NCBI GenBank assembly: GCA_012837385.1
Contig: DURH01000059.1
Coordinates: 18,851-82,850, forward strand
Direction: 5' to 3'
From: Bacillota bacterium
GTDB lineage: Bacteria; Bacillota; Limnochordia; Darwinibacteriales; Darwinibacteriaceae
Length of the DNA stretch: 64,000 nt
The notes below the pieces were generated by a model that saw only the letters and a list, made by a program, of their open reading frames with translations, searched no databases and was not told the origin of the DNA. The position numbers and the translations under genes are program-made. Shown here piece by piece: positions 1 through 64,000 of the stretch; the stretch's first letter is position 1, and each line of letters starts with the position of its first letter.

Positions 1-18
1 GACAAAGGGGGGAGTAGA

Positions 19-975
19 ATGCCTTTTGGCATCGTCAGGCAGGATATTACCACCATGCAGGTGGACGCCATTGTTAATGCAGCCAATACCAGCTTGGCTA
101 GGGGCGGTGGAGTATGCGGCGCCATCTTCCAGGCCGCTGGGCCAGAGGAAATGGACAAGGCCTGCCAGGCTCTAGCCCCCATCAGGGTGGGAGAGGCGGT
201 GATCACTCCAGGCTTTCATCTCCCAGCCAAGTACGTCATCCACACCGCGGGCCCCATCTATCAAGGGGGAACCAAGGGCGAGCCGGAGCAGCTGCGCTCC
301 AGCTACCTAAACAGCCTGCGCTTGGCCGTTGAAAACCACTGCAGCAGTATAGCCTTCCCCTTGATTTCCAGCGGCGTGTATGGTTATCCCAGGGGGGAAG
401 CCCTGCGCATCGCCACCGAGGCCATTGGAGATTTCTTAGTCGAGCATGATCTCGACATCTACCTGGCTGTTCTGAACCGCCAGGAGATTCAGGTCAGGGG
501 TAACCTGGTGGAGGGCTTGAATCGGCGTTTGGCGGAAATCCAGGCCGAGCAGGAGAGAATTCTGGAACCCTTAGTTGTGTATTCCCACCTGCGGCGCAGT
601 CTCTTGGTGGAGCTGGACGAACCCTTTACAGAAACCCTCTTTCGGCTAATTGACGCCAAAGGCAAAACCGATGTTGAGGTGTATAAAAAGGCCAATCTGG
701 ATCGGAGGCTTTTTTCCAAAATCCGCAGTGACCCGGGTTATGTGCCCAGCAAACGCACAGTGCTGGCCCTGGCCATCGGCTTGGAACTGACTATAGAGGA
801 GACCCATGATCTGTTAAGAAGGGCGGGCTATGCTCTCTCTCCCAGCCAAGCGCTGGATGTGATCGTGGAGTACTTCATTATCAGCCGCAGGTATGACATT
901 TTTGAGATCAATGAAGTGCTGTTCAGCTATGATCAGCCCCTGCTGGGGAGCGTGGGGAAGCATGCTGAAGATTAG
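19..975 (+). CDS. Macro domain (ADP-ribose binding) protein with C-terminal helical/HTH-like extension
   Basis: N-terminus MPFGIVRQDITTMQVDAIVNAANTSLARGGGVCGAIFQAAG is a classic macro-domain motif; C-terminal ~120 aa resembles an XRE/HTH-like region (DRRLFSKIRSDPGYVPSKRTVLALAIGLELTIEETHDLL). Confidence 0.9.
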   Translation: MPFGIVRQDITTMQVDAIVNAANTSLARGGGVCGAIFQAAGPEEMDKACQALAPIRVGEAVITPGFHLPAKYVIHTAGPIYQGGTKGEPEQLRSSYLNSLRLAVENHCSSIAFPLISSGVYGYPRGEALRIATEAIGDFLVEHDLDIYLAVLNRQEIQVRGNLVEGLNRRLAEIQAEQERILEPLVVYSHLRRSLLVELDEPFTETLFRLIDAKGKTDVEVYKKANLDRRLFSKIRSDPGYVPSKRTVLALAIGLELTIEETHDLLRRAGYALSPSQALDVIVEYFIISRRYDIFEINEVLFSYDQPLLGSVGKHAED

Positions 976-1065
976 GTGAGGGGAAAACCAAGCCTTATTT
1001 GTCGCCTTCCAAGCGACCAACCGGCTGCCTACTCCTGTTATCCTAGAGTCAAAAGATGAAAGGGA

Positions 1066-1716
1066 GTGCAGAAGATGGCATACACGGAGCTGGTCTTTAT
1101 TCTGGACAAAAGCGGATCCATGGCGGGCTTGGAGGACGACACCATCGGCGGGTACAATGCCATGCTGGCTAAGCAGAAAGAGGTTGAGGGCAGCTGCCTG
1201 GTGACCACCGTGCTCTTCGATCATAGTATGCGGCTGATCCACGACCGCATCGACCTCCGGGCTGTGCAGCCCCTGACGGAAAAGGAGTATCAAGTGGGCG
1301 GTTCCACAGCCCTGCTGGATGCCATGGGGAGCGCCATTCAAAAAATCAGCGATGTGCAGGAGCAGAGCGGTGAGGAATACCGGGCGGACAAGGTGCTGTT
1401 TGTAATTATCACCGATGGCTGCGAAAACAGCAGCAGGGATTTTTCTCCGAACAAGGTGAAGGCTCTCGTGGAGGAGCACAAGGAGCAGGGCTGGGAGTTT
1501 GTCTTTTTGGGAGCAAACATGGACGCCATTGCCGCTGCTAGCAGTTACGGCATCAGTGCGGACCGGGCCCAAAGCTATCACTCCGACCATCTAGGCGTGG
1601 CCCTGAACTTCGCAGTGATGAGCGATGTGGTGGCTTCCTATCGCCGCACCGGTGTTTTGGATAACGAGTGGAAGAAGACCATCGCCTCTGACTTTGAGAG
1701 GCGCAAAAAGAGCTGA
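1066..1716 (+). CDS. von Willebrand factor A (vWA) domain protein
   Basis: MIDAS-like DKSGSMAG near N-terminus (TELVFILDKSGSMAGLEDD), followed by GGSTALLDAM. Confidence 0.88.
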   Translation: MQKMAYTELVFILDKSGSMAGLEDDTIGGYNAMLAKQKEVEGSCLVTTVLFDHSMRLIHDRIDLRAVQPLTEKEYQVGGSTALLDAMGSAIQKISDVQEQSGEEYRADKVLFVIITDGCENSSRDFSPNKVKALVEEHKEQGWEFVFLGANMDAIAAASSYGISADRAQSYHSDHLGVALNFAVMSDVVASYRRTGVLDNEWKKTIASDFERRKKS

Positions 1717-1727
1717 GAATAATAAGC

Positions 1728-1754
1728 AAGATCCCAGGCCTGGCCTGGGATCTT
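1728..1754. terminator. Bidirectional intrinsic terminator between convergent genes
   Basis: Perfect 11-bp inverted repeat AAGATCCCAGG / CCTGGGATCTT between the vWA stop and the DUF134 stop. Confidence 0.75.
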
Positions 1755-1755
1755 C

Positions 1756-2130
1756 CTATTCGCCGTGCTTCCTGCCGAAACCACGCCGGTGCCTGCGGCA
1801 GCGCCCGCAGCCCCAGGCAGTATCCTCAGGCGGGTAAAACTCGTAATCGCCGCCTTCAATGCGCAGGATGGACCCCTCGTACAAAGCTTCCGCAACCTTC
1901 CTGCGCGCTGCCGCGTAGATGCGCTGTACCGTAGTGCGGGCTACATCCATACGCTGCGCTGCTTCTTCTTGGGTGAGCCCTTCCAAATCCAGCAAGCGGA
2001 TGGCTTCGTACTCATCCACCGTCATCACCACCTCATCCCCGTGTGGAGGTGTATGGAGGGGCCCAAATACCGTATTCTGAGGCAGACAGCATACCCTGCG
2101 CCCTTTGCGAGGCCTTGGCAAGATAATCAC
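1756..2130 (-). CDS. DUF134 / UPF0251 family DNA-binding protein
   Basis: MIILPRPRKGRRVCCLPQNTVFGPLH...VMTVDEYEAIRLLDLEGLTQEEAAQRMDVARTTVQRIYAAARRKVAEAL is typical of the family. Confidence 0.9.
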   Translation of the reverse strand: MIILPRPRKGRRVCCLPQNTVFGPLHTPPHGDEVVMTVDEYEAIRLLDLEGLTQEEAAQRMDVARTTVQRIYAAARRKVAEALYEGSILRIEGGDYEFYPPEDTAWGCGRCRRHRRGFGRKHGE

Positions 2131-2138
2131 TCCCTTAG

Positions 2139-2369
2139 TTAATCATGCTCAGCCGGTTCAAGCTCTTCGTTGATCCGAGCTAATTCCTTCTCCAGGATGC
2201 GTTTCCGTTCCTGCAGCAGCTCTTCCCTGGAAAACCCTGCAGAGTAAAAGGCGGAGCCCCGCCCCCAGCCTGGGCCACAGCGCCATCCCCAGGCACGTCC
2301 GCACGGTCCCCAACCTCCGCCGCTGAGCTGTCCCATTCCCCAGGGCCCTGTTCCATCTCTTCCAGGCAT
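2139..2369 (-). CDS. DUF5320-like small Gly/Trp-rich protein
   Basis: MPGRDGTGPWGMGQLSGGGWGPCGR...LLQERKRILEKELARINEELEPAE; start taken at the internal ATG. Confidence 0.7.
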   Translation of the reverse strand: MPGRDGTGPWGMGQLSGGGWGPCGRAWGWRCGPGWGRGSAFYSAGFSREELLQERKRILEKELARINEELEPAEHD

Positions 2370-2545
2370 GCTGAATCCTCCTTTTGTATTTCGGGCATAT
2401 GTTCGTTTATCTTTAGTATAGTCTGGTTGTGAGCATATGTCAATAACCTTCCCGATGAAAAACACAGGATGGCGGGGAGAGAGGCAGGAAGTTAGCGAGG
2501 CTGGCAGGAATGAACATCACAAGAACGATTGAGGAGTGATGGAAC

Positions 2546-3337
2546 GTGCAATGGGAAAACTTGACTTCCCCGGAATTCGCCCAGGCTGTGAGGGACACGA
2601 AAACATGCGTGCTGGCTTTGGGCGTGGTGGAACGCCACGGCGATCATATGCCCTTAGGGACCGACTTCCTCAATGGGCATGCCCTGGCCTGTTTGGCCGC
2701 GGAACGGGAGCCTGCTGTGGTCTTTCCGCCTTTTTATTTCGGCCAGATCTATGAAGCCCGCTGTTTTCCAGGGACCATTACCATCAAACCGACCCTGCTG
2801 CTGGAGCTGCTCCAGGCGGTACTAGATGAGATCGGCCGTAATGGCTTTGAGAAGATCATCCTCTGCAACGCCCATGGCGGGAACAGCTATCTGTTGGGCT
2901 TTCTCACCCAATGTCAGCTCTGGGAGCCCAAGCCCTATGCGGTTTACTACTACCAAGGGCTGTCCCCTGAAGGCCGGGAAAAGCAGAAGGCGATTTTGGA
3001 GACGGAGTTCCACGGCCATGCCTGCGAATGGGAGACCTCCCTTTCCCTGGCCAACCATCCCCAGTTAGTGAAGATGGATCAGGTGCCGCCGGGAGTGACG
3101 GAGCCCCTCAGGCGGGCAGCACACCTTAAGGCCGGTTTCTCAGCCTTGTCCTGGTACAGCAACTTCCCTGAGCATTATGTAGGCGATGCCAGTTATGCTA
3201 GCAGGGAGAAGGGGCAAGCCCTGCGGGAGTTGGAAGTGGAATCGCTAGTGCAGTTTATCCGGGCTGTCAAGGCCGATGAGGTAATCCCCGCCCTGCAAAG
3301 AGAATTCCACGGCCGAGTGCAGAGCATCGGTGACTAA
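2546..3337 (+). CDS. Creatininase family protein
   Basis: LALGVVERHGDHMPLGTDFLNGHALA and NAHGGNSYL motifs. Confidence 0.88.
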   Translation: MQWENLTSPEFAQAVRDTKTCVLALGVVERHGDHMPLGTDFLNGHALACLAAEREPAVVFPPFYFGQIYEARCFPGTITIKPTLLLELLQAVLDEIGRNGFEKIILCNAHGGNSYLLGFLTQCQLWEPKPYAVYYYQGLSPEGREKQKAILETEFHGHACEWETSLSLANHPQLVKMDQVPPGVTEPLRRAAHLKAGFSALSWYSNFPEHYVGDASYASREKGQALRELEVESLVQFIRAVKADEVIPALQREFHGRVQSIGD

Positions 3338-3448
3338 GATTTTCTTAACTTTCCCAATGAAAAATTTGCCCAAAAGGAAGGAGCTGCTGCATGGTTAGAG
3401 AATGTTTAGGGCAGGAGGACACCGTCCTCTTGTTCCGTTAACAATTAG

Positions 3449-3462
3449 TGCAAACGTTGTCA
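3449..3462. promoter_or_regulatory. Candidate cre/LacI-family operator upstream of the maltose-type operon
   Basis: TGCAAACGTTGTCA, close to the TGNAANCGNTNNCA palindrome, ~70 bp upstream of the SBP start. Confidence 0.45.
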
Positions 3463-3529
3463 TTGCGGAGGTGATGGGTTCTTTCAGGTCGCATCGTCAA
3501 AGTGGAGAAAATCAAATGGAGGTGCCTGT

Positions 3530-4726
3530 ATGAAAAGATTAGCCACGATCTGTCTCGTGCTTGTGTTGGCTGCGGTGCTCAGCCTGCCTGCAGCAGCTTC
3601 TGTTCCTGGTGAGTTGTTGATCTGGACCGATGGTGAAAGGGCTCCAGTACTTACTGAAGTAGCTAAGTCTTTTGTAGGTGAGTACGGCATTACTGTCCGC
3701 ATTCAAGAGCTGCCCTTTGGCGATATCCGCGATAACTTGGCCATTGTGGCTCCCACAGGAGAAGGCCCCGACATCATCATTGGTGCCCATGACTGGTTGG
3801 GCCAGTTGGTCACTGACGGCCTTATTGAACCCATTGACATAGAGGATCCATCCCTGTTCCTCTCTTCTGGTCTAGACGCCTTTACCTGGGGCGGGCAGTA
3901 TTATGGAATCCCCTATGCCATTGAGTCCATCGGCCTGTTTTACAACAAAGACTTAGTGGGCGAAGATGGGGTAAAGAGCTTTGAAGAGCTTATTGAGATC
4001 AGCGAAGGCCTGCAAGCCCAGGGTATTTACGGCTTAGTGCTGCCCCAGCCTGATCCCTACCACACCTTCCCCTTCTTCAGCATTCTAGGCGGCTATGTGT
4101 TTGGCATGGATGATCAGGGTGTTCTTGATCCCCTAGATGTTGGCCTAGCTAACGAAGGCGGCGTAGCCGGCTTTGAGTTCTTCCAAGAGCTCATGGATGC
4201 AGGCATCATCGCAAGGGCCACACCCTACGACACCATGATGAGCCTGTTTAAGGAAGGCCAGGCAGCAACCATGATGACCGGCCCCTGGGCATTTGGTGAC
4301 GTACGGGCCGCTGGGGTGAACTATGGATTTACCCAGATTCCTTCCTACAAGGGGCAGTATGGTAAGCCCTTCTTGGGAGCTCAAGGCTTTATGGTCAGCT
4401 CCTTTAGCGAGAACAAGATGCTGGCCAACATCTTCCTCAACGAGTTTGTGGCCACCACCGAAACCATGCTGGCCATTTACGAGGGAGATCCTCGTCCCAC
4501 CGCTTTCCTGCCTGCAGCTGAAATCATCAACGAAGATCCTGATATGCGCGGGGTAATGGAGGCCGCTTCCACAGCTGTGCCCATGCCGGCTATTCCAGCC
4601 ATGAACTCAGTTTGGACCGCTTGGAGCGACGCCATTGAGCTGGTGATCAACCAGCAGTCCACTCCCAAGGCAGCAATCGAGAATGCTGTGGAGCTCATTG
4701 TGCAGACCATTAAGGACAGCATGTAA
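3530..4726 (+). CDS. Maltose/maltodextrin-type ABC transporter substrate-binding protein
   Basis: Signal peptide then GELLIWTDGERAPVLTEVAKSFVGEYGITVRIQELPFGDIRDNL..., MalE-like. Confidence 0.85.
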   Translation: MKRLATICLVLVLAAVLSLPAAASVPGELLIWTDGERAPVLTEVAKSFVGEYGITVRIQELPFGDIRDNLAIVAPTGEGPDIIIGAHDWLGQLVTDGLIEPIDIEDPSLFLSSGLDAFTWGGQYYGIPYAIESIGLFYNKDLVGEDGVKSFEELIEISEGLQAQGIYGLVLPQPDPYHTFPFFSILGGYVFGMDDQGVLDPLDVGLANEGGVAGFEFFQELMDAGIIARATPYDTMMSLFKEGQAATMMTGPWAFGDVRAAGVNYGFTQIPSYKGQYGKPFLGAQGFMVSSFSENKMLANIFLNEFVATTETMLAIYEGDPRPTAFLPAAEIINEDPDMRGVMEAASTAVPMPAIPAMNSVWTAWSDAIELVINQQSTPKAAIENAVELIVQTIKDSM

Positions 4727-4739
4727 TCACTGCAGTACC

Positions 4740-4770
4740 GATTCCCCTTGGAGCTTCTCCAAGGGGAATC
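4740..4770 (+). other. Perfect 14-bp intergenic stem-loop between SBP and permease genes
   Basis: GATTCCCCTTGGAG-CTT-CTCCAAGGGGAATC. Confidence 0.85.
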
Positions 4771-4797
4771 TCTTCAGATCTCCAGCTTTAGAAATGA

Positions 4798-6318
4798 GTG
4801 ATGGAAGTGGGTAAGCTGATCAAGATTATCTTCTTGGGCGTGCTCAACGTAGTCTTTATCTGGACTGCGCTGTTTCTGTACAGCAGCCAGGCCTATTGGG
4901 TTCTGCTTCTCCTACTCCTAGGGGCGGCTCTGGTCAATTTCGTCTTTATTTCGGAGAAAGCCTATCCCTACCGCTATTTACTGCCGGCAACCTTTTTTAT
5001 GGTCCTTTTAGTGGTTTATCCCATTGTCTATACTGTGTATATCTCCCTGACCAACTACGGAACGGGGAATATCCTCAGCAAGGAGCAGGCTGTGGCCCAG
5101 CTCCAAGAACGCTCCATCCTAGACACTGAGGCTGGCAACTACGCCTATCAGGCCTACCGGGATGGCCAAGGCCAGCTGCACTTTGTGTTCACCAGCCCAG
5201 GGGGTGAGCTGTTTTTGGGCTATGCTGGTGGCTTGACCCCTGTCCAGGAGGGAGATCCGCGCCTGGTTGAGCTGGAGGGGTTCACTGAGCTGACCCGGGC
5301 GGATTTGGTGCGGGCCACCAATGAAATCTCTGCACTGTCCTTTTCCTTGGATGAGGGGCGGCAGCTCAGGATGCGGAATATCAACTCCTTTGGGGTCTAC
5401 CGTCAGCAGTACGAGTACTACCCAGAGCGGGATGAGCTCCTTGATTTGGAGACGGGCACCACTTACCGATCCGTGCAGGGGTATTTCCAGGCTCCTGACG
5501 GTACCCGCTTAACCCCTGGTTTCCGGGAGGTGATCGGCTTTCAGAATTTCCGCAAGCTGTTCACCAATCCCCAGGTTACAGGTCCTTTCCTGCGGGTGTT
5601 TGTCTGGACCATTCAGTGGGCGCTGCTCAGCGTGGGCTGTACCTTTGCCGTGGGCTTGTTTTTGGCCCTGCTCCTCAACGATCCCCATCTGCGCTTCCGC
5701 AGGTTCTACCGCTCAGTCCTGATTCTGCCCTATGCGGTGCCAGCCTTTATCTCGGCTCTGATCTGGCGGGGGCTCTTTCATACTGAGCTAGGGGTGATTA
5801 ACCAGATCCTAAAAGCGACCATTGGCTCTGGTGTGCCTTGGCTGCAGGATCCGGTGTGGGCCAAGGTAGCGCTGGTTATCCTCAATCTGTGGCTGGGCTT
5901 TCCCTATATGATGATCGTCTGTTTAGGGGCACTGCAGAGCATCAATTCAGAGATGTATGAAGCCGCGGTGGTGGACGGCGCTTCCACCTGGCAGCAGTTT
6001 TACCATATCACCCTGCCGCTGCTCATGGTGAGCGTTGCACCTCTGCTCATTGCGTCTTTTTCCTTTAACTTCAACAACTTCTCAGTCATTTATCTGTTGA
6101 CCAGGGGGCGGCCGCCCATAGTCAACGCTCAAACTCCCGCAGGGCATACCGATATTCTCATCTCCTACACCTATCGCTTGGCCTTTGAAAGCGGGCGGGG
6201 AGTGGACTACGGTTTGGCTTCCGCGGTTACTCTGGTTATCTTTCTGATCACTGGGGCCATCACTTTCCTAAACTTCCGCTTCACTGGGGCCCTGGAGGAG
6301 GTGCGTAAGAATGTATAG
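4798..6318 (+). CDS. Maltose-type ABC transporter permease (MalF-like)
   Basis: YISLTNYGTGNILSKEQAV with large periplasmic insert; EAAVVDGASTWQQFYHITLPLL EAA loop. Confidence 0.85.
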   Translation: MMEVGKLIKIIFLGVLNVVFIWTALFLYSSQAYWVLLLLLLGAALVNFVFISEKAYPYRYLLPATFFMVLLVVYPIVYTVYISLTNYGTGNILSKEQAVAQLQERSILDTEAGNYAYQAYRDGQGQLHFVFTSPGGELFLGYAGGLTPVQEGDPRLVELEGFTELTRADLVRATNEISALSFSLDEGRQLRMRNINSFGVYRQQYEYYPERDELLDLETGTTYRSVQGYFQAPDGTRLTPGFREVIGFQNFRKLFTNPQVTGPFLRVFVWTIQWALLSVGCTFAVGLFLALLLNDPHLRFRRFYRSVLILPYAVPAFISALIWRGLFHTELGVINQILKATIGSGVPWLQDPVWAKVALVILNLWLGFPYMMIVCLGALQSINSEMYEAAVVDGASTWQQFYHITLPLLMVSVAPLLIASFSFNFNNFSVIYLLTRGRPPIVNAQTPAGHTDILISYTYRLAFESGRGVDYGLASAVTLVIFLITGAITFLNFRFTGALEEVRKNV

Positions 6319-7168
6319 AAAACACAGCTTCTTTCGGGCTCTCTGGCGCCATGCGGTGCTGCTGTTCTTCGTGGTGTTTGCCCTCTTTCCCATTCTGTGG
6401 GTGATCTCCGCATCCTTCAACCCAGCCAACACCTTAGTGGGGCAGAGACTGATTCCCTCCAACCCCAGTTTAGACAACTACCGGGAAATCTTCACCAGTG
6501 AGCAGTATCCCATCGCTTTGTGGATCAAGAACTCGGTGGTGATTGGCCTAATCACCTCTACGTTGGTGGTGATCCTGACCGCCTTTGCCGCCTACGCCTT
6601 TTCCAGGTTTCGTTTTAAGGGGCGCCGCACCGGGCTTTTTGCCTCCCTGTTGATTCAAGTCTTTCCCCAGATGCTGGCCGCGGTTTCCATCTACCTCTTG
6701 GTGCTGAGCATCGGCCGGTTGGTTCCTGCCTTGGGCATCAACACCCATGCGGGCTTGATCATGGTGTATCTAGGGGGAGCCATGGGGGTCAATGCCTGGC
6801 TGATGAAAGGTTATTTTGACACCATTCCCAGTTCTTTAGAGGAGTCGGCCATGATCGACGGGGCCTCTCCTTTCCAAGCTTTCTACATGATCATCCTGCC
6901 CTTAGCTAGGCCCATTTTGGCTGTCATCTTCCTGCTGCAGTTTATCGGCACCTATTCCGAGCTGATCCTGGCCAGCGTGCTGATCAGTTCCAGCGAGAAA
7001 TACACCCTGGCTGTGGGCCTGCAGCTCTTTATCCATGACCAGTACGCCAGCCGCTGGGGGGTCTTTGCCGCCGCCTCTGTCCTAGGTGCCCTACCCATCG
7101 TGCTGTTGTTTATGTTCCTCCAGAAGTACCTGGTAACGGGGCTGACTACCGGCGCGGTGAAGGGATAG
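6311..7168 (+). CDS. Maltose-type ABC transporter permease (MalG-like)
   Basis: ILWVISASFNPANTLVGQRLIPSNPSLDNYREIF; EESAMIDGASPFQAFYMIILPLARP; overlaps the malF-like stop. Confidence 0.87.
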   Translation: MYRKHSFFRALWRHAVLLFFVVFALFPILWVISASFNPANTLVGQRLIPSNPSLDNYREIFTSEQYPIALWIKNSVVIGLITSTLVVILTAFAAYAFSRFRFKGRRTGLFASLLIQVFPQMLAAVSIYLLVLSIGRLVPALGINTHAGLIMVYLGGAMGVNAWLMKGYFDTIPSSLEESAMIDGASPFQAFYMIILPLARPILAVIFLLQFIGTYSELILASVLISSSEKYTLAVGLQLFIHDQYASRWGVFAAASVLGALPIVLLFMFLQKYLVTGLTTGAVKG

Positions 7169-7255
7169 TTTGTACCAAAAAGAACTAATTGGAAGAAGAA
7201 GGAAATGGCACCACCCTGGCGAAGGTTCATACACTAAACCTTGAGGGGGGTTCAT

Positions 7256-7933
7256 ATGGTACCTAGGAAGCTAGTCGGGTTGGCATTGGTACTCGCTGCT
7301 TTTCTTCTGACGGGATGTGCCGGGGAGTTCGTGACCGACTTATATGTTCAGGATATATGGGATGTGATCAACGGCGAAGAGGAATACATTCTGACCACAG
7401 GTTCTATCCTCATTGAATCGCCAGGGGAAGAATACAATGAGCTGCTCAAGAATGTGCTGGAGCAGAACTTTAGGGACGTGAAGAACTTCCGCACGGGAAG
7501 CGGAGATTACTCCTCTAAAGTGATTGTGGACGTGAAGGTGCCTGTACTGGACTTCGACGAGTCCCTGGAAGAGCCCTGGATCGAGGAATCCATGGCGATT
7601 GTGGTGATGCCCATGGATGATGGTTGGGCTGCCTTTGGGCTGGCCCTCAACGGAGAGAAGATCGATGGCATGTTCGCAGCCATCCAGGAAGAAACCTTTA
7701 TGACGGTGGGCGTGAAAGACTTCTCCTTTTTCGTGAATCTGAACAACGACATGAGGGGAACCCAACCCGTCTATCTGCAGGGAGTATATGCTGACGGCAG
7801 GCCCTTTGCCTATGAAGAAGTAATCGAGATGGAAAGACGGGACATGGTAGAGCTTCAGCTGGGCGATGTGGCCAGAGATTACGCTTACGAAGAAGGTTGG
7901 GTGTTCATAGGAGTTTTGGAGCCTCTAGAGTAA
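7256..7933 (+). CDS. Predicted lipoprotein of unknown function
   Basis: Lipobox LAAFLLTGCAGE; RBS GAGGGGG upstream of the ATG. Confidence 0.65.
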   Translation: MVPRKLVGLALVLAAFLLTGCAGEFVTDLYVQDIWDVINGEEEYILTTGSILIESPGEEYNELLKNVLEQNFRDVKNFRTGSGDYSSKVIVDVKVPVLDFDESLEEPWIEESMAIVVMPMDDGWAAFGLALNGEKIDGMFAAIQEETFMTVGVKDFSFFVNLNNDMRGTQPVYLQGVYADGRPFAYEEVIEMERRDMVELQLGDVARDYAYEEGWVFIGVLEPLE

Positions 7934-7955
7934 CTCCATACATTAGGGAACTAGG

Positions 7956-7981
7956 GCTGGGAGGTTTCTTCCAGCTTTTTT
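7956..7981 (+). terminator. Intrinsic terminator
   Basis: GCTGGGAGG-TT-TCTTCCAGC followed by T7. Confidence 0.75.
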
Positions 7982-8078
7982 TATGCCTAGGGTCAGGGCC
8001 TTAGCTAAGGCAGGAACAGCACCAGCTCTGGAGAATATGTGTGGGCAGGCAGGAAGCAGATAAAGCGAGGAAAGATCC

Positions 8079-9473
8079 ATGATTAGACGCAGCAAAGCAG
8101 TGGTGTTAACTGAAGGAAGCATCTTGCAAGGACTGCTCAGGCTGGCCCTACCCACCATTGGCACTTCTTTTGTCCAGATGGCTTACGGGTTTATCGATAT
8201 GATCTGGGTGGGCAGGCTGGGGAGTGGAGCTGTAGCCGCGGTGGGTACCGCGGGCTTTTTTACCTGGCTGGCCCATGCTTTTATCATTATCCCCAGGATT
8301 GGGGCAGAGGTGGGGGTAGCCCAATCCATAGGGAGGCAGGATAGGGAGGGTGCCGCCAAGGCCATCCGCCACAGCCTCCAGCTCATCGTAGTGCTCAGCG
8401 TGCTCTATGCTGCAGCCCTAGTGGCCCTGCGGGAGCCGCTCCTGGGCTTCTACCGCTTAGGTGCGGAAATCCAGGGTTTAGCCAGCACTTATCTTACCAT
8501 CATCTGTTATGGAATGGTGTTTTTTGCCGCCAACCCTGTCTTCACCGCCATTTTCAACGGAGCGGGCGACAGCACCACCCCCTTTCGGATCAATGCCCTA
8601 GGATTGGTTGCGAATATTATCCTTGATCCCATTTTCATTTTTGGCTTAGGCCCCATTCCAGAGATGGGGGTAGCTGGAGCAGCTGTGGCCACGGTGTTAG
8701 CTCAGCTGCTGGCTACTGGCGCCTTTGTTCTGGAAGCTCGCAAGAGACCAGAACTCTTTGCAGGCCTGAAGCCCTTTGCCAAGCCTGATTGGGCGTACCT
8801 AAAAGGTATGGTGATCATGGGCTTACCCATGGCTGTGCAGAACGCGCTGTTCACCTCCATTTCCATGGGCATAGCCAGGATTATCTCTGCGTGGGGGCCG
8901 TTAGCCATTGCGGTACAGAAGGTGGGCTCGCAGATTGAGTCCATTTCCTGGATGACTGCTGGCGGCTTTCAATCGGCCATGAGTGCCTTCTCGGGCCAAA
9001 ACTACGGCGCCAAGAAGGGCCAGAGGGTGTATCGAGGCTACTATGTGGGTTTAGGGATTGTCTCCTGCATAGGGTTTGCTGCCACCGCCGCCCTGATCTT
9101 CGCCGCCAGGCCCCTAATCTCCATTTTCCTGCATGAGCCAGAGGCCATTGCCCTTGGCGTCGCCTATTTGCGGATTTTGGGCATCTCCCAGCTGCCTCAA
9201 ACGGTGGAGATCCTCACAGCAGGGGCCTTTATCGGCTTGGGCAGGACTGCGCCCCCTTCCATTGTGGGCATCAGCCTCAATCTGTTCAGGATCCCTGCGG
9301 CTCTGATCCTGTCCGCGACTGCCCTGAACCTGGATGGGGTATGGTGGGCTATCAGTATTTCCTCCATCCTGAAGGGGATAATCCTCAGTACTTGGTATCT
9401 GCGCTTTATGAATAGGGATCAGGAAATGCTGAATCTCCGTGCAGCAAGCACGGCACAGGAGGGAATTAAGTGA
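8079..9473 (+). CDS. MATE family efflux transporter
   Basis: LLRLALPTIGTSFVQMAYGFIDMIWVGRLGSGAVAAVG...FNGAGDSTTPFRINALGLVANIILDPIFIFGLG. Confidence 0.93.
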   Translation: MIRRSKAVVLTEGSILQGLLRLALPTIGTSFVQMAYGFIDMIWVGRLGSGAVAAVGTAGFFTWLAHAFIIIPRIGAEVGVAQSIGRQDREGAAKAIRHSLQLIVVLSVLYAAALVALREPLLGFYRLGAEIQGLASTYLTIICYGMVFFAANPVFTAIFNGAGDSTTPFRINALGLVANIILDPIFIFGLGPIPEMGVAGAAVATVLAQLLATGAFVLEARKRPELFAGLKPFAKPDWAYLKGMVIMGLPMAVQNALFTSISMGIARIISAWGPLAIAVQKVGSQIESISWMTAGGFQSAMSAFSGQNYGAKKGQRVYRGYYVGLGIVSCIGFAATAALIFAARPLISIFLHEPEAIALGVAYLRILGISQLPQTVEILTAGAFIGLGRTAPPSIVGISLNLFRIPAALILSATALNLDGVWWAISISSILKGIILSTWYLRFMNRDQEMLNLRAASTAQEGIK

Positions 9474-11086
9474 ATCTAAACATTGGTGATCTGGGAGTCT
9501 GCTACCCTTCCCAGAGGTTTCCTTTTTATGGCCGGAAGGGCATGGTGGCCACTTCCAACGCCTTAGCAGCCCAAGCGGGGCTGGAAATGTTGAAAAAGGG
9601 AGGCAATGCGGTGGATGCCGCTTTGGCTGCCGCAGCCTGCCTTACCGTTCTTGAACCAACTTCCAACGGTATCGGCGGTGACGCCTTTGCCATTGTGGCT
9701 TTTCAAGGTGAGCTCTACGGCTTAAACGCCAGCGGACCGGCACCTCAGGCCATCAGCCTTAGGGCGCTGCAAGAGCAGGGGTATAAGGAAATACCTAAGT
9801 ATGGTTTTGTGCCTGTGAACGTACCAGGAGCGCCCGCGGGCTGGGCGGCCCTCTCTAAGCGCTTCGGTAGGCTTGATCTCAAGGAAGTCTTTGCTCCAGC
9901 TGTCGATTATGCGGAAAACGGCTATCCAGTTTCACCGGTGCTCAGCCGCCAGTGGAACCGCGCCTTTGAGATTTATTCTAAGCATCTGCAGAGCGAGGAG
10001 TATAAGCCTTGGTTTGACACCTTTGCCCCAGAGGGCAGGCCTCCCCAGGCTGGAGAAATGGTCCGTCTGCGTGATCATGCCAAGACCTTAAGCCTGATTG
10101 CGGACACCAAGGCTGAGGCCTTTTACCGCGGCGAGATCGCGGAGCGCATCGACTCCTTCTCCAAAAAACACGGAGGCTATCTGCGGGCTGAGGATCTAGC
10201 CGCCTACCAGGCGGAGTGGGTGGATCCCATCTTCACTAAGTACGGTGATTTGGAAGTGTGGGAGATTCCCCCCAACGGGCAGGGCATTGTGGCCCTGATG
10301 GCTCTGAACATCCTGCGGGGGTTTGACCTCAAGCCGGAAGACAAACATGCTGCCAGAACCTACCACCTGCAGATCGAGGCTCTGAAACTGGCCTTTACCG
10401 ATGCCCAGAAATATGTGGCTGATGCCAAGCATATGCAGGCTTCCGTTCCTTACCTGCTCTCTGAAGAGTGGGCGAAGGAAAAGCGCAAGCTGATCCGCTC
10501 AGATGCGCTGCTGCCTCCTCCTTCTCAGGAAGTCAAGGGAGGTACTGTGTACCTGTGTACCGCAGATGCGGAGGGTAATATGGTTTCCTTTATTCAGAGC
10601 AATTACATGGGCTTTGGCTCAGGGCTAGTGGTGCCAGGCACGGGTATCGCCCTCCACAACCGGGGACACAATTTCTCCTTTGATCCCCAGCATGTGAACT
10701 GCCTTGCTCCAGGCAAAAGGCCCTACCACACCATTATCCCAGGTTTCCTCACTAAGGATCGCAGGCCCTTGGGCCCCCTAGGCGTTATGGGCGGCTTTAT
10801 GCAGCCCCAGGGGCATGTGCAGGTGGTGATGAACCTGGTGAACTTCGGGCACAATCCCCAAGCTGCCCTGGATGCCCCCCGTTTTCAGTGGATTAAGGGC
10901 AATCAAGTGCAGTTGGAGAAGACCATGCCCCAGGAAGTGGTGGAACAGCTTGCCAGCTTGGGCCATGAGATAACGGTGACGGAAGAAAACACTGGTTACG
11001 GCCGGGGCCAGATCATCCTCAAGGCCGGGGACGTGTTAGTGGGCGGTACGGAGAGCCGGGTGGACGGAACGGTGGCTGTGTGGTAA
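9470..11086 (+). CDS. Gamma-glutamyltransferase family protein
   Basis: GMVATSNALAAQAGLEMLKKGGNAVDAALAAAACLTVLEPTSNGIGGDAFAIV; GGTVYLCTADAEGNMVSFIQSNYMGFGSG nucleophile region; probable GTG start. Confidence 0.93.
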   Translation: MNLNIGDLGVCYPSQRFPFYGRKGMVATSNALAAQAGLEMLKKGGNAVDAALAAAACLTVLEPTSNGIGGDAFAIVAFQGELYGLNASGPAPQAISLRALQEQGYKEIPKYGFVPVNVPGAPAGWAALSKRFGRLDLKEVFAPAVDYAENGYPVSPVLSRQWNRAFEIYSKHLQSEEYKPWFDTFAPEGRPPQAGEMVRLRDHAKTLSLIADTKAEAFYRGEIAERIDSFSKKHGGYLRAEDLAAYQAEWVDPIFTKYGDLEVWEIPPNGQGIVALMALNILRGFDLKPEDKHAARTYHLQIEALKLAFTDAQKYVADAKHMQASVPYLLSEEWAKEKRKLIRSDALLPPPSQEVKGGTVYLCTADAEGNMVSFIQSNYMGFGSGLVVPGTGIALHNRGHNFSFDPQHVNCLAPGKRPYHTIIPGFLTKDRRPLGPLGVMGGFMQPQGHVQVVMNLVNFGHNPQAALDAPRFQWIKGNQVQLEKTMPQEVVEQLASLGHEITVTEENTGYGRGQIILKAGDVLVGGTESRVDGTVAVW

Positions 11087-11150
11087 AGCAAGCAGGATCG
11101 GAGCTGCACAGACGAGAAGTGAATCTAGAGTGCAGGGAAGGAGGCGTCCC

Positions 11151-12305
11151 ATGATCTACTTAGACCAGGCCGCCACTTCATTTCCAAAGCCGCCCCAGGT
11201 GGGGCAGGCGGTGGTTTCAGCGCTGCAGACTGTGGGCAACAGTGGGCGGGGAGGCCATGAGCTGAGCTTAAGCGCCAGCCGCCTGATCTTCGAGGCCAGG
11301 CTGGAAGCCGCTCGGTTTTTTGGCAGCAGCGATCCCAGCCGCATCGCTTTTACCGCCAATGCCACGGAGAGTTTGAATCAAGCCCTGTTCGGCCTCTTGG
11401 AGCCGGGGGATCATGTGATCACCACAGCCCAGGAGCATAATTCAGTGCTCAGGCCCCTCTTTCTCCTGGAGCGGCGGGGAGTGGAACTGACAATCTTACC
11501 AGTAGACAGCCGGGGTGTAGTGGATCTGGAAGCCATAAGGCGCGAGCTGCGCCCTAACACCAGGGCGGTGGTGGCCGCCCATGGTTCCAATCTTACAGGA
11601 AGTCTTTTGGATCTAGGTTTTCTACTGGGCTTCTGCCGCGAGCATGGACTTATTGTGATTATTGATGCAGCCCAGACAGCGGGCTGGTATCCTTACAACC
11701 TAGCAGAGCAGCCCATTGATATCCTGTGTTTTACAGGACATAAGGCCCTCTACGGGCCCCAGGGAGTTGGCGGGATTTATGTGCGCCCAGGCCTCAAGTT
11801 GCGCCCCTTAAAAGTAGGGGGCAGCGGCGTTCAGACCTTTTCCCAGGAGCATCCCCAGGAGATGCCGGAAGCGCTGGAAGCGGGCACCTTGAATACTCCT
11901 GGGATTGCCGGGCTCTTGGCGGGGCTGCACTATGTGCAGGCCCAGGGGCTGGAGAAGATCCAGCAGCTGGAAGCTGATCTCACCAGCTATTTCCACGGGC
12001 TCGTTAAGGAAATTCCAGAGGTTGTGGTGTACGGAGATTTCCAGGCTGTTCACCGCCTGCCCATTGTGACTTTGAATCTTAAGGGTGTGGGAGCTAGTTT
12101 GGTCAGCCAGCTTTTGGCGGAAAGGGGCATCTGCACCCGCTCAGGGGGGCACTGTGCGCCCCTGCTCCACAAAGCGCTGGGCACCCAAGATCAAGGAGCG
12201 GTGCGGTTCAGCTTCTCCCACTTGAATACCAAGGCGGAGCTGGCAGAGACCGCGGCAGCTCTAGGGGAAATCGCCCGACAGTATGGAGGGAAGCAGCATG
12301 GTTGA
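11151..12305 (+). CDS. Cysteine desulfurase family protein (selenium-associated type)
   Basis: MIYLDQAATSFPKPPQV; FTANATESLNQALFG; PLP lysine in CFTGHKALYGPQGVGGIYV; CTRSGGHCAPLLHKALG. Confidence 0.9.
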   Translation: MIYLDQAATSFPKPPQVGQAVVSALQTVGNSGRGGHELSLSASRLIFEARLEAARFFGSSDPSRIAFTANATESLNQALFGLLEPGDHVITTAQEHNSVLRPLFLLERRGVELTILPVDSRGVVDLEAIRRELRPNTRAVVAAHGSNLTGSLLDLGFLLGFCREHGLIVIIDAAQTAGWYPYNLAEQPIDILCFTGHKALYGPQGVGGIYVRPGLKLRPLKVGGSGVQTFSQEHPQEMPEALEAGTLNTPGIAGLLAGLHYVQAQGLEKIQQLEADLTSYFHGLVKEIPEVVVYGDFQAVHRLPIVTLNLKGVGASLVSQLLAERGICTRSGGHCAPLLHKALGTQDQGAVRFSFSHLNTKAELAETAAALGEIARQYGGKQHG

Positions 12306-12525
12306 AACCAGGGTAGTGATAACTTTTCAGACCACCACCCACGCCATAGCCTGGGAGCGGGCGTGTAAAGAGGAAGGCCTGCCAGGCCGCCTCATTCCCA
12401 TGCCGGTGGAGATCAGCGCCCACTGCGGCTTAGCCTGGTTGGCTGCCCCGGATACTGTGGACATTCTATTGGAGCGTGCCCGAGAGTTAGACTTAAGCTA
12501 TGATCGAGTTGTGGAATTGAAGTGA
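12298..12525 (+). CDS. DUF3343 protein (putative Se/S carrier-like)
   Basis: VVITFQTTTHAIAWERACKEEGLPGRLIPMPVEISAHCGLAWLA; lies between a desulfurase and selD. Confidence 0.8.
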   Translation: MVETRVVITFQTTTHAIAWERACKEEGLPGRLIPMPVEISAHCGLAWLAAPDTVDILLERARELDLSYDRVVELK

Positions 12526-12535
12526 GGTGAGGCAG

Positions 12536-13561
12536 ATGGCAGAAGAATTGGTCTTTTGCCGAGGCGGGGGTTGAACCGCGAAAATTGGACCGGAGGTCCT
12601 GGCGAACATTTTGGCTCAGCTCCCCAAGGTTCAGGATCCTGATTTCTTGGTGGGCTTTGACCAGTCAGATGATGCAGCGGTTTACCGGCTCACAGATGAG
12701 TTGGCTTTAGTGCACACTTTGGATTTCTTCCCCCCCATGGTGGAAGATCCTTATACCTTCGGCCAGATTGCTGCCGCCAACGCCCTGAGCGATATCTGGG
12801 CCATGGGCGGTGAGCCCAAGACTGCCCTAAATATCGTCTGCTTTCCAGAGAAGATGGACTTGGAGATCCTCTCCCAGATTCTTCAGGGGGGCAGCGAAAA
12901 GGTGCTGGAAGCAGGCGCGGTGTTAGCCGGGGGCCATTCTATTGAGGACGATGGAGTGAAATATGGGCTCTCGGTAACTGGCATAGTGCATCCCCAGAAG
13001 ATTTATACCAATAGGGGATGTGAGCCTGGGGATCTGCTCGTTTTAACCAAGCCCCTAGGCGTAGCCATTATCTGCGGCGCGGCTAGGGTGGGAGAAGCAT
13101 CCCAGCAGGCCCTACAGAAGGCGGTCGCTTCCATGGCCACCCTTAATAAATACGCCGCGGAGATAATTAGGAAGTACCCCGTGCACGCCTGCACAGATGT
13201 GACGGGCTTTGGCTTCTTAGGCCACTTACATGAGATGCTGGGCGGAGAGCGCAAGGCTGTGATCTTCAGCAGTGAAGTACCGGTTATTCCCGAAGCCTTG
13301 GAGTATGCTGCGGAGTTCTTGGTTACCGGTGCGGCCCAGCGCAACCGCAATTTCCTCGAGGGGTATGTGGAGTTTGGGCCAGAGGTGCATTTCAGCATGG
13401 AAGAAGTGCTCTTTGATCCCCAGACTTCAGGGGGCCTTTTGGTGAGTGTGCCCAAGGCTGCCGCGGAGGATCTCCTGGCGGAGCTGGAGGGCCTGGATTT
13501 GCCCTGTGGGATTGTAGGAGAAATCGTGGACGAGCAGGAAAAGGAGATTGTGGTGAAATGA
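12536..13561 (+). CDS. selD: Selenide, water dikinase SelD, selenocysteine-containing (UGA at 12572-12574)
   Basis: ATG at 12536 is in frame with the 12611 ORF; translation [53 protein letters not shown] aligns with catalytic Cys17 and TAKIGP with Lys20 of E. coli SelD. Confidence 0.92.
12587..12602 (+). promoter_or_regulatory. Candidate bacterial SECIS (bSECIS) element
   Basis: ~13-28 nt after the UGA: GGACC-GGA-GGTCC perfect stem, or alternative CCGG-AGGTC-CTGG stem exposing a GGU-containing apical loop. Confidence 0.65.
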
Positions 13562-14160
13562 AAAAGACCCTTGATGCCACAGGCTTGAGCTGCCCTTTGC
13601 CGGTTTTGGAAGCCAAAAAGGCACTGAAAGAACTCACAGCTGGGCAGCTGGAGGTTGTGGTTGACAATACCATCGCCCAGCAGAACTTGGAGAAAATGGC
13701 TAAGCAGCTGGGGTTGGAGTATGAACTGAACACTATCAGCGAGGACAGGTATGCCATAGTGATTACTGTGGGATCCGGGGAGCCCCAAACCCCAACAGCC
13801 CAGCCCGAGAAGGAGGCTGTGAGGGGCGATGAAATTGTGGTTTTGTCCAGTGACCAGATGGGCGCTGGGGATCCAGAACTTGGACGCCTGCTAATGAAAT
13901 CATTTGTCTATGCTGTAACTGAGCTGGAGGAGCTTCCCGCCAAGGTACTGCTCTACAACTCCGGCGTGAAGCTGGCAGTAAAGGGCGCGGATACCTTGGA
14001 AGACCTGCGCAAGCTCTCCGCCCAGGGAGTGGAGATTATGAGCTGCGGAACCTGCCTGAACTTCTTCGGACTCACAGAGCAGTTGGGTGTAGGTTCCATT
14101 ACGAATATGTATGAGATTGTCCAGAGCCAGCTGGCTGCTGGACGCATTCTGCGTCCCTAG
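13558..14160 (+). CDS. yedF: Sulfurtransferase-like selenium metabolism protein YedF (TusA + DsrE-like)
   Basis: TusA motif [20 protein letters not shown]-terminal DsrE-like domain with [20 protein letters not shown] overlap with selD. Confidence 0.9.
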
Positions 14161-14176
14161 AGAGGAGTCTTAATCA

Positions 14177-14989
14177 ATGAGGTATCACGGCTGGTTTAAG
14201 CCGCAGCACGATTTTGAGTATGCTGTGCAGGCCCTGGAGGCAGGCCTGCATGGCTTTGAGGTGGTAGGCGGAGAGTCGCACTACGATCCTGAGCAGTTTA
14301 AAGTGTACAGGGAAAACATCAAGCGCATTAAAGAAGAGCTTGAGGCGACCTTTACCCTCCATGCCCCCATCACCGATATCAACCTGGGCAGCATCAACCG
14401 CCGGATCAGGGAGGCATCTGTGCAGGATGTCAAGGCTGCCCTGGAGATGGCCCGGGAGATTGGAGCTTCCGCGGTGGCGGTGCATGCCTCCCCAGGCATT
14501 CTCGCCATGCCCGGTGGGAAGTGGTCCAAGGAGACAGCGTCGCCTACCATCCGGGACGAGCTGGTGCCCCAAGAGGAGTTTTTGGTGCGGTCCATCAAGG
14601 ATTTGGCGGATCTCGCCCCAGACCTGTTGATCTGCCTCGAGAACTTAGTCTATCCCCATGAACTCTACCGCAGCCCAGAAGAGCTCAAAAGACTGCTGGG
14701 TAAGGTGAACCGCAGTAATGTGGGGATGACCCTTGATGTGGGGCACGCGGTTGTATCTGGCTATCAGCCCAGCGAGTTTATCAACCTGCTCTTCGATGAG
14801 ATCTTCCATGTTCACCTCCACGACAACTCGGGAAGCGTCGATGAACACCTGCCTTTAGGCCAGGGCACCATCGACTATGTCCACGTCATCCAGTCCTTGA
14901 AGCAGCTGGACTATCAGGGTGTGGTCACGTTTGAGTTTTCGCTGGAAGATCCTAATAGCTACCGTGATTATCTATACAAATTTTCCTGA
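14177..14989 (+). CDS. TIM-barrel sugar phosphate isomerase/AP endonuclease family protein
   Basis: ENLVYPHELYRSPEELKRLL...VGMTLDVGHAVVSG...IFHVHLHDNSGSVDEHLPLGQGTIDY. Confidence 0.85.
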   Translation: MRYHGWFKPQHDFEYAVQALEAGLHGFEVVGGESHYDPEQFKVYRENIKRIKEELEATFTLHAPITDINLGSINRRIREASVQDVKAALEMAREIGASAVAVHASPGILAMPGGKWSKETASPTIRDELVPQEEFLVRSIKDLADLAPDLLICLENLVYPHELYRSPEELKRLLGKVNRSNVGMTLDVGHAVVSGYQPSEFINLLFDEIFHVHLHDNSGSVDEHLPLGQGTIDYVHVIQSLKQLDYQGVVTFEFSLEDPNSYRDYLYKFS

Positions 14990-15001
14990 GGGGAGCCCGT
15001 T

Positions 15002-15784
15002 ATGTACAGCAAGGAGGATCTTAAAAGGGATTTGAAGGGCCTGGGCATCCAGCCCCAGGACACCCTCCTGGTGCATTCTTCCCTCAAGTCTTTGGGACCG
15101 GTGCGGGGGGGAGCTGAGGCGGTGCTGGATGCCTTCTGCGAATACTTAGCTCCAGGCCTGTTGGTTTTACCCACCCACACTTGGGACCAGATCAATGGGA
15201 TCTACAATGTCTTTGATTTGGCAGAGGAACCCTCTTGCGTGGGGGTGCTCACCAACCTGTTCCGCCAGCGCCCAGGAGTTCTGCGCTCCTGGCATCCCAC
15301 CCATTCTGTGGCGGCCTATGGCCCAGATGCCCAGGAGTTTATCCAGGGTGAGGAGAAATTTGACACTCCCTGTCCCAGGGAAGGGTGCTGGGGCAAGCTC
15401 TACGACCGCGGAGCTAAGGTGCTGTTCTTAGGCGTCCCTCTTACCTGCAACACCCTCATTCACGGAGTGGAGGAGTGGGCAGGGGTACCCAACCGCATCA
15501 GTGCCGGGTATCAACTGCTGAAAATCCGCACTCCTGATGGGCGCCTCCTAGATCGGCCCATGCGCCGCCATAAGGCCCCCATCCGTAATCTATCTGACAA
15601 CTATGACAAGCTGGAGGAGCCTTTACTCACCCTGGGTATTGCGGTACGGGGGAAGATTGGCGCTGCGGTGAGTACCCTGATCGAGGTGGCACCCATGGTG
15701 GACCTCACCATGGAGTTCCTGCGGCGCAATCCCGATCTGTTCTTAGATCGGGAGCCCATCCCTATAGAGTGGTATCAAGGATAG
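15002..15784 (+). CDS. AAC(3)-family N-acetyltransferase
   Basis: GIQPQDTLLVHSSLKSLGPVRGGAEAVLDAF...LVLPTHTW; ...SWHPTHSVAAYGP. Confidence 0.88.
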   Translation: MYSKEDLKRDLKGLGIQPQDTLLVHSSLKSLGPVRGGAEAVLDAFCEYLAPGLLVLPTHTWDQINGIYNVFDLAEEPSCVGVLTNLFRQRPGVLRSWHPTHSVAAYGPDAQEFIQGEEKFDTPCPREGCWGKLYDRGAKVLFLGVPLTCNTLIHGVEEWAGVPNRISAGYQLLKIRTPDGRLLDRPMRRHKAPIRNLSDNYDKLEEPLLTLGIAVRGKIGAAVSTLIEVAPMVDLTMEFLRRNPDLFLDREPIPIEWYQG

Positions 15785-15793
15785 GAGAGAGAA

Positions 15794-16390
15794 ATGGAAA
15801 ACCTGCCCAAGCGCTTAGCACAGCAGCTGAAGTTCGTGATGGAGATCGATAAGCTCAAGAACATCTACAGGCAGAACCTGATCGCCGATGCTTCCCGCCG
15901 GGAAAACGATGCAGAGCATTCCTGGCACCTAGCGGTGTTGGCGGTGCTGTTGGCAGAATACGTGCCTGAGCCTGTGGATCTGCTCAAGGTGATGAAGATG
16001 GTGCTGCTCCACGATGTGGTGGAGATCGACGCGGGAGATGTCTTCTGCTACGATCCTGAAGCCGCGGTGGGCAAGGAGGAGCGAGAAATCAAGGCGGCGG
16101 AGCGCATTTACGGCCTGCTCCCAGCTGATCAGGGGCGGGAACTGCGGGAACTCTGGGACGAGTTTGAAGCCAGGGCCACCCCGGAAGCCAAGTTCGCGGC
16201 CTGTCTAGATCGCCTCCAGCCCCTCCTGCTCAACTTCCACACAGAAGGAGGCACCTGGCGCATCCACGGCGTACCCGCGGCTAAGGTGCGGCAGCGCATG
16301 GAACCCATTGCCCAGATCTCCCCGGTCTTAGGGGAAGCGGTGGAACAGCTGCTGCAGGAGGCGATTGCCAGAGGGATTCTGCAGGAATGA
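15794..16390 (+). CDS. HD domain phosphohydrolase (YfbR/5'-nucleotidase-like)
   Basis: RRENDAEHSWHLAVLAVLLAEY...MVLLHDVVEIDAGDVFCYD. Confidence 0.87.
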   Translation: MENLPKRLAQQLKFVMEIDKLKNIYRQNLIADASRRENDAEHSWHLAVLAVLLAEYVPEPVDLLKVMKMVLLHDVVEIDAGDVFCYDPEAAVGKEEREIKAAERIYGLLPADQGRELRELWDEFEARATPEAKFAACLDRLQPLLLNFHTEGGTWRIHGVPAAKVRQRMEPIAQISPVLGEAVEQLLQEAIARGILQE

Positions 16391-16401
16391 TGAACAGATA
16401 G

Positions 16402-16442
16402 AAAAGAAGCGGCCCCAGCCCTTTCCGAGCTGGCGCCGCTTC
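16402..16442 (-). terminator. Intrinsic terminator downstream of leuS
   Basis: Minus strand GAAGCGGCGCCAG...CTGGGGCCGCTTCTTTTC. Confidence 0.7.
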
Positions 16443-16450
16443 AACTGTTC

Positions 16451-16520
16451 TTGCCTCTTGCTTCCCGCTTCTTACCTCCTGCTTCCTGCTTCCTGCCTCC
16501 TGCCTCTTGCTTCCTGCCTC
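16451..16520 (-). repeat. Degenerate heptamer tandem array (10 units) after the leuS stop
   Basis: Plus-strand units TTGCCTC TTGCTTC CCGCTTC TTACCTC CTGCTTC CTGCTTC CTGCCTC CTGCCTC TTGCTTC CTGCCTC. Confidence 0.92.
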
Positions 16521-18930
16521 ACTTCACCACAATATTGTAGATGCGCCCTGGCACGTAGATTTCCTTGACAATGGTCTTGCCATCCAAAGCCTTTTGGATG
16601 GCCTCGTTGGCCATTACCTTCTCTTTGGCAGCTTCCTGAGGATCGTTGATATTCACCGTAATGGTGCCCCGCACCTTGCCATTGATCTGTACACCGATCT
16701 CAATGGTCTGCTCAATGGTCTTCTCTTCATCCCAGGTGGGCCAGCTCTGCTCATTGAGCATCCCCTCAAAGCCCAATTTCTCCCACATTTCTTCTGTAAT
16801 ATGGGGTGCCACTGGGTTGAGGAGGATCAGGAAGGCCTTGATCTCCGCCTCATTGATGGAACCCACATGGTTGATCTCGTTGAGCAGGGTCATAAGCGCC
16901 GCAATGGCCGTGTTGAACTTGAGGCCCTCGTAGTCCTGGCTCACCTTCTTGATGGTCTGATGCATCTTAGCTTCCAGTTCAGGGCTGTAGGCATCACCTG
17001 GTTTGACCACTTCCATCAGCTTCCAAACTCTGTCCAAAAAGCGCTTGCAGCCCCGCACCCCATCGGTGCTCCAGGGTACGCTCTTCTCAAAATCGCCGAT
17101 AAACATCTCGTAGAGGCGCATGGTGTCTGCACCGTACTCTGCCACAACATCATCGGGGTTGACCACATTACCCCGGGATTTGGACATCTTCTCGTTGTTC
17201 TCGCCTAGGATCATGCCATGGGAAGTGCGCTTGCTGTACGGCTCTGGCCCAGGCACGATGCCCAGATCGTATAGGAACTTATGCCAGAAGCGGGAGTAGA
17301 GCAGGTGCAGAGTGGTGTGTTCCATCCCGCCGTTGTACCAATCCACAGGCAGCCAATAATTCAACGCTTCCTTGCTGGCTAGCGCCTGGTCGTTGTGGGG
17401 ATCCGTGTAGCGCATGAAGTACCAGGACGAACCAGCCCATTGGGGCATGGTGTCCGTTTCCCGCTCCGCATAGCCTCCGCACTTGGGGCAGGTGGTTTCC
17501 ACCCAGTGCCTGATTTTGGCCAAGGGCGACTCACCTGTATCGGTGGGCTCGTAATTGGTCACCTGGGGCAGGCGCACAGGCAGTTCTTCTTCAGGTACCG
17601 GCACCCAACCGCATTTTTCGCAGTGCACTAGGGGAATTGGTTCGCCCCAGTAGCGCTGCCTGGAAAAGACCCAGTCCCGCAGCTTGTAGTTTACCTTGGG
17701 CTCGCCTAAACCCTGTTCCCGCAGCCACTCTGTAATCTTGGCTTTAGCGGTCTGCACATCCAGGCCATTTAAGAACCCGGAATTGACCATGGTTCCCGTC
17801 TCTGTATCGGTGTAAGCCTGTTCGGTAACATCGCCGCCGGCTACTACTTCAATAATGGGCAGGCCGAACTTTTTGGCAAATTCCCAGTCCCTCTCATCGT
17901 GGCCGGGCACAGCCATAATTGCTCCAGTGCCGTAGCTCATGAGTACGTAGTCGGATACCCAGATGCTGATTTCCTCGCCATTCACTGGGTTGATGGCCTT
18001 TAACCCCTCAACTTGGACACCGGTCTTCTCCCGGGCCAGCTGGGAGCGTTCAAACTCCGACTTTCGCCGGGCCTGCTCTTGGTATGCGGTGATATCTGGC
18101 AGATTGGTAATGCGCTCCTTGAGCCTCTCCAAGACAGGGTGCTCAGGGGAAATTACCATATAGGTGGCACCAAAAAGGGTGTCGGGCCTGGTGGTAAAGA
18201 CCACAAGGCTTTCCTCGGTATCCTTGATCTTAAAGGTAACATCTGCACCTTCGGAGCGGCCAATCCAGTTGCGCTGCTGGATCTTGACCCGTTCGATATA
18301 ATCCACCAGGTCCAGATCATTGATCAGTCTTTCCGCGTAGGCAGTGATCTTCAGCATCCACTGGTTCTTCACTTTGGTTTCCACTTCGTGGCCGCAGCGT
18401 TCACAGCCGCCGTCTACCACTTCTTCGTTGGCCAGGCCGATTTTACACCTGGGGCACCAGTTAATGGGCATCTCCTTCTTGTAGGCCAGCCCCTTTTCAA
18501 AGAGCTTAAGGAAGATCCACTGGGTCCACTTGAAGTAGGCGGGGTCAGTGGTGTTCACTTCCCGGGACCAGTCAAAGGAAAAGCCCAGGGATTTCAGTTG
18601 TTCCCGAAAGCGGTTGATATTGCGTTCCGTGATCACAGCTGGGTGGATCTTAGTTTGAATTGCATAGTTTTCTGTGGGCAGCCCAAAGGCATCCCAGCCC
18701 ATGGGGTAGAGGACATTGTAACCCTCCAAGCGCCGCTTGCGGGCCACCACATCCAGAGCTGTGTAGGGCCTGGGATGTCCCACATGCAGCCCCTCCCCGG
18801 AAGGATAGGGAAACTCCACCAGGGCATAGAACTTCGGTTTAGTAAAATCATTGCGTGTTTTGAAGATCTCTTCGTTTTCCCAGATCTCCTGCCATTTCTT
18901 TTCTACGGCTCGAAAGTTGTAGCGGGCCAT
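16519..18930 (-). CDS. leuS: Leucine--tRNA ligase
   Basis: [52 protein letters not shown] and [14 protein letters not shown]. Confidence 0.97.
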
Positions 18931-18965
18931 CAAGCATCCTCCGTTTCGCTTTAAATCGGTTAAAA

Positions 18966-19200
18966 ATGAAAAAACCTTTCTCCTCTATTTAGAGACGAAA
19001 GATTTTCGCGGTACCACTCTAATTGATCGCGCTAAAACGGCGATCCTCTCGGCATGGTAACGGTATGACCGGCTGGCACTACATCTCGCACCAGCGGCTC
19101 CCAGGCGAGTTCTGAAGGGATTTGTGCTGCTTTGCACCAACCAGCAGCTCTCTGAAAACCCGTCATACTACTCCTGTTCACAACCTTTGCATATCAGCCT
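18966..19200 (-). promoter_or_regulatory. T-box leader (Leu) controlling leuS
   Basis: Minus strand: AGAGTGGTACCGCG T-box at 19020-19007; terminator hairpin ATCTTTCGTCTCT..AGAGGAGAAAGGTTTTTT; specifier context GAACTCGCC with CTC (Leu) at 19109-19107; upstream AGTA bulge region. Confidence 0.92.
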
Positions 19201-19226
19201 AATTGTATCAACGGCTGCACATGATG

Positions 19227-20663
19227 TCAACCGGGACTTAGTGCGGAGATCAGCAATACGGCGGCGAACACCAAGGCCGCGCCCCAAAGCCACACAGAGT
19301 GGATGGGGAAAACGGCTCGCAGAAAGATGTAATCCTGGTTTGCATTCCAAAGCAGCAGGGCGAACAATGCGAGTGCGGCCAAGGCCCGCAGCCACCGAGA
19401 GCGAATCGATTTTGGTGTGAAAAGCTGTGTGAGCAGCATCACGCTTTGAGCCAGGAGCAGGGCGGCAATTCCAGCCAGACCCCAACTGCCCCACAGAATC
19501 CTTTCCATTCCTAGGGAGGGAAACCCCCGCCACCTAGCCCACTCTCTGAGCAGGTAGGCTATGAAGGGCCAGCTTCTTTGACTGTTGGTTAGGATGACGA
19601 ATCCATCACCTGTTTCTGGAAATGCCTGGAAATGTGTCATAATACCGGTGCCTTGCCCGCCGTGGGAAACGGACAGCATGCCGCTGGAGAGAGTTTCCAG
19701 GTAATGCCCGAAGCCGTAGGCGTCAAAGACGAGGCTGTAAATGCCGATCTTGTCAACTGTGGGCGTATACATAAGGTTGATACTATCCTTGCTTAACACT
19801 GGGTTTTCGCCCATACTCCCCAGCAAGAACCGTGCGATGTCCTCCGCCGTGGCAAAGAGGCCGCCGGAGGCCTTCTCTGGATAGACATAGGCGGGTACAG
19901 CACTGCCATCCAACCCGTAACCCGTGGGTGGAGCAGGCGTCAGAGCAGCGCTCCAGTTGAAGGAGGAGTTTTCCATGCCCAGGGGCCGCAGGATCTCCGT
20001 CTCCATATACTCCGCAAAGTCCCGCCCCGTCACCTCCTCGATCAGCAGTTCCAATAGATTGTACCCGGTGTTGGAATAGGAAAATGCTGTCCCTGGATGC
20101 CTAGCTAAGACAACTTCCTGCGTCAGTTTTTCCTGGAGAGAGGGCATTTCTTCTGTAGGTGAGTAAATGGTAAACACATCTCCCAGCGGCAAGCCAGCCG
20201 TATGGCTCAGCAGGCGGCGGACAGTGATCTCTTCTACGGGGAAATCCGAGGGGGGAAGACTGAAGTTTTTGAGATATGCCCCCGCCGGGGCATCGAGGTC
20301 TATTAGTCCTTGGTCATAGAGGCTGAGCACACCCCAGGCGGTGACCGACTTCGAAATGGACTGCACCCGCATGGGCGTTTCCACCATAAGCAGTCTGCCG
20401 CTTTCCAGATCGGCGTAACCAAAAGCCTCCGCCCACACGATGCGTCCATCATAGACCAGGGCCAAGCTGACCCCTGGAATCTGGTGTTTCTTCATTAAAA
20501 ACTGCAGGCGTTCCTCGAGATAGGGCACGAAGCCATCTACGCTATCCCCGCGGATCCTTCCCATCCACTGGACGCTGCCCGTGCTTACGGCAATGATCAG
20601 AAAAAAGAGCAGCGACAAGATGGCAAACCACAACCACCTTCTGCGGCCAGTAATGTCGCGCAT
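19227..20663 (-). CDS. Serine hydrolase (beta-lactamase class C family)
   Basis: MRVQSISKSVTAWGVLSLYDQGLIDLDAPAGAYL (SxxK); YSNTGYNLLELLIEEVTG; start chosen at ATG with RBS. Confidence 0.88.
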   Translation of the reverse strand: MRDITGRRRWLWFAILSLLFFLIIAVSTGSVQWMGRIRGDSVDGFVPYLEERLQFLMKKHQIPGVSLALVYDGRIVWAEAFGYADLESGRLLMVETPMRVQSISKSVTAWGVLSLYDQGLIDLDAPAGAYLKNFSLPPSDFPVEEITVRRLLSHTAGLPLGDVFTIYSPTEEMPSLQEKLTQEVVLARHPGTAFSYSNTGYNLLELLIEEVTGRDFAEYMETEILRPLGMENSSFNWSAALTPAPPTGYGLDGSAVPAYVYPEKASGGLFATAEDIARFLLGSMGENPVLSKDSINLMYTPTVDKIGIYSLVFDAYGFGHYLETLSSGMLSVSHGGQGTGIMTHFQAFPETGDGFVILTNSQRSWPFIAYLLREWARWRGFPSLGMERILWGSWGLAGIAALLLAQSVMLLTQLFTPKSIRSRWLRALAALALFALLLWNANQDYIFLRAVFPIHSVWLWGAALVFAAVLLISALSPG

Positions 20664-20842
20664 AGAGCAAGCCCTCCCCATAACTGCGCTTATTGAGCTG
20701 TTCGTGAGTTGCTGTAGAACAGGAGTATATTTCCACAAAATAGAAGAAGATCCCCCCTCCTGAATGGAGTTGAGATCTTCTAGCAAGCAATATCAATTGA
20801 AGGTTTTGCGTTTCCCTTCGTGAGGCAGCTGGCAAAAGGCCA

Positions 20843-21709
20843 TTAGTATAGTTTGTCAACGACAGATAGTGCGGTCTTCTTTTTCAGTTCTACCACCTTG
20901 TCGCCGAGGCGGTGGGCCACACCGGTATACAATAAATCGATCATATGCACCTGGGCCAGCTTGGAGCGGAGGGATCCCCCTTGGAGTGGATCTTCAGCGG
21001 AGCTGGTGAGGAGTACAATGTCTGACACTTCAGTGATGGGCGATTTCACCACATCGGTTACGGCGATGGTGAAGGCGCCGTTTTTCTTGGCCAGGCGCAT
21101 GCAGTCCACAGTGTCCTTGGTGCTGCCGGAGTGGGAGAAACCAACACACAGGTCTTCTTTGCTGATATGGGCCAGTGCCATAATTTGATGATGGGCATCG
21201 GCAAGGGCGTGGGCAATCATGCCGATTCTCAAAAACTTGCTTTGGGCATCAAGGGCTGTAAGCCCGGAGGTACCCACCCCCACAAAAAACAGGTTCTTCG
21301 CTTTAATGATCGCTTCCACTGCTTTTTCCAAAGCTGCAGGGCGCACCATTTGGGAGGTGTCGTGGAGTGCGCTGGCATTCATGGCGGTGATCTTTTCGAT
21401 CAAGGTTTCCATGGAATCGTCCGCGGTTAGGGTACCGCCTGTGCCGTTTTCCTGTTTGTTGGCCAATTCTAAGGCTAAGTTGAGTTTTAGGGCCTGGTAG
21501 CCGGAAAAACCCACCGCTTGGGAAAAACGGATAATGGTGGCTTCTCCCACTCCGCAGCGCTCACCCAATTGGGTTACGGAAAGATAAATGATCTCCTCGG
21601 GCTTTTCTAAGCAGTAATCAGCGACCTTCTTTTCTGTAGGGGTTAGGGAAGGGTATGCGCTGCGAATGCGGGCAAACCCTCCGGCTGGCAGGCTGATTTC
21701 TCTAGCCAT
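20843..21709 (-). CDS. MurR/RpiR family transcriptional regulator
   Basis: RIRSAYPSLTPTEKKVADYCLEKPEEIIYLSVTQLGERCGVGEATIIRFSQAVGFSGYQALKLNLALEL + SIS domain; RBS before MAREIS. Confidence 0.92.
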   Translation of the reverse strand: MAREISLPAGGFARIRSAYPSLTPTEKKVADYCLEKPEEIIYLSVTQLGERCGVGEATIIRFSQAVGFSGYQALKLNLALELANKQENGTGGTLTADDSMETLIEKITAMNASALHDTSQMVRPAALEKAVEAIIKAKNLFFVGVGTSGLTALDAQSKFLRIGMIAHALADAHHQIMALAHISKEDLCVGFSHSGSTKDTVDCMRLAKKNGAFTIAVTDVVKSPITEVSDIVLLTSSAEDPLQGGSLRSKLAQVHMIDLLYTGVAHRLGDKVVELKKKTALSVVDKLY

Positions 21710-22007
21710 TTGCCTCCTCCTCGCTTCCGTTGTCAACCTTACGTTGCTTTTATTACATATTCCACACGAATTGGAGAGTTCCTCCTTGTTATATGTCCAG
21801 CTCAGAGCCGAATGGAGAAAAACTTCATTTTGTCTTCGATCCGTGAAGGAATTTGCCACCGGCTGTAGAAGATCCGAAATACCACAAGAAAGAATACGTG
21901 ACTTTAACATGAGTTACTTAACCTTACGGAGGTGGTAGGTGGGGAAAGCAAACTTACCTGCGTTGGAAGAGTACCGAGGTTGCGTAGAAATCAAAGGAGG
22001 AATCATC

Positions 22008-23624
22008 TTGAAGCGACTAAGCATTCTCTGTCTCACATTAGTCATCGCGTTTGCGAGCACAGCATTAGCATTCGCGGCTCAGCCAAGCCCATTGGCAGAC
22101 CCCCGTGTTCGCCAGGCTATCGCCTATGCCATTGACATGGAAGCATTGATTGACAGCTTGATGGAAGGCCGGGCCAGCGTGGCCAACAGCCTGACGCCTG
22201 ATGGCGAGTGGAAAGTTGACGGTTTGAATCCATATGAATACAATCCGGAAAAAGCCAAGCAGCTTCTTAAGGAAGCCGGTTGGGATCCCAACACTGTATT
22301 AGACGTAGTTTACTACTATGGTGACCAGGAAACTGTTGACCTGATGGCTGCAATCCAGGTTTACCTGGACCAAGTAGGCATCAAAATGAACGCCCGCAAG
22401 CTCGAAGGTGACCTGGCTGCCCAGCTGTGGATGCCTCCAGCAGATCCTGTAAACGGACCCTCCGCTGTGGACTGGGATCTGGCCTACGGTGCCGTTGCTG
22501 CCCTGGCTATGCACGAGTACTATAACCGCTTTATGGGAGGAGCAGCCAGCAACTCTCATACACCCACCGATCCGGTACTCGATGAGTTAATTAAAGCCAC
22601 CAATGTTGCCGATATAGAAGCACAAAAACAAGCGTTTTTCGAATTACAGAAATACGAGAACGAGACTCTGTTTAACATCCCCCTCTACCATCAACAGCAG
22701 TTTGTAGTAGAGAGCAACAGATTAGACCGCAAGGGTGCCCCCATTGGTAACCAGCAGTTCTTCTCCGACTGGAGAATTATTGATTGGGATGTGCAGCCAG
22801 ATGCCAAGGGCAACTACACCCTGTATTCCTCTGGTGGTCCCATTGAGTTCTTTGAAACCGTATTTACCAACCCAGCGCTGTACATGACCCAGAAGTTCCT
22901 CTTCGACCGCCTGGTGGTCGCAGATGAGAACCTCACCCCTTACAAGGGACAGCTCGCTTCTGAGTACTCGGTGAGCGAAGATGGACTGACCATTGAGTTT
23001 GTACTCCGTGATGGCATCACCTGGCACGATGGTACCCCCATCACCGCTGAAGACGTGAAGTTCACTGTTGAGTACTCCGCTCGGGTACCTCAGCTTAACG
23101 CCGTGGCAGCTGCTACCTACAGCTCCCTGGAAGGATACGATGCCTTCATGAACGGCGAAGCCGATGGCATCAGCGGCATCGTAATTGATGGCAACAAGAT
23201 TACCTTTAACTTTGCCACCGTTGATCCCAACGCTCTGCTCACCTTCTCGCAGTGGCCGCCGCTGCCCAAGCATCTCCTGAAGGACACCGATCCAGTGCAG
23301 GCTCAGCGTGCTGCCTACTGGCAGGCACCAGTTGGCTCCGGCCCCTTCAAGATTGAAGAGGTACAGATGAACAGCTACTCCACTTATGTACGCTGGGAAG
23401 GCTACTGGGATGAAGGCACAGGCAATATTGAGAGAGTTCAGCTCTATCCAAGCGGCGAAAGCGATCCCAGCTTCGTAATCAACGCCCAGTCTGGCTTGAT
23501 CGACTTCGGATTTACCAAGAACGTTGCCGAATCCATCGCCGTTGAGAAAATGGATCATATGACAGTGCACCCAATCAACATTAGGTACACTCGTCTGTTC
23601 TACCCCAATAAGTTCCCAAGATAA
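22008..23624 (+). CDS. ABC transporter substrate-binding protein, SBP family 5, apparently circularly permuted (SatA-like context)
   Basis: TTG start with AAAGGAGG RBS; signal peptide then DPRVRQAIAYAIDMEALI (normally second half), followed by NYTLYSSGGPIEFFETVF...LTPYKGQLASEYSVSEDGLTIEFVLRDGITWHDGTPITAEDVKF (normally N-terminal). Confidence 0.88.
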   Translation: MKRLSILCLTLVIAFASTALAFAAQPSPLADPRVRQAIAYAIDMEALIDSLMEGRASVANSLTPDGEWKVDGLNPYEYNPEKAKQLLKEAGWDPNTVLDVVYYYGDQETVDLMAAIQVYLDQVGIKMNARKLEGDLAAQLWMPPADPVNGPSAVDWDLAYGAVAALAMHEYYNRFMGGAASNSHTPTDPVLDELIKATNVADIEAQKQAFFELQKYENETLFNIPLYHQQQFVVESNRLDRKGAPIGNQQFFSDWRIIDWDVQPDAKGNYTLYSSGGPIEFFETVFTNPALYMTQKFLFDRLVVADENLTPYKGQLASEYSVSEDGLTIEFVLRDGITWHDGTPITAEDVKFTVEYSARVPQLNAVAAATYSSLEGYDAFMNGEADGISGIVIDGNKITFNFATVDPNALLTFSQWPPLPKHLLKDTDPVQAQRAAYWQAPVGSGPFKIEEVQMNSYSTYVRWEGYWDEGTGNIERVQLYPSGESDPSFVINAQSGLIDFGFTKNVAESIAVEKMDHMTVHPINIRYTRLFYPNKFPR

Positions 23625-23652
23625 GCACTAGAGCTATTGGGTTGAGATTTAA

Positions 23653-23684
23653 GGGCCGCCGAAACCCCAGGGTTTCGGCAGCCC
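23653..23684 (+). other. Intergenic stem-loop between SBP and permease genes
   Basis: GCCGAAACCC-CA-GGGTTTCGGC with outer GGGC/GCCC pairing. Confidence 0.75.
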
Positions 23685-23734
23685 TGCCTCTGATTCTGCT
23701 CCCAGTCTAGAGGCAAGGTCTGGAGGGTGTAAAT

Positions 23735-24694
23735 ATGCTTACCTACACACTGCGCAAACTTTTGATGCTGATCCCCATGTTATTGGTGATTACCTTTTTG
23801 ATCTATGTGGGATTAGAGCTCACCCCAGGTGATGCGGTCTCCTTCATGGTGGGGCCGGATGCCCTGGCTAATATGTCCCCAGAGAGGCTCAATGAACTCA
23901 GAGATGCCCTGGGGCTCAACGATCCCTTCATAGTTCGCTACTTTAGATGGCTGGGCAGGGCTCTGCAGGGCGATTTCGGTTACAGCCTCACCAGCGGGGT
24001 GCCCATTAAGACCATCGTCTTCAGCCGTTTACCCGCGACTTTGGAACTCTCCATCGCGGCGCTGATTGTTTCCACCATCTTAGGAAGCATTCTGGGCATG
24101 ATCAGTGCCCTCAGAAAGGGTTCCGTTTTAGACGTGAGCCTGACTGTAGCTGGCATGGTTGGTGTTTCCATTCCCCAATTCTTCTTTGCACTGGTATCCA
24201 TCTTAATCTTTTCCTTCAACCTGGGTTGGCTGCCCTCAGGAGGGCGTACCCTGCCTGGTTACACCACCTTCCTTGATCGCCTGCCCCACTTGGTGATGCC
24301 TGCCCTAGTATTGGGCGCGACCATGACCGCTGGGGTAATGCGCTATTCACGTGCCAGCATGCTGGATGCCTTAAGTAAAGACTATATCAAAACAGCCCGC
24401 AGCAAGGGTTTGCCAGAGTGGCGGGTTAACTTGATGCACGGGTTTAGAGTGGCCCTCACACCGGTAGTTGTACTGGTGGGCTTTAGGCTGCCAATGCTCA
24501 TCGGCGGCTCAGTAGTGGTTGAACAGATTTTCCAGTGGCCTGGCATCGGCAAGGAGTTTGTGGCCGCGGTTAGGGGCCAGAACCTTCCCCTAGTGATGAT
24601 GATCGCATTGTTCACTGTGGCCGCTGTGTTGATTGCCAGTTTCCTGGTGGATTTGGTAACTGCACTCCTAGACCCCAGAATTCGTTTAGAGTAG
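23735..24694 (+). CDS. Dpp/Opp-type ABC transporter permease (DppB-like)
   Basis: MLTYTLRKLLMLIPMLLVITFLIYVGLELTPGDAV...YIKTARSKGLPEWRVNLMHGFRVALTPVV. Confidence 0.93.
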   Translation: MLTYTLRKLLMLIPMLLVITFLIYVGLELTPGDAVSFMVGPDALANMSPERLNELRDALGLNDPFIVRYFRWLGRALQGDFGYSLTSGVPIKTIVFSRLPATLELSIAALIVSTILGSILGMISALRKGSVLDVSLTVAGMVGVSIPQFFFALVSILIFSFNLGWLPSGGRTLPGYTTFLDRLPHLVMPALVLGATMTAGVMRYSRASMLDALSKDYIKTARSKGLPEWRVNLMHGFRVALTPVVVLVGFRLPMLIGGSVVVEQIFQWPGIGKEFVAAVRGQNLPLVMMIALFTVAAVLIASFLVDLVTALLDPRIRLE

Positions 24695-24703
24695 GGTGAT
24701 ATC

Positions 24704-25624
24704 GTGAGCCGGACAGCTAGTCGTTTAGACCGCAAAATGGACCTCCTGAAGATGCAGGAAAAGGAGGGCCTGCTCAAGTCTAAAGAAGGAAGCAGGGCGG
24801 TGGGCAAGTTTATCCAGAACAAGCTGGCCCTCATCGGCCTAGTGGTTTTTGCTGTAATCCTGCTTTCCTCTATCTTCGCCCCCCTGCTGACCAAGTATGA
24901 TCCTGCTATGATTGACCTGAGGGCTAGGCTGAGCCCGCCGTCTTGGGAACATCTCTTTGGTACGGACAAGCTGGGGCGAGATGTTTTTGCCCGCGTTTTG
25001 TACGGGGGCCGCATTTCCATCTTGGTTGGTTTCGGCGGCGCCTTAGGCGCAGCCCTAGTTGGCGTGAGCTTAGGCACTTACGCAGGTTACAAAGGAGGTT
25101 GGCTGGATAAGATTCTCCTCCGCGTCTCAGAAATATTTATGGCCTTTCCTCAAATCATCTTAGTCCTCTTACTAGTTTCTCTTCTGGGACAGAGCCTCTG
25201 GAATCTGCTAGTGATCTTCACCATTACGGGCTGGGGCTCAGTGTACCGCATGGCCCGTTCCCAGATGCTCTCCATCCGTGAGGAAGAATACGTGCAGGCC
25301 CTTAAGGCCTTTGGGTTGAGCGATGCCATCATTGCCTACAAGCACATGCTGCCCAACGCACTGGGTCCCATAATGGTTAACCTCACTTTGAGTACCGCCA
25401 TGTTTATCTTAGAGGAAACCGCCCTCAGTTTCCTGGGCTTAGGTGTACCTCTGCACATCCCCACCTGGGGGAATATTCTCAACGCTGCCCAGGACCTCAC
25501 CATTCTGCAGGAAGCGTGGTGGATTTGGGTCCCGGTTGGATTGGTTATCTCCGCCTTCGTCCTCAGCATCAACTTCGTCGGTGACGGGCTGCGGGACTCT
25601 GCCGATCCTACGCAGCAGGGTTAG
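24704..25624 (+). CDS. Dpp/Opp-type ABC transporter permease (DppC-like)
   Basis: RLSPPSWEHLFGTDKLGRDVFARVLYGGRISILVGFGGAL; GTG start. Confidence 0.93.
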   Translation: MSRTASRLDRKMDLLKMQEKEGLLKSKEGSRAVGKFIQNKLALIGLVVFAVILLSSIFAPLLTKYDPAMIDLRARLSPPSWEHLFGTDKLGRDVFARVLYGGRISILVGFGGALGAALVGVSLGTYAGYKGGWLDKILLRVSEIFMAFPQIILVLLLVSLLGQSLWNLLVIFTITGWGSVYRMARSQMLSIREEEYVQALKAFGLSDAIIAYKHMLPNALGPIMVNLTLSTAMFILEETALSFLGLGVPLHIPTWGNILNAAQDLTILQEAWWIWVPVGLVISAFVLSINFVGDGLRDSADPTQQG

Positions 25625-25636
25625 GAAGGTGGTTTC

Positions 25637-26635
25637 GTGGACACGATTCTTACTGTGGATAACCTCCACATCAATTTCTATACAAACAACCGCTGCAACG
25701 AAGCAGTGAGGGGGGTCTCCTTCCAGCTCAAGAAGGGGCGCACCCTCTGCCTGGTGGGCGAAAGCGGCTGTGGGAAGAGTGTGACAGCATCCTCCATCAT
25801 GAGGCTGTTGCCGCCCCTGAGCCGTATTGAGGAAGGTGAGATTATCTACCATACCGACCAGGGTGATCTCCGCCTTCACGAGCTGGATCCCAATGGACCT
25901 GAGATCCGCTCCATCAGGGGCGCGGAAATCGCCATGATCTTCCAGGATCCCATGACCGCACTTAACCCCGTGTACACCGTGGGGTTCCAGATTCGGGAAG
26001 CCTTTATGTACCACACCAAGATGGCCGCGGCAGCCATGAAGGAGAAGGCAGTGGAGCTCTTACGCAGCATGCGCATCCCCGCACCGGAGCAGCGGGTGAA
26101 CGAGTATATTCACCAGTATTCCGGCGGTATGCGCCAAAGGGCCATGATCGCCATGGCCATGGCCTGCAATCCCCAGATTCTCATTGCCGATGAGCCCACC
26201 ACCGCTTTGGACGTGACTGTGCAGGCCCAGATTTTTGACCTCATGAACGACCTGCAGCGGGAACACAATGCCGCCATTCTGCTGATCACCCATGATATGG
26301 GTGTCGTGGCAGAGCTGGCCCATGATGTGGTGGTAATGTACATGGGCGATGCTGTAGAGAACGGGCCGGTGGAGGAAATCCTCACCAAACCAGCCCATCC
26401 CTATACCTCGGCGCTGCTGAGGTCCATTCCAGTTTTGGGGCAGTCCAAATCCCAGAAGTTGGAGCCCATCCGTGGTTCCACTCCTGATCCCTATAATCGC
26501 CCCAAGGGCTGCCAATTCCGCCCCCGCTGCGATTTTGCCACCGAAAAGTGCCTGCAGGATCCTGAGACTTTTGACGTCAGTGCCGACCATACGGTGAAGT
26601 GCTGGCATTGGGAGAAGGTGTTAGCGAATGCATAG
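25637..26635 (+). CDS. Dpp/Opp-type ABC transporter ATP-binding protein (DppD-like)
   Basis: Walker [55 protein letters not shown]-terminal Cys-rich oligopeptide-type tail. Confidence 0.95.
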   Translation: MDTILTVDNLHINFYTNNRCNEAVRGVSFQLKKGRTLCLVGESGCGKSVTASSIMRLLPPLSRIEEGEIIYHTDQGDLRLHELDPNGPEIRSIRGAEIAMIFQDPMTALNPVYTVGFQIREAFMYHTKMAAAAMKEKAVELLRSMRIPAPEQRVNEYIHQYSGGMRQRAMIAMAMACNPQILIADEPTTALDVTVQAQIFDLMNDLQREHNAAILLITHDMGVVAELAHDVVVMYMGDAVENGPVEEILTKPAHPYTSALLRSIPVLGQSKSQKLEPIRGSTPDPYNRPKGCQFRPRCDFATEKCLQDPETFDVSADHTVKCWHWEKVLANA

Positions 26636-27656
26636 GGAAAAGGAAGTTCTTTTGAAAATCAGAAACGCCCAAACCTATTTCCCCGTCCAGAAAGGCCTGC
26701 TCAAACGCACTGTGGGCCATGTTCGGGCGGTGGACAATGTCAGCCTCGATGTGTACCGGGGAGAGACCCTGGGATTGGTGGGGGAAAGCGGCTGCGGCAA
26801 GACCACTTTAGGCAAATCCATCCTGCAGCTGGTTCGTCCCACAGGCGGCGAGTTTATCTACAACTTCGATGGACAAGAAAAGGATCTGCGCAAGCTCTCT
26901 AATGAAGAGATGATGCAGGCCAGAAAGAGGCTGCAGATTGTCTTCCAGGATCCCCATTCTTCCCTGAATCCCGCCTTTACCATTTTCGGATCGCTCCAGG
27001 ATCCCCTGAAGAAGTTTGGGATCAAATCCAAGGAAGAGCGCAAGCAGATTATCGGCGACCTGCTAGAAGCAGTCAACCTGCGTAGGGAGTACATGCACCG
27101 CTATCCCCACGAGTTCAGCGGAGGGCAGCGGCAGCGCATTGGCATTGCCAGGGCTTTGTCTTTGGGGCCAGAGCTGATTATCTGCGATGAGGCAGTGAGT
27201 GCCTTGGACGTTTCCATCCAGGCCCAGGTGCTCAACCTCCTTCTGGAGCTGAAGGAGAAGCATAAGCTCACCTATATCTTTATCAGCCACGACCTCAGCG
27301 TTGTGGAATATATGAGCGACCGCATCGCCGTAATGTACCTGGGTAAGATTGTGGAGTTGGCCCAGGCGGAAGACCTGTTTGCCAACGCTATGCATCCTTA
27401 CTCCCAGGCTCTGCTCTCCGCCATTCCCGTGGCGGAAGTGGGGCGCAAGAGAAACAGGATTGTTTTGGAGGGGAATGTCCCCAGCCCGGTGGATCCGCCT
27501 CCAGGCTGTGCTTTCCATCCACGGTGCCCCTATGCCATGGAGATGTGCAAAACCACCGTTCCTGAACTGCGCAAGCACATCATCGACGGTAGGGAGCACC
27601 ATGTTGCCTGTCATCTGACAGATGCCAGGGCAGTCACGACACAGAAAACGTCTTAA
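26628..27656 (+). CDS. Dpp/Opp-type ABC transporter ATP-binding protein (DppF-like)
   Basis: [57 protein letters not shown]. Confidence 0.95.
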
Positions 27657-27674
27657 TTATGGAGGTAGACACCA

Positions 27675-28598
27675 ATGACATTAACTGAGCTGAGAGGGGT
27701 CATTCCACCGATTGTCACGCCTTTTGATGAGGCCGGTGAGCTAGATACAGCTTCCCTGAGAAGAGCGACCAACTATTTGATTGACAACGGCGTGCACGGC
27801 ATTTTCTGCCTGGGATCCACTGGCGAATGTGCAGCGCTCACCGATGTGGAAAGAATCACTATCGTGCAAACAGTTGTGGAGGAAACCGCGGGCCGAGTGC
27901 CGGTTTTGGCGGGCATTACCGAAACCAGCACCAGAAGGACCATTCGCTTGGGCCAAATGGTAATTGAAGCCGGCGCCCAGGCAGTAGTTGTGGCTCCGCC
28001 CTTTTACCACATGAACAGCCAGGATGAGCTGCTCACCTACTACCGTGACCTAGCAGCCGCTCTGCCTGTACCCATCATCGCTTACAATGTACCAGTTCTG
28101 GTAAAAACTCCACTGGAGCCAGCCACTGTGGAAATCTTGGCCAAGGAAGGAACTATCCTGGCTTTGAAAGACAGCGGCGGCAACTCCAACATCCTCCGGG
28201 ACTACATTATGAGGACCAAGGGTATTCCCGGCTTTACAGTGTTAACCGGTATGGAGTTTCTGGTGGATACAGCCATCCAGATGGGTGCCCACGGCTCGGT
28301 GCCTGGGATCGGCAATGTGGCTCCCGCGGAATATGTGGAGCTCTACAACCTGTCCTGCGCCGGCGAATACGCCAAGGCCCGGGAACTGCAGGAACGCCTG
28401 ATCAAGCTCTTCGAGATCTGCTACCAGGGATCGCCTAAGCTCTCTGGCTCAGCATCGGCTTTAAGCGGCTTTAAATCAGCCATGCGCTGGCTGGGCGTGA
28501 TCGAAACCGCCAAAATGGCTCCACCCCTGGGGTCCCTCAATGCTGAGGAAGAAGAAAAAGTACGCCAGGTCTTAGTGGACCTAGGCTTTCTGAAGTAA
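27675..28598 (+). CDS. DHDPS/N-acetylneuraminate lyase family aldolase
   Basis: RGVIPPIVTPFDEAGELDTASLRRATNYLIDNGVHGIFCLGSTGECAALT; ALKDSGGN catalytic Lys region. Confidence 0.9.
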   Translation: MTLTELRGVIPPIVTPFDEAGELDTASLRRATNYLIDNGVHGIFCLGSTGECAALTDVERITIVQTVVEETAGRVPVLAGITETSTRRTIRLGQMVIEAGAQAVVVAPPFYHMNSQDELLTYYRDLAAALPVPIIAYNVPVLVKTPLEPATVEILAKEGTILALKDSGGNSNILRDYIMRTKGIPGFTVLTGMEFLVDTAIQMGAHGSVPGIGNVAPAEYVELYNLSCAGEYAKARELQERLIKLFEICYQGSPKLSGSASALSGFKSAMRWLGVIETAKMAPPLGSLNAEEEEKVRQVLVDLGFLK

Positions 28599-28623
28599 TC
28601 CGCCAACGGGAAGGAAGAGTAGA

Positions 28624-29286
28624 TTGGGTGTTTTGAGTGCTGTTCATAAAGGATTAATTGTCTCTTGTCAGGCCTTAGAAGATGAACCTCTTCACGGCCC
28701 CATGCTCATGGCCGCCATGGCTAGGGCAGTTCAGTTCGGCGGAGCGGTAGGTATTCGCACCAACGGCAAGTACGAAGTTGAGGTGATCAAAAAGATCACC
28801 AATCTGCCAGTGATCGGCATCAAAAAGGTGACCAATGAGGCAGGGAAGATGGCCATCACTCCCACCTTCAGCCTAGCCCAGGAACTGGTGGAGGCTGGTG
28901 CAGATATGATCGCGGTGGATGTGCGCCGGGAAAGGCCCTTTGGTGAGCCCCTGGAGGAGCTGATCCCCAGGATTCGGGAAGAGCTTGGGGTTCCCGTGAT
29001 GGCTGACTGCGCGGCTCTGGAAGATGCCCAGGCCGCGGTGGAAATTGGGGTTGATGTGATTGCTTCCACCTTTGGTTTCCGCCTAAACGACTTGGGTACA
29101 GAACCTGACTTTGAGCTCTTGGAAGGGATGCTGAAACTGGGCGTTCCAGTGATCGCAGAAGGCGGTTTCTGGTATCCTGAACAGGTAGTGCAGGCCTTTG
29201 AGATGGGCGTGTGGTCTGTGGTGGTGGGCAGCGCCATTACCAGGCCTTTGGAAATAACGAAGCGGTTTGTGCGTGCCTTGGGCTAG
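28624..29286 (+). CDS. nanE: N-acylglucosamine/N-acetylmannosamine-6-phosphate 2-epimerase (NanE-like)
   Basis: GLIVSCQALEDEPLHGPMLMAAMARAVQFGGAVGIRTNG...IGIKKVTNEAGKMAITPTFSLAQELVEAGADMIAVDVRRERPF; TTG start. Confidence 0.9.
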   Translation: MGVLSAVHKGLIVSCQALEDEPLHGPMLMAAMARAVQFGGAVGIRTNGKYEVEVIKKITNLPVIGIKKVTNEAGKMAITPTFSLAQELVEAGADMIAVDVRRERPFGEPLEELIPRIREELGVPVMADCAALEDAQAAVEIGVDVIASTFGFRLNDLGTEPDFELLEGMLKLGVPVIAEGGFWYPEQVVQAFEMGVWSVVVGSAITRPLEITKRFVRALG

Positions 29287-29331
29287 GCAGCTGCCGAATC
29301 CAGAAATGCTGAATAGGCCAAATGCTTGATC

Positions 29332-29362
29332 AGAGGGACTCCAGATGGGGTCCCTCTTTTTT
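29332..29362 (+). terminator. Intrinsic terminator
   Basis: AGAGGGAC..GTCCCTCTTTTTT. Confidence 0.8.
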
Positions 29363-29436
29363 CGGAAAAAACGTAACAAAAAGTGAAAAGCAAAGAAGGA
29401 TATTCAAAAACTGTGTCAAATAAGTATGGCGAGAAC

Positions 29437-29455
29437 CATTTGAAACGGTTTAAAT
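29437..29455 (+). promoter_or_regulatory. Candidate LacI-family operator copy 1
   Basis: CATTTGAAACGGTTTAAAT, identical 19-mer repeated at 29536. Confidence 0.75.
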
Positions 29456-29535
29456 TCATTTTCTGTACATAGCAGTGGTCCGAGATCTTGTTATCGCTAT
29501 TGAGTCAATTTCCCAGACCACTCTATTTGTCCCGT

Positions 29536-29554
29536 CATTTGAAACGGTTTAAAT
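29536..29554 (+). promoter_or_regulatory. Candidate LacI-family operator copy 2
   Basis: CATTTGAAACGGTTTAAAT, identical to 29437-29455, starts 99 bp apart. Confidence 0.75.
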
Positions 29555-29635
29555 GGCGAGTCAACGCCTGGCTGCCCCAGCTTGTCTCTTTACAGCAGGG
29601 GTGAGCACAACATTTGTTAAGGGAGGAGTCTTAAA

Positions 29636-31039
29636 ATGACAGAACGTCTCAAGCTGAGCGATGTGGAAGTTGTTGAAATACCGTGGGTGGAACCGGTGTA
29701 TACCCGGGACTTCCCGGAAATCCCAGAGGAAACCTATGCTCAGCGCGTCGCCAGCCTCAGGGCCCGCATGGAAGAGCACGGCCTGTCCCATGTGGTGGTT
29801 TACGGCGACCGGGAGCATTTCGCCAATACAAGGTGGCTCACGGGCTATGACCCGCGCTTTGAGGAAAGCCTGACCATCGTGGGCCTGTCCGGCAAGCCCC
29901 GCCTGCTGGTGGGTCTGGAAGGTTTGTATTACGCAGCCATCGCCAAGGGCGTAGATGCTGAGCTGTATGATGAGTTCAGCCTGCAGGGACAGCCCGGTAA
30001 GGGCCGGTCGCTGGCTGAGATTTTCGCGGACTGCGGCCTGGCTGCAGGGAGCAGGGTGGGCTTGGTAGGTACCAAGTACCGCCAGACAAATGAGTACGGC
30101 CAGACCAAGCTGGCCAGCGATGTCCCCTACTACTTGGTGGAGGTCTTGGCCAAGACTGTGGGCTTCGACAACATAAGCGATGTCACCCGGTGGTTCACCG
30201 ATACCACAACTGGCCTGAGGATTCCTCTCACAGTGGATGAGATCGCTCGCAACGAAATGATCAACCTCATGGTATATGCGGGCATGCGCAACGCCATGGC
30301 TGCCCTCAAACCGGGAGTGACTGAAGCTGAGATCTCCGGCAAACTGAATTATGACGGTAGTATACCCCTATCCTGCCACATTGTGGTCAGCTTCGGGGAC
30401 AACGTGGGCTTGGCTCTGAACAGCCCCACCAATAATGAGCTGCGCCTGGGCGATCCCCTCAGTGTAGCCCTAGGTGTATGGGGTGCCAATATGGCCCGTA
30501 CAGGCATCGCGGTGCACAGCGAGGATGAGTTCTCCCCTGAGATCGCCGACGCCATGGAAAAGGTATTCGTGCCCTATTTCGATATGCTGCTGCGCTGGTA
30601 TGGAGCGCTGCATGTGGGTGTTAAGTGCGGAGACGTCTACGAGGTAGTCAGGGACTACATGGAGGATCCCTTCTTCCAGATTGCCCTGAACGCAGGACAC
30701 CTCATTCACTTTGAGGAGTGGATCAACGCTCCCTTTGTGCCCGGCTCCGAGGATGTGCTCCAGTCCGGCACCATGATTCAGTGCGATATCATCGTCCCCG
30801 CGACTGCTCCCTATCCAGGTGTACACACTGAAGACAGCCTGGTTGTGGCCGACGCCGCGCTCCGGGCCGAATTAGCGGAGAAATATCCTGAGGTTTGGGC
30901 CCGCATCCAAGGGCGGCGCACCATGATGGAAGGCCTTGGTTACACGCTCCATGAAGATGTCCTGCCCCTCTGCGATTTGCAGGGACAGGTACAACCCTTT
31001 ATGCTCAACCCCACGCAAGTGCTGCGGTTGAAGAAATAG
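29636..31039 (+). CDS. M24 (pita-bread, Xaa-Pro peptidase-like) family protein with degenerate metal-ligand positions
   Basis: N-terminal creatinase-like domain + EMINLMVYAGMRNAMAALKPGVTEAEI...GHLIHFEEW...HTEDSLVV. Confidence 0.78.
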   Translation: MTERLKLSDVEVVEIPWVEPVYTRDFPEIPEETYAQRVASLRARMEEHGLSHVVVYGDREHFANTRWLTGYDPRFEESLTIVGLSGKPRLLVGLEGLYYAAIAKGVDAELYDEFSLQGQPGKGRSLAEIFADCGLAAGSRVGLVGTKYRQTNEYGQTKLASDVPYYLVEVLAKTVGFDNISDVTRWFTDTTTGLRIPLTVDEIARNEMINLMVYAGMRNAMAALKPGVTEAEISGKLNYDGSIPLSCHIVVSFGDNVGLALNSPTNNELRLGDPLSVALGVWGANMARTGIAVHSEDEFSPEIADAMEKVFVPYFDMLLRWYGALHVGVKCGDVYEVVRDYMEDPFFQIALNAGHLIHFEEWINAPFVPGSEDVLQSGTMIQCDIIVPATAPYPGVHTEDSLVVADAALRAELAEKYPEVWARIQGRRTMMEGLGYTLHEDVLPLCDLQGQVQPFMLNPTQVLRLKK

Positions 31040-31171
31040 GTTGGTTCAAGGATTGAGTTAGGAAAGACTGGTCGAAGAACTGCTGCGGCAGTATGACGCA
31101 AAGGAGGGTAGAGCTTGCGGTAACTGAATAATTGAGCCGCAGCCAACAACATGAGTGGAGGGATGAAGTAA

Positions 31172-32224
31172 ATGAAACTATTTAAGCGTCGTCTACCAAT
31201 CGTATTGCTGCTTACCTTTGTTGTGGTGCTTGGTGCAACCGGATTGGCATCGGCCAAGAAACCTTTGATCGGTGTATCCATCCGCAGCCTGTCTGAAGAG
31301 CGTTGGGCCCGTGAAAAGGATATCATGGAACAGTTGGCTAAGGAAATGGGAGCAGACATCATGTTCACAGATGCCAACCATGATGAGAATCTCCAGAACT
31401 CCCAGATCGAGAACCTGATTTCCCGTGGAGTAGATGTACTGATTATTATCGCCCAGAACAGTGACGTAGCCGCCACTGGAGTGCAGATGGCTTCTGAAGA
31501 AGGAATCCCAGCCATTGCTTACGACGTAGCTGTCTTCCACCCCGACGCCATCTACCTCTCCTTTGACAGCATCAAAGTGGGCTACGAGATGGCCAAGGTT
31601 ATCGTGGACCTGGTTCCCAAAGGCAACTACATGTGGCTTGGTGGATCCCCAACCGATGACAACGCCTATCTCGTGCGCCAGGGACATTTCCAAGTTCTGC
31701 AGCCTCTCATTGACAAAGGCGACATCGTCCTCGTAGGTGAGCAGTGGTGCACCGCTTGGAGCCCCCAGGAAGCTATGATGCACACAGAGAACGCTCTCGT
31801 TGCCAACGATGACAAGATTGACGCAGTTGTAGCTTCCAACGACGGTACCGCTGGCGGCGCAGTTCAAGCCCTTATGGAGCGCGGGCTGGCTGGCACAGTA
31901 CCCACCTGCGGACAAGACGTTGACCTTGCCGCTGCTCAGCGCATTGCCGAAGGTACCCAGGCGGTATCCATCTTCAAGGACGTTAGGGTATTGGCTCGCA
32001 CTGCCATTGAAGCCGCTATGGAGCTGGCTGAAGGCAAGAAGCCATCCCACATCAACGGCACGTATCGCAACGAGGAGCGGGGCATTGAGCAGGAAGCCAT
32101 CCTTCTCGACGTAGTGCCCATCACCCAGGATAACCTGTATGAAGTGATTATCCTTGGCGGGTTCCACGCCCTTGAGGATGTCTATCGCAACGTTCCCAGG
32201 TCCGAATGGCCTGACCAAAAGTAG
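31172..32224 (+). CDS. xylF: D-xylose-type ABC transporter substrate-binding protein
   Basis: Signal peptide, KKPLIGVSIRSLSEERWAREKDIMEQLAKEMGADIMFTDANHDENLQNSQIENLISRGVDVLIIIAQN. Confidence 0.92.
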   Translation: MKLFKRRLPIVLLLTFVVVLGATGLASAKKPLIGVSIRSLSEERWAREKDIMEQLAKEMGADIMFTDANHDENLQNSQIENLISRGVDVLIIIAQNSDVAATGVQMASEEGIPAIAYDVAVFHPDAIYLSFDSIKVGYEMAKVIVDLVPKGNYMWLGGSPTDDNAYLVRQGHFQVLQPLIDKGDIVLVGEQWCTAWSPQEAMMHTENALVANDDKIDAVVASNDGTAGGAVQALMERGLAGTVPTCGQDVDLAAAQRIAEGTQAVSIFKDVRVLARTAIEAAMELAEGKKPSHINGTYRNEERGIEQEAILLDVVPITQDNLYEVIILGGFHALEDVYRNVPRSEWPDQK

Positions 32225-32271
32225 AGTTAACCGTAACTAAGGGAAATTACTAAGGAAAGACGGGTGGACTT

Positions 32272-33798
32272 ATGCCAGAACAAAAGAAAGTTCTTCTGAG
32301 GATATCGAACGTAAGCAAATCATTCCCGGGCACCAAAGCCCTGGACAATGTGAGCTTAGATGTCTATGAGGGGGAAATTCACGCCATCTGCGGCGAAAAT
32401 GGGGCTGGTAAGTCCACCCTCATGAAAATCTTGAGCGGCGTCTACCCCGGGGGGAGCTATGAGGGTGAGTTTTTCCTCCAGGGCACCAAATGCCAGTTTG
32501 CAGGGGTCAAGGACTCAGAGCAATTCGGCATACGCATCATCTACCAGGAACTGACCTTGGTGCCCCAGATGACCGTGGCGGAGAACATCCTGCTGGGAGC
32601 TGAGCCCAACAAATACGGGATAATCAACCAGAATCAATTATACAGCCAAGCAGAACAGCTCTTGAAGGAATACGACCTCAATGTGCCATGCAGTGCTAAA
32701 GTCAGCTCTTTGGGCATAGGCCAGCAGCAGATGGTGGAAATCGCCAAAGCCCTCTCGGGGAGGGCGCGGCTCTTGATTTTAGATGAGCCCACTTCTGCCC
32801 TGACTATTGATGAGACCGAAACGCTCCTCCGGATCATTAGGGAGCTCAAGGGAAGGGGCGTCACCTGCATCTATATATCTCACAAACTAGAAGAGGTTTT
32901 TGAAATAGCAGACCGGATCTCGGTACTGCGCGATGGCAAGCTGATCGGCACAGCGGAAACCTCTCAACTGGATCACAACAAGGTGGTCTCCATGATGGTG
33001 GGACGGGAGATGGAAAGCCAGTATCCTCCGCGCCAGAGGCAGGTGGGCGACGTGATCCTCTCTGTGAAGAACTGGACAGTTGTCAAGGACGGCGGGGCTT
33101 CCCGCCCGGTTGTGCAGGACGTTTCCTTTGATCTGCGCAGGGGCGAAGTATTGGGTATCGCGGGCCTGATGGGCTCAGGCCGCACCGAACTGGTGCAGAG
33201 CATTTTCGGGGAGTACGGCAAGAGGGTTTCTGGCGAGCTGATCCTCAACGGTGAACCGGTGACGATCAACTCTTCCCAGGATGCCATCAAACACGGGCTG
33301 GCTCTGCTGGCTGAAGACCGCAAGCAGCTGAGCCTAATCCTCAAGCACCCGATTCTAACCAACGTTACCATATCTTCCCTGAGGGAGCTGCTGCGCGGGG
33401 GAGTGATTGACCAGAACAGAGAACTCTCCGCGGTCCATGACTACCGGGATCGTCTGGCCATCAAGGCTCCCTCGGTGCACACGGTGGTGAATGAACTGAG
33501 CGGCGGCAACCAGCAGAAGGTGGCCATCGCCAAGTGGCTCATGACGGACCCGCAGGTGCTGATCATGGATGAGCCCACCCGCGGCATCGATGTGGGCACC
33601 AAGTATGAAGTGTACAAGTTAATGAACGACTTAACCAGTCGGGGCGTTTCCATAATTATGGTTTCTTCTGAGCTCCCCGAAGTACTGGGGATGAGTGACC
33701 GGATCTTGGTCATGCGCGAAGGTACTATGGCAGGCATTGTGGACAATGACAATGTAAGCATGGAAGAGATCATGCTGCTGGCAACAGGAGCAGCTTAA
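32272..33798 (+). CDS. xylG: Xylose/monosaccharide ABC transporter ATP-binding protein (two NBDs)
   Basis: [61 protein letters not shown]; second NBD ELSGGNQQKVAIAKWLMTDPQVLIMDEPTRGIDVGTKYEVYKL. Confidence 0.94.
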   Translation: MPEQKKVLLRISNVSKSFPGTKALDNVSLDVYEGEIHAICGENGAGKSTLMKILSGVYPGGSYEGEFFLQGTKCQFAGVKDSEQFGIRIIYQELTLVPQMTVAENILLGAEPNKYGIINQNQLYSQAEQLLKEYDLNVPCSAKVSSLGIGQQQMVEIAKALSGRARLLILDEPTSALTIDETETLLRIIRELKGRGVTCIYISHKLEEVFEIADRISVLRDGKLIGTAETSQLDHNKVVSMMVGREMESQYPPRQRQVGDVILSVKNWTVVKDGGASRPVVQDVSFDLRRGEVLGIAGLMGSGRTELVQSIFGEYGKRVSGELILNGEPVTINSSQDAIKHGLALLAEDRKQLSLILKHPILTNVTISSLRELLRGGVIDQNRELSAVHDYRDRLAIKAPSVHTVVNELSGGNQQKVAIAKWLMTDPQVLIMDEPTRGIDVGTKYEVYKLMNDLTSRGVSIIMVSSELPEVLGMSDRILVMREGTMAGIVDNDNVSMEEIMLLATGAA

Positions 33799-33875
33799 AA
33801 CCCAAATCATTTTGAAAAGAAGTGATGCATGTGAATACGGGAGATGTAAAACTCGGCACAAAGGAGCGCTCTAAG

Positions 33876-35054
33876 ATGAAGGGCCTCCTGGCAGTAGATA
33901 TGCGTTCTTACACCATCGTTTTGGCCCTGGTGGTCTTGTGGATCGCCCTCAGCTTGCTGAGCGACGGCGCTTTCTTTACCCCTCGCAATCTATCTAACCT
34001 TTTTAGGCAAGGATCTGTAGTAGCATTCATCGCCGTGGGTATGGTGTTGGTGATTGCGGCAGGCCAAATTGACCTCTCAGCAGGATCCCTGGCCGGTCTG
34101 GCGGGAGCCATAGCCGCGCTCATGCAGGTGCGCTGGCTGCCTGCCCTGGCCGCAAGTACTGGATGGACTGCCCTGGCCTCCGGTTGGCCCGCGGCCATCT
34201 TGAGCATCGCCGCCGCAGTGGCCTGCGGAGTGGCGCTAGGCGCGGTGCAGGGCGTGTGGGTCGCTTACGGTAAAGTCCCGGCGTTCATCGTTACCCTGGG
34301 CGGTTCCTTAGTGTTTCGCGGCTGGCTGCTGGGCATTACCAGGGGAGTGAACATCGCCCCCATGGATCCCAAGTTCCAGCTTTTGGGCCAAGCGTACCTG
34401 TCCACTGGGTTGGGGACAACCTTGGGCATGATCGCAGTGGCAGCTGTTATAGCCTACCGCATCTACTCGCGGATCAACAGGCAGCGCTACGGGCTTACCG
34501 TTAGACCCGTGTGGCTGGAGGCGTTGGCTACAGTTGGAGTCTGCGCAATGATCATTTTCTTCGTAACACAAATGAACAGTTACCGCGGCATTCCTGTCCC
34601 GGTAATCCTCCTCTTGGCGCTGGCCGGCTTGTTTACCTTTATCACTACCCGCACCCAGTTCGGCCGCCATGTCTATGCCATTGGAGGCAACATTGAGGCC
34701 GCCCGCCTGTCGGGGATCAATATTCGGCAGAGTATCTTCAAGATCTTCATGGTGGTGGGGGCGATGGCCGGCGTGAGCGGAGCCGTACTCAGCGCTAGGC
34801 TGAATGTGGCCACTGCCAACGCGGGATCCCAGTTCGAACTGAATGCCATTGCCGCCTGCGTCATTGGAGGCACCAGCCTTGCCGGGGGCGAAGGAAGCAT
34901 TCCAATGGCTCTCATTGGTGCGCTGATTATGGCCAGTGTGGATAACGGCATGAGTTTGCTGAACGTAGAATCATTCTGGCAGCAGATCATCAAGGGGCTG
35001 ATCTTGGCCACCGCGGTGCTCATCGATGTCAACTCCCGTAAAGGGCGGGATTAG
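33876..35054 (+). CDS. xylH: Xylose ABC transporter permease
   Basis: FTPRNLSNLFRQGSVVAFIAVGMVLVIAAGQIDLSAGSLAGLAGAIAALMQVRW; start at ATG with AAAGGAG RBS. Confidence 0.92.
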   Translation: MKGLLAVDMRSYTIVLALVVLWIALSLLSDGAFFTPRNLSNLFRQGSVVAFIAVGMVLVIAAGQIDLSAGSLAGLAGAIAALMQVRWLPALAASTGWTALASGWPAAILSIAAAVACGVALGAVQGVWVAYGKVPAFIVTLGGSLVFRGWLLGITRGVNIAPMDPKFQLLGQAYLSTGLGTTLGMIAVAAVIAYRIYSRINRQRYGLTVRPVWLEALATVGVCAMIIFFVTQMNSYRGIPVPVILLLALAGLFTFITTRTQFGRHVYAIGGNIEAARLSGINIRQSIFKIFMVVGAMAGVSGAVLSARLNVATANAGSQFELNAIAACVIGGTSLAGGEGSIPMALIGALIMASVDNGMSLLNVESFWQQIIKGLILATAVLIDVNSRKGRD

Positions 35055-35160
35055 TCGGTGCTTAGTTTCACAACCGTTTTAGCCCAGTTCTGGCAGGAGT
35101 TTCTGGGCACAATGTCAAAACCTAAATGTATATGGAATTTTGAATGGTGGAGGAAATCGT

Positions 35161-36237
35161 TTGGCTGGAAATCGATCAAGGGGCGCTAGAAAACGACATG
35201 TTACCATCGAGGATCTAGCGCGTCATCTAAATATCTCCAAAGCCACTGTCTCCCTGGCACTGAACAACAGCTCCCTAGTCGCGGATGAAACCCGGCGGCG
35301 GGTGACTGCAGCCGCGGAGCAGTTTGGCTATCGACCCAACTACTTTGGGGCGCGCCTATCCAGGGGCAAGTCCGATATGATCGGCCTGTACATCTTGGGT
35401 GGCACAGAGGCGCAGTGCAACTGGATGCTGCCCTCCAGCTGGATGTTTTATCATCCCATCCTCAAGGCGGTGAGTGAGGAACTCTCCAAGCACGGTTACC
35501 GCTTTAACCTGGAAGTGGTGAGTGTAGAACAGGCGATCAAAGAGGGAGTTATCTCTTCGGTGATCCAGGAAGGCTCCTTGGATGGAATGCTCCTGGTGGT
35601 GCAGGATGATATAGACTACAGCTTCCTGGACATAGTAGAGGAGAGGCAGTTTCCCTTTGTGGCGCTCAATGCCAAGGTCTCCGAAACCATCAGTTCCGTA
35701 AAGATTGACAATGCCCTGGGCGCCAGTACGGCGGTCGGGCATCTGCTTGAGCGGGGCCACCGCACAATCGCGCTTTTAAGCGGGCCTGAAAAGGACAGCA
35801 ACGCCAGTGACAGGTTGAAGGGTTTTCGGGACGCGATCTTAGAGGCCGGGCTGGAATGGAACCCCAGCCTGGTTTACTATGGCGATTGGAAGCGGGAATC
35901 GGGCTGGCGGGGAGCGGAAGCGTTCTTGCAGCTGGAAGACCGGCCGACAGCCATTTTCTGTGCTAACGACCATATGGCTATCGGAGCCATGCAGATGCTG
36001 GAGCAGGCGGGATTGAAGGTGCCCCAGGACGTTTCGTTGATTGGCTTTGACGATACAGAACTGTGTCAGGTGGTGGTGCCCAGGTTAACTACAGTAAGAC
36101 AGCCGGTGGGCTTAATGGGTGAACTAGGGGCTAAAGCGGTGCTGCAGCAAATCGATGCAGAGTCCTTCGAGGTAACCCATATCAACCTGGAGCCCGAGCT
36201 GATCGTTCGGGAATCCACGGCATATGTCAATCGTTGA
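35161..36237 (+). CDS. LacI family transcriptional regulator
   Basis: [62 protein letters not shown] start after GGAGG. Confidence 0.93.
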
Positions 36238-36269
36238 TCAATAGGTTTCTAAACGAAGGAGGAAGTAAT

Positions 36270-37589
36270 GTGAACAAGTACTTTCCAGAAGTAAGTAAAG
36301 TGCTCTATGAAGGTAAGGACACTAAGAATCCCTTAGCCTTCCGTTATTACGATCCCCAGCGTAAAGTAGGGGATAAGACCATGGAGGAACATCTTCGCTT
36401 TTCCATGGCTTACTGGCATACCCTCTGCGCTTCAGGCGTAGACATGTTTGGCTCCGGCACGGCAGTTCGGCCTTGGGATAAACTCACCAAGCCCATGGAC
36501 ATCGCCAAAGCCAGGGCAGAAGCAGCGTTTGAGTTTATGGTCAAGATGCAGATTCCTTTCTTCTGCTTCCACGACGTAGACATCGCTCCAGAGGGCGAGA
36601 ACCTCACCGAGACTTTCAAGAACCTCGATGAGATCGCAGCCCTGCTCAAAGACTTAATGAAACAGACCGGCATTAAGCTGCTCTGGGGTACCACTAATCT
36701 CTTTACCCATCCCCGCTTTTTGCACGGTGCCTCCACTTCGCCTAACGCTGATGTCTTTGCCTATTCCGCGGCACGGGTCAAGAAGACCATGGAAATCACC
36801 AAGGACCTGGGCGGCGAGAACTATGTGTTCTGGGGCGGCCGGGAAGGCTATGAAACCCTGCTGAACACAGATATGAAACTGGAAATGGATAACCTAGCCC
36901 GCTTCCTGCATATGGCAGTGGATTATGCTAAGGAAATCGGCTTTACCGGTCAGTTCCTCATCGAACCCAAGCCGAAAGAGCCAACCAAGCACCAGTATGA
37001 CTTCGACGTAGCTTCTGTGATCGGCTTCTTGAAGACCTATGGTTTGGATAAGGACTTCAAGGTCAATATCGAAGCTAACCATGCTACGCTGGCTGGACAC
37101 ACCTTCCAGCATGAGCTGCGCCTGGCCAGAATCAACGGCCTGCTGGGCAGCGTAGATGCCAACCAAGGTGACGAACTCTTGGGTTGGGATACGGACCAGT
37201 TCCCCACCAACCTCTATGTCACCACTCTCGCTATGTATGAGATTCTGCTCAATGGCGGCTTAGCACCTGGCGGCCTCAACTTTGACGCCAAGGTACGCAG
37301 GGGCTCCTATGAACCCATCGACCTCTTCTACGGCCATCTGGCAGGCATGGACGCCTTTGCCCACGGCTTGCTGGCAGCCTACAAGCTCCTGGAATCCAGG
37401 GAACTGGAAGACTTTGTGGCTGAGCGCTACAGCAGCTACACCAAGGGAATTGGTGAGAAGATCGTCAAGGGCGAAGTGGGCTTCAAAGAGCTGGCTGAAT
37501 ACGCCATGGATCATCAAGAGATTAAGCATACATCTGGACGCCAAGAGCTCCTGGAGACCATCGTCAACAAGTACATCTTCGAAGCTTAA
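36270..37589 (+). CDS. xylA: Xylose isomerase
   Basis: [96 protein letters not shown] start. Confidence 0.97.
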
Positions 37590-37638
37590 GCTGGCATTCG
37601 GTACTTAAAACGGCAGGAGTGAAAGGCGGGTAGATGTG

Positions 37639-39138
37639 ATGAGTTATCTTATAGGCTTAGACGTTGGCACATCGGCTGTAAAGGCGCTTTTGCTCACCAG
37701 CGAAGGCAGCGTGGTGGGAAGCCATACCGCCGAGTATCCTTTCCGCTCGCCGCAGCCTGGCTGGACCGAGCAGGATCCAGAGGATATGTGGAAAGCGTCT
37801 GCAGAGGCCGTCCGCGGAGTGCTATCCAAGTTCTCCGTTAATCCTGAGGCAGTAGCTGGTGTGGGACTATCGGGCCAGATGCACAGCTCTGTGTTCCTGG
37901 ATGAGCGCAGTGAAGTGATCAGGCCTGCAATCCTTTGGAATGACACGAGGACCACGCCCCAATGCCGCTTGATCGACAAGACAGTGGATCCCGATGTGCT
38001 GCGGGAAGAGGCTTGCAACCCTGCTCTTGAGGGGTTTACCCTTCCCAAAGTGCTGTGGCTGAAGGAAAATGAACCTGAGAATTTCGCCAAGCTGCGCTGC
38101 TTGGTGCTGCCCAAGGATTATGTGCGCTTCCGCTTAACGGGCAATCTGGCCATGGAAGTGTCCGATGCCGCGGGCATGCTCATGATGAACCTGCGCAAAC
38201 AGGCGTGGTCCAAACCCATTTTGGACGCCTTTGATCTCCCCGCAGACATTCTGCCGCCCATTATCGGGTCGTCGGAAGTGGCGGGAACCATCACTGCGGA
38301 AGCCGCTGAAGCCACCGGCTTGAAGCCAGGCACCCCAGTTGTGGGCGGCGGAGCAGATAACGCCTGTGGAGCTGTGGGCTCCGGCGTAGTGGTTGCCGGC
38401 AGGGGCATGGTGAGCCTGGGCACCAGCGGAGTGATCCTCGCTCACTTGGCAGAACCCAGACTGATCACCGAGGGCACCGTGCATATGTTCAACAGCTGCG
38501 TGCCAGGGGAATTCTACATGATGGGGGTAACCCTGTCTGCAGGCCTTTCCCTGAGCTGGCTGCGGAGCCGCATCGGCATGGAAGAAGTTCCCTATGATGT
38601 GATGACCAAAGCCGCCGAAACTGTACCTCCCGGCAGCCGCGGCCTGGTGTTCCTCCCCTATCTAACTGGGGAGCGCACACCTCATGGTGACGGCAATGCC
38701 AGGGGCAGCTTTGTGGGGCTCAGCGCTATCCATGATCAGGGTGATCTGGTCCGTGCGGTATTGGAAGGAGTGGCCTATGCCTTCTGCGATTCCGTACGAC
38801 TGCTGCGGTCCGCAGGCTGGAACGGCACATCCTTACGGGCACTGGGCGGTGGCGCCAAGTCTCCGCTGTGGAAGAAGATCATTGCCAGCGCCACTGGTTT
38901 GATGCTGGAAGAGATCAACATTGATGAAGGCCCAGGCTTGGGTGCAGCTATCCTGGCCGGGGTAGGAACAGGCATCTACGCCGATGTGCGGGAAGCCTCT
39001 GACTCCATCATTAAGGTGAAGGGTGCAGTGGAACCTGACCCAGAGTGGAACAAGGTTTACAGCGAAATGTACCAGGTGTACAGAACTCTGTACCCGGCCT
39101 TGAAACCTTCCTTTGATCGCTTAGTAAGTATGGCGTAG
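37639..39138 (+). CDS. xylB: Xylulokinase
   Basis: YLIGLDVGTSAVKALLLTSEGSVVGSHTAEYPFRSPQPGWTEQDPEDMWKA; GLSGQMHSSVFLDE; FGGY kinase. Confidence 0.96.
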   Translation: MSYLIGLDVGTSAVKALLLTSEGSVVGSHTAEYPFRSPQPGWTEQDPEDMWKASAEAVRGVLSKFSVNPEAVAGVGLSGQMHSSVFLDERSEVIRPAILWNDTRTTPQCRLIDKTVDPDVLREEACNPALEGFTLPKVLWLKENEPENFAKLRCLVLPKDYVRFRLTGNLAMEVSDAAGMLMMNLRKQAWSKPILDAFDLPADILPPIIGSSEVAGTITAEAAEATGLKPGTPVVGGGADNACGAVGSGVVVAGRGMVSLGTSGVILAHLAEPRLITEGTVHMFNSCVPGEFYMMGVTLSAGLSLSWLRSRIGMEEVPYDVMTKAAETVPPGSRGLVFLPYLTGERTPHGDGNARGSFVGLSAIHDQGDLVRAVLEGVAYAFCDSVRLLRSAGWNGTSLRALGGGAKSPLWKKIIASATGLMLEEINIDEGPGLGAAILAGVGTGIYADVREASDSIIKVKGAVEPDPEWNKVYSEMYQVYRTLYPALKPSFDRLVSMA

Positions 39139-39140
39139 CG

Positions 39141-39189
39141 GAGCAGGAGGCAAGAGGCAAGAGGCAAGAGGCAAGAAGCAGGAAGTAAG
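39141..39189 (+). repeat. Degenerate heptamer tandem array (7 units) after the xylB stop
   Basis: GAGCAGG AGGCAAG AGGCAAG AGGCAAG AGGCAAG AAGCAGG AAGTAAG. Confidence 0.92.
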
Positions 39190-39192
39190 GAG

Positions 39193-39215
39193 GGGCTGGG
39201 GGAACCCAGCCCTTT
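39193..39215 (+). terminator. Intrinsic terminator after xylB
   Basis: GGGCTGGG-GGAA-CCCAGCCC TTT. Confidence 0.75.
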
Positions 39216-39270
39216 CAGATCCTGATTGCCGTACTGCGTCTGCTGGCAGTACGCAGAGGAGGTATGTGTT

Positions 39271-39681
39271 GTGACCGTAGAGATTGTAGGCGGAGTCCAG
39301 GTTTCGTTTCCTCAGGACTGTGGGAATGCACCGCGGAAGATGGTACTGGTGGGGCTTTACAAAGCATTTGCCGCCCGTGATTTTGAGCATCTTCAGGCTA
39401 ACACAGCTGAAGATGTGCGCTGGGACATAGTGGGCAAGCAGGTTCTAGAAAACCAGGCAGCTTCCCTGGAACTCCTGGAGCAGTATAGAGCAGCGGAGGG
39501 AGGCCTCAAGGAAATCGTCATATTGAATGCGATTACCCACGGCAACACCTGCGCGGTCCACGGAGAAATCCTGTGCAGCAGTGGGGCCCGCTTTGGCTTT
39601 TGCGATGTGTTCGTTTTCCGCGGCTTCACAAAAACGGCCAAAGTTAAGGAAGTCACTTCTTATGTGATCAGAACCAATTAG
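39271..39681 (+). CDS. SnoaL/NTF2-like fold protein
   Basis: KMVLVGLYKAFAARDFEHLQANTAEDVRWDIVGKQVL...; GTG start after AGAGGAGG. Confidence 0.75.
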   Translation: MTVEIVGGVQVSFPQDCGNAPRKMVLVGLYKAFAARDFEHLQANTAEDVRWDIVGKQVLENQAASLELLEQYRAAEGGLKEIVILNAITHGNTCAVHGEILCSSGARFGFCDVFVFRGFTKTAKVKEVTSYVIRTN

Positions 39682-39683
39682 GC

Positions 39684-40793
39684 TCAGTCTTCAATGCAGC
39701 TCAAGAAGAAGTTGTTGATCTGCTCCATAAGCTCTTGGTTAACCTGGTGCACTAAAGCCTTATCGATTTGGGCGAAGAACTCCCGCTTGATTTCATAGGG
39801 AATCCCATCATCATACTGCTGGGCGAGGGCTCGCAGTTCCGCATTCAGCCCGTTCACGTAAGCATTAGACTCCCTGGAGTGGAGGATGTTGTTATGGTTG
39901 TTGCGGTTCTCTTCATCCAAGGCTAGGAACTGAACCTTAGGGTTAGTGATCTTGTCCCGGCGGCTGATAATGGAGCTGCCCTGGTACTCAACTGTGGTAT
40001 CTCCTGTGCCATGGATGATCAAGGCGGGAACTGCCGTCTTGTTCAAAGCATCGACAGCTGTTAGAGCAGCCGTTCTGCCGTACAGCACCCGTTCGTACAG
40101 CCAGAGGAAGGGGCGCTGAGAGTACATTATGGGCCCCAGCATTTTGCTGCCCTGCTCTAGGATCATCTCTATGGATGAGTTGGGGGCAGCGATGGAAACG
40201 ATGCCCGCCACCGGGTGATCATAATGCAGGATGTTGGCGGCGGCATAGCCTCCCCAGCTGTGGCCGAAGATAAGCACCGGCAAATCGTTGATATCAGGGC
40301 GGGTGGAAGTATACTGCAGGGCAGCATCCAGATCCACCAAGGACTGAGGGAATCCCCTGGAGCTTTTCCCTTCGCTGTCATAGGAGCCAGTGGCATCATA
40401 GGCAAAGACGCTCCAGCCTTGGTCTAGGAAGTACATGATCTGAGGCAGGTAGCTGTCGGCACCTCCGCCCATCCCATGCGCGACCACCACCAGTCCGGGG
40501 CTGAGGGGGTTGTGATATAGATAGCCTTGGAGGCGGTTGTTCCCTGAGTAGAAGGTCACCAGCTCCTGGGGATACAGACCTGCAACATCGCTGTACCTCA
40601 GTTCAGTACTGATGGCGGGGTCGGGCCGCTCGAAGCGCCCAAACTGCTCATCATAGATGATCTTCATTCCGACCATGGACAGAACTGCAAACAGCACTAA
40701 AAGCGTCAGTACCGTATAGGACAGGATCTTGGCGATCCTTTTCCCTCTTGATGTTCTCCTCTTCATCTTCACCAGCTTCAGCTCCCGTTTCAA
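39684..40793 (-). CDS. Alpha/beta hydrolase, membrane-anchored
   Basis: N-terminal TM segment; GLVVVAHGMGGGADSYL; nucleophile elbow IFGHSWGGYAAAN. Confidence 0.85.
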   Translation of the reverse strand: MKRELKLVKMKRRTSRGKRIAKILSYTVLTLLVLFAVLSMVGMKIIYDEQFGRFERPDPAISTELRYSDVAGLYPQELVTFYSGNNRLQGYLYHNPLSPGLVVVAHGMGGGADSYLPQIMYFLDQGWSVFAYDATGSYDSEGKSSRGFPQSLVDLDAALQYTSTRPDINDLPVLIFGHSWGGYAAANILHYDHPVAGIVSIAAPNSSIEMILEQGSKMLGPIMYSQRPFLWLYERVLYGRTAALTAVDALNKTAVPALIIHGTGDTTVEYQGSSIISRRDKITNPKVQFLALDEENRNNHNNILHSRESNAYVNGLNAELRALAQQYDDGIPYEIKREFFAQIDKALVHQVNQELMEQINNFFLSCIED

Positions 40794-40946
40794 GTTAGTG
40801 ATTTATTTCTCCATCCCAGTACATTCACTGTGTTCCATGACTGCTCCTGCGATATTTTGGGAAAATTTCTGTCAATTGATGGTTGGAACAACGGTCCTTT
40901 TGGAGGCACTCAGCTCAGTTTAGGTCCATAGCGACACCATAGCAAA

Positions 40947-40973
40947 GGGCTGCAGGCAGAACACCTGCAGCCC
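40947..40973 (-). terminator. Intrinsic terminator
   Basis: GGGCTGCAGG..CCTGCAGCCC inverted repeat, T-run on minus strand. Confidence 0.7.
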
Positions 40974-40996
40974 CATTTCTTGATTTGGCTTGTGGC

Positions 40997-41986
40997 CTAT
41001 TTCTTCAGAGCATCATCAAAGGCTATAGCCGATGGTTCGAAGTCCACGCTGCGCACAAAGGCCAGGGCCTCCCGTGCGCCGAACTCCCGATCCATTCCGC
41101 TGTCTTCCCATTCCACCGAAAGGGGCCCGCTATAGCCAATGGCGTTCAGCTCACGGATGATGTCTTCGAAGTTTACATCGCCGTGGCCCAGGGAGCGGAA
41201 ATTCCAGCCCCGCCTGGTGTCGCCGAAGGTAATGTGCGAGCCGAGTATGCCAGCCCTGCCGTCCAGGGTGACTGCTGCATCCTTCATATGCACATGGTAG
41301 ATGCGGTCGGCAAACTCACGGATAAACAGATGGGGCTCCATACCCTGCCAGATCAGGTGGCTGGGGTCGAAGTTGATGCCCAGGGTTTTGCGGAGGTTGA
41401 AGTGCTTGAGCAGCTTCTCCGTTGTGTAGAAGTCAAAGGCAATCTCCGTGGGGTGGACTTCCAGGGCAAAGAGCACATCGTTCTTGTCGAACTCGTCGAA
41501 AATGGGTGTCCACAGCTCCACAATGCGGTTAAAGCCTTCTTCAATCATTGCTTCAGTTGTGGGCGGGAAGGAGTACCAGTAGGCCCAAATAGGTGAGCCA
41601 GTGAAGCCAGTCACCACTTTGCAGCCCATATTCTTAGCTGCTTTGGCCACATACTTCATCTCTTGAATGGCCCACTCCCGGATCTTATCTGGCTGCCCTT
41701 TCACATGGTCAGGGGCAAAGGTGTCCAGCCTGGGATCCCAATTGTCGCCCACGCACTGTCCAGGCAGATGCGCGCCTAAGGCCCAGCATTTTAGGCCGTA
41801 TTTCTCCAGGGTTTTCAGGCGGTCTTCCACATAAGCTGGATCTTCAGCCGCCCGTTTCGGATCCAAATGGTCTCCCCAGCAGGCGATTTCCAGCCCGTCA
41901 TAGCCAATCTCGCTCATCATCTGGCAGACCTGCTCGAAGGTGAGGTCAGCCCATTGGCCTGTAAAGATAGTAACTGGTCTAGTCAT
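40997..41986 (-). CDS. Sugar phosphate isomerase/epimerase (xylose isomerase-like TIM barrel)
   Basis: FEQVCQMMSEIGYDGLEIACWGDHLDP...LGINFDPSHLIWQGMEPHLFIREFADRIYHVHMKDA. Confidence 0.92.
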   Translation of the reverse strand: MTRPVTIFTGQWADLTFEQVCQMMSEIGYDGLEIACWGDHLDPKRAAEDPAYVEDRLKTLEKYGLKCWALGAHLPGQCVGDNWDPRLDTFAPDHVKGQPDKIREWAIQEMKYVAKAAKNMGCKVVTGFTGSPIWAYWYSFPPTTEAMIEEGFNRIVELWTPIFDEFDKNDVLFALEVHPTEIAFDFYTTEKLLKHFNLRKTLGINFDPSHLIWQGMEPHLFIREFADRIYHVHMKDAAVTLDGRAGILGSHITFGDTRRGWNFRSLGHGDVNFEDIIRELNAIGYSGPLSVEWEDSGMDREFGAREALAFVRSVDFEPSAIAFDDALKK

Positions 41987-42000
41987 TCCGCTCATCTCCT

Positions 42001-43179
42001 TTAGTCAAATTTAACCCAGACGGATCCCTTCTTGGAGCTCTCCACACATCTGTGGATGAATTTCACTCCTTGCAGTCCCGCCTTGACATCGGGGAAGTCC
42101 AAATCTTCTTCTGTCAGTTCCAGCCCCTGCTGCAGTTTGAGGATGGCACTTGTGAACTTGAGATAAGTATTGGCAAAACTCTCATAGAGGCCTTCGGGAT
42201 GGCCAGAAGGAATCCGAGACATCTGAGCAGCTTCGGGGTAGAAATATCCGTTGCCCCTGGAGAGCAGCTGCGGTGGTTCCCCTGCCTTAACTACCTTGAG
42301 ATAGTTGGATGCCTCTTGATACCACTCAATTGTACCCTTGGTTCCAAAGATGCGGACTGCCAAAGCATTATCGTACCCAATGGCTACTTGGGAGCACCAG
42401 TAGTTGCCAACCGCGCCATTCTTGTACTTCAGTAGGATATGGGCATTGGTGTCCAGGGGCCGTCCTTCTCCGCCGAAGTTGTCCAAACGGGCGCAGATCT
42501 CGTCGATCTCCAGGCCCGTAATATAAGAGATAGTGTTTTCGATATGGCTGCCGATATCACCCACACAGTTGGAGATACCAGCCTGCTTGGGATCGGTACG
42601 CCAGGCTGCCTGCTTGTTTCCTTCCTTCTCCAGTTCCGTGGCCAGCCAGCCTTGGGGATACTCGGCCATGATCACTTGAATCTCACCAATATCGCCATTC
42701 TTCACCATCATCTGTGCCTGCTTTACAGTTGGACATTGGGAATAGGCGTAGGTTACGCAGAAAAGCAGCCCCTTCTCTTCAGCGATCCGAACCAGTTCTT
42801 CAGCTTCTTCCACTTCAAAGGTGAGTGGCTTGTCGCAAGCGACGTGGATTCCTTGAAGGAGGAAGGCTTTGGCTGCAGCGTAGTGGGCGTAGTTGGGAGT
42901 GGCGATAATCACGAAATCAATGCCGTCTTCCCTGGCGCCCTCTTTCTCCGCCATTTCGTCAAAATCACGATACAGGCGTTCAGGGTCCAGACCCAGTTTT
43001 TCACCTGTGGCCAGCGTACGCTCGTACTTAGACGAAAAACACCCCGCGACTAGCTCTGCTTGGCCGTCGAAGAGCGCCGCCTTCCGGTGCACATCGGCGA
43101 TAAATGAGCCCGACGCACCGCCAACCATTCCGAAACGGAGCACACCACTTCTCGCTTTACCTTCTTTTCCTTCGATCAT
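42001..43179 (-). CDS. Gfo/Idh/MocA family oxidoreductase (paralog A)
   Basis: RFGMVGGASGSFIADVHRKAALFDGQAELVAGCFSSKYERTLATGEKLGLDPERLYRDFDEM; CDKPLTFEVEEAEELVRIA. Confidence 0.93.
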   Translation of the reverse strand: MIEGKEGKARSGVLRFGMVGGASGSFIADVHRKAALFDGQAELVAGCFSSKYERTLATGEKLGLDPERLYRDFDEMAEKEGAREDGIDFVIIATPNYAHYAAAKAFLLQGIHVACDKPLTFEVEEAEELVRIAEEKGLLFCVTYAYSQCPTVKQAQMMVKNGDIGEIQVIMAEYPQGWLATELEKEGNKQAAWRTDPKQAGISNCVGDIGSHIENTISYITGLEIDEICARLDNFGGEGRPLDTNAHILLKYKNGAVGNYWCSQVAIGYDNALAVRIFGTKGTIEWYQEASNYLKVVKAGEPPQLLSRGNGYFYPEAAQMSRIPSGHPEGLYESFANTYLKFTSAILKLQQGLELTEEDLDFPDVKAGLQGVKFIHRCVESSKKGSVWVKFD

Positions 43180-43375
43180 AACTGCACCTCCGTACCGATA
43201 ATATGTCGTATCATTATTAGTCAAATCGTACAGAAAACCCTTCTAAGTGATGATTTATTGTTGAACAAACCAGCGCAAATGGGTAAAAAGTAAACGAAAG
43301 GAGGAAAAAGCGGTTTTTACTCGAACAATGAATGTAAAATGTTGATATAAATGATATTTAGGATGGGATGCCGCA

Positions 43376-44905
43376 ATGACAGAGCTTGCACTGCAGACCA
43401 AGAAGATCTGCAAATCGTACGGTACGGTACCCGTGCTTTTCGATGTGGACTTTGATCTGAGGAAGGGCGAAATCCATGCCTTGATCGGGGAAAATGGCGC
43501 AGGCAAGTCCACTCTCGTCAAGATCCTGGCTGGCTATCATCAGCAGACCTCTGGCCAGTTGTTGAGAAAGGGCCAACCTGTCACCTATCAGAGCATTGGG
43601 GCCGCGGAAGCGGACGGGATTGTCATGATCCACCAGGAGTTCAACTTGGCCAATGATCTGACAGTGGAGGAGAACATCTTCCTCGGTAAAGAAGTGCTCA
43701 AAGGCCGGCTGCTGGATAAGGCAGCGATGCGGGAGCGCAGCGCCGACATTTTGCAGAAGCTGGGCACCAAGATCAATCCCCGCACGAGAGTGAAGGATCT
43801 CAGTGTATCAGATAAACAGATGGTGGAGATCGCCAAGGCCCTGGCTTTCAACTCAGAAGTGCTGATTATGGACGAACCCACCGCGGTGCTCACCTCTGGC
43901 GAGGTAGAGGTGCTGTTTAGGATTATCAGAGGCCTGCGGGATCACGGCGTTTCCATTGTGTACATCTCCCACAAGCTGGACGAAATCAAGGAGATCGCAG
44001 ACCGGGTAACGGTGCTCCGTGATGGCTATTGGATTGCCACGGAGAACGTGAGCGATGTATCCGAAGACGATATGGCCCGCCTGATGGTGGGACGTGAACT
44101 GAGCGCGCTCTTCCCGCCCAAAGACGGACCGCCCAAGGCGAGAGCGCCAGTCTTAGAAGTGAGAAATGTTTCCTGCCCGAAATATGTGAGCGGTGCCAGC
44201 TTTACCCTCCATGAAGGAGAGGTGCTGGGCTTTGCCGGCTTGATTGGCGCTGGCCGCACCGAGTTGATGGAATGCGTTGTGGGTTTGAGGCGCCGCACCG
44301 CGGGAAGTGTAGTGTACCGCGGCAAGCCCCTCTCGGCACGTTCCTATGCTGAAACTATCCAAAACAATATTGTGTACCTCAGTGAAGACCGCAAAGGGAA
44401 AGGGCTCTTTACCTCCATGCGCCTGGCCCCGAATGTCACCATTTTATCCCTGAAAGATCACCTCACCAAGTTAGGCCTCCTCGACTCCAAACGGGAAGAT
44501 GCAACTTTAGATCAGACAATCGAAGAGTTCGAAGTGCGTGCGCCATCATCCCGGGCACTGCTGAGCCAGTTAAGCGGAGGCAACCAGCAGAAAATTGCCT
44601 TAGGGAAGATGATGCAGGTGGAACCGGACATCGTCATCCTTGATGAGCCGACGCGGGGAATTGACGTAGGCACCAAGCAGCAGGTCTACTACTTCGTTCG
44701 CCAGCTGGTAGAACAGGGGAAATCCTGCATCCTCATTTCCTCGGAACTAGGGGAAATCATCGGCCTCAGTGATCGAGTGATTGTGATGCGCAGCGGGGTA
44801 ATCATGGGTGAGCTGACTGGTGATGACATTAATGAAGAGGAAATCATGTTATATGCTACCGGATTAAAAGGAGGAGTCGTGGATGAACCAGCTTACCACA
44901 ACTAG
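43376..44905 (+). CDS. Ribose-type sugar ABC transporter ATP-binding protein
   Basis: Two NBDs: IGENGAGKSTLVKILAGYHQQTSGQLLRKG; LSGGNQQKIALGKMMQVEPDIVILDEPTRGIDVGTKQQVY. Confidence 0.94.
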   Translation: MTELALQTKKICKSYGTVPVLFDVDFDLRKGEIHALIGENGAGKSTLVKILAGYHQQTSGQLLRKGQPVTYQSIGAAEADGIVMIHQEFNLANDLTVEENIFLGKEVLKGRLLDKAAMRERSADILQKLGTKINPRTRVKDLSVSDKQMVEIAKALAFNSEVLIMDEPTAVLTSGEVEVLFRIIRGLRDHGVSIVYISHKLDEIKEIADRVTVLRDGYWIATENVSDVSEDDMARLMVGRELSALFPPKDGPPKARAPVLEVRNVSCPKYVSGASFTLHEGEVLGFAGLIGAGRTELMECVVGLRRRTAGSVVYRGKPLSARSYAETIQNNIVYLSEDRKGKGLFTSMRLAPNVTILSLKDHLTKLGLLDSKREDATLDQTIEEFEVRAPSSRALLSQLSGGNQQKIALGKMMQVEPDIVILDEPTRGIDVGTKQQVYYFVRQLVEQGKSCILISSELGEIIGLSDRVIVMRSGVIMGELTGDDINEEEIMLYATGLKGGVVDEPAYHN

Positions 44906-45890
44906 GCAGGCCAAGCTTAAGGAGCTGAGGAGCCGGATGTCCTGGCAGGATGTGGGCCCCTTTGCGGCAGTGATCGCACTGATGATTTTGGGGACCACCA
45001 TCAATCCCACCTTCCTGTCCGCTGCCAACCTAACCAATGTGTTTACCCGCAGTGCTTTTACAGGGATTATCGCCATTGGGGCCACGTTCATTATCGGTAC
45101 AGGCAGTATTGACCTGTCCGTAGGATCCATGGCAGCCTTTAACTCGGGTATGATGATCATCTTCATGAACTACCTGGTCAAAACCTGGGGTGCAAGTTGG
45201 GCAGTTATCCTGGCCGCCATGGGCCTGTCCATGGTGCTGGGGGCAGTGGGAGGACTGATCAATGGCTTTGTCATCACCAAGGGCCGCATTGAGTCCTTCA
45301 TTGTTACTCTCGGAACCATGGGGATTTTCCGGTCGCTGGTTACTTACTTGGCAGATGGCGGAACTCTGTCCCTGAACCTGTCCATGCGGGGATTGTATCG
45401 TCCCGTCTACTACGGTACCCTTTGGGGGATTCCCATCCCGCTCATCGCCTTTTTTGTGGTGGCGGTGGCGGGAGCCGTTCTGCTCTACAAAACCAGGTTC
45501 GGCCGCTATGTGCTGGCCATTGGTTCCAATTATGATGTGGCGCACTACTCCGCCATTAACGTGAATAGGATCCGCACCCTCACCTATATCCTCCAGGGAA
45601 TCTGTGTTGCCATAGCTACCATCATCTATGTTCCCCGCTTAGGTTCGGCCAGCAGTACCACTGGTTTAGGGTGGGAGCTGGAAGCCATTGCTGCGGTCAT
45701 TATCGGCGGCACAGCCATGAAAGGCGGATCGGCGAAGATTTGGGGAACGGTGGCTGGTGCTGTCATCTTTTCCATCATCGGCAACATTCTCAATCTGTCT
45801 GATGCCATCAGCCAGTACTTGAATGGAGCAGTACAGGGGTTAATCATCATTGGCGCTGTGCTGTTGCAGCGAACCAGTAAAGACCAATAA
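44883..45890 (+). CDS. Ribose-type sugar ABC transporter permease
   Basis: FLSAANLTNVFTRSAFTGIIAIGATFIIGTGSIDLSVGSMAAFNSGMMIIF. Confidence 0.93.
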   Translation: MNQLTTTRQAKLKELRSRMSWQDVGPFAAVIALMILGTTINPTFLSAANLTNVFTRSAFTGIIAIGATFIIGTGSIDLSVGSMAAFNSGMMIIFMNYLVKTWGASWAVILAAMGLSMVLGAVGGLINGFVITKGRIESFIVTLGTMGIFRSLVTYLADGGTLSLNLSMRGLYRPVYYGTLWGIPIPLIAFFVVAVAGAVLLYKTRFGRYVLAIGSNYDVAHYSAINVNRIRTLTYILQGICVAIATIIYVPRLGSASSTTGLGWELEAIAAVIIGGTAMKGGSAKIWGTVAGAVIFSIIGNILNLSDAISQYLNGAVQGLIIIGAVLLQRTSKDQ

Positions 45891-45966
45891 CCTTCAGAAA
45901 GGGGGGCTGGAGCAAGTCGTAATTGTCTCGCCAAAACTATAGCATCACTTGAAAGGAGCGAACACA

Positions 45967-46920
45967 TTGAGAAGAACAATTGTTGTTTTGACTGTGTTGA
46001 CTCTCTTCACTCTTCTTATTGCGCCCGCAGCTTTGGCGCAGGATAAAGTGGTGATCGGGGTATCTATCCCAGCGGCAACCCACGGCTGGACCGGCGGTAT
46101 CAACTACTGGGCTAGAGTAACCCAAGAACGGCTGAAGAACACCTATCCTAACCTGGAGATCATTCTTGTTACTGCTGGCAGCGCTGCTGAACAGGCTAAT
46201 ACCCTGGAAGACCTCTACGCTATCCACAACATCGATGCTCTGGTCATCCTGCCCTTCGAGTCGGATCCCCTCACAGATCCGGTGGAAATGCTGAAAATGC
46301 AGGGTGTGTTTATCACCGTTGTGGACCGCGGCTTGACCAAGGAAGGTATCGCGGATATCTATGTAGCAGGTGACAACCACGCCATGGGACGTGTGTCTGG
46401 CGAATACATGGTGGAAGCTCTGGGCGGCAAGGGAGATATCGTAGTGCTGCGCGGTATTCCAACCGTGATTGACAACTACAGGTTCGATTCCTTTATGGAA
46501 GTGATCGAGGGAACGGAGATCAATGTCCTCGACTGGCAGTACGCCAACTGGAACCGTGACGATGGATTCCAGGTGATGCAGGACTTCTTGGCCCGCTTCC
46601 CCAAGATCGACGCAGTTTGGGCCCAAGACGATGACGTGGCCCTGGGTGTAATTGAGGCTGTAAAACAGGCCGGCAGGGAAGATGAGCTCTTCATCGTGGG
46701 CGGCGCTGGCATGAAGGAAATGATCAAGAGGGTAATGGACGGCGACCGTCTCATTCCAGTAGACGTTCTCTATCCGCCTGCAATGATCGCCACCGGCATG
46801 GAAGTAACCGCTCTGCGCTTTGTGTCCAATGCTTCGGTTCTGGGCGAGTACATTCTCGACGCAACTCTGGTAACCCCAGAGAATGCTCACCTCTACTACT
46901 TCCCAGATTCGCCGTTCTAA
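45967..46920 (+). CDS. Ribose-type sugar ABC transporter substrate-binding protein
   Basis: Signal peptide; DKVVIGVSIPAATHGWTGGINYWARVTQERLKNTYPNLEIILVTAGSAAEQANTLEDL; TTG start after AAAGGAG. Confidence 0.9.
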   Translation: MRRTIVVLTVLTLFTLLIAPAALAQDKVVIGVSIPAATHGWTGGINYWARVTQERLKNTYPNLEIILVTAGSAAEQANTLEDLYAIHNIDALVILPFESDPLTDPVEMLKMQGVFITVVDRGLTKEGIADIYVAGDNHAMGRVSGEYMVEALGGKGDIVVLRGIPTVIDNYRFDSFMEVIEGTEINVLDWQYANWNRDDGFQVMQDFLARFPKIDAVWAQDDDVALGVIEAVKQAGREDELFIVGGAGMKEMIKRVMDGDRLIPVDVLYPPAMIATGMEVTALRFVSNASVLGEYILDATLVTPENAHLYYFPDSPF

Positions 46921-46944
46921 GAGCGGTCTCTCAAAAGCATAAAG

Positions 46945-46979
46945 CAACCCGGCAGCCTCAAAGCGCCGGGTTGTTTTCT
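46945..46979 (+). terminator. Intrinsic terminator
   Basis: CAACCCGGC..GCCGGGTTG TTTTCTT. Confidence 0.8.
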
Positions 46980-48130
46980 TAGTCGAATTTCACCCACACA
47001 GAGCCCTGCTTGGAACTTTCTACACATCTGTGGATGAACTTCACTCCCTGCAGCCCCGCCTTGACATCGGGGAAGTCCAGATCCTCTGGGGTCAGTTCTC
47101 GGCCCTCTTTGAGTTTGAGCAGGGCACTGTTGAACTTGCGGTAGGTATTGGCAAACATCTCATAGTAACCTTCTGAGTGGCCAGCAGCCAAACGGGTCAT
47201 CTGGGCAGCTTCTGGATAGAAGTAGGGGTTGCCTCGCCGCATGGTTTGGGTGGGCTCGTCCACTTTAGCCACCTGCAGGTAATTGGGATCCTCTTGGCAC
47301 CAGGCCAGGCTGCCTTTGGTTCCATAGATGCGCACTGTGAGGGGATTGTCGTGCCCCACCGCGACCTGCGAGCACCAGTAGTTGCCCACGGCGCCGTTCT
47401 TGTACTTCACCAAAACGTGGGCGTTAGTATCCAAGGGCCGGTTGTCCCCGCCGAAGTTGTCCAAGCGGGCACAGAGCTCCTCGATCTCCAGACCGGTGAT
47501 GTAGGACACAGTGTGTTCAACATGGGTGCCGATATCGCCCACGCAGTTGGAAATGCCGGCATGCTTGGGGTTCATCCGCCACGGCGCTTCGTCAGTCCCC
47601 TCATGTTCCACTGGCCCCACCAGCCAGCCCATGGGGTATTCTGCCACAACAACTTTGATGTCTCCGATGTCACCGTTTTTCACCATGAGCTGTGCCTGTT
47701 TCACTGCAGGGCACTGCGAATAGCAATAGGTTACGCAGAACAGCAGGCCTTTCTTGGCAGCGAGCTCGGCCAGCTCTTCCGCTTCCTCAACAGTGACAGT
47801 CATGGGCTTGTCGCACACCACATGAATCCCCTGCTCCAGGAAGGCTTTGGCTGCCGCATAGTGGGCGGAATTGGGGCTGGCAATAATCACATAGTCAATG
47901 CCATCTTCCCTGGCGGCTTCCTTTTCCGCCATTTCATTGTGATCCCGGTACAAGCGCTCTGGATCGAGCTCCAGCTCTTCACCAGTAGCCAGGGTCCGTT
48001 CGTAGCTGCGGGAAAAACAGCCTGCCACCAGCACCGCCTGCCGATCAAATTCCGCTCCTTTGCGGTGTACATCGCCGATAAAGGACCCTGAGGCCCCGCC
48101 AACCATTCCGTAACGAAGCTTACCTCTCAT
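46979..48130 (-). CDS. Gfo/Idh/MocA family oxidoreductase (paralog B)
   Basis: RYGMVGGASGSFIGDVHRKGAEFDRQAVLVAGCFSRSYERTLATGEELELDPERLYRDHNEMAEKEAAREDGIDYVIIASPN; highly similar to 42001-43179. Confidence 0.93.
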   Translation of the reverse strand: MRGKLRYGMVGGASGSFIGDVHRKGAEFDRQAVLVAGCFSRSYERTLATGEELELDPERLYRDHNEMAEKEAAREDGIDYVIIASPNSAHYAAAKAFLEQGIHVVCDKPMTVTVEEAEELAELAAKKGLLFCVTYCYSQCPAVKQAQLMVKNGDIGDIKVVVAEYPMGWLVGPVEHEGTDEAPWRMNPKHAGISNCVGDIGTHVEHTVSYITGLEIEELCARLDNFGGDNRPLDTNAHVLVKYKNGAVGNYWCSQVAVGHDNPLTVRIYGTKGSLAWCQEDPNYLQVAKVDEPTQTMRRGNPYFYPEAAQMTRLAAGHSEGYYEMFANTYRKFNSALLKLKEGRELTPEDLDFPDVKAGLQGVKFIHRCVESSKQGSVWVKFD

Positions 48131-48296
48131 TTGGCACCTCCGTAATCAAAATCTTTCCAAACTGTATTAGGCAGTCCGCCCCCAGAACCCTGCTTCGCTA
48201 ATTGCTAGCCCGAACATCTGGCGAAAATCCCCACCGGAAGAAGACTCAGTTTTTAGAGGAATACTGGCGTCAGAAGGAGAACCAAATCAGGAATAC

Positions 48297-49586
48297 ATGT
48301 TGGAAAGGGAGTCTATTTTGGAAACGTTAGCCATCGTACTATTTGCCATTACCTACATCATGCTTCTGCTCTTGCCTCGCTACAGGCCGCATATCGCGCT
48401 TACCTCGGCAGCTGCATTCATAGTAGTAGGTATCGTTCCCCTCAACCTGGTGTTCGGATTTATTGACTGGAACGTCATTCTGATGATTGCGGGAACCATG
48501 GGTATTGTATCCCTGTTTATCGAGTCGCGAATGCCCGCCCTCTTGGCCGATCTGATCCTAGAGAAGACGCCAAGCATCCGCTGGGCCATCGTGGCTTTAT
48601 CTTTGTTCTCCGGCCTGATCTCTGCTTTTGTGGATAACGTGGCCACTGTTTTGATTGTGGCTCCGGTAGCCATGAGTATTGCCAAAAAACAGGGGATTTC
48701 GCCTGTAACCAGTGTAATTGCTGTTGCCATCGCTTCTAACCTCCAGGGCGCGGCAACCCTGGTGGGCGATGCCACTTCCATCCTCTTAGGTGGACATGCC
48801 AATTTGGATTTCTTAGATTTCTTCTGGCTCCAGGGCCGGCCTGGTATGTTCTGGGTGGTGCAGGCTGGTGCCGTAGCAGCCACCGTCATCCTTTATTGGG
48901 TGCTGCGCTCCACCAAGGGCGATGTTCAGCCCCAGGAGCGCACTAAGGTAGAAGATCGCTTCCCCGGCTATCTTTTGGTTTTCATGGTGGTGCTCCTGAT
49001 CCTGGCCTCCTTTATACCTGAGAAGCCTGCCATTACCAATGGCTTGATCTGCACCGCTCTCTTCGTGGTGGGCTTAGTTCGGGATTTGGCCCGGGGCGGT
49101 GGTGTGAACAAGACCTGGAAGACCATCCTTGATATTGACTTCTTTACACTGCTCCTGCTCATGGGCCTCTTTGTGGTAGTAGGCGGTCTGACCCAAGCTG
49201 GGGTAATCGAAAGATTCGCTGCCTTTATCGCCAGGACAGGACAGGGTAATGTGTTTGTGATTTACACCATGATCGTCTGGATGTCGGTAATAATCTCTGG
49301 TTTTGTGGACAACATTCCTTATGTGGCCACCATGCTGCCTGTGGTGGGTGGAGTTGCTTCTATCCTCGGCATCGAGCCCAACCTGCTTTACTTCGGACTG
49401 TTGTGCGGAGCCACTTTAGGCGGAAATCTCACTCCCATTGGAGCTTCAGCCAATATCACCGGCATTGGGCTGTTGCGGAAGGAAGGGTACGAGGTCAGCG
49501 CTGGCCAGTTTATGCGCCTAGGCATCCCCTTCACTTTAGCTGCTGTAATTACAGGATACCTGCTGGTGTGGTTCCTCTGGAGTTGA
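48297..49586 (+). CDS. SLC13/ArsB-like anion permease
   Basis: ITYIMLLLLPRYRPHIALTSAAAFIVVGIVPLNLVFGFIDWNVILMIAGTMGIVSLFIES...FVDNVATVLIVAPVAMSIAK. Confidence 0.88.
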   Translation: MLERESILETLAIVLFAITYIMLLLLPRYRPHIALTSAAAFIVVGIVPLNLVFGFIDWNVILMIAGTMGIVSLFIESRMPALLADLILEKTPSIRWAIVALSLFSGLISAFVDNVATVLIVAPVAMSIAKKQGISPVTSVIAVAIASNLQGAATLVGDATSILLGGHANLDFLDFFWLQGRPGMFWVVQAGAVAATVILYWVLRSTKGDVQPQERTKVEDRFPGYLLVFMVVLLILASFIPEKPAITNGLICTALFVVGLVRDLARGGGVNKTWKTILDIDFFTLLLLMGLFVVVGGLTQAGVIERFAAFIARTGQGNVFVIYTMIVWMSVIISGFVDNIPYVATMLPVVGGVASILGIEPNLLYFGLLCGATLGGNLTPIGASANITGIGLLRKEGYEVSAGQFMRLGIPFTLAAVITGYLLVWFLWS

Positions 49587-50263
49587 GTGCAGTGATCGGA
49601 ACCCGAAACGAAGGTTCTCTTCATGCCAGCTTAAAGGAGTATTATTGCCAGCCAGGGGATCTCTGTGAGGGTGAAGTGGATGGCTACTTGATTGATCTGA
49701 TCAAGCCTGGGCGGCTGGTGGAGATTCAGACCAGGAACTTCTCGGCCCTGAAGGTGAAACTGGAGAACCTACTCCAGAAACACCAGGTGCAGCTGGTGCA
49801 TCCCATCAGCGTCAGGCGCCAGATTAGGCGGGTTGCCCCTGAAACAGGCGAAGTTTTGAGTAGGAGGAAATCCCCGAAAAAGGGAGATATCTACGATTTG
49901 TTTGCGGAGCTGGTGAGCATTCCTCATCTGCTCCTGCATCCCAATTTGACCATAGAAGCTGCCCTGGTAGTCGATGAAGAGATTCGCTGTGCTGACGGCC
50001 AGGGCAGCTGGCGCCGTAGGGGAGTGAGCATAGTAGATAGGCTGCTGGTGGAAGTGCTGGAAACCCGGGCCTTCTACTCTAGAGATCATTATCTGGCCCT
50101 CCTGCCTGGGGAACTCCCTGCTCAGTTCACCAATAAAGAACTGGCGCACTGCTTGGGAATTGCGGTGCCCAAAGCCCGTAGGGTGAGTTATACCTTAAAG
50201 CACGCCGGCCTGATCAGGGAAGTGGGTAAGCGGGGGAATGAAATACTGCATGAAGTGGATTAG
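49583..50263 (+). CDS. Putative PD-(D/E)XK nuclease-like protein with C-terminal winged-helix-like region
   Basis: TTG start overlapping the previous stop; ASLKEYYCQPGDLCEGEVDGYLIDLIKPGRLVEIQTRNFSALKVKL; C-terminal FTNKELAHCLGIAVPKARRVSYTLKHAGLIREVGKRG. Confidence 0.55.
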   Translation: MSAVIGTRNEGSLHASLKEYYCQPGDLCEGEVDGYLIDLIKPGRLVEIQTRNFSALKVKLENLLQKHQVQLVHPISVRRQIRRVAPETGEVLSRRKSPKKGDIYDLFAELVSIPHLLLHPNLTIEAALVVDEEIRCADGQGSWRRRGVSIVDRLLVEVLETRAFYSRDHYLALLPGELPAQFTNKELAHCLGIAVPKARRVSYTLKHAGLIREVGKRGNEILHEVD

Positions 50264-50292
50264 TTTTCCACATTATACACAGGTTACCCACA
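50264..50292 (+). promoter_or_regulatory. Cluster of three DnaA-box-like 9-mers
   Basis: TTTTCCACA-TTATACACA-GG-TTACCCACA, all same orientation. Confidence 0.6.
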
Positions 50293-50387
50293 ACACACCG
50301 CGCAAAACAGATGTTTCCACCCTGCATTTAGTGGTCGGCCTTGTTACGAATGTATAGTAATAGTGTGTTGCCAGTAAATAACTAATG

Positions 50388-50401
50388 TGATATAGTTATC
50401 A
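50388..50401. promoter_or_regulatory. Palindromic candidate operator upstream of rubrerythrin
   Basis: TGATA-TAGT-TATCA inverted repeat ~30 bp upstream of the ATG. Confidence 0.4.
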
Positions 50402-50431
50402 TTAGCACTTTTGATAAGGAGGAGATCAGCC

Positions 50432-50935
50432 ATGCGAAAAATGACAGAACAGAACCTGAGGGATGCTTTTTCCGGTGAGAGCCAAGCCCATATGAAGTAC
50501 CAGATCTACAGTGCTGTTGCCGAAAAGGAAGGCTACCCCAATGTGGCCAAACTGTTCAAAGCCATTGCCTATGCTGAACTGGTTCACGCTCGCAACCATC
50601 TCAAGGAGCTCGGTGGTATCAATGATTCCGTTGCCAACCTGCAGGACGCCTATAATGGTGAGACATTTGAGATTGAAGAAATGTATCCTGCATACAAGGT
50701 AGTTGCCGAACTGCAGGAGGAAAAGGGCGCTGTACGGTCTACCCACTATGCCTTAGAAGCTGAAAAGATCCACGCCAACATGTACGACGAAGCGAAAAAG
50801 ACAGTGATGGAGAAACAGGATATCGAACTGGGTACCGTCTGGGTCTGCGATGTCTGCGGCTGGACCCATGAGGGAGATGCACCAGACAAATGCCCCATCT
50901 GTTCTGCGCCTAAGAGCAAACTCCTGCCATTCTAA
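50432..50935 (+). CDS. Rubrerythrin family protein
   Basis: NLRDAFSGESQAHMKYQIYSAVAEKEGYPNVAKLFKAIAYAELVHARNH; C-terminal rubredoxin-like VWVCDVCGWTHEGDAPDKCPICSAPKSKLLPF. Confidence 0.95.
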   Translation: MRKMTEQNLRDAFSGESQAHMKYQIYSAVAEKEGYPNVAKLFKAIAYAELVHARNHLKELGGINDSVANLQDAYNGETFEIEEMYPAYKVVAELQEEKGAVRSTHYALEAEKIHANMYDEAKKTVMEKQDIELGTVWVCDVCGWTHEGDAPDKCPICSAPKSKLLPF

Positions 50936-50950
50936 ACAGGGAGGTTGATT

Positions 50951-52681
50951 ATGCAGACCTTTAACATCAAGATTGGAGGACAGGCGGGGCAAGGTCTAGT
51001 GTCCATAGGGAACATCCTGCTGCGGGCTGCCACCCAGGAAGGATGGCACTTGTTTGCCCACCAAGATTATGAGTCCCGGATTCGCGGCGGCCACAATTTC
51101 TTTCAGATCCGCTTGGCGGACAGAGCTGTGGCCACGTGGGAGAACGACATTGACGTCCTAGTTGCCCTTGATGAAGCCACCATCACCTTGGAGCTGGAGG
51201 AGCTCAAGGCCGATGGTGTGGTCATCTACGATCCAGATGTTTTAGGTGATGAAGCAAAAGAACTAGTAAACAGACCCAACTGCATCGGCCTGCCCTTTGC
51301 CCAGGTGGCAGAGGAGCTGGGCCAGCCCAAGATTATGGCCAACGCGGCCGCCGCGGGGGCCATTTGGGCTCTGCTGAGTGAAGACATTAAGGTGCTCCAC
51401 GAGACGCTGGATCTGATGTTTATGGGTAAGGGCCAGCAGATTGTGGCAGGAAACCAAAAGGTGGCTTCAGCCGGTTTTGAGCGGGTGAGGGAGATTCTGG
51501 GGGAAAGGCCCAGGCCCTCCAAACCGGCTCATCCCGGAGCGCGGCTTCTGCTCAAGGGTAATGATGCCCTTCCTCTAGGCGCGCTCGCGGCTGGCCTGAA
51601 GTTTATGAGTGCCTATCCCATGACGCCCTCCACTGGAGTGACGGAGTTAATCTCCGAATACGGCAGAGCAGCCAATGTGGTGATGGAACAGGCTGAGGAC
51701 GAGATCTCCGCGATCAACATGGCTATCGGCGCCAGCTACGCAGGGGTGCGGTCCATGACCGCCACCTCCGGCGGCGGTTTTGCCTTAATGACGGAAGCGT
51801 TGAGCTTAGCCGGCTCAGCGGAGATTCCCATTGTGGTCATTGACGCCATGCGGCCGGGACCCAGCACCGGGCTGCCTACCCGCACGGAACAGGGGGATTT
51901 GAGGTATGCAGTGGCCATGTCCTTTGGAGATTTCCCCAGGGCTGTGCTGGCCCCAGGTGATGTGGAAGAAGCCTTTTATCTGATGGGACAAGCCTTCAAC
52001 TTAGCGGAAGAATACCAGATGCCAGTTGTGGTGTTAAGCGATCAGCATCTAGCTGACTCGTATGTCACGGTTCCGCCCTTCGATTTAAGCAGAATCGAGA
52101 TTAGGCGGGGCAGGGTGGTGTCCGGCGCCGAGGCCGGCCCCGATTACGTGCGCTATCAATTCACCGAAGATGGAATTTCTCCCCGCCTCTACCCCGGTTT
52201 CGGGGAGGGTTTGGTGGTGAGTGCCGGTGATGAGCATGGTGAACACGGCCACCTTATAGAGGATGCGGAAACCCGCCAGAAAATGATGGACAAGCGCATG
52301 GCCAAGCAGAGGCTGGTGGAAGAAAACGCCCTGGAGCCTGTGCTCTGCGGCGCGGAAGAGGCGGAAGTTGTGCTCATCGGCTTTGGTTCCACCAAAGGAG
52401 CTATTGCCGAAGCAGTGGACATCCTGAACAGCCAGGGTGTGAAGGCCCAGGGAGTGCATCTGCCCCAGGTCTATCCTCTGCCCAGGAGCCTGGAAATGCT
52501 GATGAAGAAGCCTGCCCGCACCTATATCGTAGAAGCCAACTACTCCGGACAGCTGGAGGAACTGGTGGCTTCTCGTTTCGCCGTTAAGCCCACTGGAAGC
52601 ATCAGGCGTTATGATGGCAGGCCCATGAACGCCAAGTACATTCTCGATCAGCTCCAGGGAGGTGTTGGCAGTGGCAGTTAA
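50951..52681 (+). CDS. 2-oxoacid:acceptor oxidoreductase, fused gamma-alpha subunit
   Basis: FNIKIGGQAGQGLVSIGNILLRAATQEGWHLFAHQDYESRIRGGHNFFQIR + FMSAYPMTPSTGVTELISEYGRAANVVMEQAEDEISAINMAIGASYAGVRSMTATSGGGFALM. Confidence 0.93.
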   Translation: MQTFNIKIGGQAGQGLVSIGNILLRAATQEGWHLFAHQDYESRIRGGHNFFQIRLADRAVATWENDIDVLVALDEATITLELEELKADGVVIYDPDVLGDEAKELVNRPNCIGLPFAQVAEELGQPKIMANAAAAGAIWALLSEDIKVLHETLDLMFMGKGQQIVAGNQKVASAGFERVREILGERPRPSKPAHPGARLLLKGNDALPLGALAAGLKFMSAYPMTPSTGVTELISEYGRAANVVMEQAEDEISAINMAIGASYAGVRSMTATSGGGFALMTEALSLAGSAEIPIVVIDAMRPGPSTGLPTRTEQGDLRYAVAMSFGDFPRAVLAPGDVEEAFYLMGQAFNLAEEYQMPVVVLSDQHLADSYVTVPPFDLSRIEIRRGRVVSGAEAGPDYVRYQFTEDGISPRLYPGFGEGLVVSAGDEHGEHGHLIEDAETRQKMMDKRMAKQRLVEENALEPVLCGAEEAEVVLIGFGSTKGAIAEAVDILNSQGVKAQGVHLPQVYPLPRSLEMLMKKPARTYIVEANYSGQLEELVASRFAVKPTGSIRRYDGRPMNAKYILDQLQGGVGSGS

Positions 52682-53537
52682 CCAGGGATTTGAGGTATGC
52701 AGAGAAACTGCTTGGTGCCCTGGCTGCGGAAACTTCGGTATTGTGAGGAGCCTGGCTAAGGCACTTAACGAACTGGGGCTTAAACCCCAGGAAGTGCTCT
52801 ATGTTTCCGGCATCGGGCAGGCAGGCAAGCTGCCCCATTACATCACCGGAAACGTGCTGAACACCCTGCATGGCAGGACCTTACCCACAGCCACAGGGGC
52901 TAAGCTGGCCAACGGTGATCTCACTGTAATTGCCGTAGGCGGCGATGGCGATGGCTACGCCGAGGGGGGCAACCACTTCCTCCATGCCATCAGGAAGAAT
53001 GTGAATATCACCTATCTAGTCCACGATAACCAGGTCTTTGGCTTAACGAAGGGCCAGGCTTCGCCGAGAAGCGACCAGGGTATGGTTACGGCCACCACGC
53101 CCCAGGGCGTGTACAATGAGCCCTTTAATCCCCTGGCTACAGCAATCACGCTCAATGCCGGCTTTGTAGCCCGCAGCTACGCAGGGGATCAGGAGCATCT
53201 GGCCCGCACCATTCAAGCTGCCATCCAGCATGATGGTTTTGCCTTGATCGATGTGCTGCAGCCCTGTGTCACCTTTAACAAGATCAACACCTACCAGTTC
53301 TTCCGCTCCAGGGTGTACGATCTGGATCAGGAGGAGGGCTATGATCGCACTGACCGGCAGGCTGCCTGGGCTAAAAGCTGGGAATGGGGAGATCGAGTCC
53401 CCATCGGCATCTTCTACCAAGTGCCGAGGCCCACGCTGACTGACAGCTATGGGGAGATTCTCAAGACTCCCCTGGTCAAACAGGAGCTGGACACGGGTAT
53501 TGTGGAAGAGTTTCTCAAGGAGTTTAGAATCGGATAG
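52662..53537 (+). CDS. 2-oxoacid:acceptor oxidoreductase, beta subunit (TPP-binding)
   Basis: WCPGCGNFGIVRSLAKALNELGLKPQEVLYVSGIGQAGKLPHYI; GGDGDGYAEGGNHFLHAIRKNVNITYLVHDNQVFGLTKGQASP. Confidence 0.95.
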   Translation: MLAVAVNQGFEVCRETAWCPGCGNFGIVRSLAKALNELGLKPQEVLYVSGIGQAGKLPHYITGNVLNTLHGRTLPTATGAKLANGDLTVIAVGGDGDGYAEGGNHFLHAIRKNVNITYLVHDNQVFGLTKGQASPRSDQGMVTATTPQGVYNEPFNPLATAITLNAGFVARSYAGDQEHLARTIQAAIQHDGFALIDVLQPCVTFNKINTYQFFRSRVYDLDQEEGYDRTDRQAAWAKSWEWGDRVPIGIFYQVPRPTLTDSYGEILKTPLVKQELDTGIVEEFLKEFRIG

Positions 53538-53550
53538 GAAGAACAGCAGA

Positions 53551-53578
53551 CGGAGGATCGCTAGATCCTCCGTTTTCC
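53551..53578 (+). terminator. Intrinsic terminator
   Basis: CGGAGGATC-GCTA-GATCCTCCG TTTTCC. Confidence 0.8.
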
Positions 53579-53638
53579 CTGCGTACAGGAATTTCTGCCA
53601 GTATAGGGAATGGAACAAGGAAGAAAACAAGTAAAGGA

Positions 53639-54736
53639 ATGAGCAGAGTGGCTGTAAATCACGTTCGTAGCTTCTCCAAAGGCACTGTATTGTTCTCCGC
53701 AGGCGAACAGGCTTCCTCCCTGTACTTCATTCTAGAAGGCAGAGTACTGGCAGTTAAAGAGCAACAGCAGGTGGCCCTGGGGCCTGGCGGCTTTTTGGGC
53801 GCTGTCCCTTTCTTTCAGGAAAGCCCCCACATCTACACCGCCATCTGCACAACTGAGGTAACCGCCCTCACCTTTACCAGGGAGAACAGCAGAGATCTTG
53901 TGGCCAAGCAGCCCTTGATTGCCCTTTCCCTCCTGCGGGAATTGGCGCTGCAGGTTCCCCAAACCGAGGAACTGGTGTTTATCCAAGGTCGTCAGGATGA
54001 GCCGGCTCAAACAACCTCTGATCAAGAGCTTCTGCCTGCAGGGCATCCCGCTTTGGAAGGAACGGTGCCGCTGGAATACGGCGATCTGCTCTTTTCCAGC
54101 GAGGTGGATTGTCCCGTCTGTGAAACCCGGTTTACCGCGACGCGCACCAGAACATCCCGCCTGCAGCTGGAGGAGCAGAAGCCTGACTTCCGCAATGTTT
54201 ACCGCAACTTCGAGCCCAATTTCTTCTATCTTTGGGTCTGCCCCCAGTGTCTCTTTACCTATCCAGAACGGCAGTACAACAGGGTTCCCCAGAGGGTTGT
54301 CCACCGGTGGAAGGCCGCGGTGGCAGCCAATCCCCCCAAGGCCTCGTTTGAGTTTGACACGCCTAGAACCCTGCAGCAGGTATTTGCCTCCTACTTCCTG
54401 GCTATGAAGACCTATGAGGCAGTGGGCGCGGGGCCGGAACTATGGGCCAACTTGTGGCTGCGTTTGCTGTGGATGTACGAGGATCTCGAAGAGGAAGAAT
54501 GGGCACGGAAAGCTGCCGAGCAGGCCCGGAAATACTTCGCGGAATCCTTGGCCACCACTGCCCGCAGTGCGGCAGGGGATCAGCGCGTGTACTTAATCCT
54601 GGGAGAACTGGATCTCAGGTTGGGTGACCGAGCGGAAGCGTTCCGCAACTTCCACGCCGCGGCCACCATAACTGGAGGAGATCCCCGCACCAAACGCTTA
54701 GCTTCGGATCGGATTCAGAGCCTCAGAGCTCAATAG
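53639..54736 (+). CDS. Cyclic nucleotide-binding-like domain fused to DUF2225
   Basis: N-terminal FSKGTVLFSAGEQASSLYFILEGRVLAVKEQQQVALGPGGFLGAVPFF (CNB fold); then YGDLLFSSEVDCPVCETRFTATRTRTSRLQLEEQKPDFRNVYRNFEPNFFYLWVCPQCLFTYPE (DUF2225). Confidence 0.85.
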   Translation: MSRVAVNHVRSFSKGTVLFSAGEQASSLYFILEGRVLAVKEQQQVALGPGGFLGAVPFFQESPHIYTAICTTEVTALTFTRENSRDLVAKQPLIALSLLRELALQVPQTEELVFIQGRQDEPAQTTSDQELLPAGHPALEGTVPLEYGDLLFSSEVDCPVCETRFTATRTRTSRLQLEEQKPDFRNVYRNFEPNFFYLWVCPQCLFTYPERQYNRVPQRVVHRWKAAVAANPPKASFEFDTPRTLQQVFASYFLAMKTYEAVGAGPELWANLWLRLLWMYEDLEEEEWARKAAEQARKYFAESLATTARSAAGDQRVYLILGELDLRLGDRAEAFRNFHAAATITGGDPRTKRLASDRIQSLRAQ

Positions 54737-54754
54737 CCGAAAAAACTAAGGTGA

Positions 54755-54783
54755 TTGTATTAGTGGAACTGTTGTGGTATAAT
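54755..54783 (+). promoter_or_regulatory. Sigma-70-type promoter for tRNA-Arg
   Basis: TTGTAT-17 bp-TATAAT. Confidence 0.7.
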
Positions 54784-54795
54784 AACTCGAGAGCG

Positions 54796-54871
54796 GGCCC
54801 CGTAGCTCAGGGGATAGAGCAGTGGTTTCCTAAACCATGTGCCGCAGGTTCGATTCCTGCCGGGGCCGCCA
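54796..54871 (+). tRNA. tRNA-Arg (anticodon CCT)
   Basis: GGCCCCG..CGGGGCC acceptor pairing; GGTTCGATTCC T-arm; anticodon loop TTCCTAA; encoded CCA. Confidence 0.96.
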
Positions 54872-54893
54872 CTACAACACCATGAAGACAGAT

Positions 54894-54930
54894 AAAGCTG
54901 ACACACTGCGGAAACAGGTGTCAGCTTTTT
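54894..54930 (+). terminator. Intrinsic terminator after tRNA
   Basis: AAAGCTGACAC..GTGTCAGCTTTTT. Confidence 0.85.
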
Positions 54931-55121
54931 GCATCGCTGCAGAGAAATGTCACGACCTGGCATCGAGGAGGAAGACGTGGATGCCATCGACAGTTTCCAT
55001 CTTCCGCCAGATCCCATGGTTTCCGGGGCAGGATTTAGGCAAAAAATTGCGTAAGAAATGATCAAATGTGACGGCGCGGCTGAGCACGGTGAGCAGCGTT
55101 CTACAAGGGAGGAGCGTTCAG

Positions 55122-56150
55122 ATGAATACCAGAAGGATGGCTAAGGTTCTTTTGCTTCTTTCACTGCTGTTTTTACTTGTACTCATAGGTGCTATGAGTA
55201 CATGGGCGGAGGGGGATGGCGGGCTGTTCCCAGACCCAGCTTTGGAAAGAGCAGTGCGGAGAGCCATCGATCGGCCCAGTGGAGTGATTACCCCAGATGA
55301 CGTTCGCGGCATCGATACTTTACATGCTTCTGGGGAGGGGATCACAGACCTAAGAGGCATTGAACACTTAGCAAGCCTCAGTTGGCTTGAGCTCAATGAC
55401 AACAAGATCAGTGACCTGAGCCCCCTATCAGGATTGAGCAATCTGAGGTGGCTCAGCCTGGAACGCAATGAAATCTCAGATCTCAGCCCCTTATCTGGTT
55501 TGACGGGCCTCGAGGTCCTTGAACTCAGCGGGAACAGCATTACGGATCTCAGTCCCCTATCCCAGATGCGGGCCCTTCAATATCTGGATCTTGCGGAGAA
55601 CAAAATCAGCGAAGTCGAACTGCGCGGTTTCCCCAGCCTCTACTATCTCAACCTCTCATCGAACCAAATCAGCGACCTCAGCGGGTTATCCGATCTACCC
55701 AGATTAGAGGGTCTCTATCTCAACAACAACCGCATCAGCGATATCAGTGCTTTGGCTGGAATGACAGAGTTAATGGCTCTTCATCTTTCGGGCAACGAGG
55801 AAATCAGTGAGATAGACGTACTCTCTGGTTTGACATATTTGTCCCACCTCTCCCTGGAAAACTTGCCCAAGCTAACCGATCTCAGCCCCTTGGCTGGCTT
55901 GCGGGGCTTGCAGGCACTCTACCTAAGTCGAACAAAGGTAAGCGACTTAAGTGTTTTGGCAGGCAAGCCTTGGTTGAATTATGTGGATTTACGGGGCAGC
56001 AGTGAGATCGTGGACATCAGCGTCTTGGCAGATGTGCCCCGGCTCACGTTCGTGGATGTGCGGGAGACTGGTGTCGACACATCCCCTGGGTCGGATTCCA
56101 TGGAGCTTCTCTTGGAGCTGGCAGCAAACGGCGTGAACGTGCTCTACTAG
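55122..56150 (+). CDS. Secreted leucine-rich repeat (SDS22/internalin-like) protein
   Basis: Signal sequence; repeated LSxLSGLxxLxxLxLxxNxISDLSPLSGL units. Confidence 0.92.
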   Translation: MNTRRMAKVLLLLSLLFLLVLIGAMSTWAEGDGGLFPDPALERAVRRAIDRPSGVITPDDVRGIDTLHASGEGITDLRGIEHLASLSWLELNDNKISDLSPLSGLSNLRWLSLERNEISDLSPLSGLTGLEVLELSGNSITDLSPLSQMRALQYLDLAENKISEVELRGFPSLYYLNLSSNQISDLSGLSDLPRLEGLYLNNNRISDISALAGMTELMALHLSGNEEISEIDVLSGLTYLSHLSLENLPKLTDLSPLAGLRGLQALYLSRTKVSDLSVLAGKPWLNYVDLRGSSEIVDISVLADVPRLTFVDVRETGVDTSPGSDSMELLLELAANGVNVLY

Positions 56151-56317
56151 CTGCACGTCGTATTGGGGAGGACATTATTTCCGCGCCACAAAGGAAGCGA
56201 GACTAGTGATACCGAATGGAAAAAACTAGGAGCTACTTGGGGAGATATCCTCTGCCTGGCCATCGCTGGCTGGCAGGGATGCTTCCCAAGCAGATTGGAA
56301 CGGGGAGGCGCGGAACG

Positions 56318-57019
56318 ATGAGAATCCTCATCGCCGACGATGAAGTAGACATTCGCAACCTAATCAAAACCAGCCTAGAGGAAAGCGGGTACACCGTCTT
56401 TGCTGCGCAGAACGGCAGGGAAGCCTGGGAGATCATCAGCAAGCAGCAGGTGGATTTGGCCATTCTTGATGTTATGATGCCGGTCATGGACGGGTTTTCT
56501 CTGCTCAGGCGGATCCGGGAACACAGCGTAATGCCTGTCATCCTCCTGACTGCCCGCACCGATGATGTGGATAAAGTGTTGGGGCTGGGCTTAGGAGCAG
56601 ATGACTACATCTCCAAGCCGTTTTCCGTAGCGGAGTTAATTGCCCGGGTGGGAGCGCAGCTGCGCCGCAGCACCGAATACTTGGCGCAGCAGGGACGAGT
56701 GGATGTTAGCCTCACCTACGGCAGGCTAGCCCTTGACAAAGAAGCGTGCTGCGCCTTTAAGGACGGAGTTCCCCTTGAGCTTGGTGCCAAAGAATATCGG
56801 TTGCTGCTGCATTTCATGGAAAACCCTGAACGGGTGTTTACTAAACGGCAGCTCTATCAGGCGGTGTGGGATGAGGAGCTCTACTTCGACGACAACACGG
56901 TGATGGTGCATATCAGCCGGCTGCGCAGCAAGATCGAAGACGATCCGCACCGGCCCCTGTATCTGAAGACCATCCGCGGCATCGGTTATAAACTGCACTA
57001 TACGGGGGAGACATTATGA
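56318..57019 (+). CDS. OmpR family response regulator
   Basis: MRILIADDEVDIRNLIKTSLEESGYTVFAAQNGREAW; LAILDVMMPVMDGFSLL; C-terminal wHTH ending VHISRLRSKIEDDPHRPLYLKTIRGIGYKL. Confidence 0.95.
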   Translation: MRILIADDEVDIRNLIKTSLEESGYTVFAAQNGREAWEIISKQQVDLAILDVMMPVMDGFSLLRRIREHSVMPVILLTARTDDVDKVLGLGLGADDYISKPFSVAELIARVGAQLRRSTEYLAQQGRVDVSLTYGRLALDKEACCAFKDGVPLELGAKEYRLLLHFMENPERVFTKRQLYQAVWDEELYFDDNTVMVHISRLRSKIEDDPHRPLYLKTIRGIGYKLHYTGETL

Positions 57020-58422
57020 AAACCAGGATTTCCCGGCAGTTCTTTGCCCATTACTTGGTTGTGTCTCTTCTTGTCCTCCTGTCCACGGTACTCGCCCTGT
57101 CCTTCCTGGCCATCGCCAGCCGGTTGGCGGCCAGTGCTTTTGCCACAAACAGATACCCCGCCAGTGCCTTGATGCGCGACGACTATGCTCAGATCGATGC
57201 CTCGCCTGTGGTAGAGAGCGGAGGCAGTGTGACCATAATTGACCGAGATTTCCGCGTGGTACGCTCTGAAGGCCAAGATGCCCTGGCTCAAGACCAGCTC
57301 ACGGCTGTTGAGTTCACTGAATTCTTGGTCTGGAGCAAACACAAGAACACACCCTTCCACCACGATATCCTGTACAACCCTGAAGGCGAGTTTTGGCTGA
57401 TCGTCACCTTTCCCGCTTCCATACGCCTGGACTTCGCCTTTATCCTAAACAGCAAAGCTGCTGCCGGCGATCTGCGGACAGCCGCGCTAATTCTCGCCGC
57501 AGTGCTGGCAGTCTATCTGCTGCTGGTCTTCGCCCTCACCGCCCTGTACTCCGCAGTCACGGCCGCGCAGGTTACTGTTCCCCTGCGCAGGCTCACTGAA
57601 AGCACGAGGCGCCTCAGGGAAGGGGATTATTCTGCTCGGGTGGACCTCAAGCTTAGAAACGAGTTTGGGGAATTGCAGGACACCTTTAACGAGATGGCTT
57701 CCCGGATCGAGAAGGAGATTTCCCTGCGCAAGAAATCGGAGGAGGACAGGCGCCGGCTGATTCTCGACATCTCCCATGATTTGAAAAACCCCATGTCCAG
57801 CATTCAGGGCTACGCCGAGCGCATCCTGCACAAGCCAGAGATGAGCAGAGAGGAACTGGAGGGGTGCCTGCAGGTGATCCTCCACAACAGCGAGAGAACT
57901 AATGGGCTGATTACGGAACTCTTTGAGCTTTCCCAAATGGACAGCCCTGAGTTCACCCTCAGCAGGGAGCAGGTTGATCTCTGCGAGATCCTGCGCCAGC
58001 TGTGCGCCGAACTCGTGCCCCAGCTGGAACAGGCTGGGTTTGGGTATGAGTTCGAGATTCCTGAAAAGAGCGTTTTTGCCCTGCTTGATCCAGGCCGTTT
58101 CGGCAGGCTTATCCACAACTTGGCCAGTAATTCTCTGCGCTACAATCCACCGGGAACTACCGTTTCCGTGAGCCTGACAGCGAGCGATGGCAGGGCAGCC
58201 ATCACCTTCCGCGATGATGGGGTTGGGATTCCTGAGGAGCTTAAAGCAGATATCTTCAAACCCTTTGTCCGGGTGGACAGTACCCGCAATCCGGAAACGG
58301 GGGGAAGTGGATTAGGGCTTTCCATTGCCCAAAGAATTGCCCAGGCCCACGGCGGGGAACTCACCTTGCTCAGCGATGGCAGCCAGGGTAGTGCCTTCCT
58401 GGTGGTGCTCCCCACCATTTAA
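57016..58422 (+). CDS. Sensor histidine kinase (HAMP-HisKA-HATPase)
   Basis: LILDISHDLKNPMSSIQGYAERIL H-box; FRDDGVGIPEELKADIFKPFVRVDSTRNPETGGSGLGLSIAQRIAQAHGGEL. Confidence 0.95.
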   Translation: MKTRISRQFFAHYLVVSLLVLLSTVLALSFLAIASRLAASAFATNRYPASALMRDDYAQIDASPVVESGGSVTIIDRDFRVVRSEGQDALAQDQLTAVEFTEFLVWSKHKNTPFHHDILYNPEGEFWLIVTFPASIRLDFAFILNSKAAAGDLRTAALILAAVLAVYLLLVFALTALYSAVTAAQVTVPLRRLTESTRRLREGDYSARVDLKLRNEFGELQDTFNEMASRIEKEISLRKKSEEDRRRLILDISHDLKNPMSSIQGYAERILHKPEMSREELEGCLQVILHNSERTNGLITELFELSQMDSPEFTLSREQVDLCEILRQLCAELVPQLEQAGFGYEFEIPEKSVFALLDPGRFGRLIHNLASNSLRYNPPGTTVSVSLTASDGRAAITFRDDGVGIPEELKADIFKPFVRVDSTRNPETGGSGLGLSIAQRIAQAHGGELTLLSDGSQGSAFLVVLPTI

Positions 58423-58485
58423 GGTCGATTTAAGGTTGGATTCAGCTGTACGACAGGTTCTCCTGCTATAGTTTCTACGGTAGCA

Positions 58486-59706
58486 GTGAACTTGAAGTAC
58501 AGCTTTTCTTTGATTAATGGGGGTTTTACTGTGAGTCAGATCATTATCTTTCTTGTTCTTACTGTCTTGACCATTCTTGTTCTGGTTTGGCTGTTGTTCT
58601 TGGTGTCCGGCCGCGCCATCGCGCTGGCACTGGACAGGGCCAATCCCAGCCAGATCAGGCAATTGAAGAAGGCAGTACTGCTTCTGGCCGTGCTCATCGC
58701 CCTTACCGCGATACTAATCATCTTTTCCCAGTTAACAGCTTCTACCCCTAGGATTGACTCAGCTAACAGCATTGCAGAACTCACTCAGGTGGAGCTGAAC
58801 GGGAGGAAGCAGTGGATCAGCCTGCGGGGCTGGGATCGGAGCAAACCGGTGCTGCTCTTTTTGGCAGGGGGCCCAGGAGGGACCCAAATGGGAGCGGTAC
58901 GCCATGAACTGGCGGAGCTGGAGAAGCATTTTGTGGTGGTGAACTGGGATCAACCAGGTTCCGGCAAGTCTTACTACGCCGACAAGATCAGCAACATCAC
59001 CGCCCAAACCTATATTGAGGATGGCTGGGCTCTCACGGAACACCTGAAGGAACGTTTCGGTCAGGAGAAGATCTACCTGATCGGAGAGTCGTGGGGCAGT
59101 GCCCTAGGGATTTTCCTGGTGAGTCGCTACCCCGAATCCTACCACGCCTTTATAGGTACGGGGCAGATGATTGACTTTGCCGAAACCGAACGGATCGATT
59201 ACGCCTTGGCCTTGGAAATTGCCGAAAAAAACAGCCACAGCGATTTGGTGGCCAAACTGAAGGGCAATGGTGAGCCGCCCTACTACGGCAGGGATGTTAC
59301 GTGGAGAAGCGCGGTCTATCTTAATTACCTCAATGCCTATATGGCAATCCAGCCCGGCATCCACAATCCCGGGTACAACACCCTGCGGGATTTGGGGTCT
59401 TCTGAATACGGCCTTCTGGATAAAATCAACTTCCTGCGGGGCATCATTGGCACGTTTAACCATGTGTATCAGCAGCTCTATCACATTGACTTAAGGAAAG
59501 ATTACGCCAAACTGGAGGTGCCTGTGTACTTCTTCTTGGGGCGCTACGACGTGAATGCACCTACCGCGCTGGTGGAGGAATACGTGCAGATCTTGGAAGC
59601 GCCTGAGAAGGGAATTGTCTGGTTTGAACATTCAGGCCACAGTCCCTGGATCAATGAAAGGGATAGATTTGTGAGGGAGGTACTTGCATGTTTCCAAAAA
59701 GACTAA
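58486..59706 (+). CDS. Alpha/beta hydrolase (proline iminopeptidase-like), membrane-anchored
   Basis: VLLFLAGGPGGTQMGAVRHELAELEKHFVVVNWDQPGSGKSY; LIGESWGSALGIFLVSRYPESYHAFIGTGQ; start uncertain. Confidence 0.85.
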   Translation: MNLKYSFSLINGGFTVSQIIIFLVLTVLTILVLVWLLFLVSGRAIALALDRANPSQIRQLKKAVLLLAVLIALTAILIIFSQLTASTPRIDSANSIAELTQVELNGRKQWISLRGWDRSKPVLLFLAGGPGGTQMGAVRHELAELEKHFVVVNWDQPGSGKSYYADKISNITAQTYIEDGWALTEHLKERFGQEKIYLIGESWGSALGIFLVSRYPESYHAFIGTGQMIDFAETERIDYALALEIAEKNSHSDLVAKLKGNGEPPYYGRDVTWRSAVYLNYLNAYMAIQPGIHNPGYNTLRDLGSSEYGLLDKINFLRGIIGTFNHVYQQLYHIDLRKDYAKLEVPVYFFLGRYDVNAPTALVEEYVQILEAPEKGIVWFEHSGHSPWINERDRFVREVLACFQKD

Positions 59707-60065
59707 TTCTCGGAGCTTTGCTCTTAGCTGCGCTGCTGCTCTCCGCCTGTGCACCCACAGGGAGCATAGTGGTTCTCCATAACCCCAGCCTAAACGGCTT
59801 CACCATGGATTTCAACCAGTTCAAGGCCACCAACAAGTGCCAGCTTTCTCTAGCCGCGGGAGATGTGGTGCAGGTGGAGGTGGATCGCCAGGGCGGTGAG
59901 ATCGGCCTCGTGGTGAGCGGCCTGAGGGGCAGTGAACCCTATGCAGGCAATGATCTGCCCACTCGCACCTTTACCATTGGAATCGCGGAAACCGATCAGT
60001 ACGTGTTCCTGATCACCGGGAAAAACGCCACGGGAAGGATCAAGGTCAAGAACCTAGGTCAGTAA
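59688..60065 (+). CDS. Small predicted lipoprotein
   Basis: LLAALLLSACAPTG lipobox; ~110 aa mature domain of unknown family. Confidence 0.65.
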   Translation: MFPKRLILGALLLAALLLSACAPTGSIVVLHNPSLNGFTMDFNQFKATNKCQLSLAAGDVVQVEVDRQGGEIGLVVSGLRGSEPYAGNDLPTRTFTIGIAETDQYVFLITGKNATGRIKVKNLGQ

Positions 60066-60102
60066 GCGAAGGCCCAGCATAGCTGGGCCCTCTTTACTTC
60101 TC

Positions 60103-61431
60103 TTAGAAACCGTAAATCGTCTTGTTGTATCCCACTGACCACATGTAGTAATTGAAGGTCTGCTGTTGGATTGCCAGTGACGTCTGGTAATTCAGCCACT
60201 TTCTCGCGTCGTAGTTTCCATCCGTGCCAGACGTGCCATCGGCGGCCTGGGGAGCTGAACTGCGGATCACTTTGATGGCATAGTCGCGGTATTCTCCATC
60301 CCCTAAGCTCAGTGCTCTCCGTAGAGTAGTCCAAATGGCAGGAAGCTGCAGCACCTGCTGCCTTTCCTCATCGCTGAAATCCCGCCAAGCTTCCACCAGC
60401 CGCTCCTTAATCTCCTTTACCTTGAGATCAGAGATCAGCCTGAGGTCAGGTTCGCCGTTGTTCCCAAGGTGTTCCGCGAACACCAAAAATTCTGCATAGG
60501 CTGTAGCCGCTAGCTCTGTGAGGGGAGTGCGTCCTGGAACTAAGATGCGGTCTGCTTCAAGCAGGGCTTCTCGGATCAACTCCACAACAGGGTCGTTGGG
60601 CTCACTCTGTTCCACCCAATCCCAGACTGCCTGTTCCAGGGCGATCTGCATATCCATGAGCTCTTCTCGGTCATCCATCACCATGAGGAATGCGGCATAG
60701 AACGGGAAATCATCGAACTCGAGCATTCTTTCCTCGGAAAACGTCATCATAACGTCCCTGAGCTGAGAGCCGATCAAGGTTTCCTCAGCCAGTGAGAGGG
60801 GTGAACCGAGGGCGAACTCCAAGACGAACAAGAAACCGTCCACATTCATGTTGACCCTCTTTATCCATTCGTCGTCCACTTCATCCACCACAGCGAGGGG
60901 CACATCGTCTGAGCCAGAGGTCAAGGAGTTGACAAAGCGCTCCATCAACTCCAGGGCACGATCCTCATCAAACGAGTTCCTGTGGACCAGGTAATGAAAC
61001 CACAGGGTCTGTTCATATTCATTATCCTTGATAGTCAGTCCAAAGCCGTGGGCGCTGTACTGCCCTGCTCCCTGCTGCAGATTGAAAAAGGCATAGTCCC
61101 CGGTCTCATCCAATTCCCAGCCAAAAGCGTCCATTTCTGGGTTTTCCTCCTGGATGAGGGCCATGAACCATTCACCATGATCCTGAGCGTTCCAGCCTTG
61201 TTCATAGGGAAGAACCACCAGCCACAGCTGCTCATAGGTCTCTTCGTCGTATACCATAAAACCTGATTCAATCTCTTCAACGACCCAGCCATCTGGGTAC
61301 TCAAAGGATACACCATCTGCATTTACATATGTTCTCCATCTTACATTGGCTTCCGCGGAAGCTGAACCGAAAGCTGCACAGGCTAACAGAACAATCACGA
61401 CAGCGAAAGTCAACCGTTTCCACCACATCAT
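60103..61431 (-). CDS. Secreted protein of unknown function (tandem paralog 2), PsbP-like N-terminal region
   Basis: MWWKRLTFAVVIVLLACAAFGSASAEANVRWRTYVNADGVSFEYPDGWVVEEIESGFMVYD; start with upstream CCAGGTG RBS. Confidence 0.7.
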   Translation of the reverse strand: MMWWKRLTFAVVIVLLACAAFGSASAEANVRWRTYVNADGVSFEYPDGWVVEEIESGFMVYDEETYEQLWLVVLPYEQGWNAQDHGEWFMALIQEENPEMDAFGWELDETGDYAFFNLQQGAGQYSAHGFGLTIKDNEYEQTLWFHYLVHRNSFDEDRALELMERFVNSLTSGSDDVPLAVVDEVDDEWIKRVNMNVDGFLFVLEFALGSPLSLAEETLIGSQLRDVMMTFSEERMLEFDDFPFYAAFLMVMDDREELMDMQIALEQAVWDWVEQSEPNDPVVELIREALLEADRILVPGRTPLTELAATAYAEFLVFAEHLGNNGEPDLRLISDLKVKEIKERLVEAWRDFSDEERQQVLQLPAIWTTLRRALSLGDGEYRDYAIKVIRSSAPQAADGTSGTDGNYDARKWLNYQTSLAIQQQTFNYYMWSVGYNKTIYGF

Positions 61432-61573
61432 TATCACCTGGCCTTTTCTTGGATTTCGCCAACACTTGGAAGATAACAGGGTATTCCCCATTAACTGGGA
61501 AAACCCTTTCCCACAACGCCTTCTTTTCCCACAATCTCGCCCGTGGCTGACTAGTGGGTAGTGGAGGAAAGAA

Positions 61574-61607
61574 AAGCACCGCTCCATCAGGGGCGGTGCT
61601 TTTGACC
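61574..61607 (-). terminator. Intrinsic terminator between the secreted paralogs
   Basis: AAAAGCACCGC(CCC)..GGAGCGGTGCTTTTC on minus strand. Confidence 0.8.
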
Positions 61608-61624
61608 AGATATCGCCGTTTCTT

Positions 61625-62941
61625 TTAGTACCACCAAACTAGGTTGGGGTTGAATCCAGCTGCCCACAGCCAGTTCTTGCAGACTGTGGAATGAACCTGC
61701 ATCATGGATTGATGCTGCAGCCAGCTCATGGGTTCGTCATCAGCCCCTAAGGATGAGGATGCACGGCGTGGGGGAGCAGCATCTCGGATGATCTGAATGG
61801 CGTAGGCGCGGTCCTTATCATCTCCAAGGTTGAGCACCCGGCGCAGGGTAGTCCAGACGGCGGGAAGCTGCAGTACCTGTTCCTTTTCCTGCTGATTTAG
61901 ACCTCTCCAGGCCTCCACAAGCCTTTCCTTGATCTCCCTAACTCTTCTTTCAGAAATGGACCGGAGGTCAGCAGTCCTGCTGCTTTCGATCTGTTCTGCG
62001 AAGGCCAAGAACTCCCCATAGGCGGTGGCAGCAACCTCTGTGAGGGGAGTCTTGCCTGGAACTAAGATGCGGTCTGCTTCGAGCATAGCTTCTTTGATTG
62101 CACTCACGATGGGATCAAATGGATCGCTCTCTTCGATCCACTCCCAGATGGCCTCTTCCAGGGCGCTCTTCATGTCTGCCAGCTCTTGTTGGTCTTCCAG
62201 AGCCATAATCACCTGGACATAGAAGGGAAAATCATCGTACTGGGCCAGCTCGGCATCTGAATATCCCATCAAAATGCCCTGCAGTTCGGCTGTGATTAAG
62301 TTTTCTTCTGCCAGCGTCAAGGGCGAACCCAGGGCAAACTCAAGGATAAACAAGAAACCGTCTACATTTCGGTTGATTCGCTCCATTCTGGCATTAACCT
62401 GCGGGGGAGGCACGCTGTCTGTTCCCGAGCCCAGGGAGGCGGCGAAATCACCAAGTATGGAAAGGGCCCGGTCTTCATCAAACAGGTCCCTATGGGCTAT
62501 GTAGTGATACCAAATGGTCTGCCTAAGATCACTGTCCTTGATGACCAAGGCGTAGCCCTGAGCGCTGTTCCTCCCACTTCCGTACTTCAGCTCAACCAAG
62601 ACAAGATCGCCAGAGTCATCGACCTCCCAGTCGGTGGCGCGCATTTCTGGGTTTTCTGCCTGGATCAGAGCGAGGAAGTATTCTGCGTGCTCACGGGCAG
62701 TCCAGGTTCTCTCAAAGGGCAGAAGCACCAGCCACAGCTGTTGAGTATCGTCTCGATCGTGGATCATAAAGCCTGACTCATGCTCTCCCACAACCCAACC
62801 TTCAGGATAGTCAAAAGATACGGATCCATCTGCCGTTACGTACGTTCTCCATCTCAAATTGGCTTCCGCGGAAGCCGCACAAAAAGTCGAGTAGGCCAAC
62901 AGAACAACTAGGGCACCGAAACCCAACCGTTTCCACCACAT
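61625..62941 (-). CDS. Secreted protein of unknown function (tandem paralog 1), PsbP-like N-terminal region
   Basis: MWWKRLGFGALVVLLAYSTFCAASAEANLRWRTYVTADGSVSFDYPEGWVVGEHESGFMIHD; collinear similarity to 60103-61431. Confidence 0.7.
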   Translation of the reverse strand: MWWKRLGFGALVVLLAYSTFCAASAEANLRWRTYVTADGSVSFDYPEGWVVGEHESGFMIHDRDDTQQLWLVLLPFERTWTAREHAEYFLALIQAENPEMRATDWEVDDSGDLVLVELKYGSGRNSAQGYALVIKDSDLRQTIWYHYIAHRDLFDEDRALSILGDFAASLGSGTDSVPPPQVNARMERINRNVDGFLFILEFALGSPLTLAEENLITAELQGILMGYSDAELAQYDDFPFYVQVIMALEDQQELADMKSALEEAIWEWIEESDPFDPIVSAIKEAMLEADRILVPGKTPLTEVAATAYGEFLAFAEQIESSRTADLRSISERRVREIKERLVEAWRGLNQQEKEQVLQLPAVWTTLRRVLNLGDDKDRAYAIQIIRDAAPPRRASSSLGADDEPMSWLQHQSMMQVHSTVCKNWLWAAGFNPNLVWWY

Positions 62942-63101
62942 GGTTACCACCTGGCCTTTAAATGGATTTAGCAAATTTTGGGAGACGACAAGATCTTCCT
63001 CACCTGGAGGCAAAAATCCTTTTCCCACAGAGGTTTCCATTCCAGATTTTTCAGGGCAGATCTGCCAGCTAGAACACTTTTTCCTGAAGGAAACGCGAAA
63101 A

Positions 63102-63142
63102 GACACCGCTCTGCTCAACGGCCTGCAGAGCGGTGTAGCATT
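63102..63142 (-). terminator. Intrinsic terminator after the Nif11-leader genes
   Basis: ACACCGCTCTGC..GCAGAGCGGTGT inverted repeat; TTTT follows on minus strand. Confidence 0.7.
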
Positions 63143-63149
63143 TCTCCCT

Positions 63150-63479
63150 TCAGCACCCAAAGGTGGTTCCGCACTCACTGCACCAACAGCCGTCACTGCT
63201 GTGCAGGATTAATGTGCAGCCGCAGCGCGGGCACTGGGTTGGTTGTGACCCAGGGTGGGGCTGCAGCCCGCCTGTAATTCCCTCCAGTTCCCGGTCTGGA
63301 AGTCCTCCTTCTTGCAGGTGCAGTGCGTTCATCAGTTCAGCGGCTGCTTCCTCCGGAAGCTCCATGCCGTATTTCCGAAAAAGATCAATGAGTTCCTTTG
63401 TCGAGCCGCACTGCACAGCTTTTTGGAGTACTTCGTCACTCTTATCGCCGAGACGAGCCATCAGATCTTGAATGCTCAT
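63150..63479 (-). CDS. Nif11-like leader peptide (putative RiPP precursor) with Cys-rich zinc-ribbon-like core
   Basis: MSIQDLMARLGDKSDEVLQKAVQCGSTKELIDLFRKYGMELPEEAAAELMNALHLQEGGLPDRELEGITGG | LQPHPGSQPTQCPRCGCTLILHSSDGCWCSECGTTFGC. Confidence 0.78.
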   Translation of the reverse strand: MSIQDLMARLGDKSDEVLQKAVQCGSTKELIDLFRKYGMELPEEAAAELMNALHLQEGGLPDRELEGITGGLQPHPGSQPTQCPRCGCTLILHSSDGCWCSECGTTFGC

Positions 63480-63512
63480 CTCCATGCCTCCTTCCAAACG
63501 GTTCCCCATCTA

Positions 63513-63869
63513 CTACTCAGAGGATGCTGGGGAACGGACAAACCACTGTTGACGACCACATGTGATGCACATCCAAAATCTCGACCCTGGGTTGAACACC
63601 ATGGTTCCATCGCATCCCCTTTTCGTGCAGGGGCGTGGGTCCATGTCTTTCTCAGTCCCACCAGCAACTGCATCGAGCTCGCTGTCGGAAAGCTCCCCTA
63701 CTTGGGGGTAGAGCAGACTGAGCAGCTCGCGGGCTTCCGATTCCTTAAGCTCGATCTTGTTGTCTTTTGCCAGAGCAATGAGCTGTTCTGGTGTCTCACA
63801 CTGCACGGCTTGGCGGAGGAGATCATCATGATTTTCGCCGAGATTAGCGATAAGTTCACGCATATCCAT
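63513..63869 (-). CDS. Nif11-like leader peptide (putative RiPP precursor) with Cys-containing core
   Basis: MDMRELIANLGENHDDLLRQAVQCETPEQLIALAKDNKIELKESEARELLSLLYPQVGELSDSELDAVAGG | TEKDMDPRPCTKRGCDGTMVFNPGSRFWMCITCGRQQWFVRSPASSE. Confidence 0.82.
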   Translation of the reverse strand: MDMRELIANLGENHDDLLRQAVQCETPEQLIALAKDNKIELKESEARELLSLLYPQVGELSDSELDAVAGGTEKDMDPRPCTKRGCDGTMVFNPGSRFWMCITCGRQQWFVRSPASSE

Positions 63870-64000
63870 TGCCTACGCCTCCTTTCCCGTGTTTTCTGCC
63901 ACAAACGCGCTAAGCCTTTCCTTGACTTGATCTTACGGCAGAAAATGTGAGTAATCCTAGTTTCTCGGAGTAACCTTTCGCCGATCGAGGTTAGTTACTC

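Follow-up and report, generated by a model that had tools for sequence, protein, structure and literature searches.

A probable natural circular permutant of a family-5 ABC substrate-binding protein, with conserved reversal of its two halves

Introduction

Family-5 binding proteins of ABC transporters are Venus-flytraps in which two strands cross the hinge between the lobes. In the cluster C protein EppA, domain III (lobe 2) starts directly past the first strand of this two-strand hinge (PMC7312458). In AliD both native termini are located in domain I of lobe 1, with domain I composed of residues 29–63, 191–296 and 583–617 and domain III of residues 297–582; AliC forms a domain-swapped dimer, the swap running through the loop (residues 290–294) that connects lobe 1 to lobe 2 (PMC11192437).

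A permuted ABC binding protein is already known. TpMglB-2 (Tp0684) from Treponema pallidum, the one described case that we found, is a cluster B sugar-binding protein that has been circularly permuted in nature, a state conserved in several species (PMC4990184). Its folding was shown by crystallography, and glucose binding and the change of shape that accompanies it were shown by biophysical methods, so that a permuted binding protein can evidently function (PMC4990184). For family 5/cluster C no report of a permuted binding protein was found in the open-access literature, which is limited evidence of absence; within that scope the search is consistent with the remark of an earlier note on this DNA that the order described below is not standard for the family.

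The gene analysed here lies at positions 22008–23624 on the forward strand of the window, that is, the whole stretch of 64,000 nucleotides under analysis. Its product shares with the canonical cluster C proteins (DppA, OppA, NikA, AppA, Lmo0135 (5isu) and HdSatA) the Pfam family, the motifs of both halves and an operon with two permeases and two ATPases. It differs from them in that the halves are reversed and the native ends fused, while the new ends would lie past hinge strand 1, with lobe 2 directly behind the signal peptide. TpMglB-2 is likewise a natural permutant of an ABC binding protein, but it is of Type I/cluster B (‘cluster Bc’), whereas the protein described here matches only SBP_bac_5 and thus falls outside cluster B. 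Moreover, the permutation of TpMglB-2 changes the order of strands within the N-lobe and creates a fourth crossing between the lobes, whereas the cut in the present protein would remove one of two crossings. The present case thus concerns another class of binding protein and a different kind of cut site.

Results

The open reading frame starts with TTG at 22008 and ends with a stop codon at 23622–23624; it encodes 538 residues and is open from end to end, as had been claimed. A strong Shine-Dalgarno sequence (AAAGGAGG, 21993–22000), read directly from the DNA, lies 5' of the start; the counterpart gene in Firmicutes bacterium UBA5388 (see below) has AAGGAGG 5' of an ATG start. The signal peptide was called by inspection as a hydrophobic N-terminal signal sequence of approximately residues 1–23 (22008–22076). 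It is conserved in the UBA5388 protein, has a cleavage site without a lipobox cysteine, and ends near residue 23 (22076) rather than at 22088, where the earlier note had placed its end. Residues 24–263 (22077–22796) form the C-terminal half of a family-5 binding protein, aligned with SBP_bac_5 profile positions 201–327 and with residues 343–567 of the closest ordinary homolog (L011, genome G041), and delimited by the rotation analysis. This half begins at the canonical DPRVRQAIAYAID element and finishes at the native C-terminus (WRIIDWDVQ); it would comprise lobe 2 (domain III), hinge strand 2 and the native C-terminal segment. The linker between the native C- and N-termini, PDAKGN (22797–22814), was located from the alignments and the optimal rotation point at residues 263–266, and reads PDANGK in UBA5388. 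Residues 270–538 (22815–23621) form the N-terminal half, aligned with profile positions 3–180 and with L011 residues 65–332; it extends from the native N-terminal segment (YTLYSSGGP) through the first hinge strand and probably corresponds to lobe 1 (domains I and II). Both family-5 halves are complete, so that neither was lost, in agreement with the earlier note. The new C-terminus, RYTRLFYPNKFPR (23583–23621), is equivalent to the canonical segment that immediately precedes PLADPRVRQA, i.e. the first hinge strand and the following loop, in an alignment of 43 sequences. Between the stop codon and the first permease gene the RNA would form a strong hairpin (23652–23685, fold z-score −4.4), which probably sets the ratio of binding-protein to permease expression.

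The only Pfam match of the protein is SBP_bac_5 (PF00496), with a score of 222 bits against a cut-off of 32.4. In a profile search across the assembly that contains the window, this match consists of two partial stretches that occur in reversed model order within the single open frame, profile positions 201–327 on the N-terminal side and 3–180 on the C-terminal side, as had been expected; the positions are collinear only once the protein is rotated. Comparison with NCBIfam and the PDB gave an equivalent split: residues 267–347 of DppA match residues 20–99 of the permuted protein, and chains such as 8upi match, with their residues 41–239, its residues 296–499. The ordinary order was present in all of the approximately 40 family-5 homologs examined that had matches in both halves. 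Linear domain models report permuted proteins of this type as two partial matches, and others may therefore have been overlooked.

For the rotation analysis the mature protein was rotated through each position and aligned to 12 canonical homologs. Rotation increased the score for each of the 12; against L011 it rose from 434 to 759, with the best rotation point at residues 263–266, the site at which the native ends are fused. At this junction the native C-terminus reads WRIIDWDVQP (KIEEWEIID in L011) and the native N-terminus NYTLYSSGGP (RNTLVIPGAP in L011). In the controls the gain was 0 for 11 ordinary homologs and at most 3 for 20 shuffles. The best PDB matches of the rotated protein became single continuous alignments (from 95 to 107 bits for 5isu), and the alignment with 8efz covered nearly the full length. 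The reversed order of the halves, which was the central claim of the earlier note, is thus borne out by the profile stretches and by the gain on rotation, and collinearity with canonical family-5 proteins was found neither in the order of the homologs nor in the rotation analysis.

A scan of approximately 85,000 species genomes yielded one relative, located on contig DHOO01000068.1 of UBA5388 (L043) and 72% identical to the permuted protein across its whole length. The L043 protein scores 204.9 bits against SBP_bac_5, above the gathering score. It has its own ATG start and its own signal peptide, an identical order of the halves and the linker PDANG (PDAKG in the host); its stop lies one residue past the common NKFPR end, and the gene also heads a permease-permease-ATPase-ATPase cassette. 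In the congener G005, residues 392–538 are present and end at a stop, with the equivalent permease gene directly behind; support from G005 thus covers the C-terminal end, roughly the last third of the gene. On G005 contig C54 the signal peptide runs in frame straight into residue 391 of the permuted protein. Contigs C54 and C61 overlap by exactly 127 bases (L040:1–130 and L039:11197–11323), as is typical of a branch in a de Bruijn graph, and the junction on C54 represents either an internal deletion allele, possibly non-functional, or an assembly branch. The search for homologs of the same order, which had been proposed as a check, thus gave a complete one in UBA5388 and one for the C-terminal end in G005, showing that the permutation is conserved across species, in the host (G000), UBA5388 and partly in G005.

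With a query spanning the junction, and query genomes aside, no further permutant was found among 37 genomes of the order, 73 of the class, 399 of the phylum and 399 related to UBA5388; in congeners other than G005 the permuted gene was absent. The matches in a tblastn search of plasmids were all below 60% identity, and those with an annotation were ordinary binding proteins, an assignment that reflects the annotation and leaves the order of the pieces aside. Viral contigs searched for canonical relatives yielded one locus and then none. Traces of a duplication, in the form of leftover halves beside the gene, were searched for in the flanks; no remnant was found up- or downstream. In the host genome there was no close canonical paralog able to replace the permuted protein. 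The permuted arrangement is very rare, and evidence for its functional success is confined to this small clade.

Trees were calculated from the N-terminal half, the C-terminal half and the full rotated alignment. In all three the two permutants group together, with the canonical L011 (37–39% identity, ordinary order) as sister and L012 as the next relative, each with 100% bootstrap support. The congruence of the half trees indicates that a single parent gene was permuted and that two binding proteins were not fused; both halves derive from one parent gene. Between host and UBA5388, pN was 0.19 and 0.145 in the two halves at a pS of approximately 0.91 (saturated), and both halves are under purifying selection. 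With an ordinary sister at 37–39% and a second permutant at 72% identity, the evolution of the event is open to study.

The position of the new ends was derived from the 43-sequence alignment in combination with the domain limits of AliD (PMC11192437) and the hinge of EppA (PMC7312458). In this alignment RYTRLFYPNKFPR, at the new C-terminus, falls on the conserved Y-[IML]-x-x-N strand, and AQPSPLADPRVRQAI, with which the mature protein begins, on the point where the following helix starts. The probable cut is therefore at the end of hinge strand 1 that faces lobe 2. The new termini would thus be placed at the boundary of hinge and lobe 2, and not inside a lobe, as had been supposed. A cut at hinge strand 1 would render lobe 2 contiguous and N-terminal and lobe 1 contiguous and C-terminal, with one covalent strand between them, so that one of the two covalent links between the lobes would be lost. 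The loop at the cut position is about 5 residues longer in L011 than in most relatives; judged from this one sister, the site may be tolerant of cutting. The swap loop of AliC, a protein that unlike the present one retains the canonical chain order, would be near the crossing that is cut here. An AlphaFold2 prediction on the two-sequence alignment was of low confidence, with a pLDDT of 33.6.

Discussion

The data are best explained by a natural and complete circular permutant of a family-5 (cluster C) ABC substrate-binding protein that is probably functional, a reading to which we assign a probability of roughly 0.87. The native ends, which in family 5 are both in lobe 1, are joined via a linker of approximately 6 residues, and new ends would be opened just past the first strand that crosses the hinge. 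The order in the gene would then be signal peptide, lobe 2, hinge strand 2 with the native C-terminal segment, linker, lobe 1 and finally hinge strand 1 as the new C-terminus. Such a protein could take on the bilobed form usual for the family, in which hinge strand 1, now C-terminal, would still pair; it would close on its ligand and pass it to the cognate permease despite a single inter-lobe link and an exported N-terminus on lobe 2. As for the origin, a tandem duplication followed by fusion is likely, in which the outer halves were lost and the signal peptide was retained.

The host genome is metagenome-derived and in 71 contigs, and the equivalent locus in G005 is broken at a contig overlap of 127 bp, so that an error of assembly has to be considered. 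Against this, UBA5388 is a separate assembly in which the 72% identical gene has all three junctions; both genomes have an open frame and a conserved linker (PDAxG), and G005 has the C-terminal junction in common with them. A misassembly shared by the UBA5388 gene and the G005 end is very unlikely; the local misassembly that the earlier note had allowed for is thus given next to no weight, since order, linker and stop position all recur in an independent metagenome-assembled genome, and the end recurs in G005. We therefore regard the swapped order as real and inherited. A fusion between two different family-5 genes would yield an identical layout if halves of neighbouring binding-protein genes had been joined, and the two halves do score differently against most homologs; the separate half trees, however, agree with 100% bootstrap each on L011 as sister and L012 as next relative, and a chimera of two binding proteins is ruled out by this congruence, which leaves a fusion with hardly any probability.

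A further alternative accepts the permutation and takes the protein to be non-functional or without a role in transport, a decaying relic carried along by the operon. Closure could be destabilised once one connection between the lobes is gone, G005 possibly has an internal deletion, and the distribution is very rare. We nevertheless consider decay improbable, because purifying selection on both halves is strong between the distant genomes of host and UBA5388 (pN/pS no higher than about 0.2 at a saturated pS), the permuted protein keeps its place and the identity level of its permeases and ATPases, and the host has no close canonical paralog as a replacement.

A functional circular permutant would probably be the first natural one of the family-5/cluster-C fold, opened exactly at the lobe-lobe hinge: a single-link Venus-flytrap with its N-terminus on the other lobe, in which the altered hinge and tethering may change the energetics of closure or the docking to the permease. 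A permutant cut at one crossing tests the need for both crossings and for an N-terminus on lobe 1 in export, closure and docking, and the natural linker and cut site could guide the engineering of permuted binding-protein sensors.

The binding-protein gene heads an otherwise normal operon, as had been noted, Pfam assigning two BPD_transp_1 permeases and two oligo_HPY ATPases. Permease 1 (Opp/Dpp B type, 23735–24694, BPD_transp_1) is 79% identical to its UBA5388 counterpart, permease 2 (Opp/Dpp C type, 24704–25624, BPD_transp_1 and OppC_N) 73%, ATPase 1 (OppD/DppD type, 25637–26635, ABC_tran and oligo_HPY) 71% and ATPase 2 (OppF/DppF type, 26628–27656, ABC_tran and oligo_HPY) 75%. These genes are followed, also on the forward strand, by an aldolase of the DHDPS/NanA superfamily (27675–28598; Pfam DHDPS, with NCBIfam scores that reach neither the dapA nor the nanA cut-off) and by NanE, a putative N-acetylmannosamine-6-phosphate 2-epimerase (28624–29286; NF002231, 234 bits against a cut-off of 189). 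A regulator of the RpiR/MurR type (HTH_6 and SIS) is divergently encoded at 20843–21910 on the reverse strand. The binding protein, permeases and ATPases are 71–79% identical between host and UBA5388, and the regulator, aldolase and NanE only 38, 29 and 41%; the aldolase and NanE genes beside the permuted transporter are not orthologous (9540–11327 in L043 and 27675–29286 in the window). The history of the transporter cassette thus differs from that of its neighbours, plausibly by horizontal transfer.

Since the cluster encodes NanE together with an aldolase of NanA/DapA type, the most likely cargo is sialic acid or an N-acyl amino sugar related to it, at odds that we put only somewhat above even. 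The family-5 binding protein SatA of the SatABCD system (Haemophilus ducreyi) is similarly linked to genes of sialic-acid catabolism such as NanE, but is itself in canonical order. SatA is not the closest solved structure: the family of 5z99, which together with 5yyb and 5za4 we take to represent SatA, gave an E-value of 1e-14 versus 8e-30 for 5isu. That a functional permutant imports something else, for instance an oligosaccharide or peptide, is a sizeable but lesser possibility. It is favoured by the scores of the host aldolase below the NanA and DapA cut-offs, by a host genome in which no BNR_2 sialidase was found, and by the nearest canonical relatives, which lie beside IclR regulators and, for L012, also beside a GH10 xylanase-like protein. 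On the other hand, NanE exceeds its curated cut-off in both genomes, and in UBA5388 it adjoins an aldolase that is nearest to N-acetylneuraminate lyase, yet under the NanA cut-off (250.8 versus 281); both clusters contain an RpiR regulator, and since the flanking genes are not orthologous the association appears twice.

Outside the operon, a serine hydrolase of the beta-lactamase fold (PF00144) with C-terminal hydrophobic segments is encoded at 19227–20786, between leuS and the RpiR gene, an interval in which no equivalent open reading frame was seen in G005. An open reading frame of the creatinase/M24 peptidase type (29636–31039; weak Pfam scores, no NCBIfam match) separates the nan-like cluster from a second sugar cluster directly downstream (31172–39138), which contains a Peripla_BP_4 binding protein, a sugar ATPase, a permease and a LacI-type regulator as well as open reading frames resembling xylose isomerase and xylulokinase.
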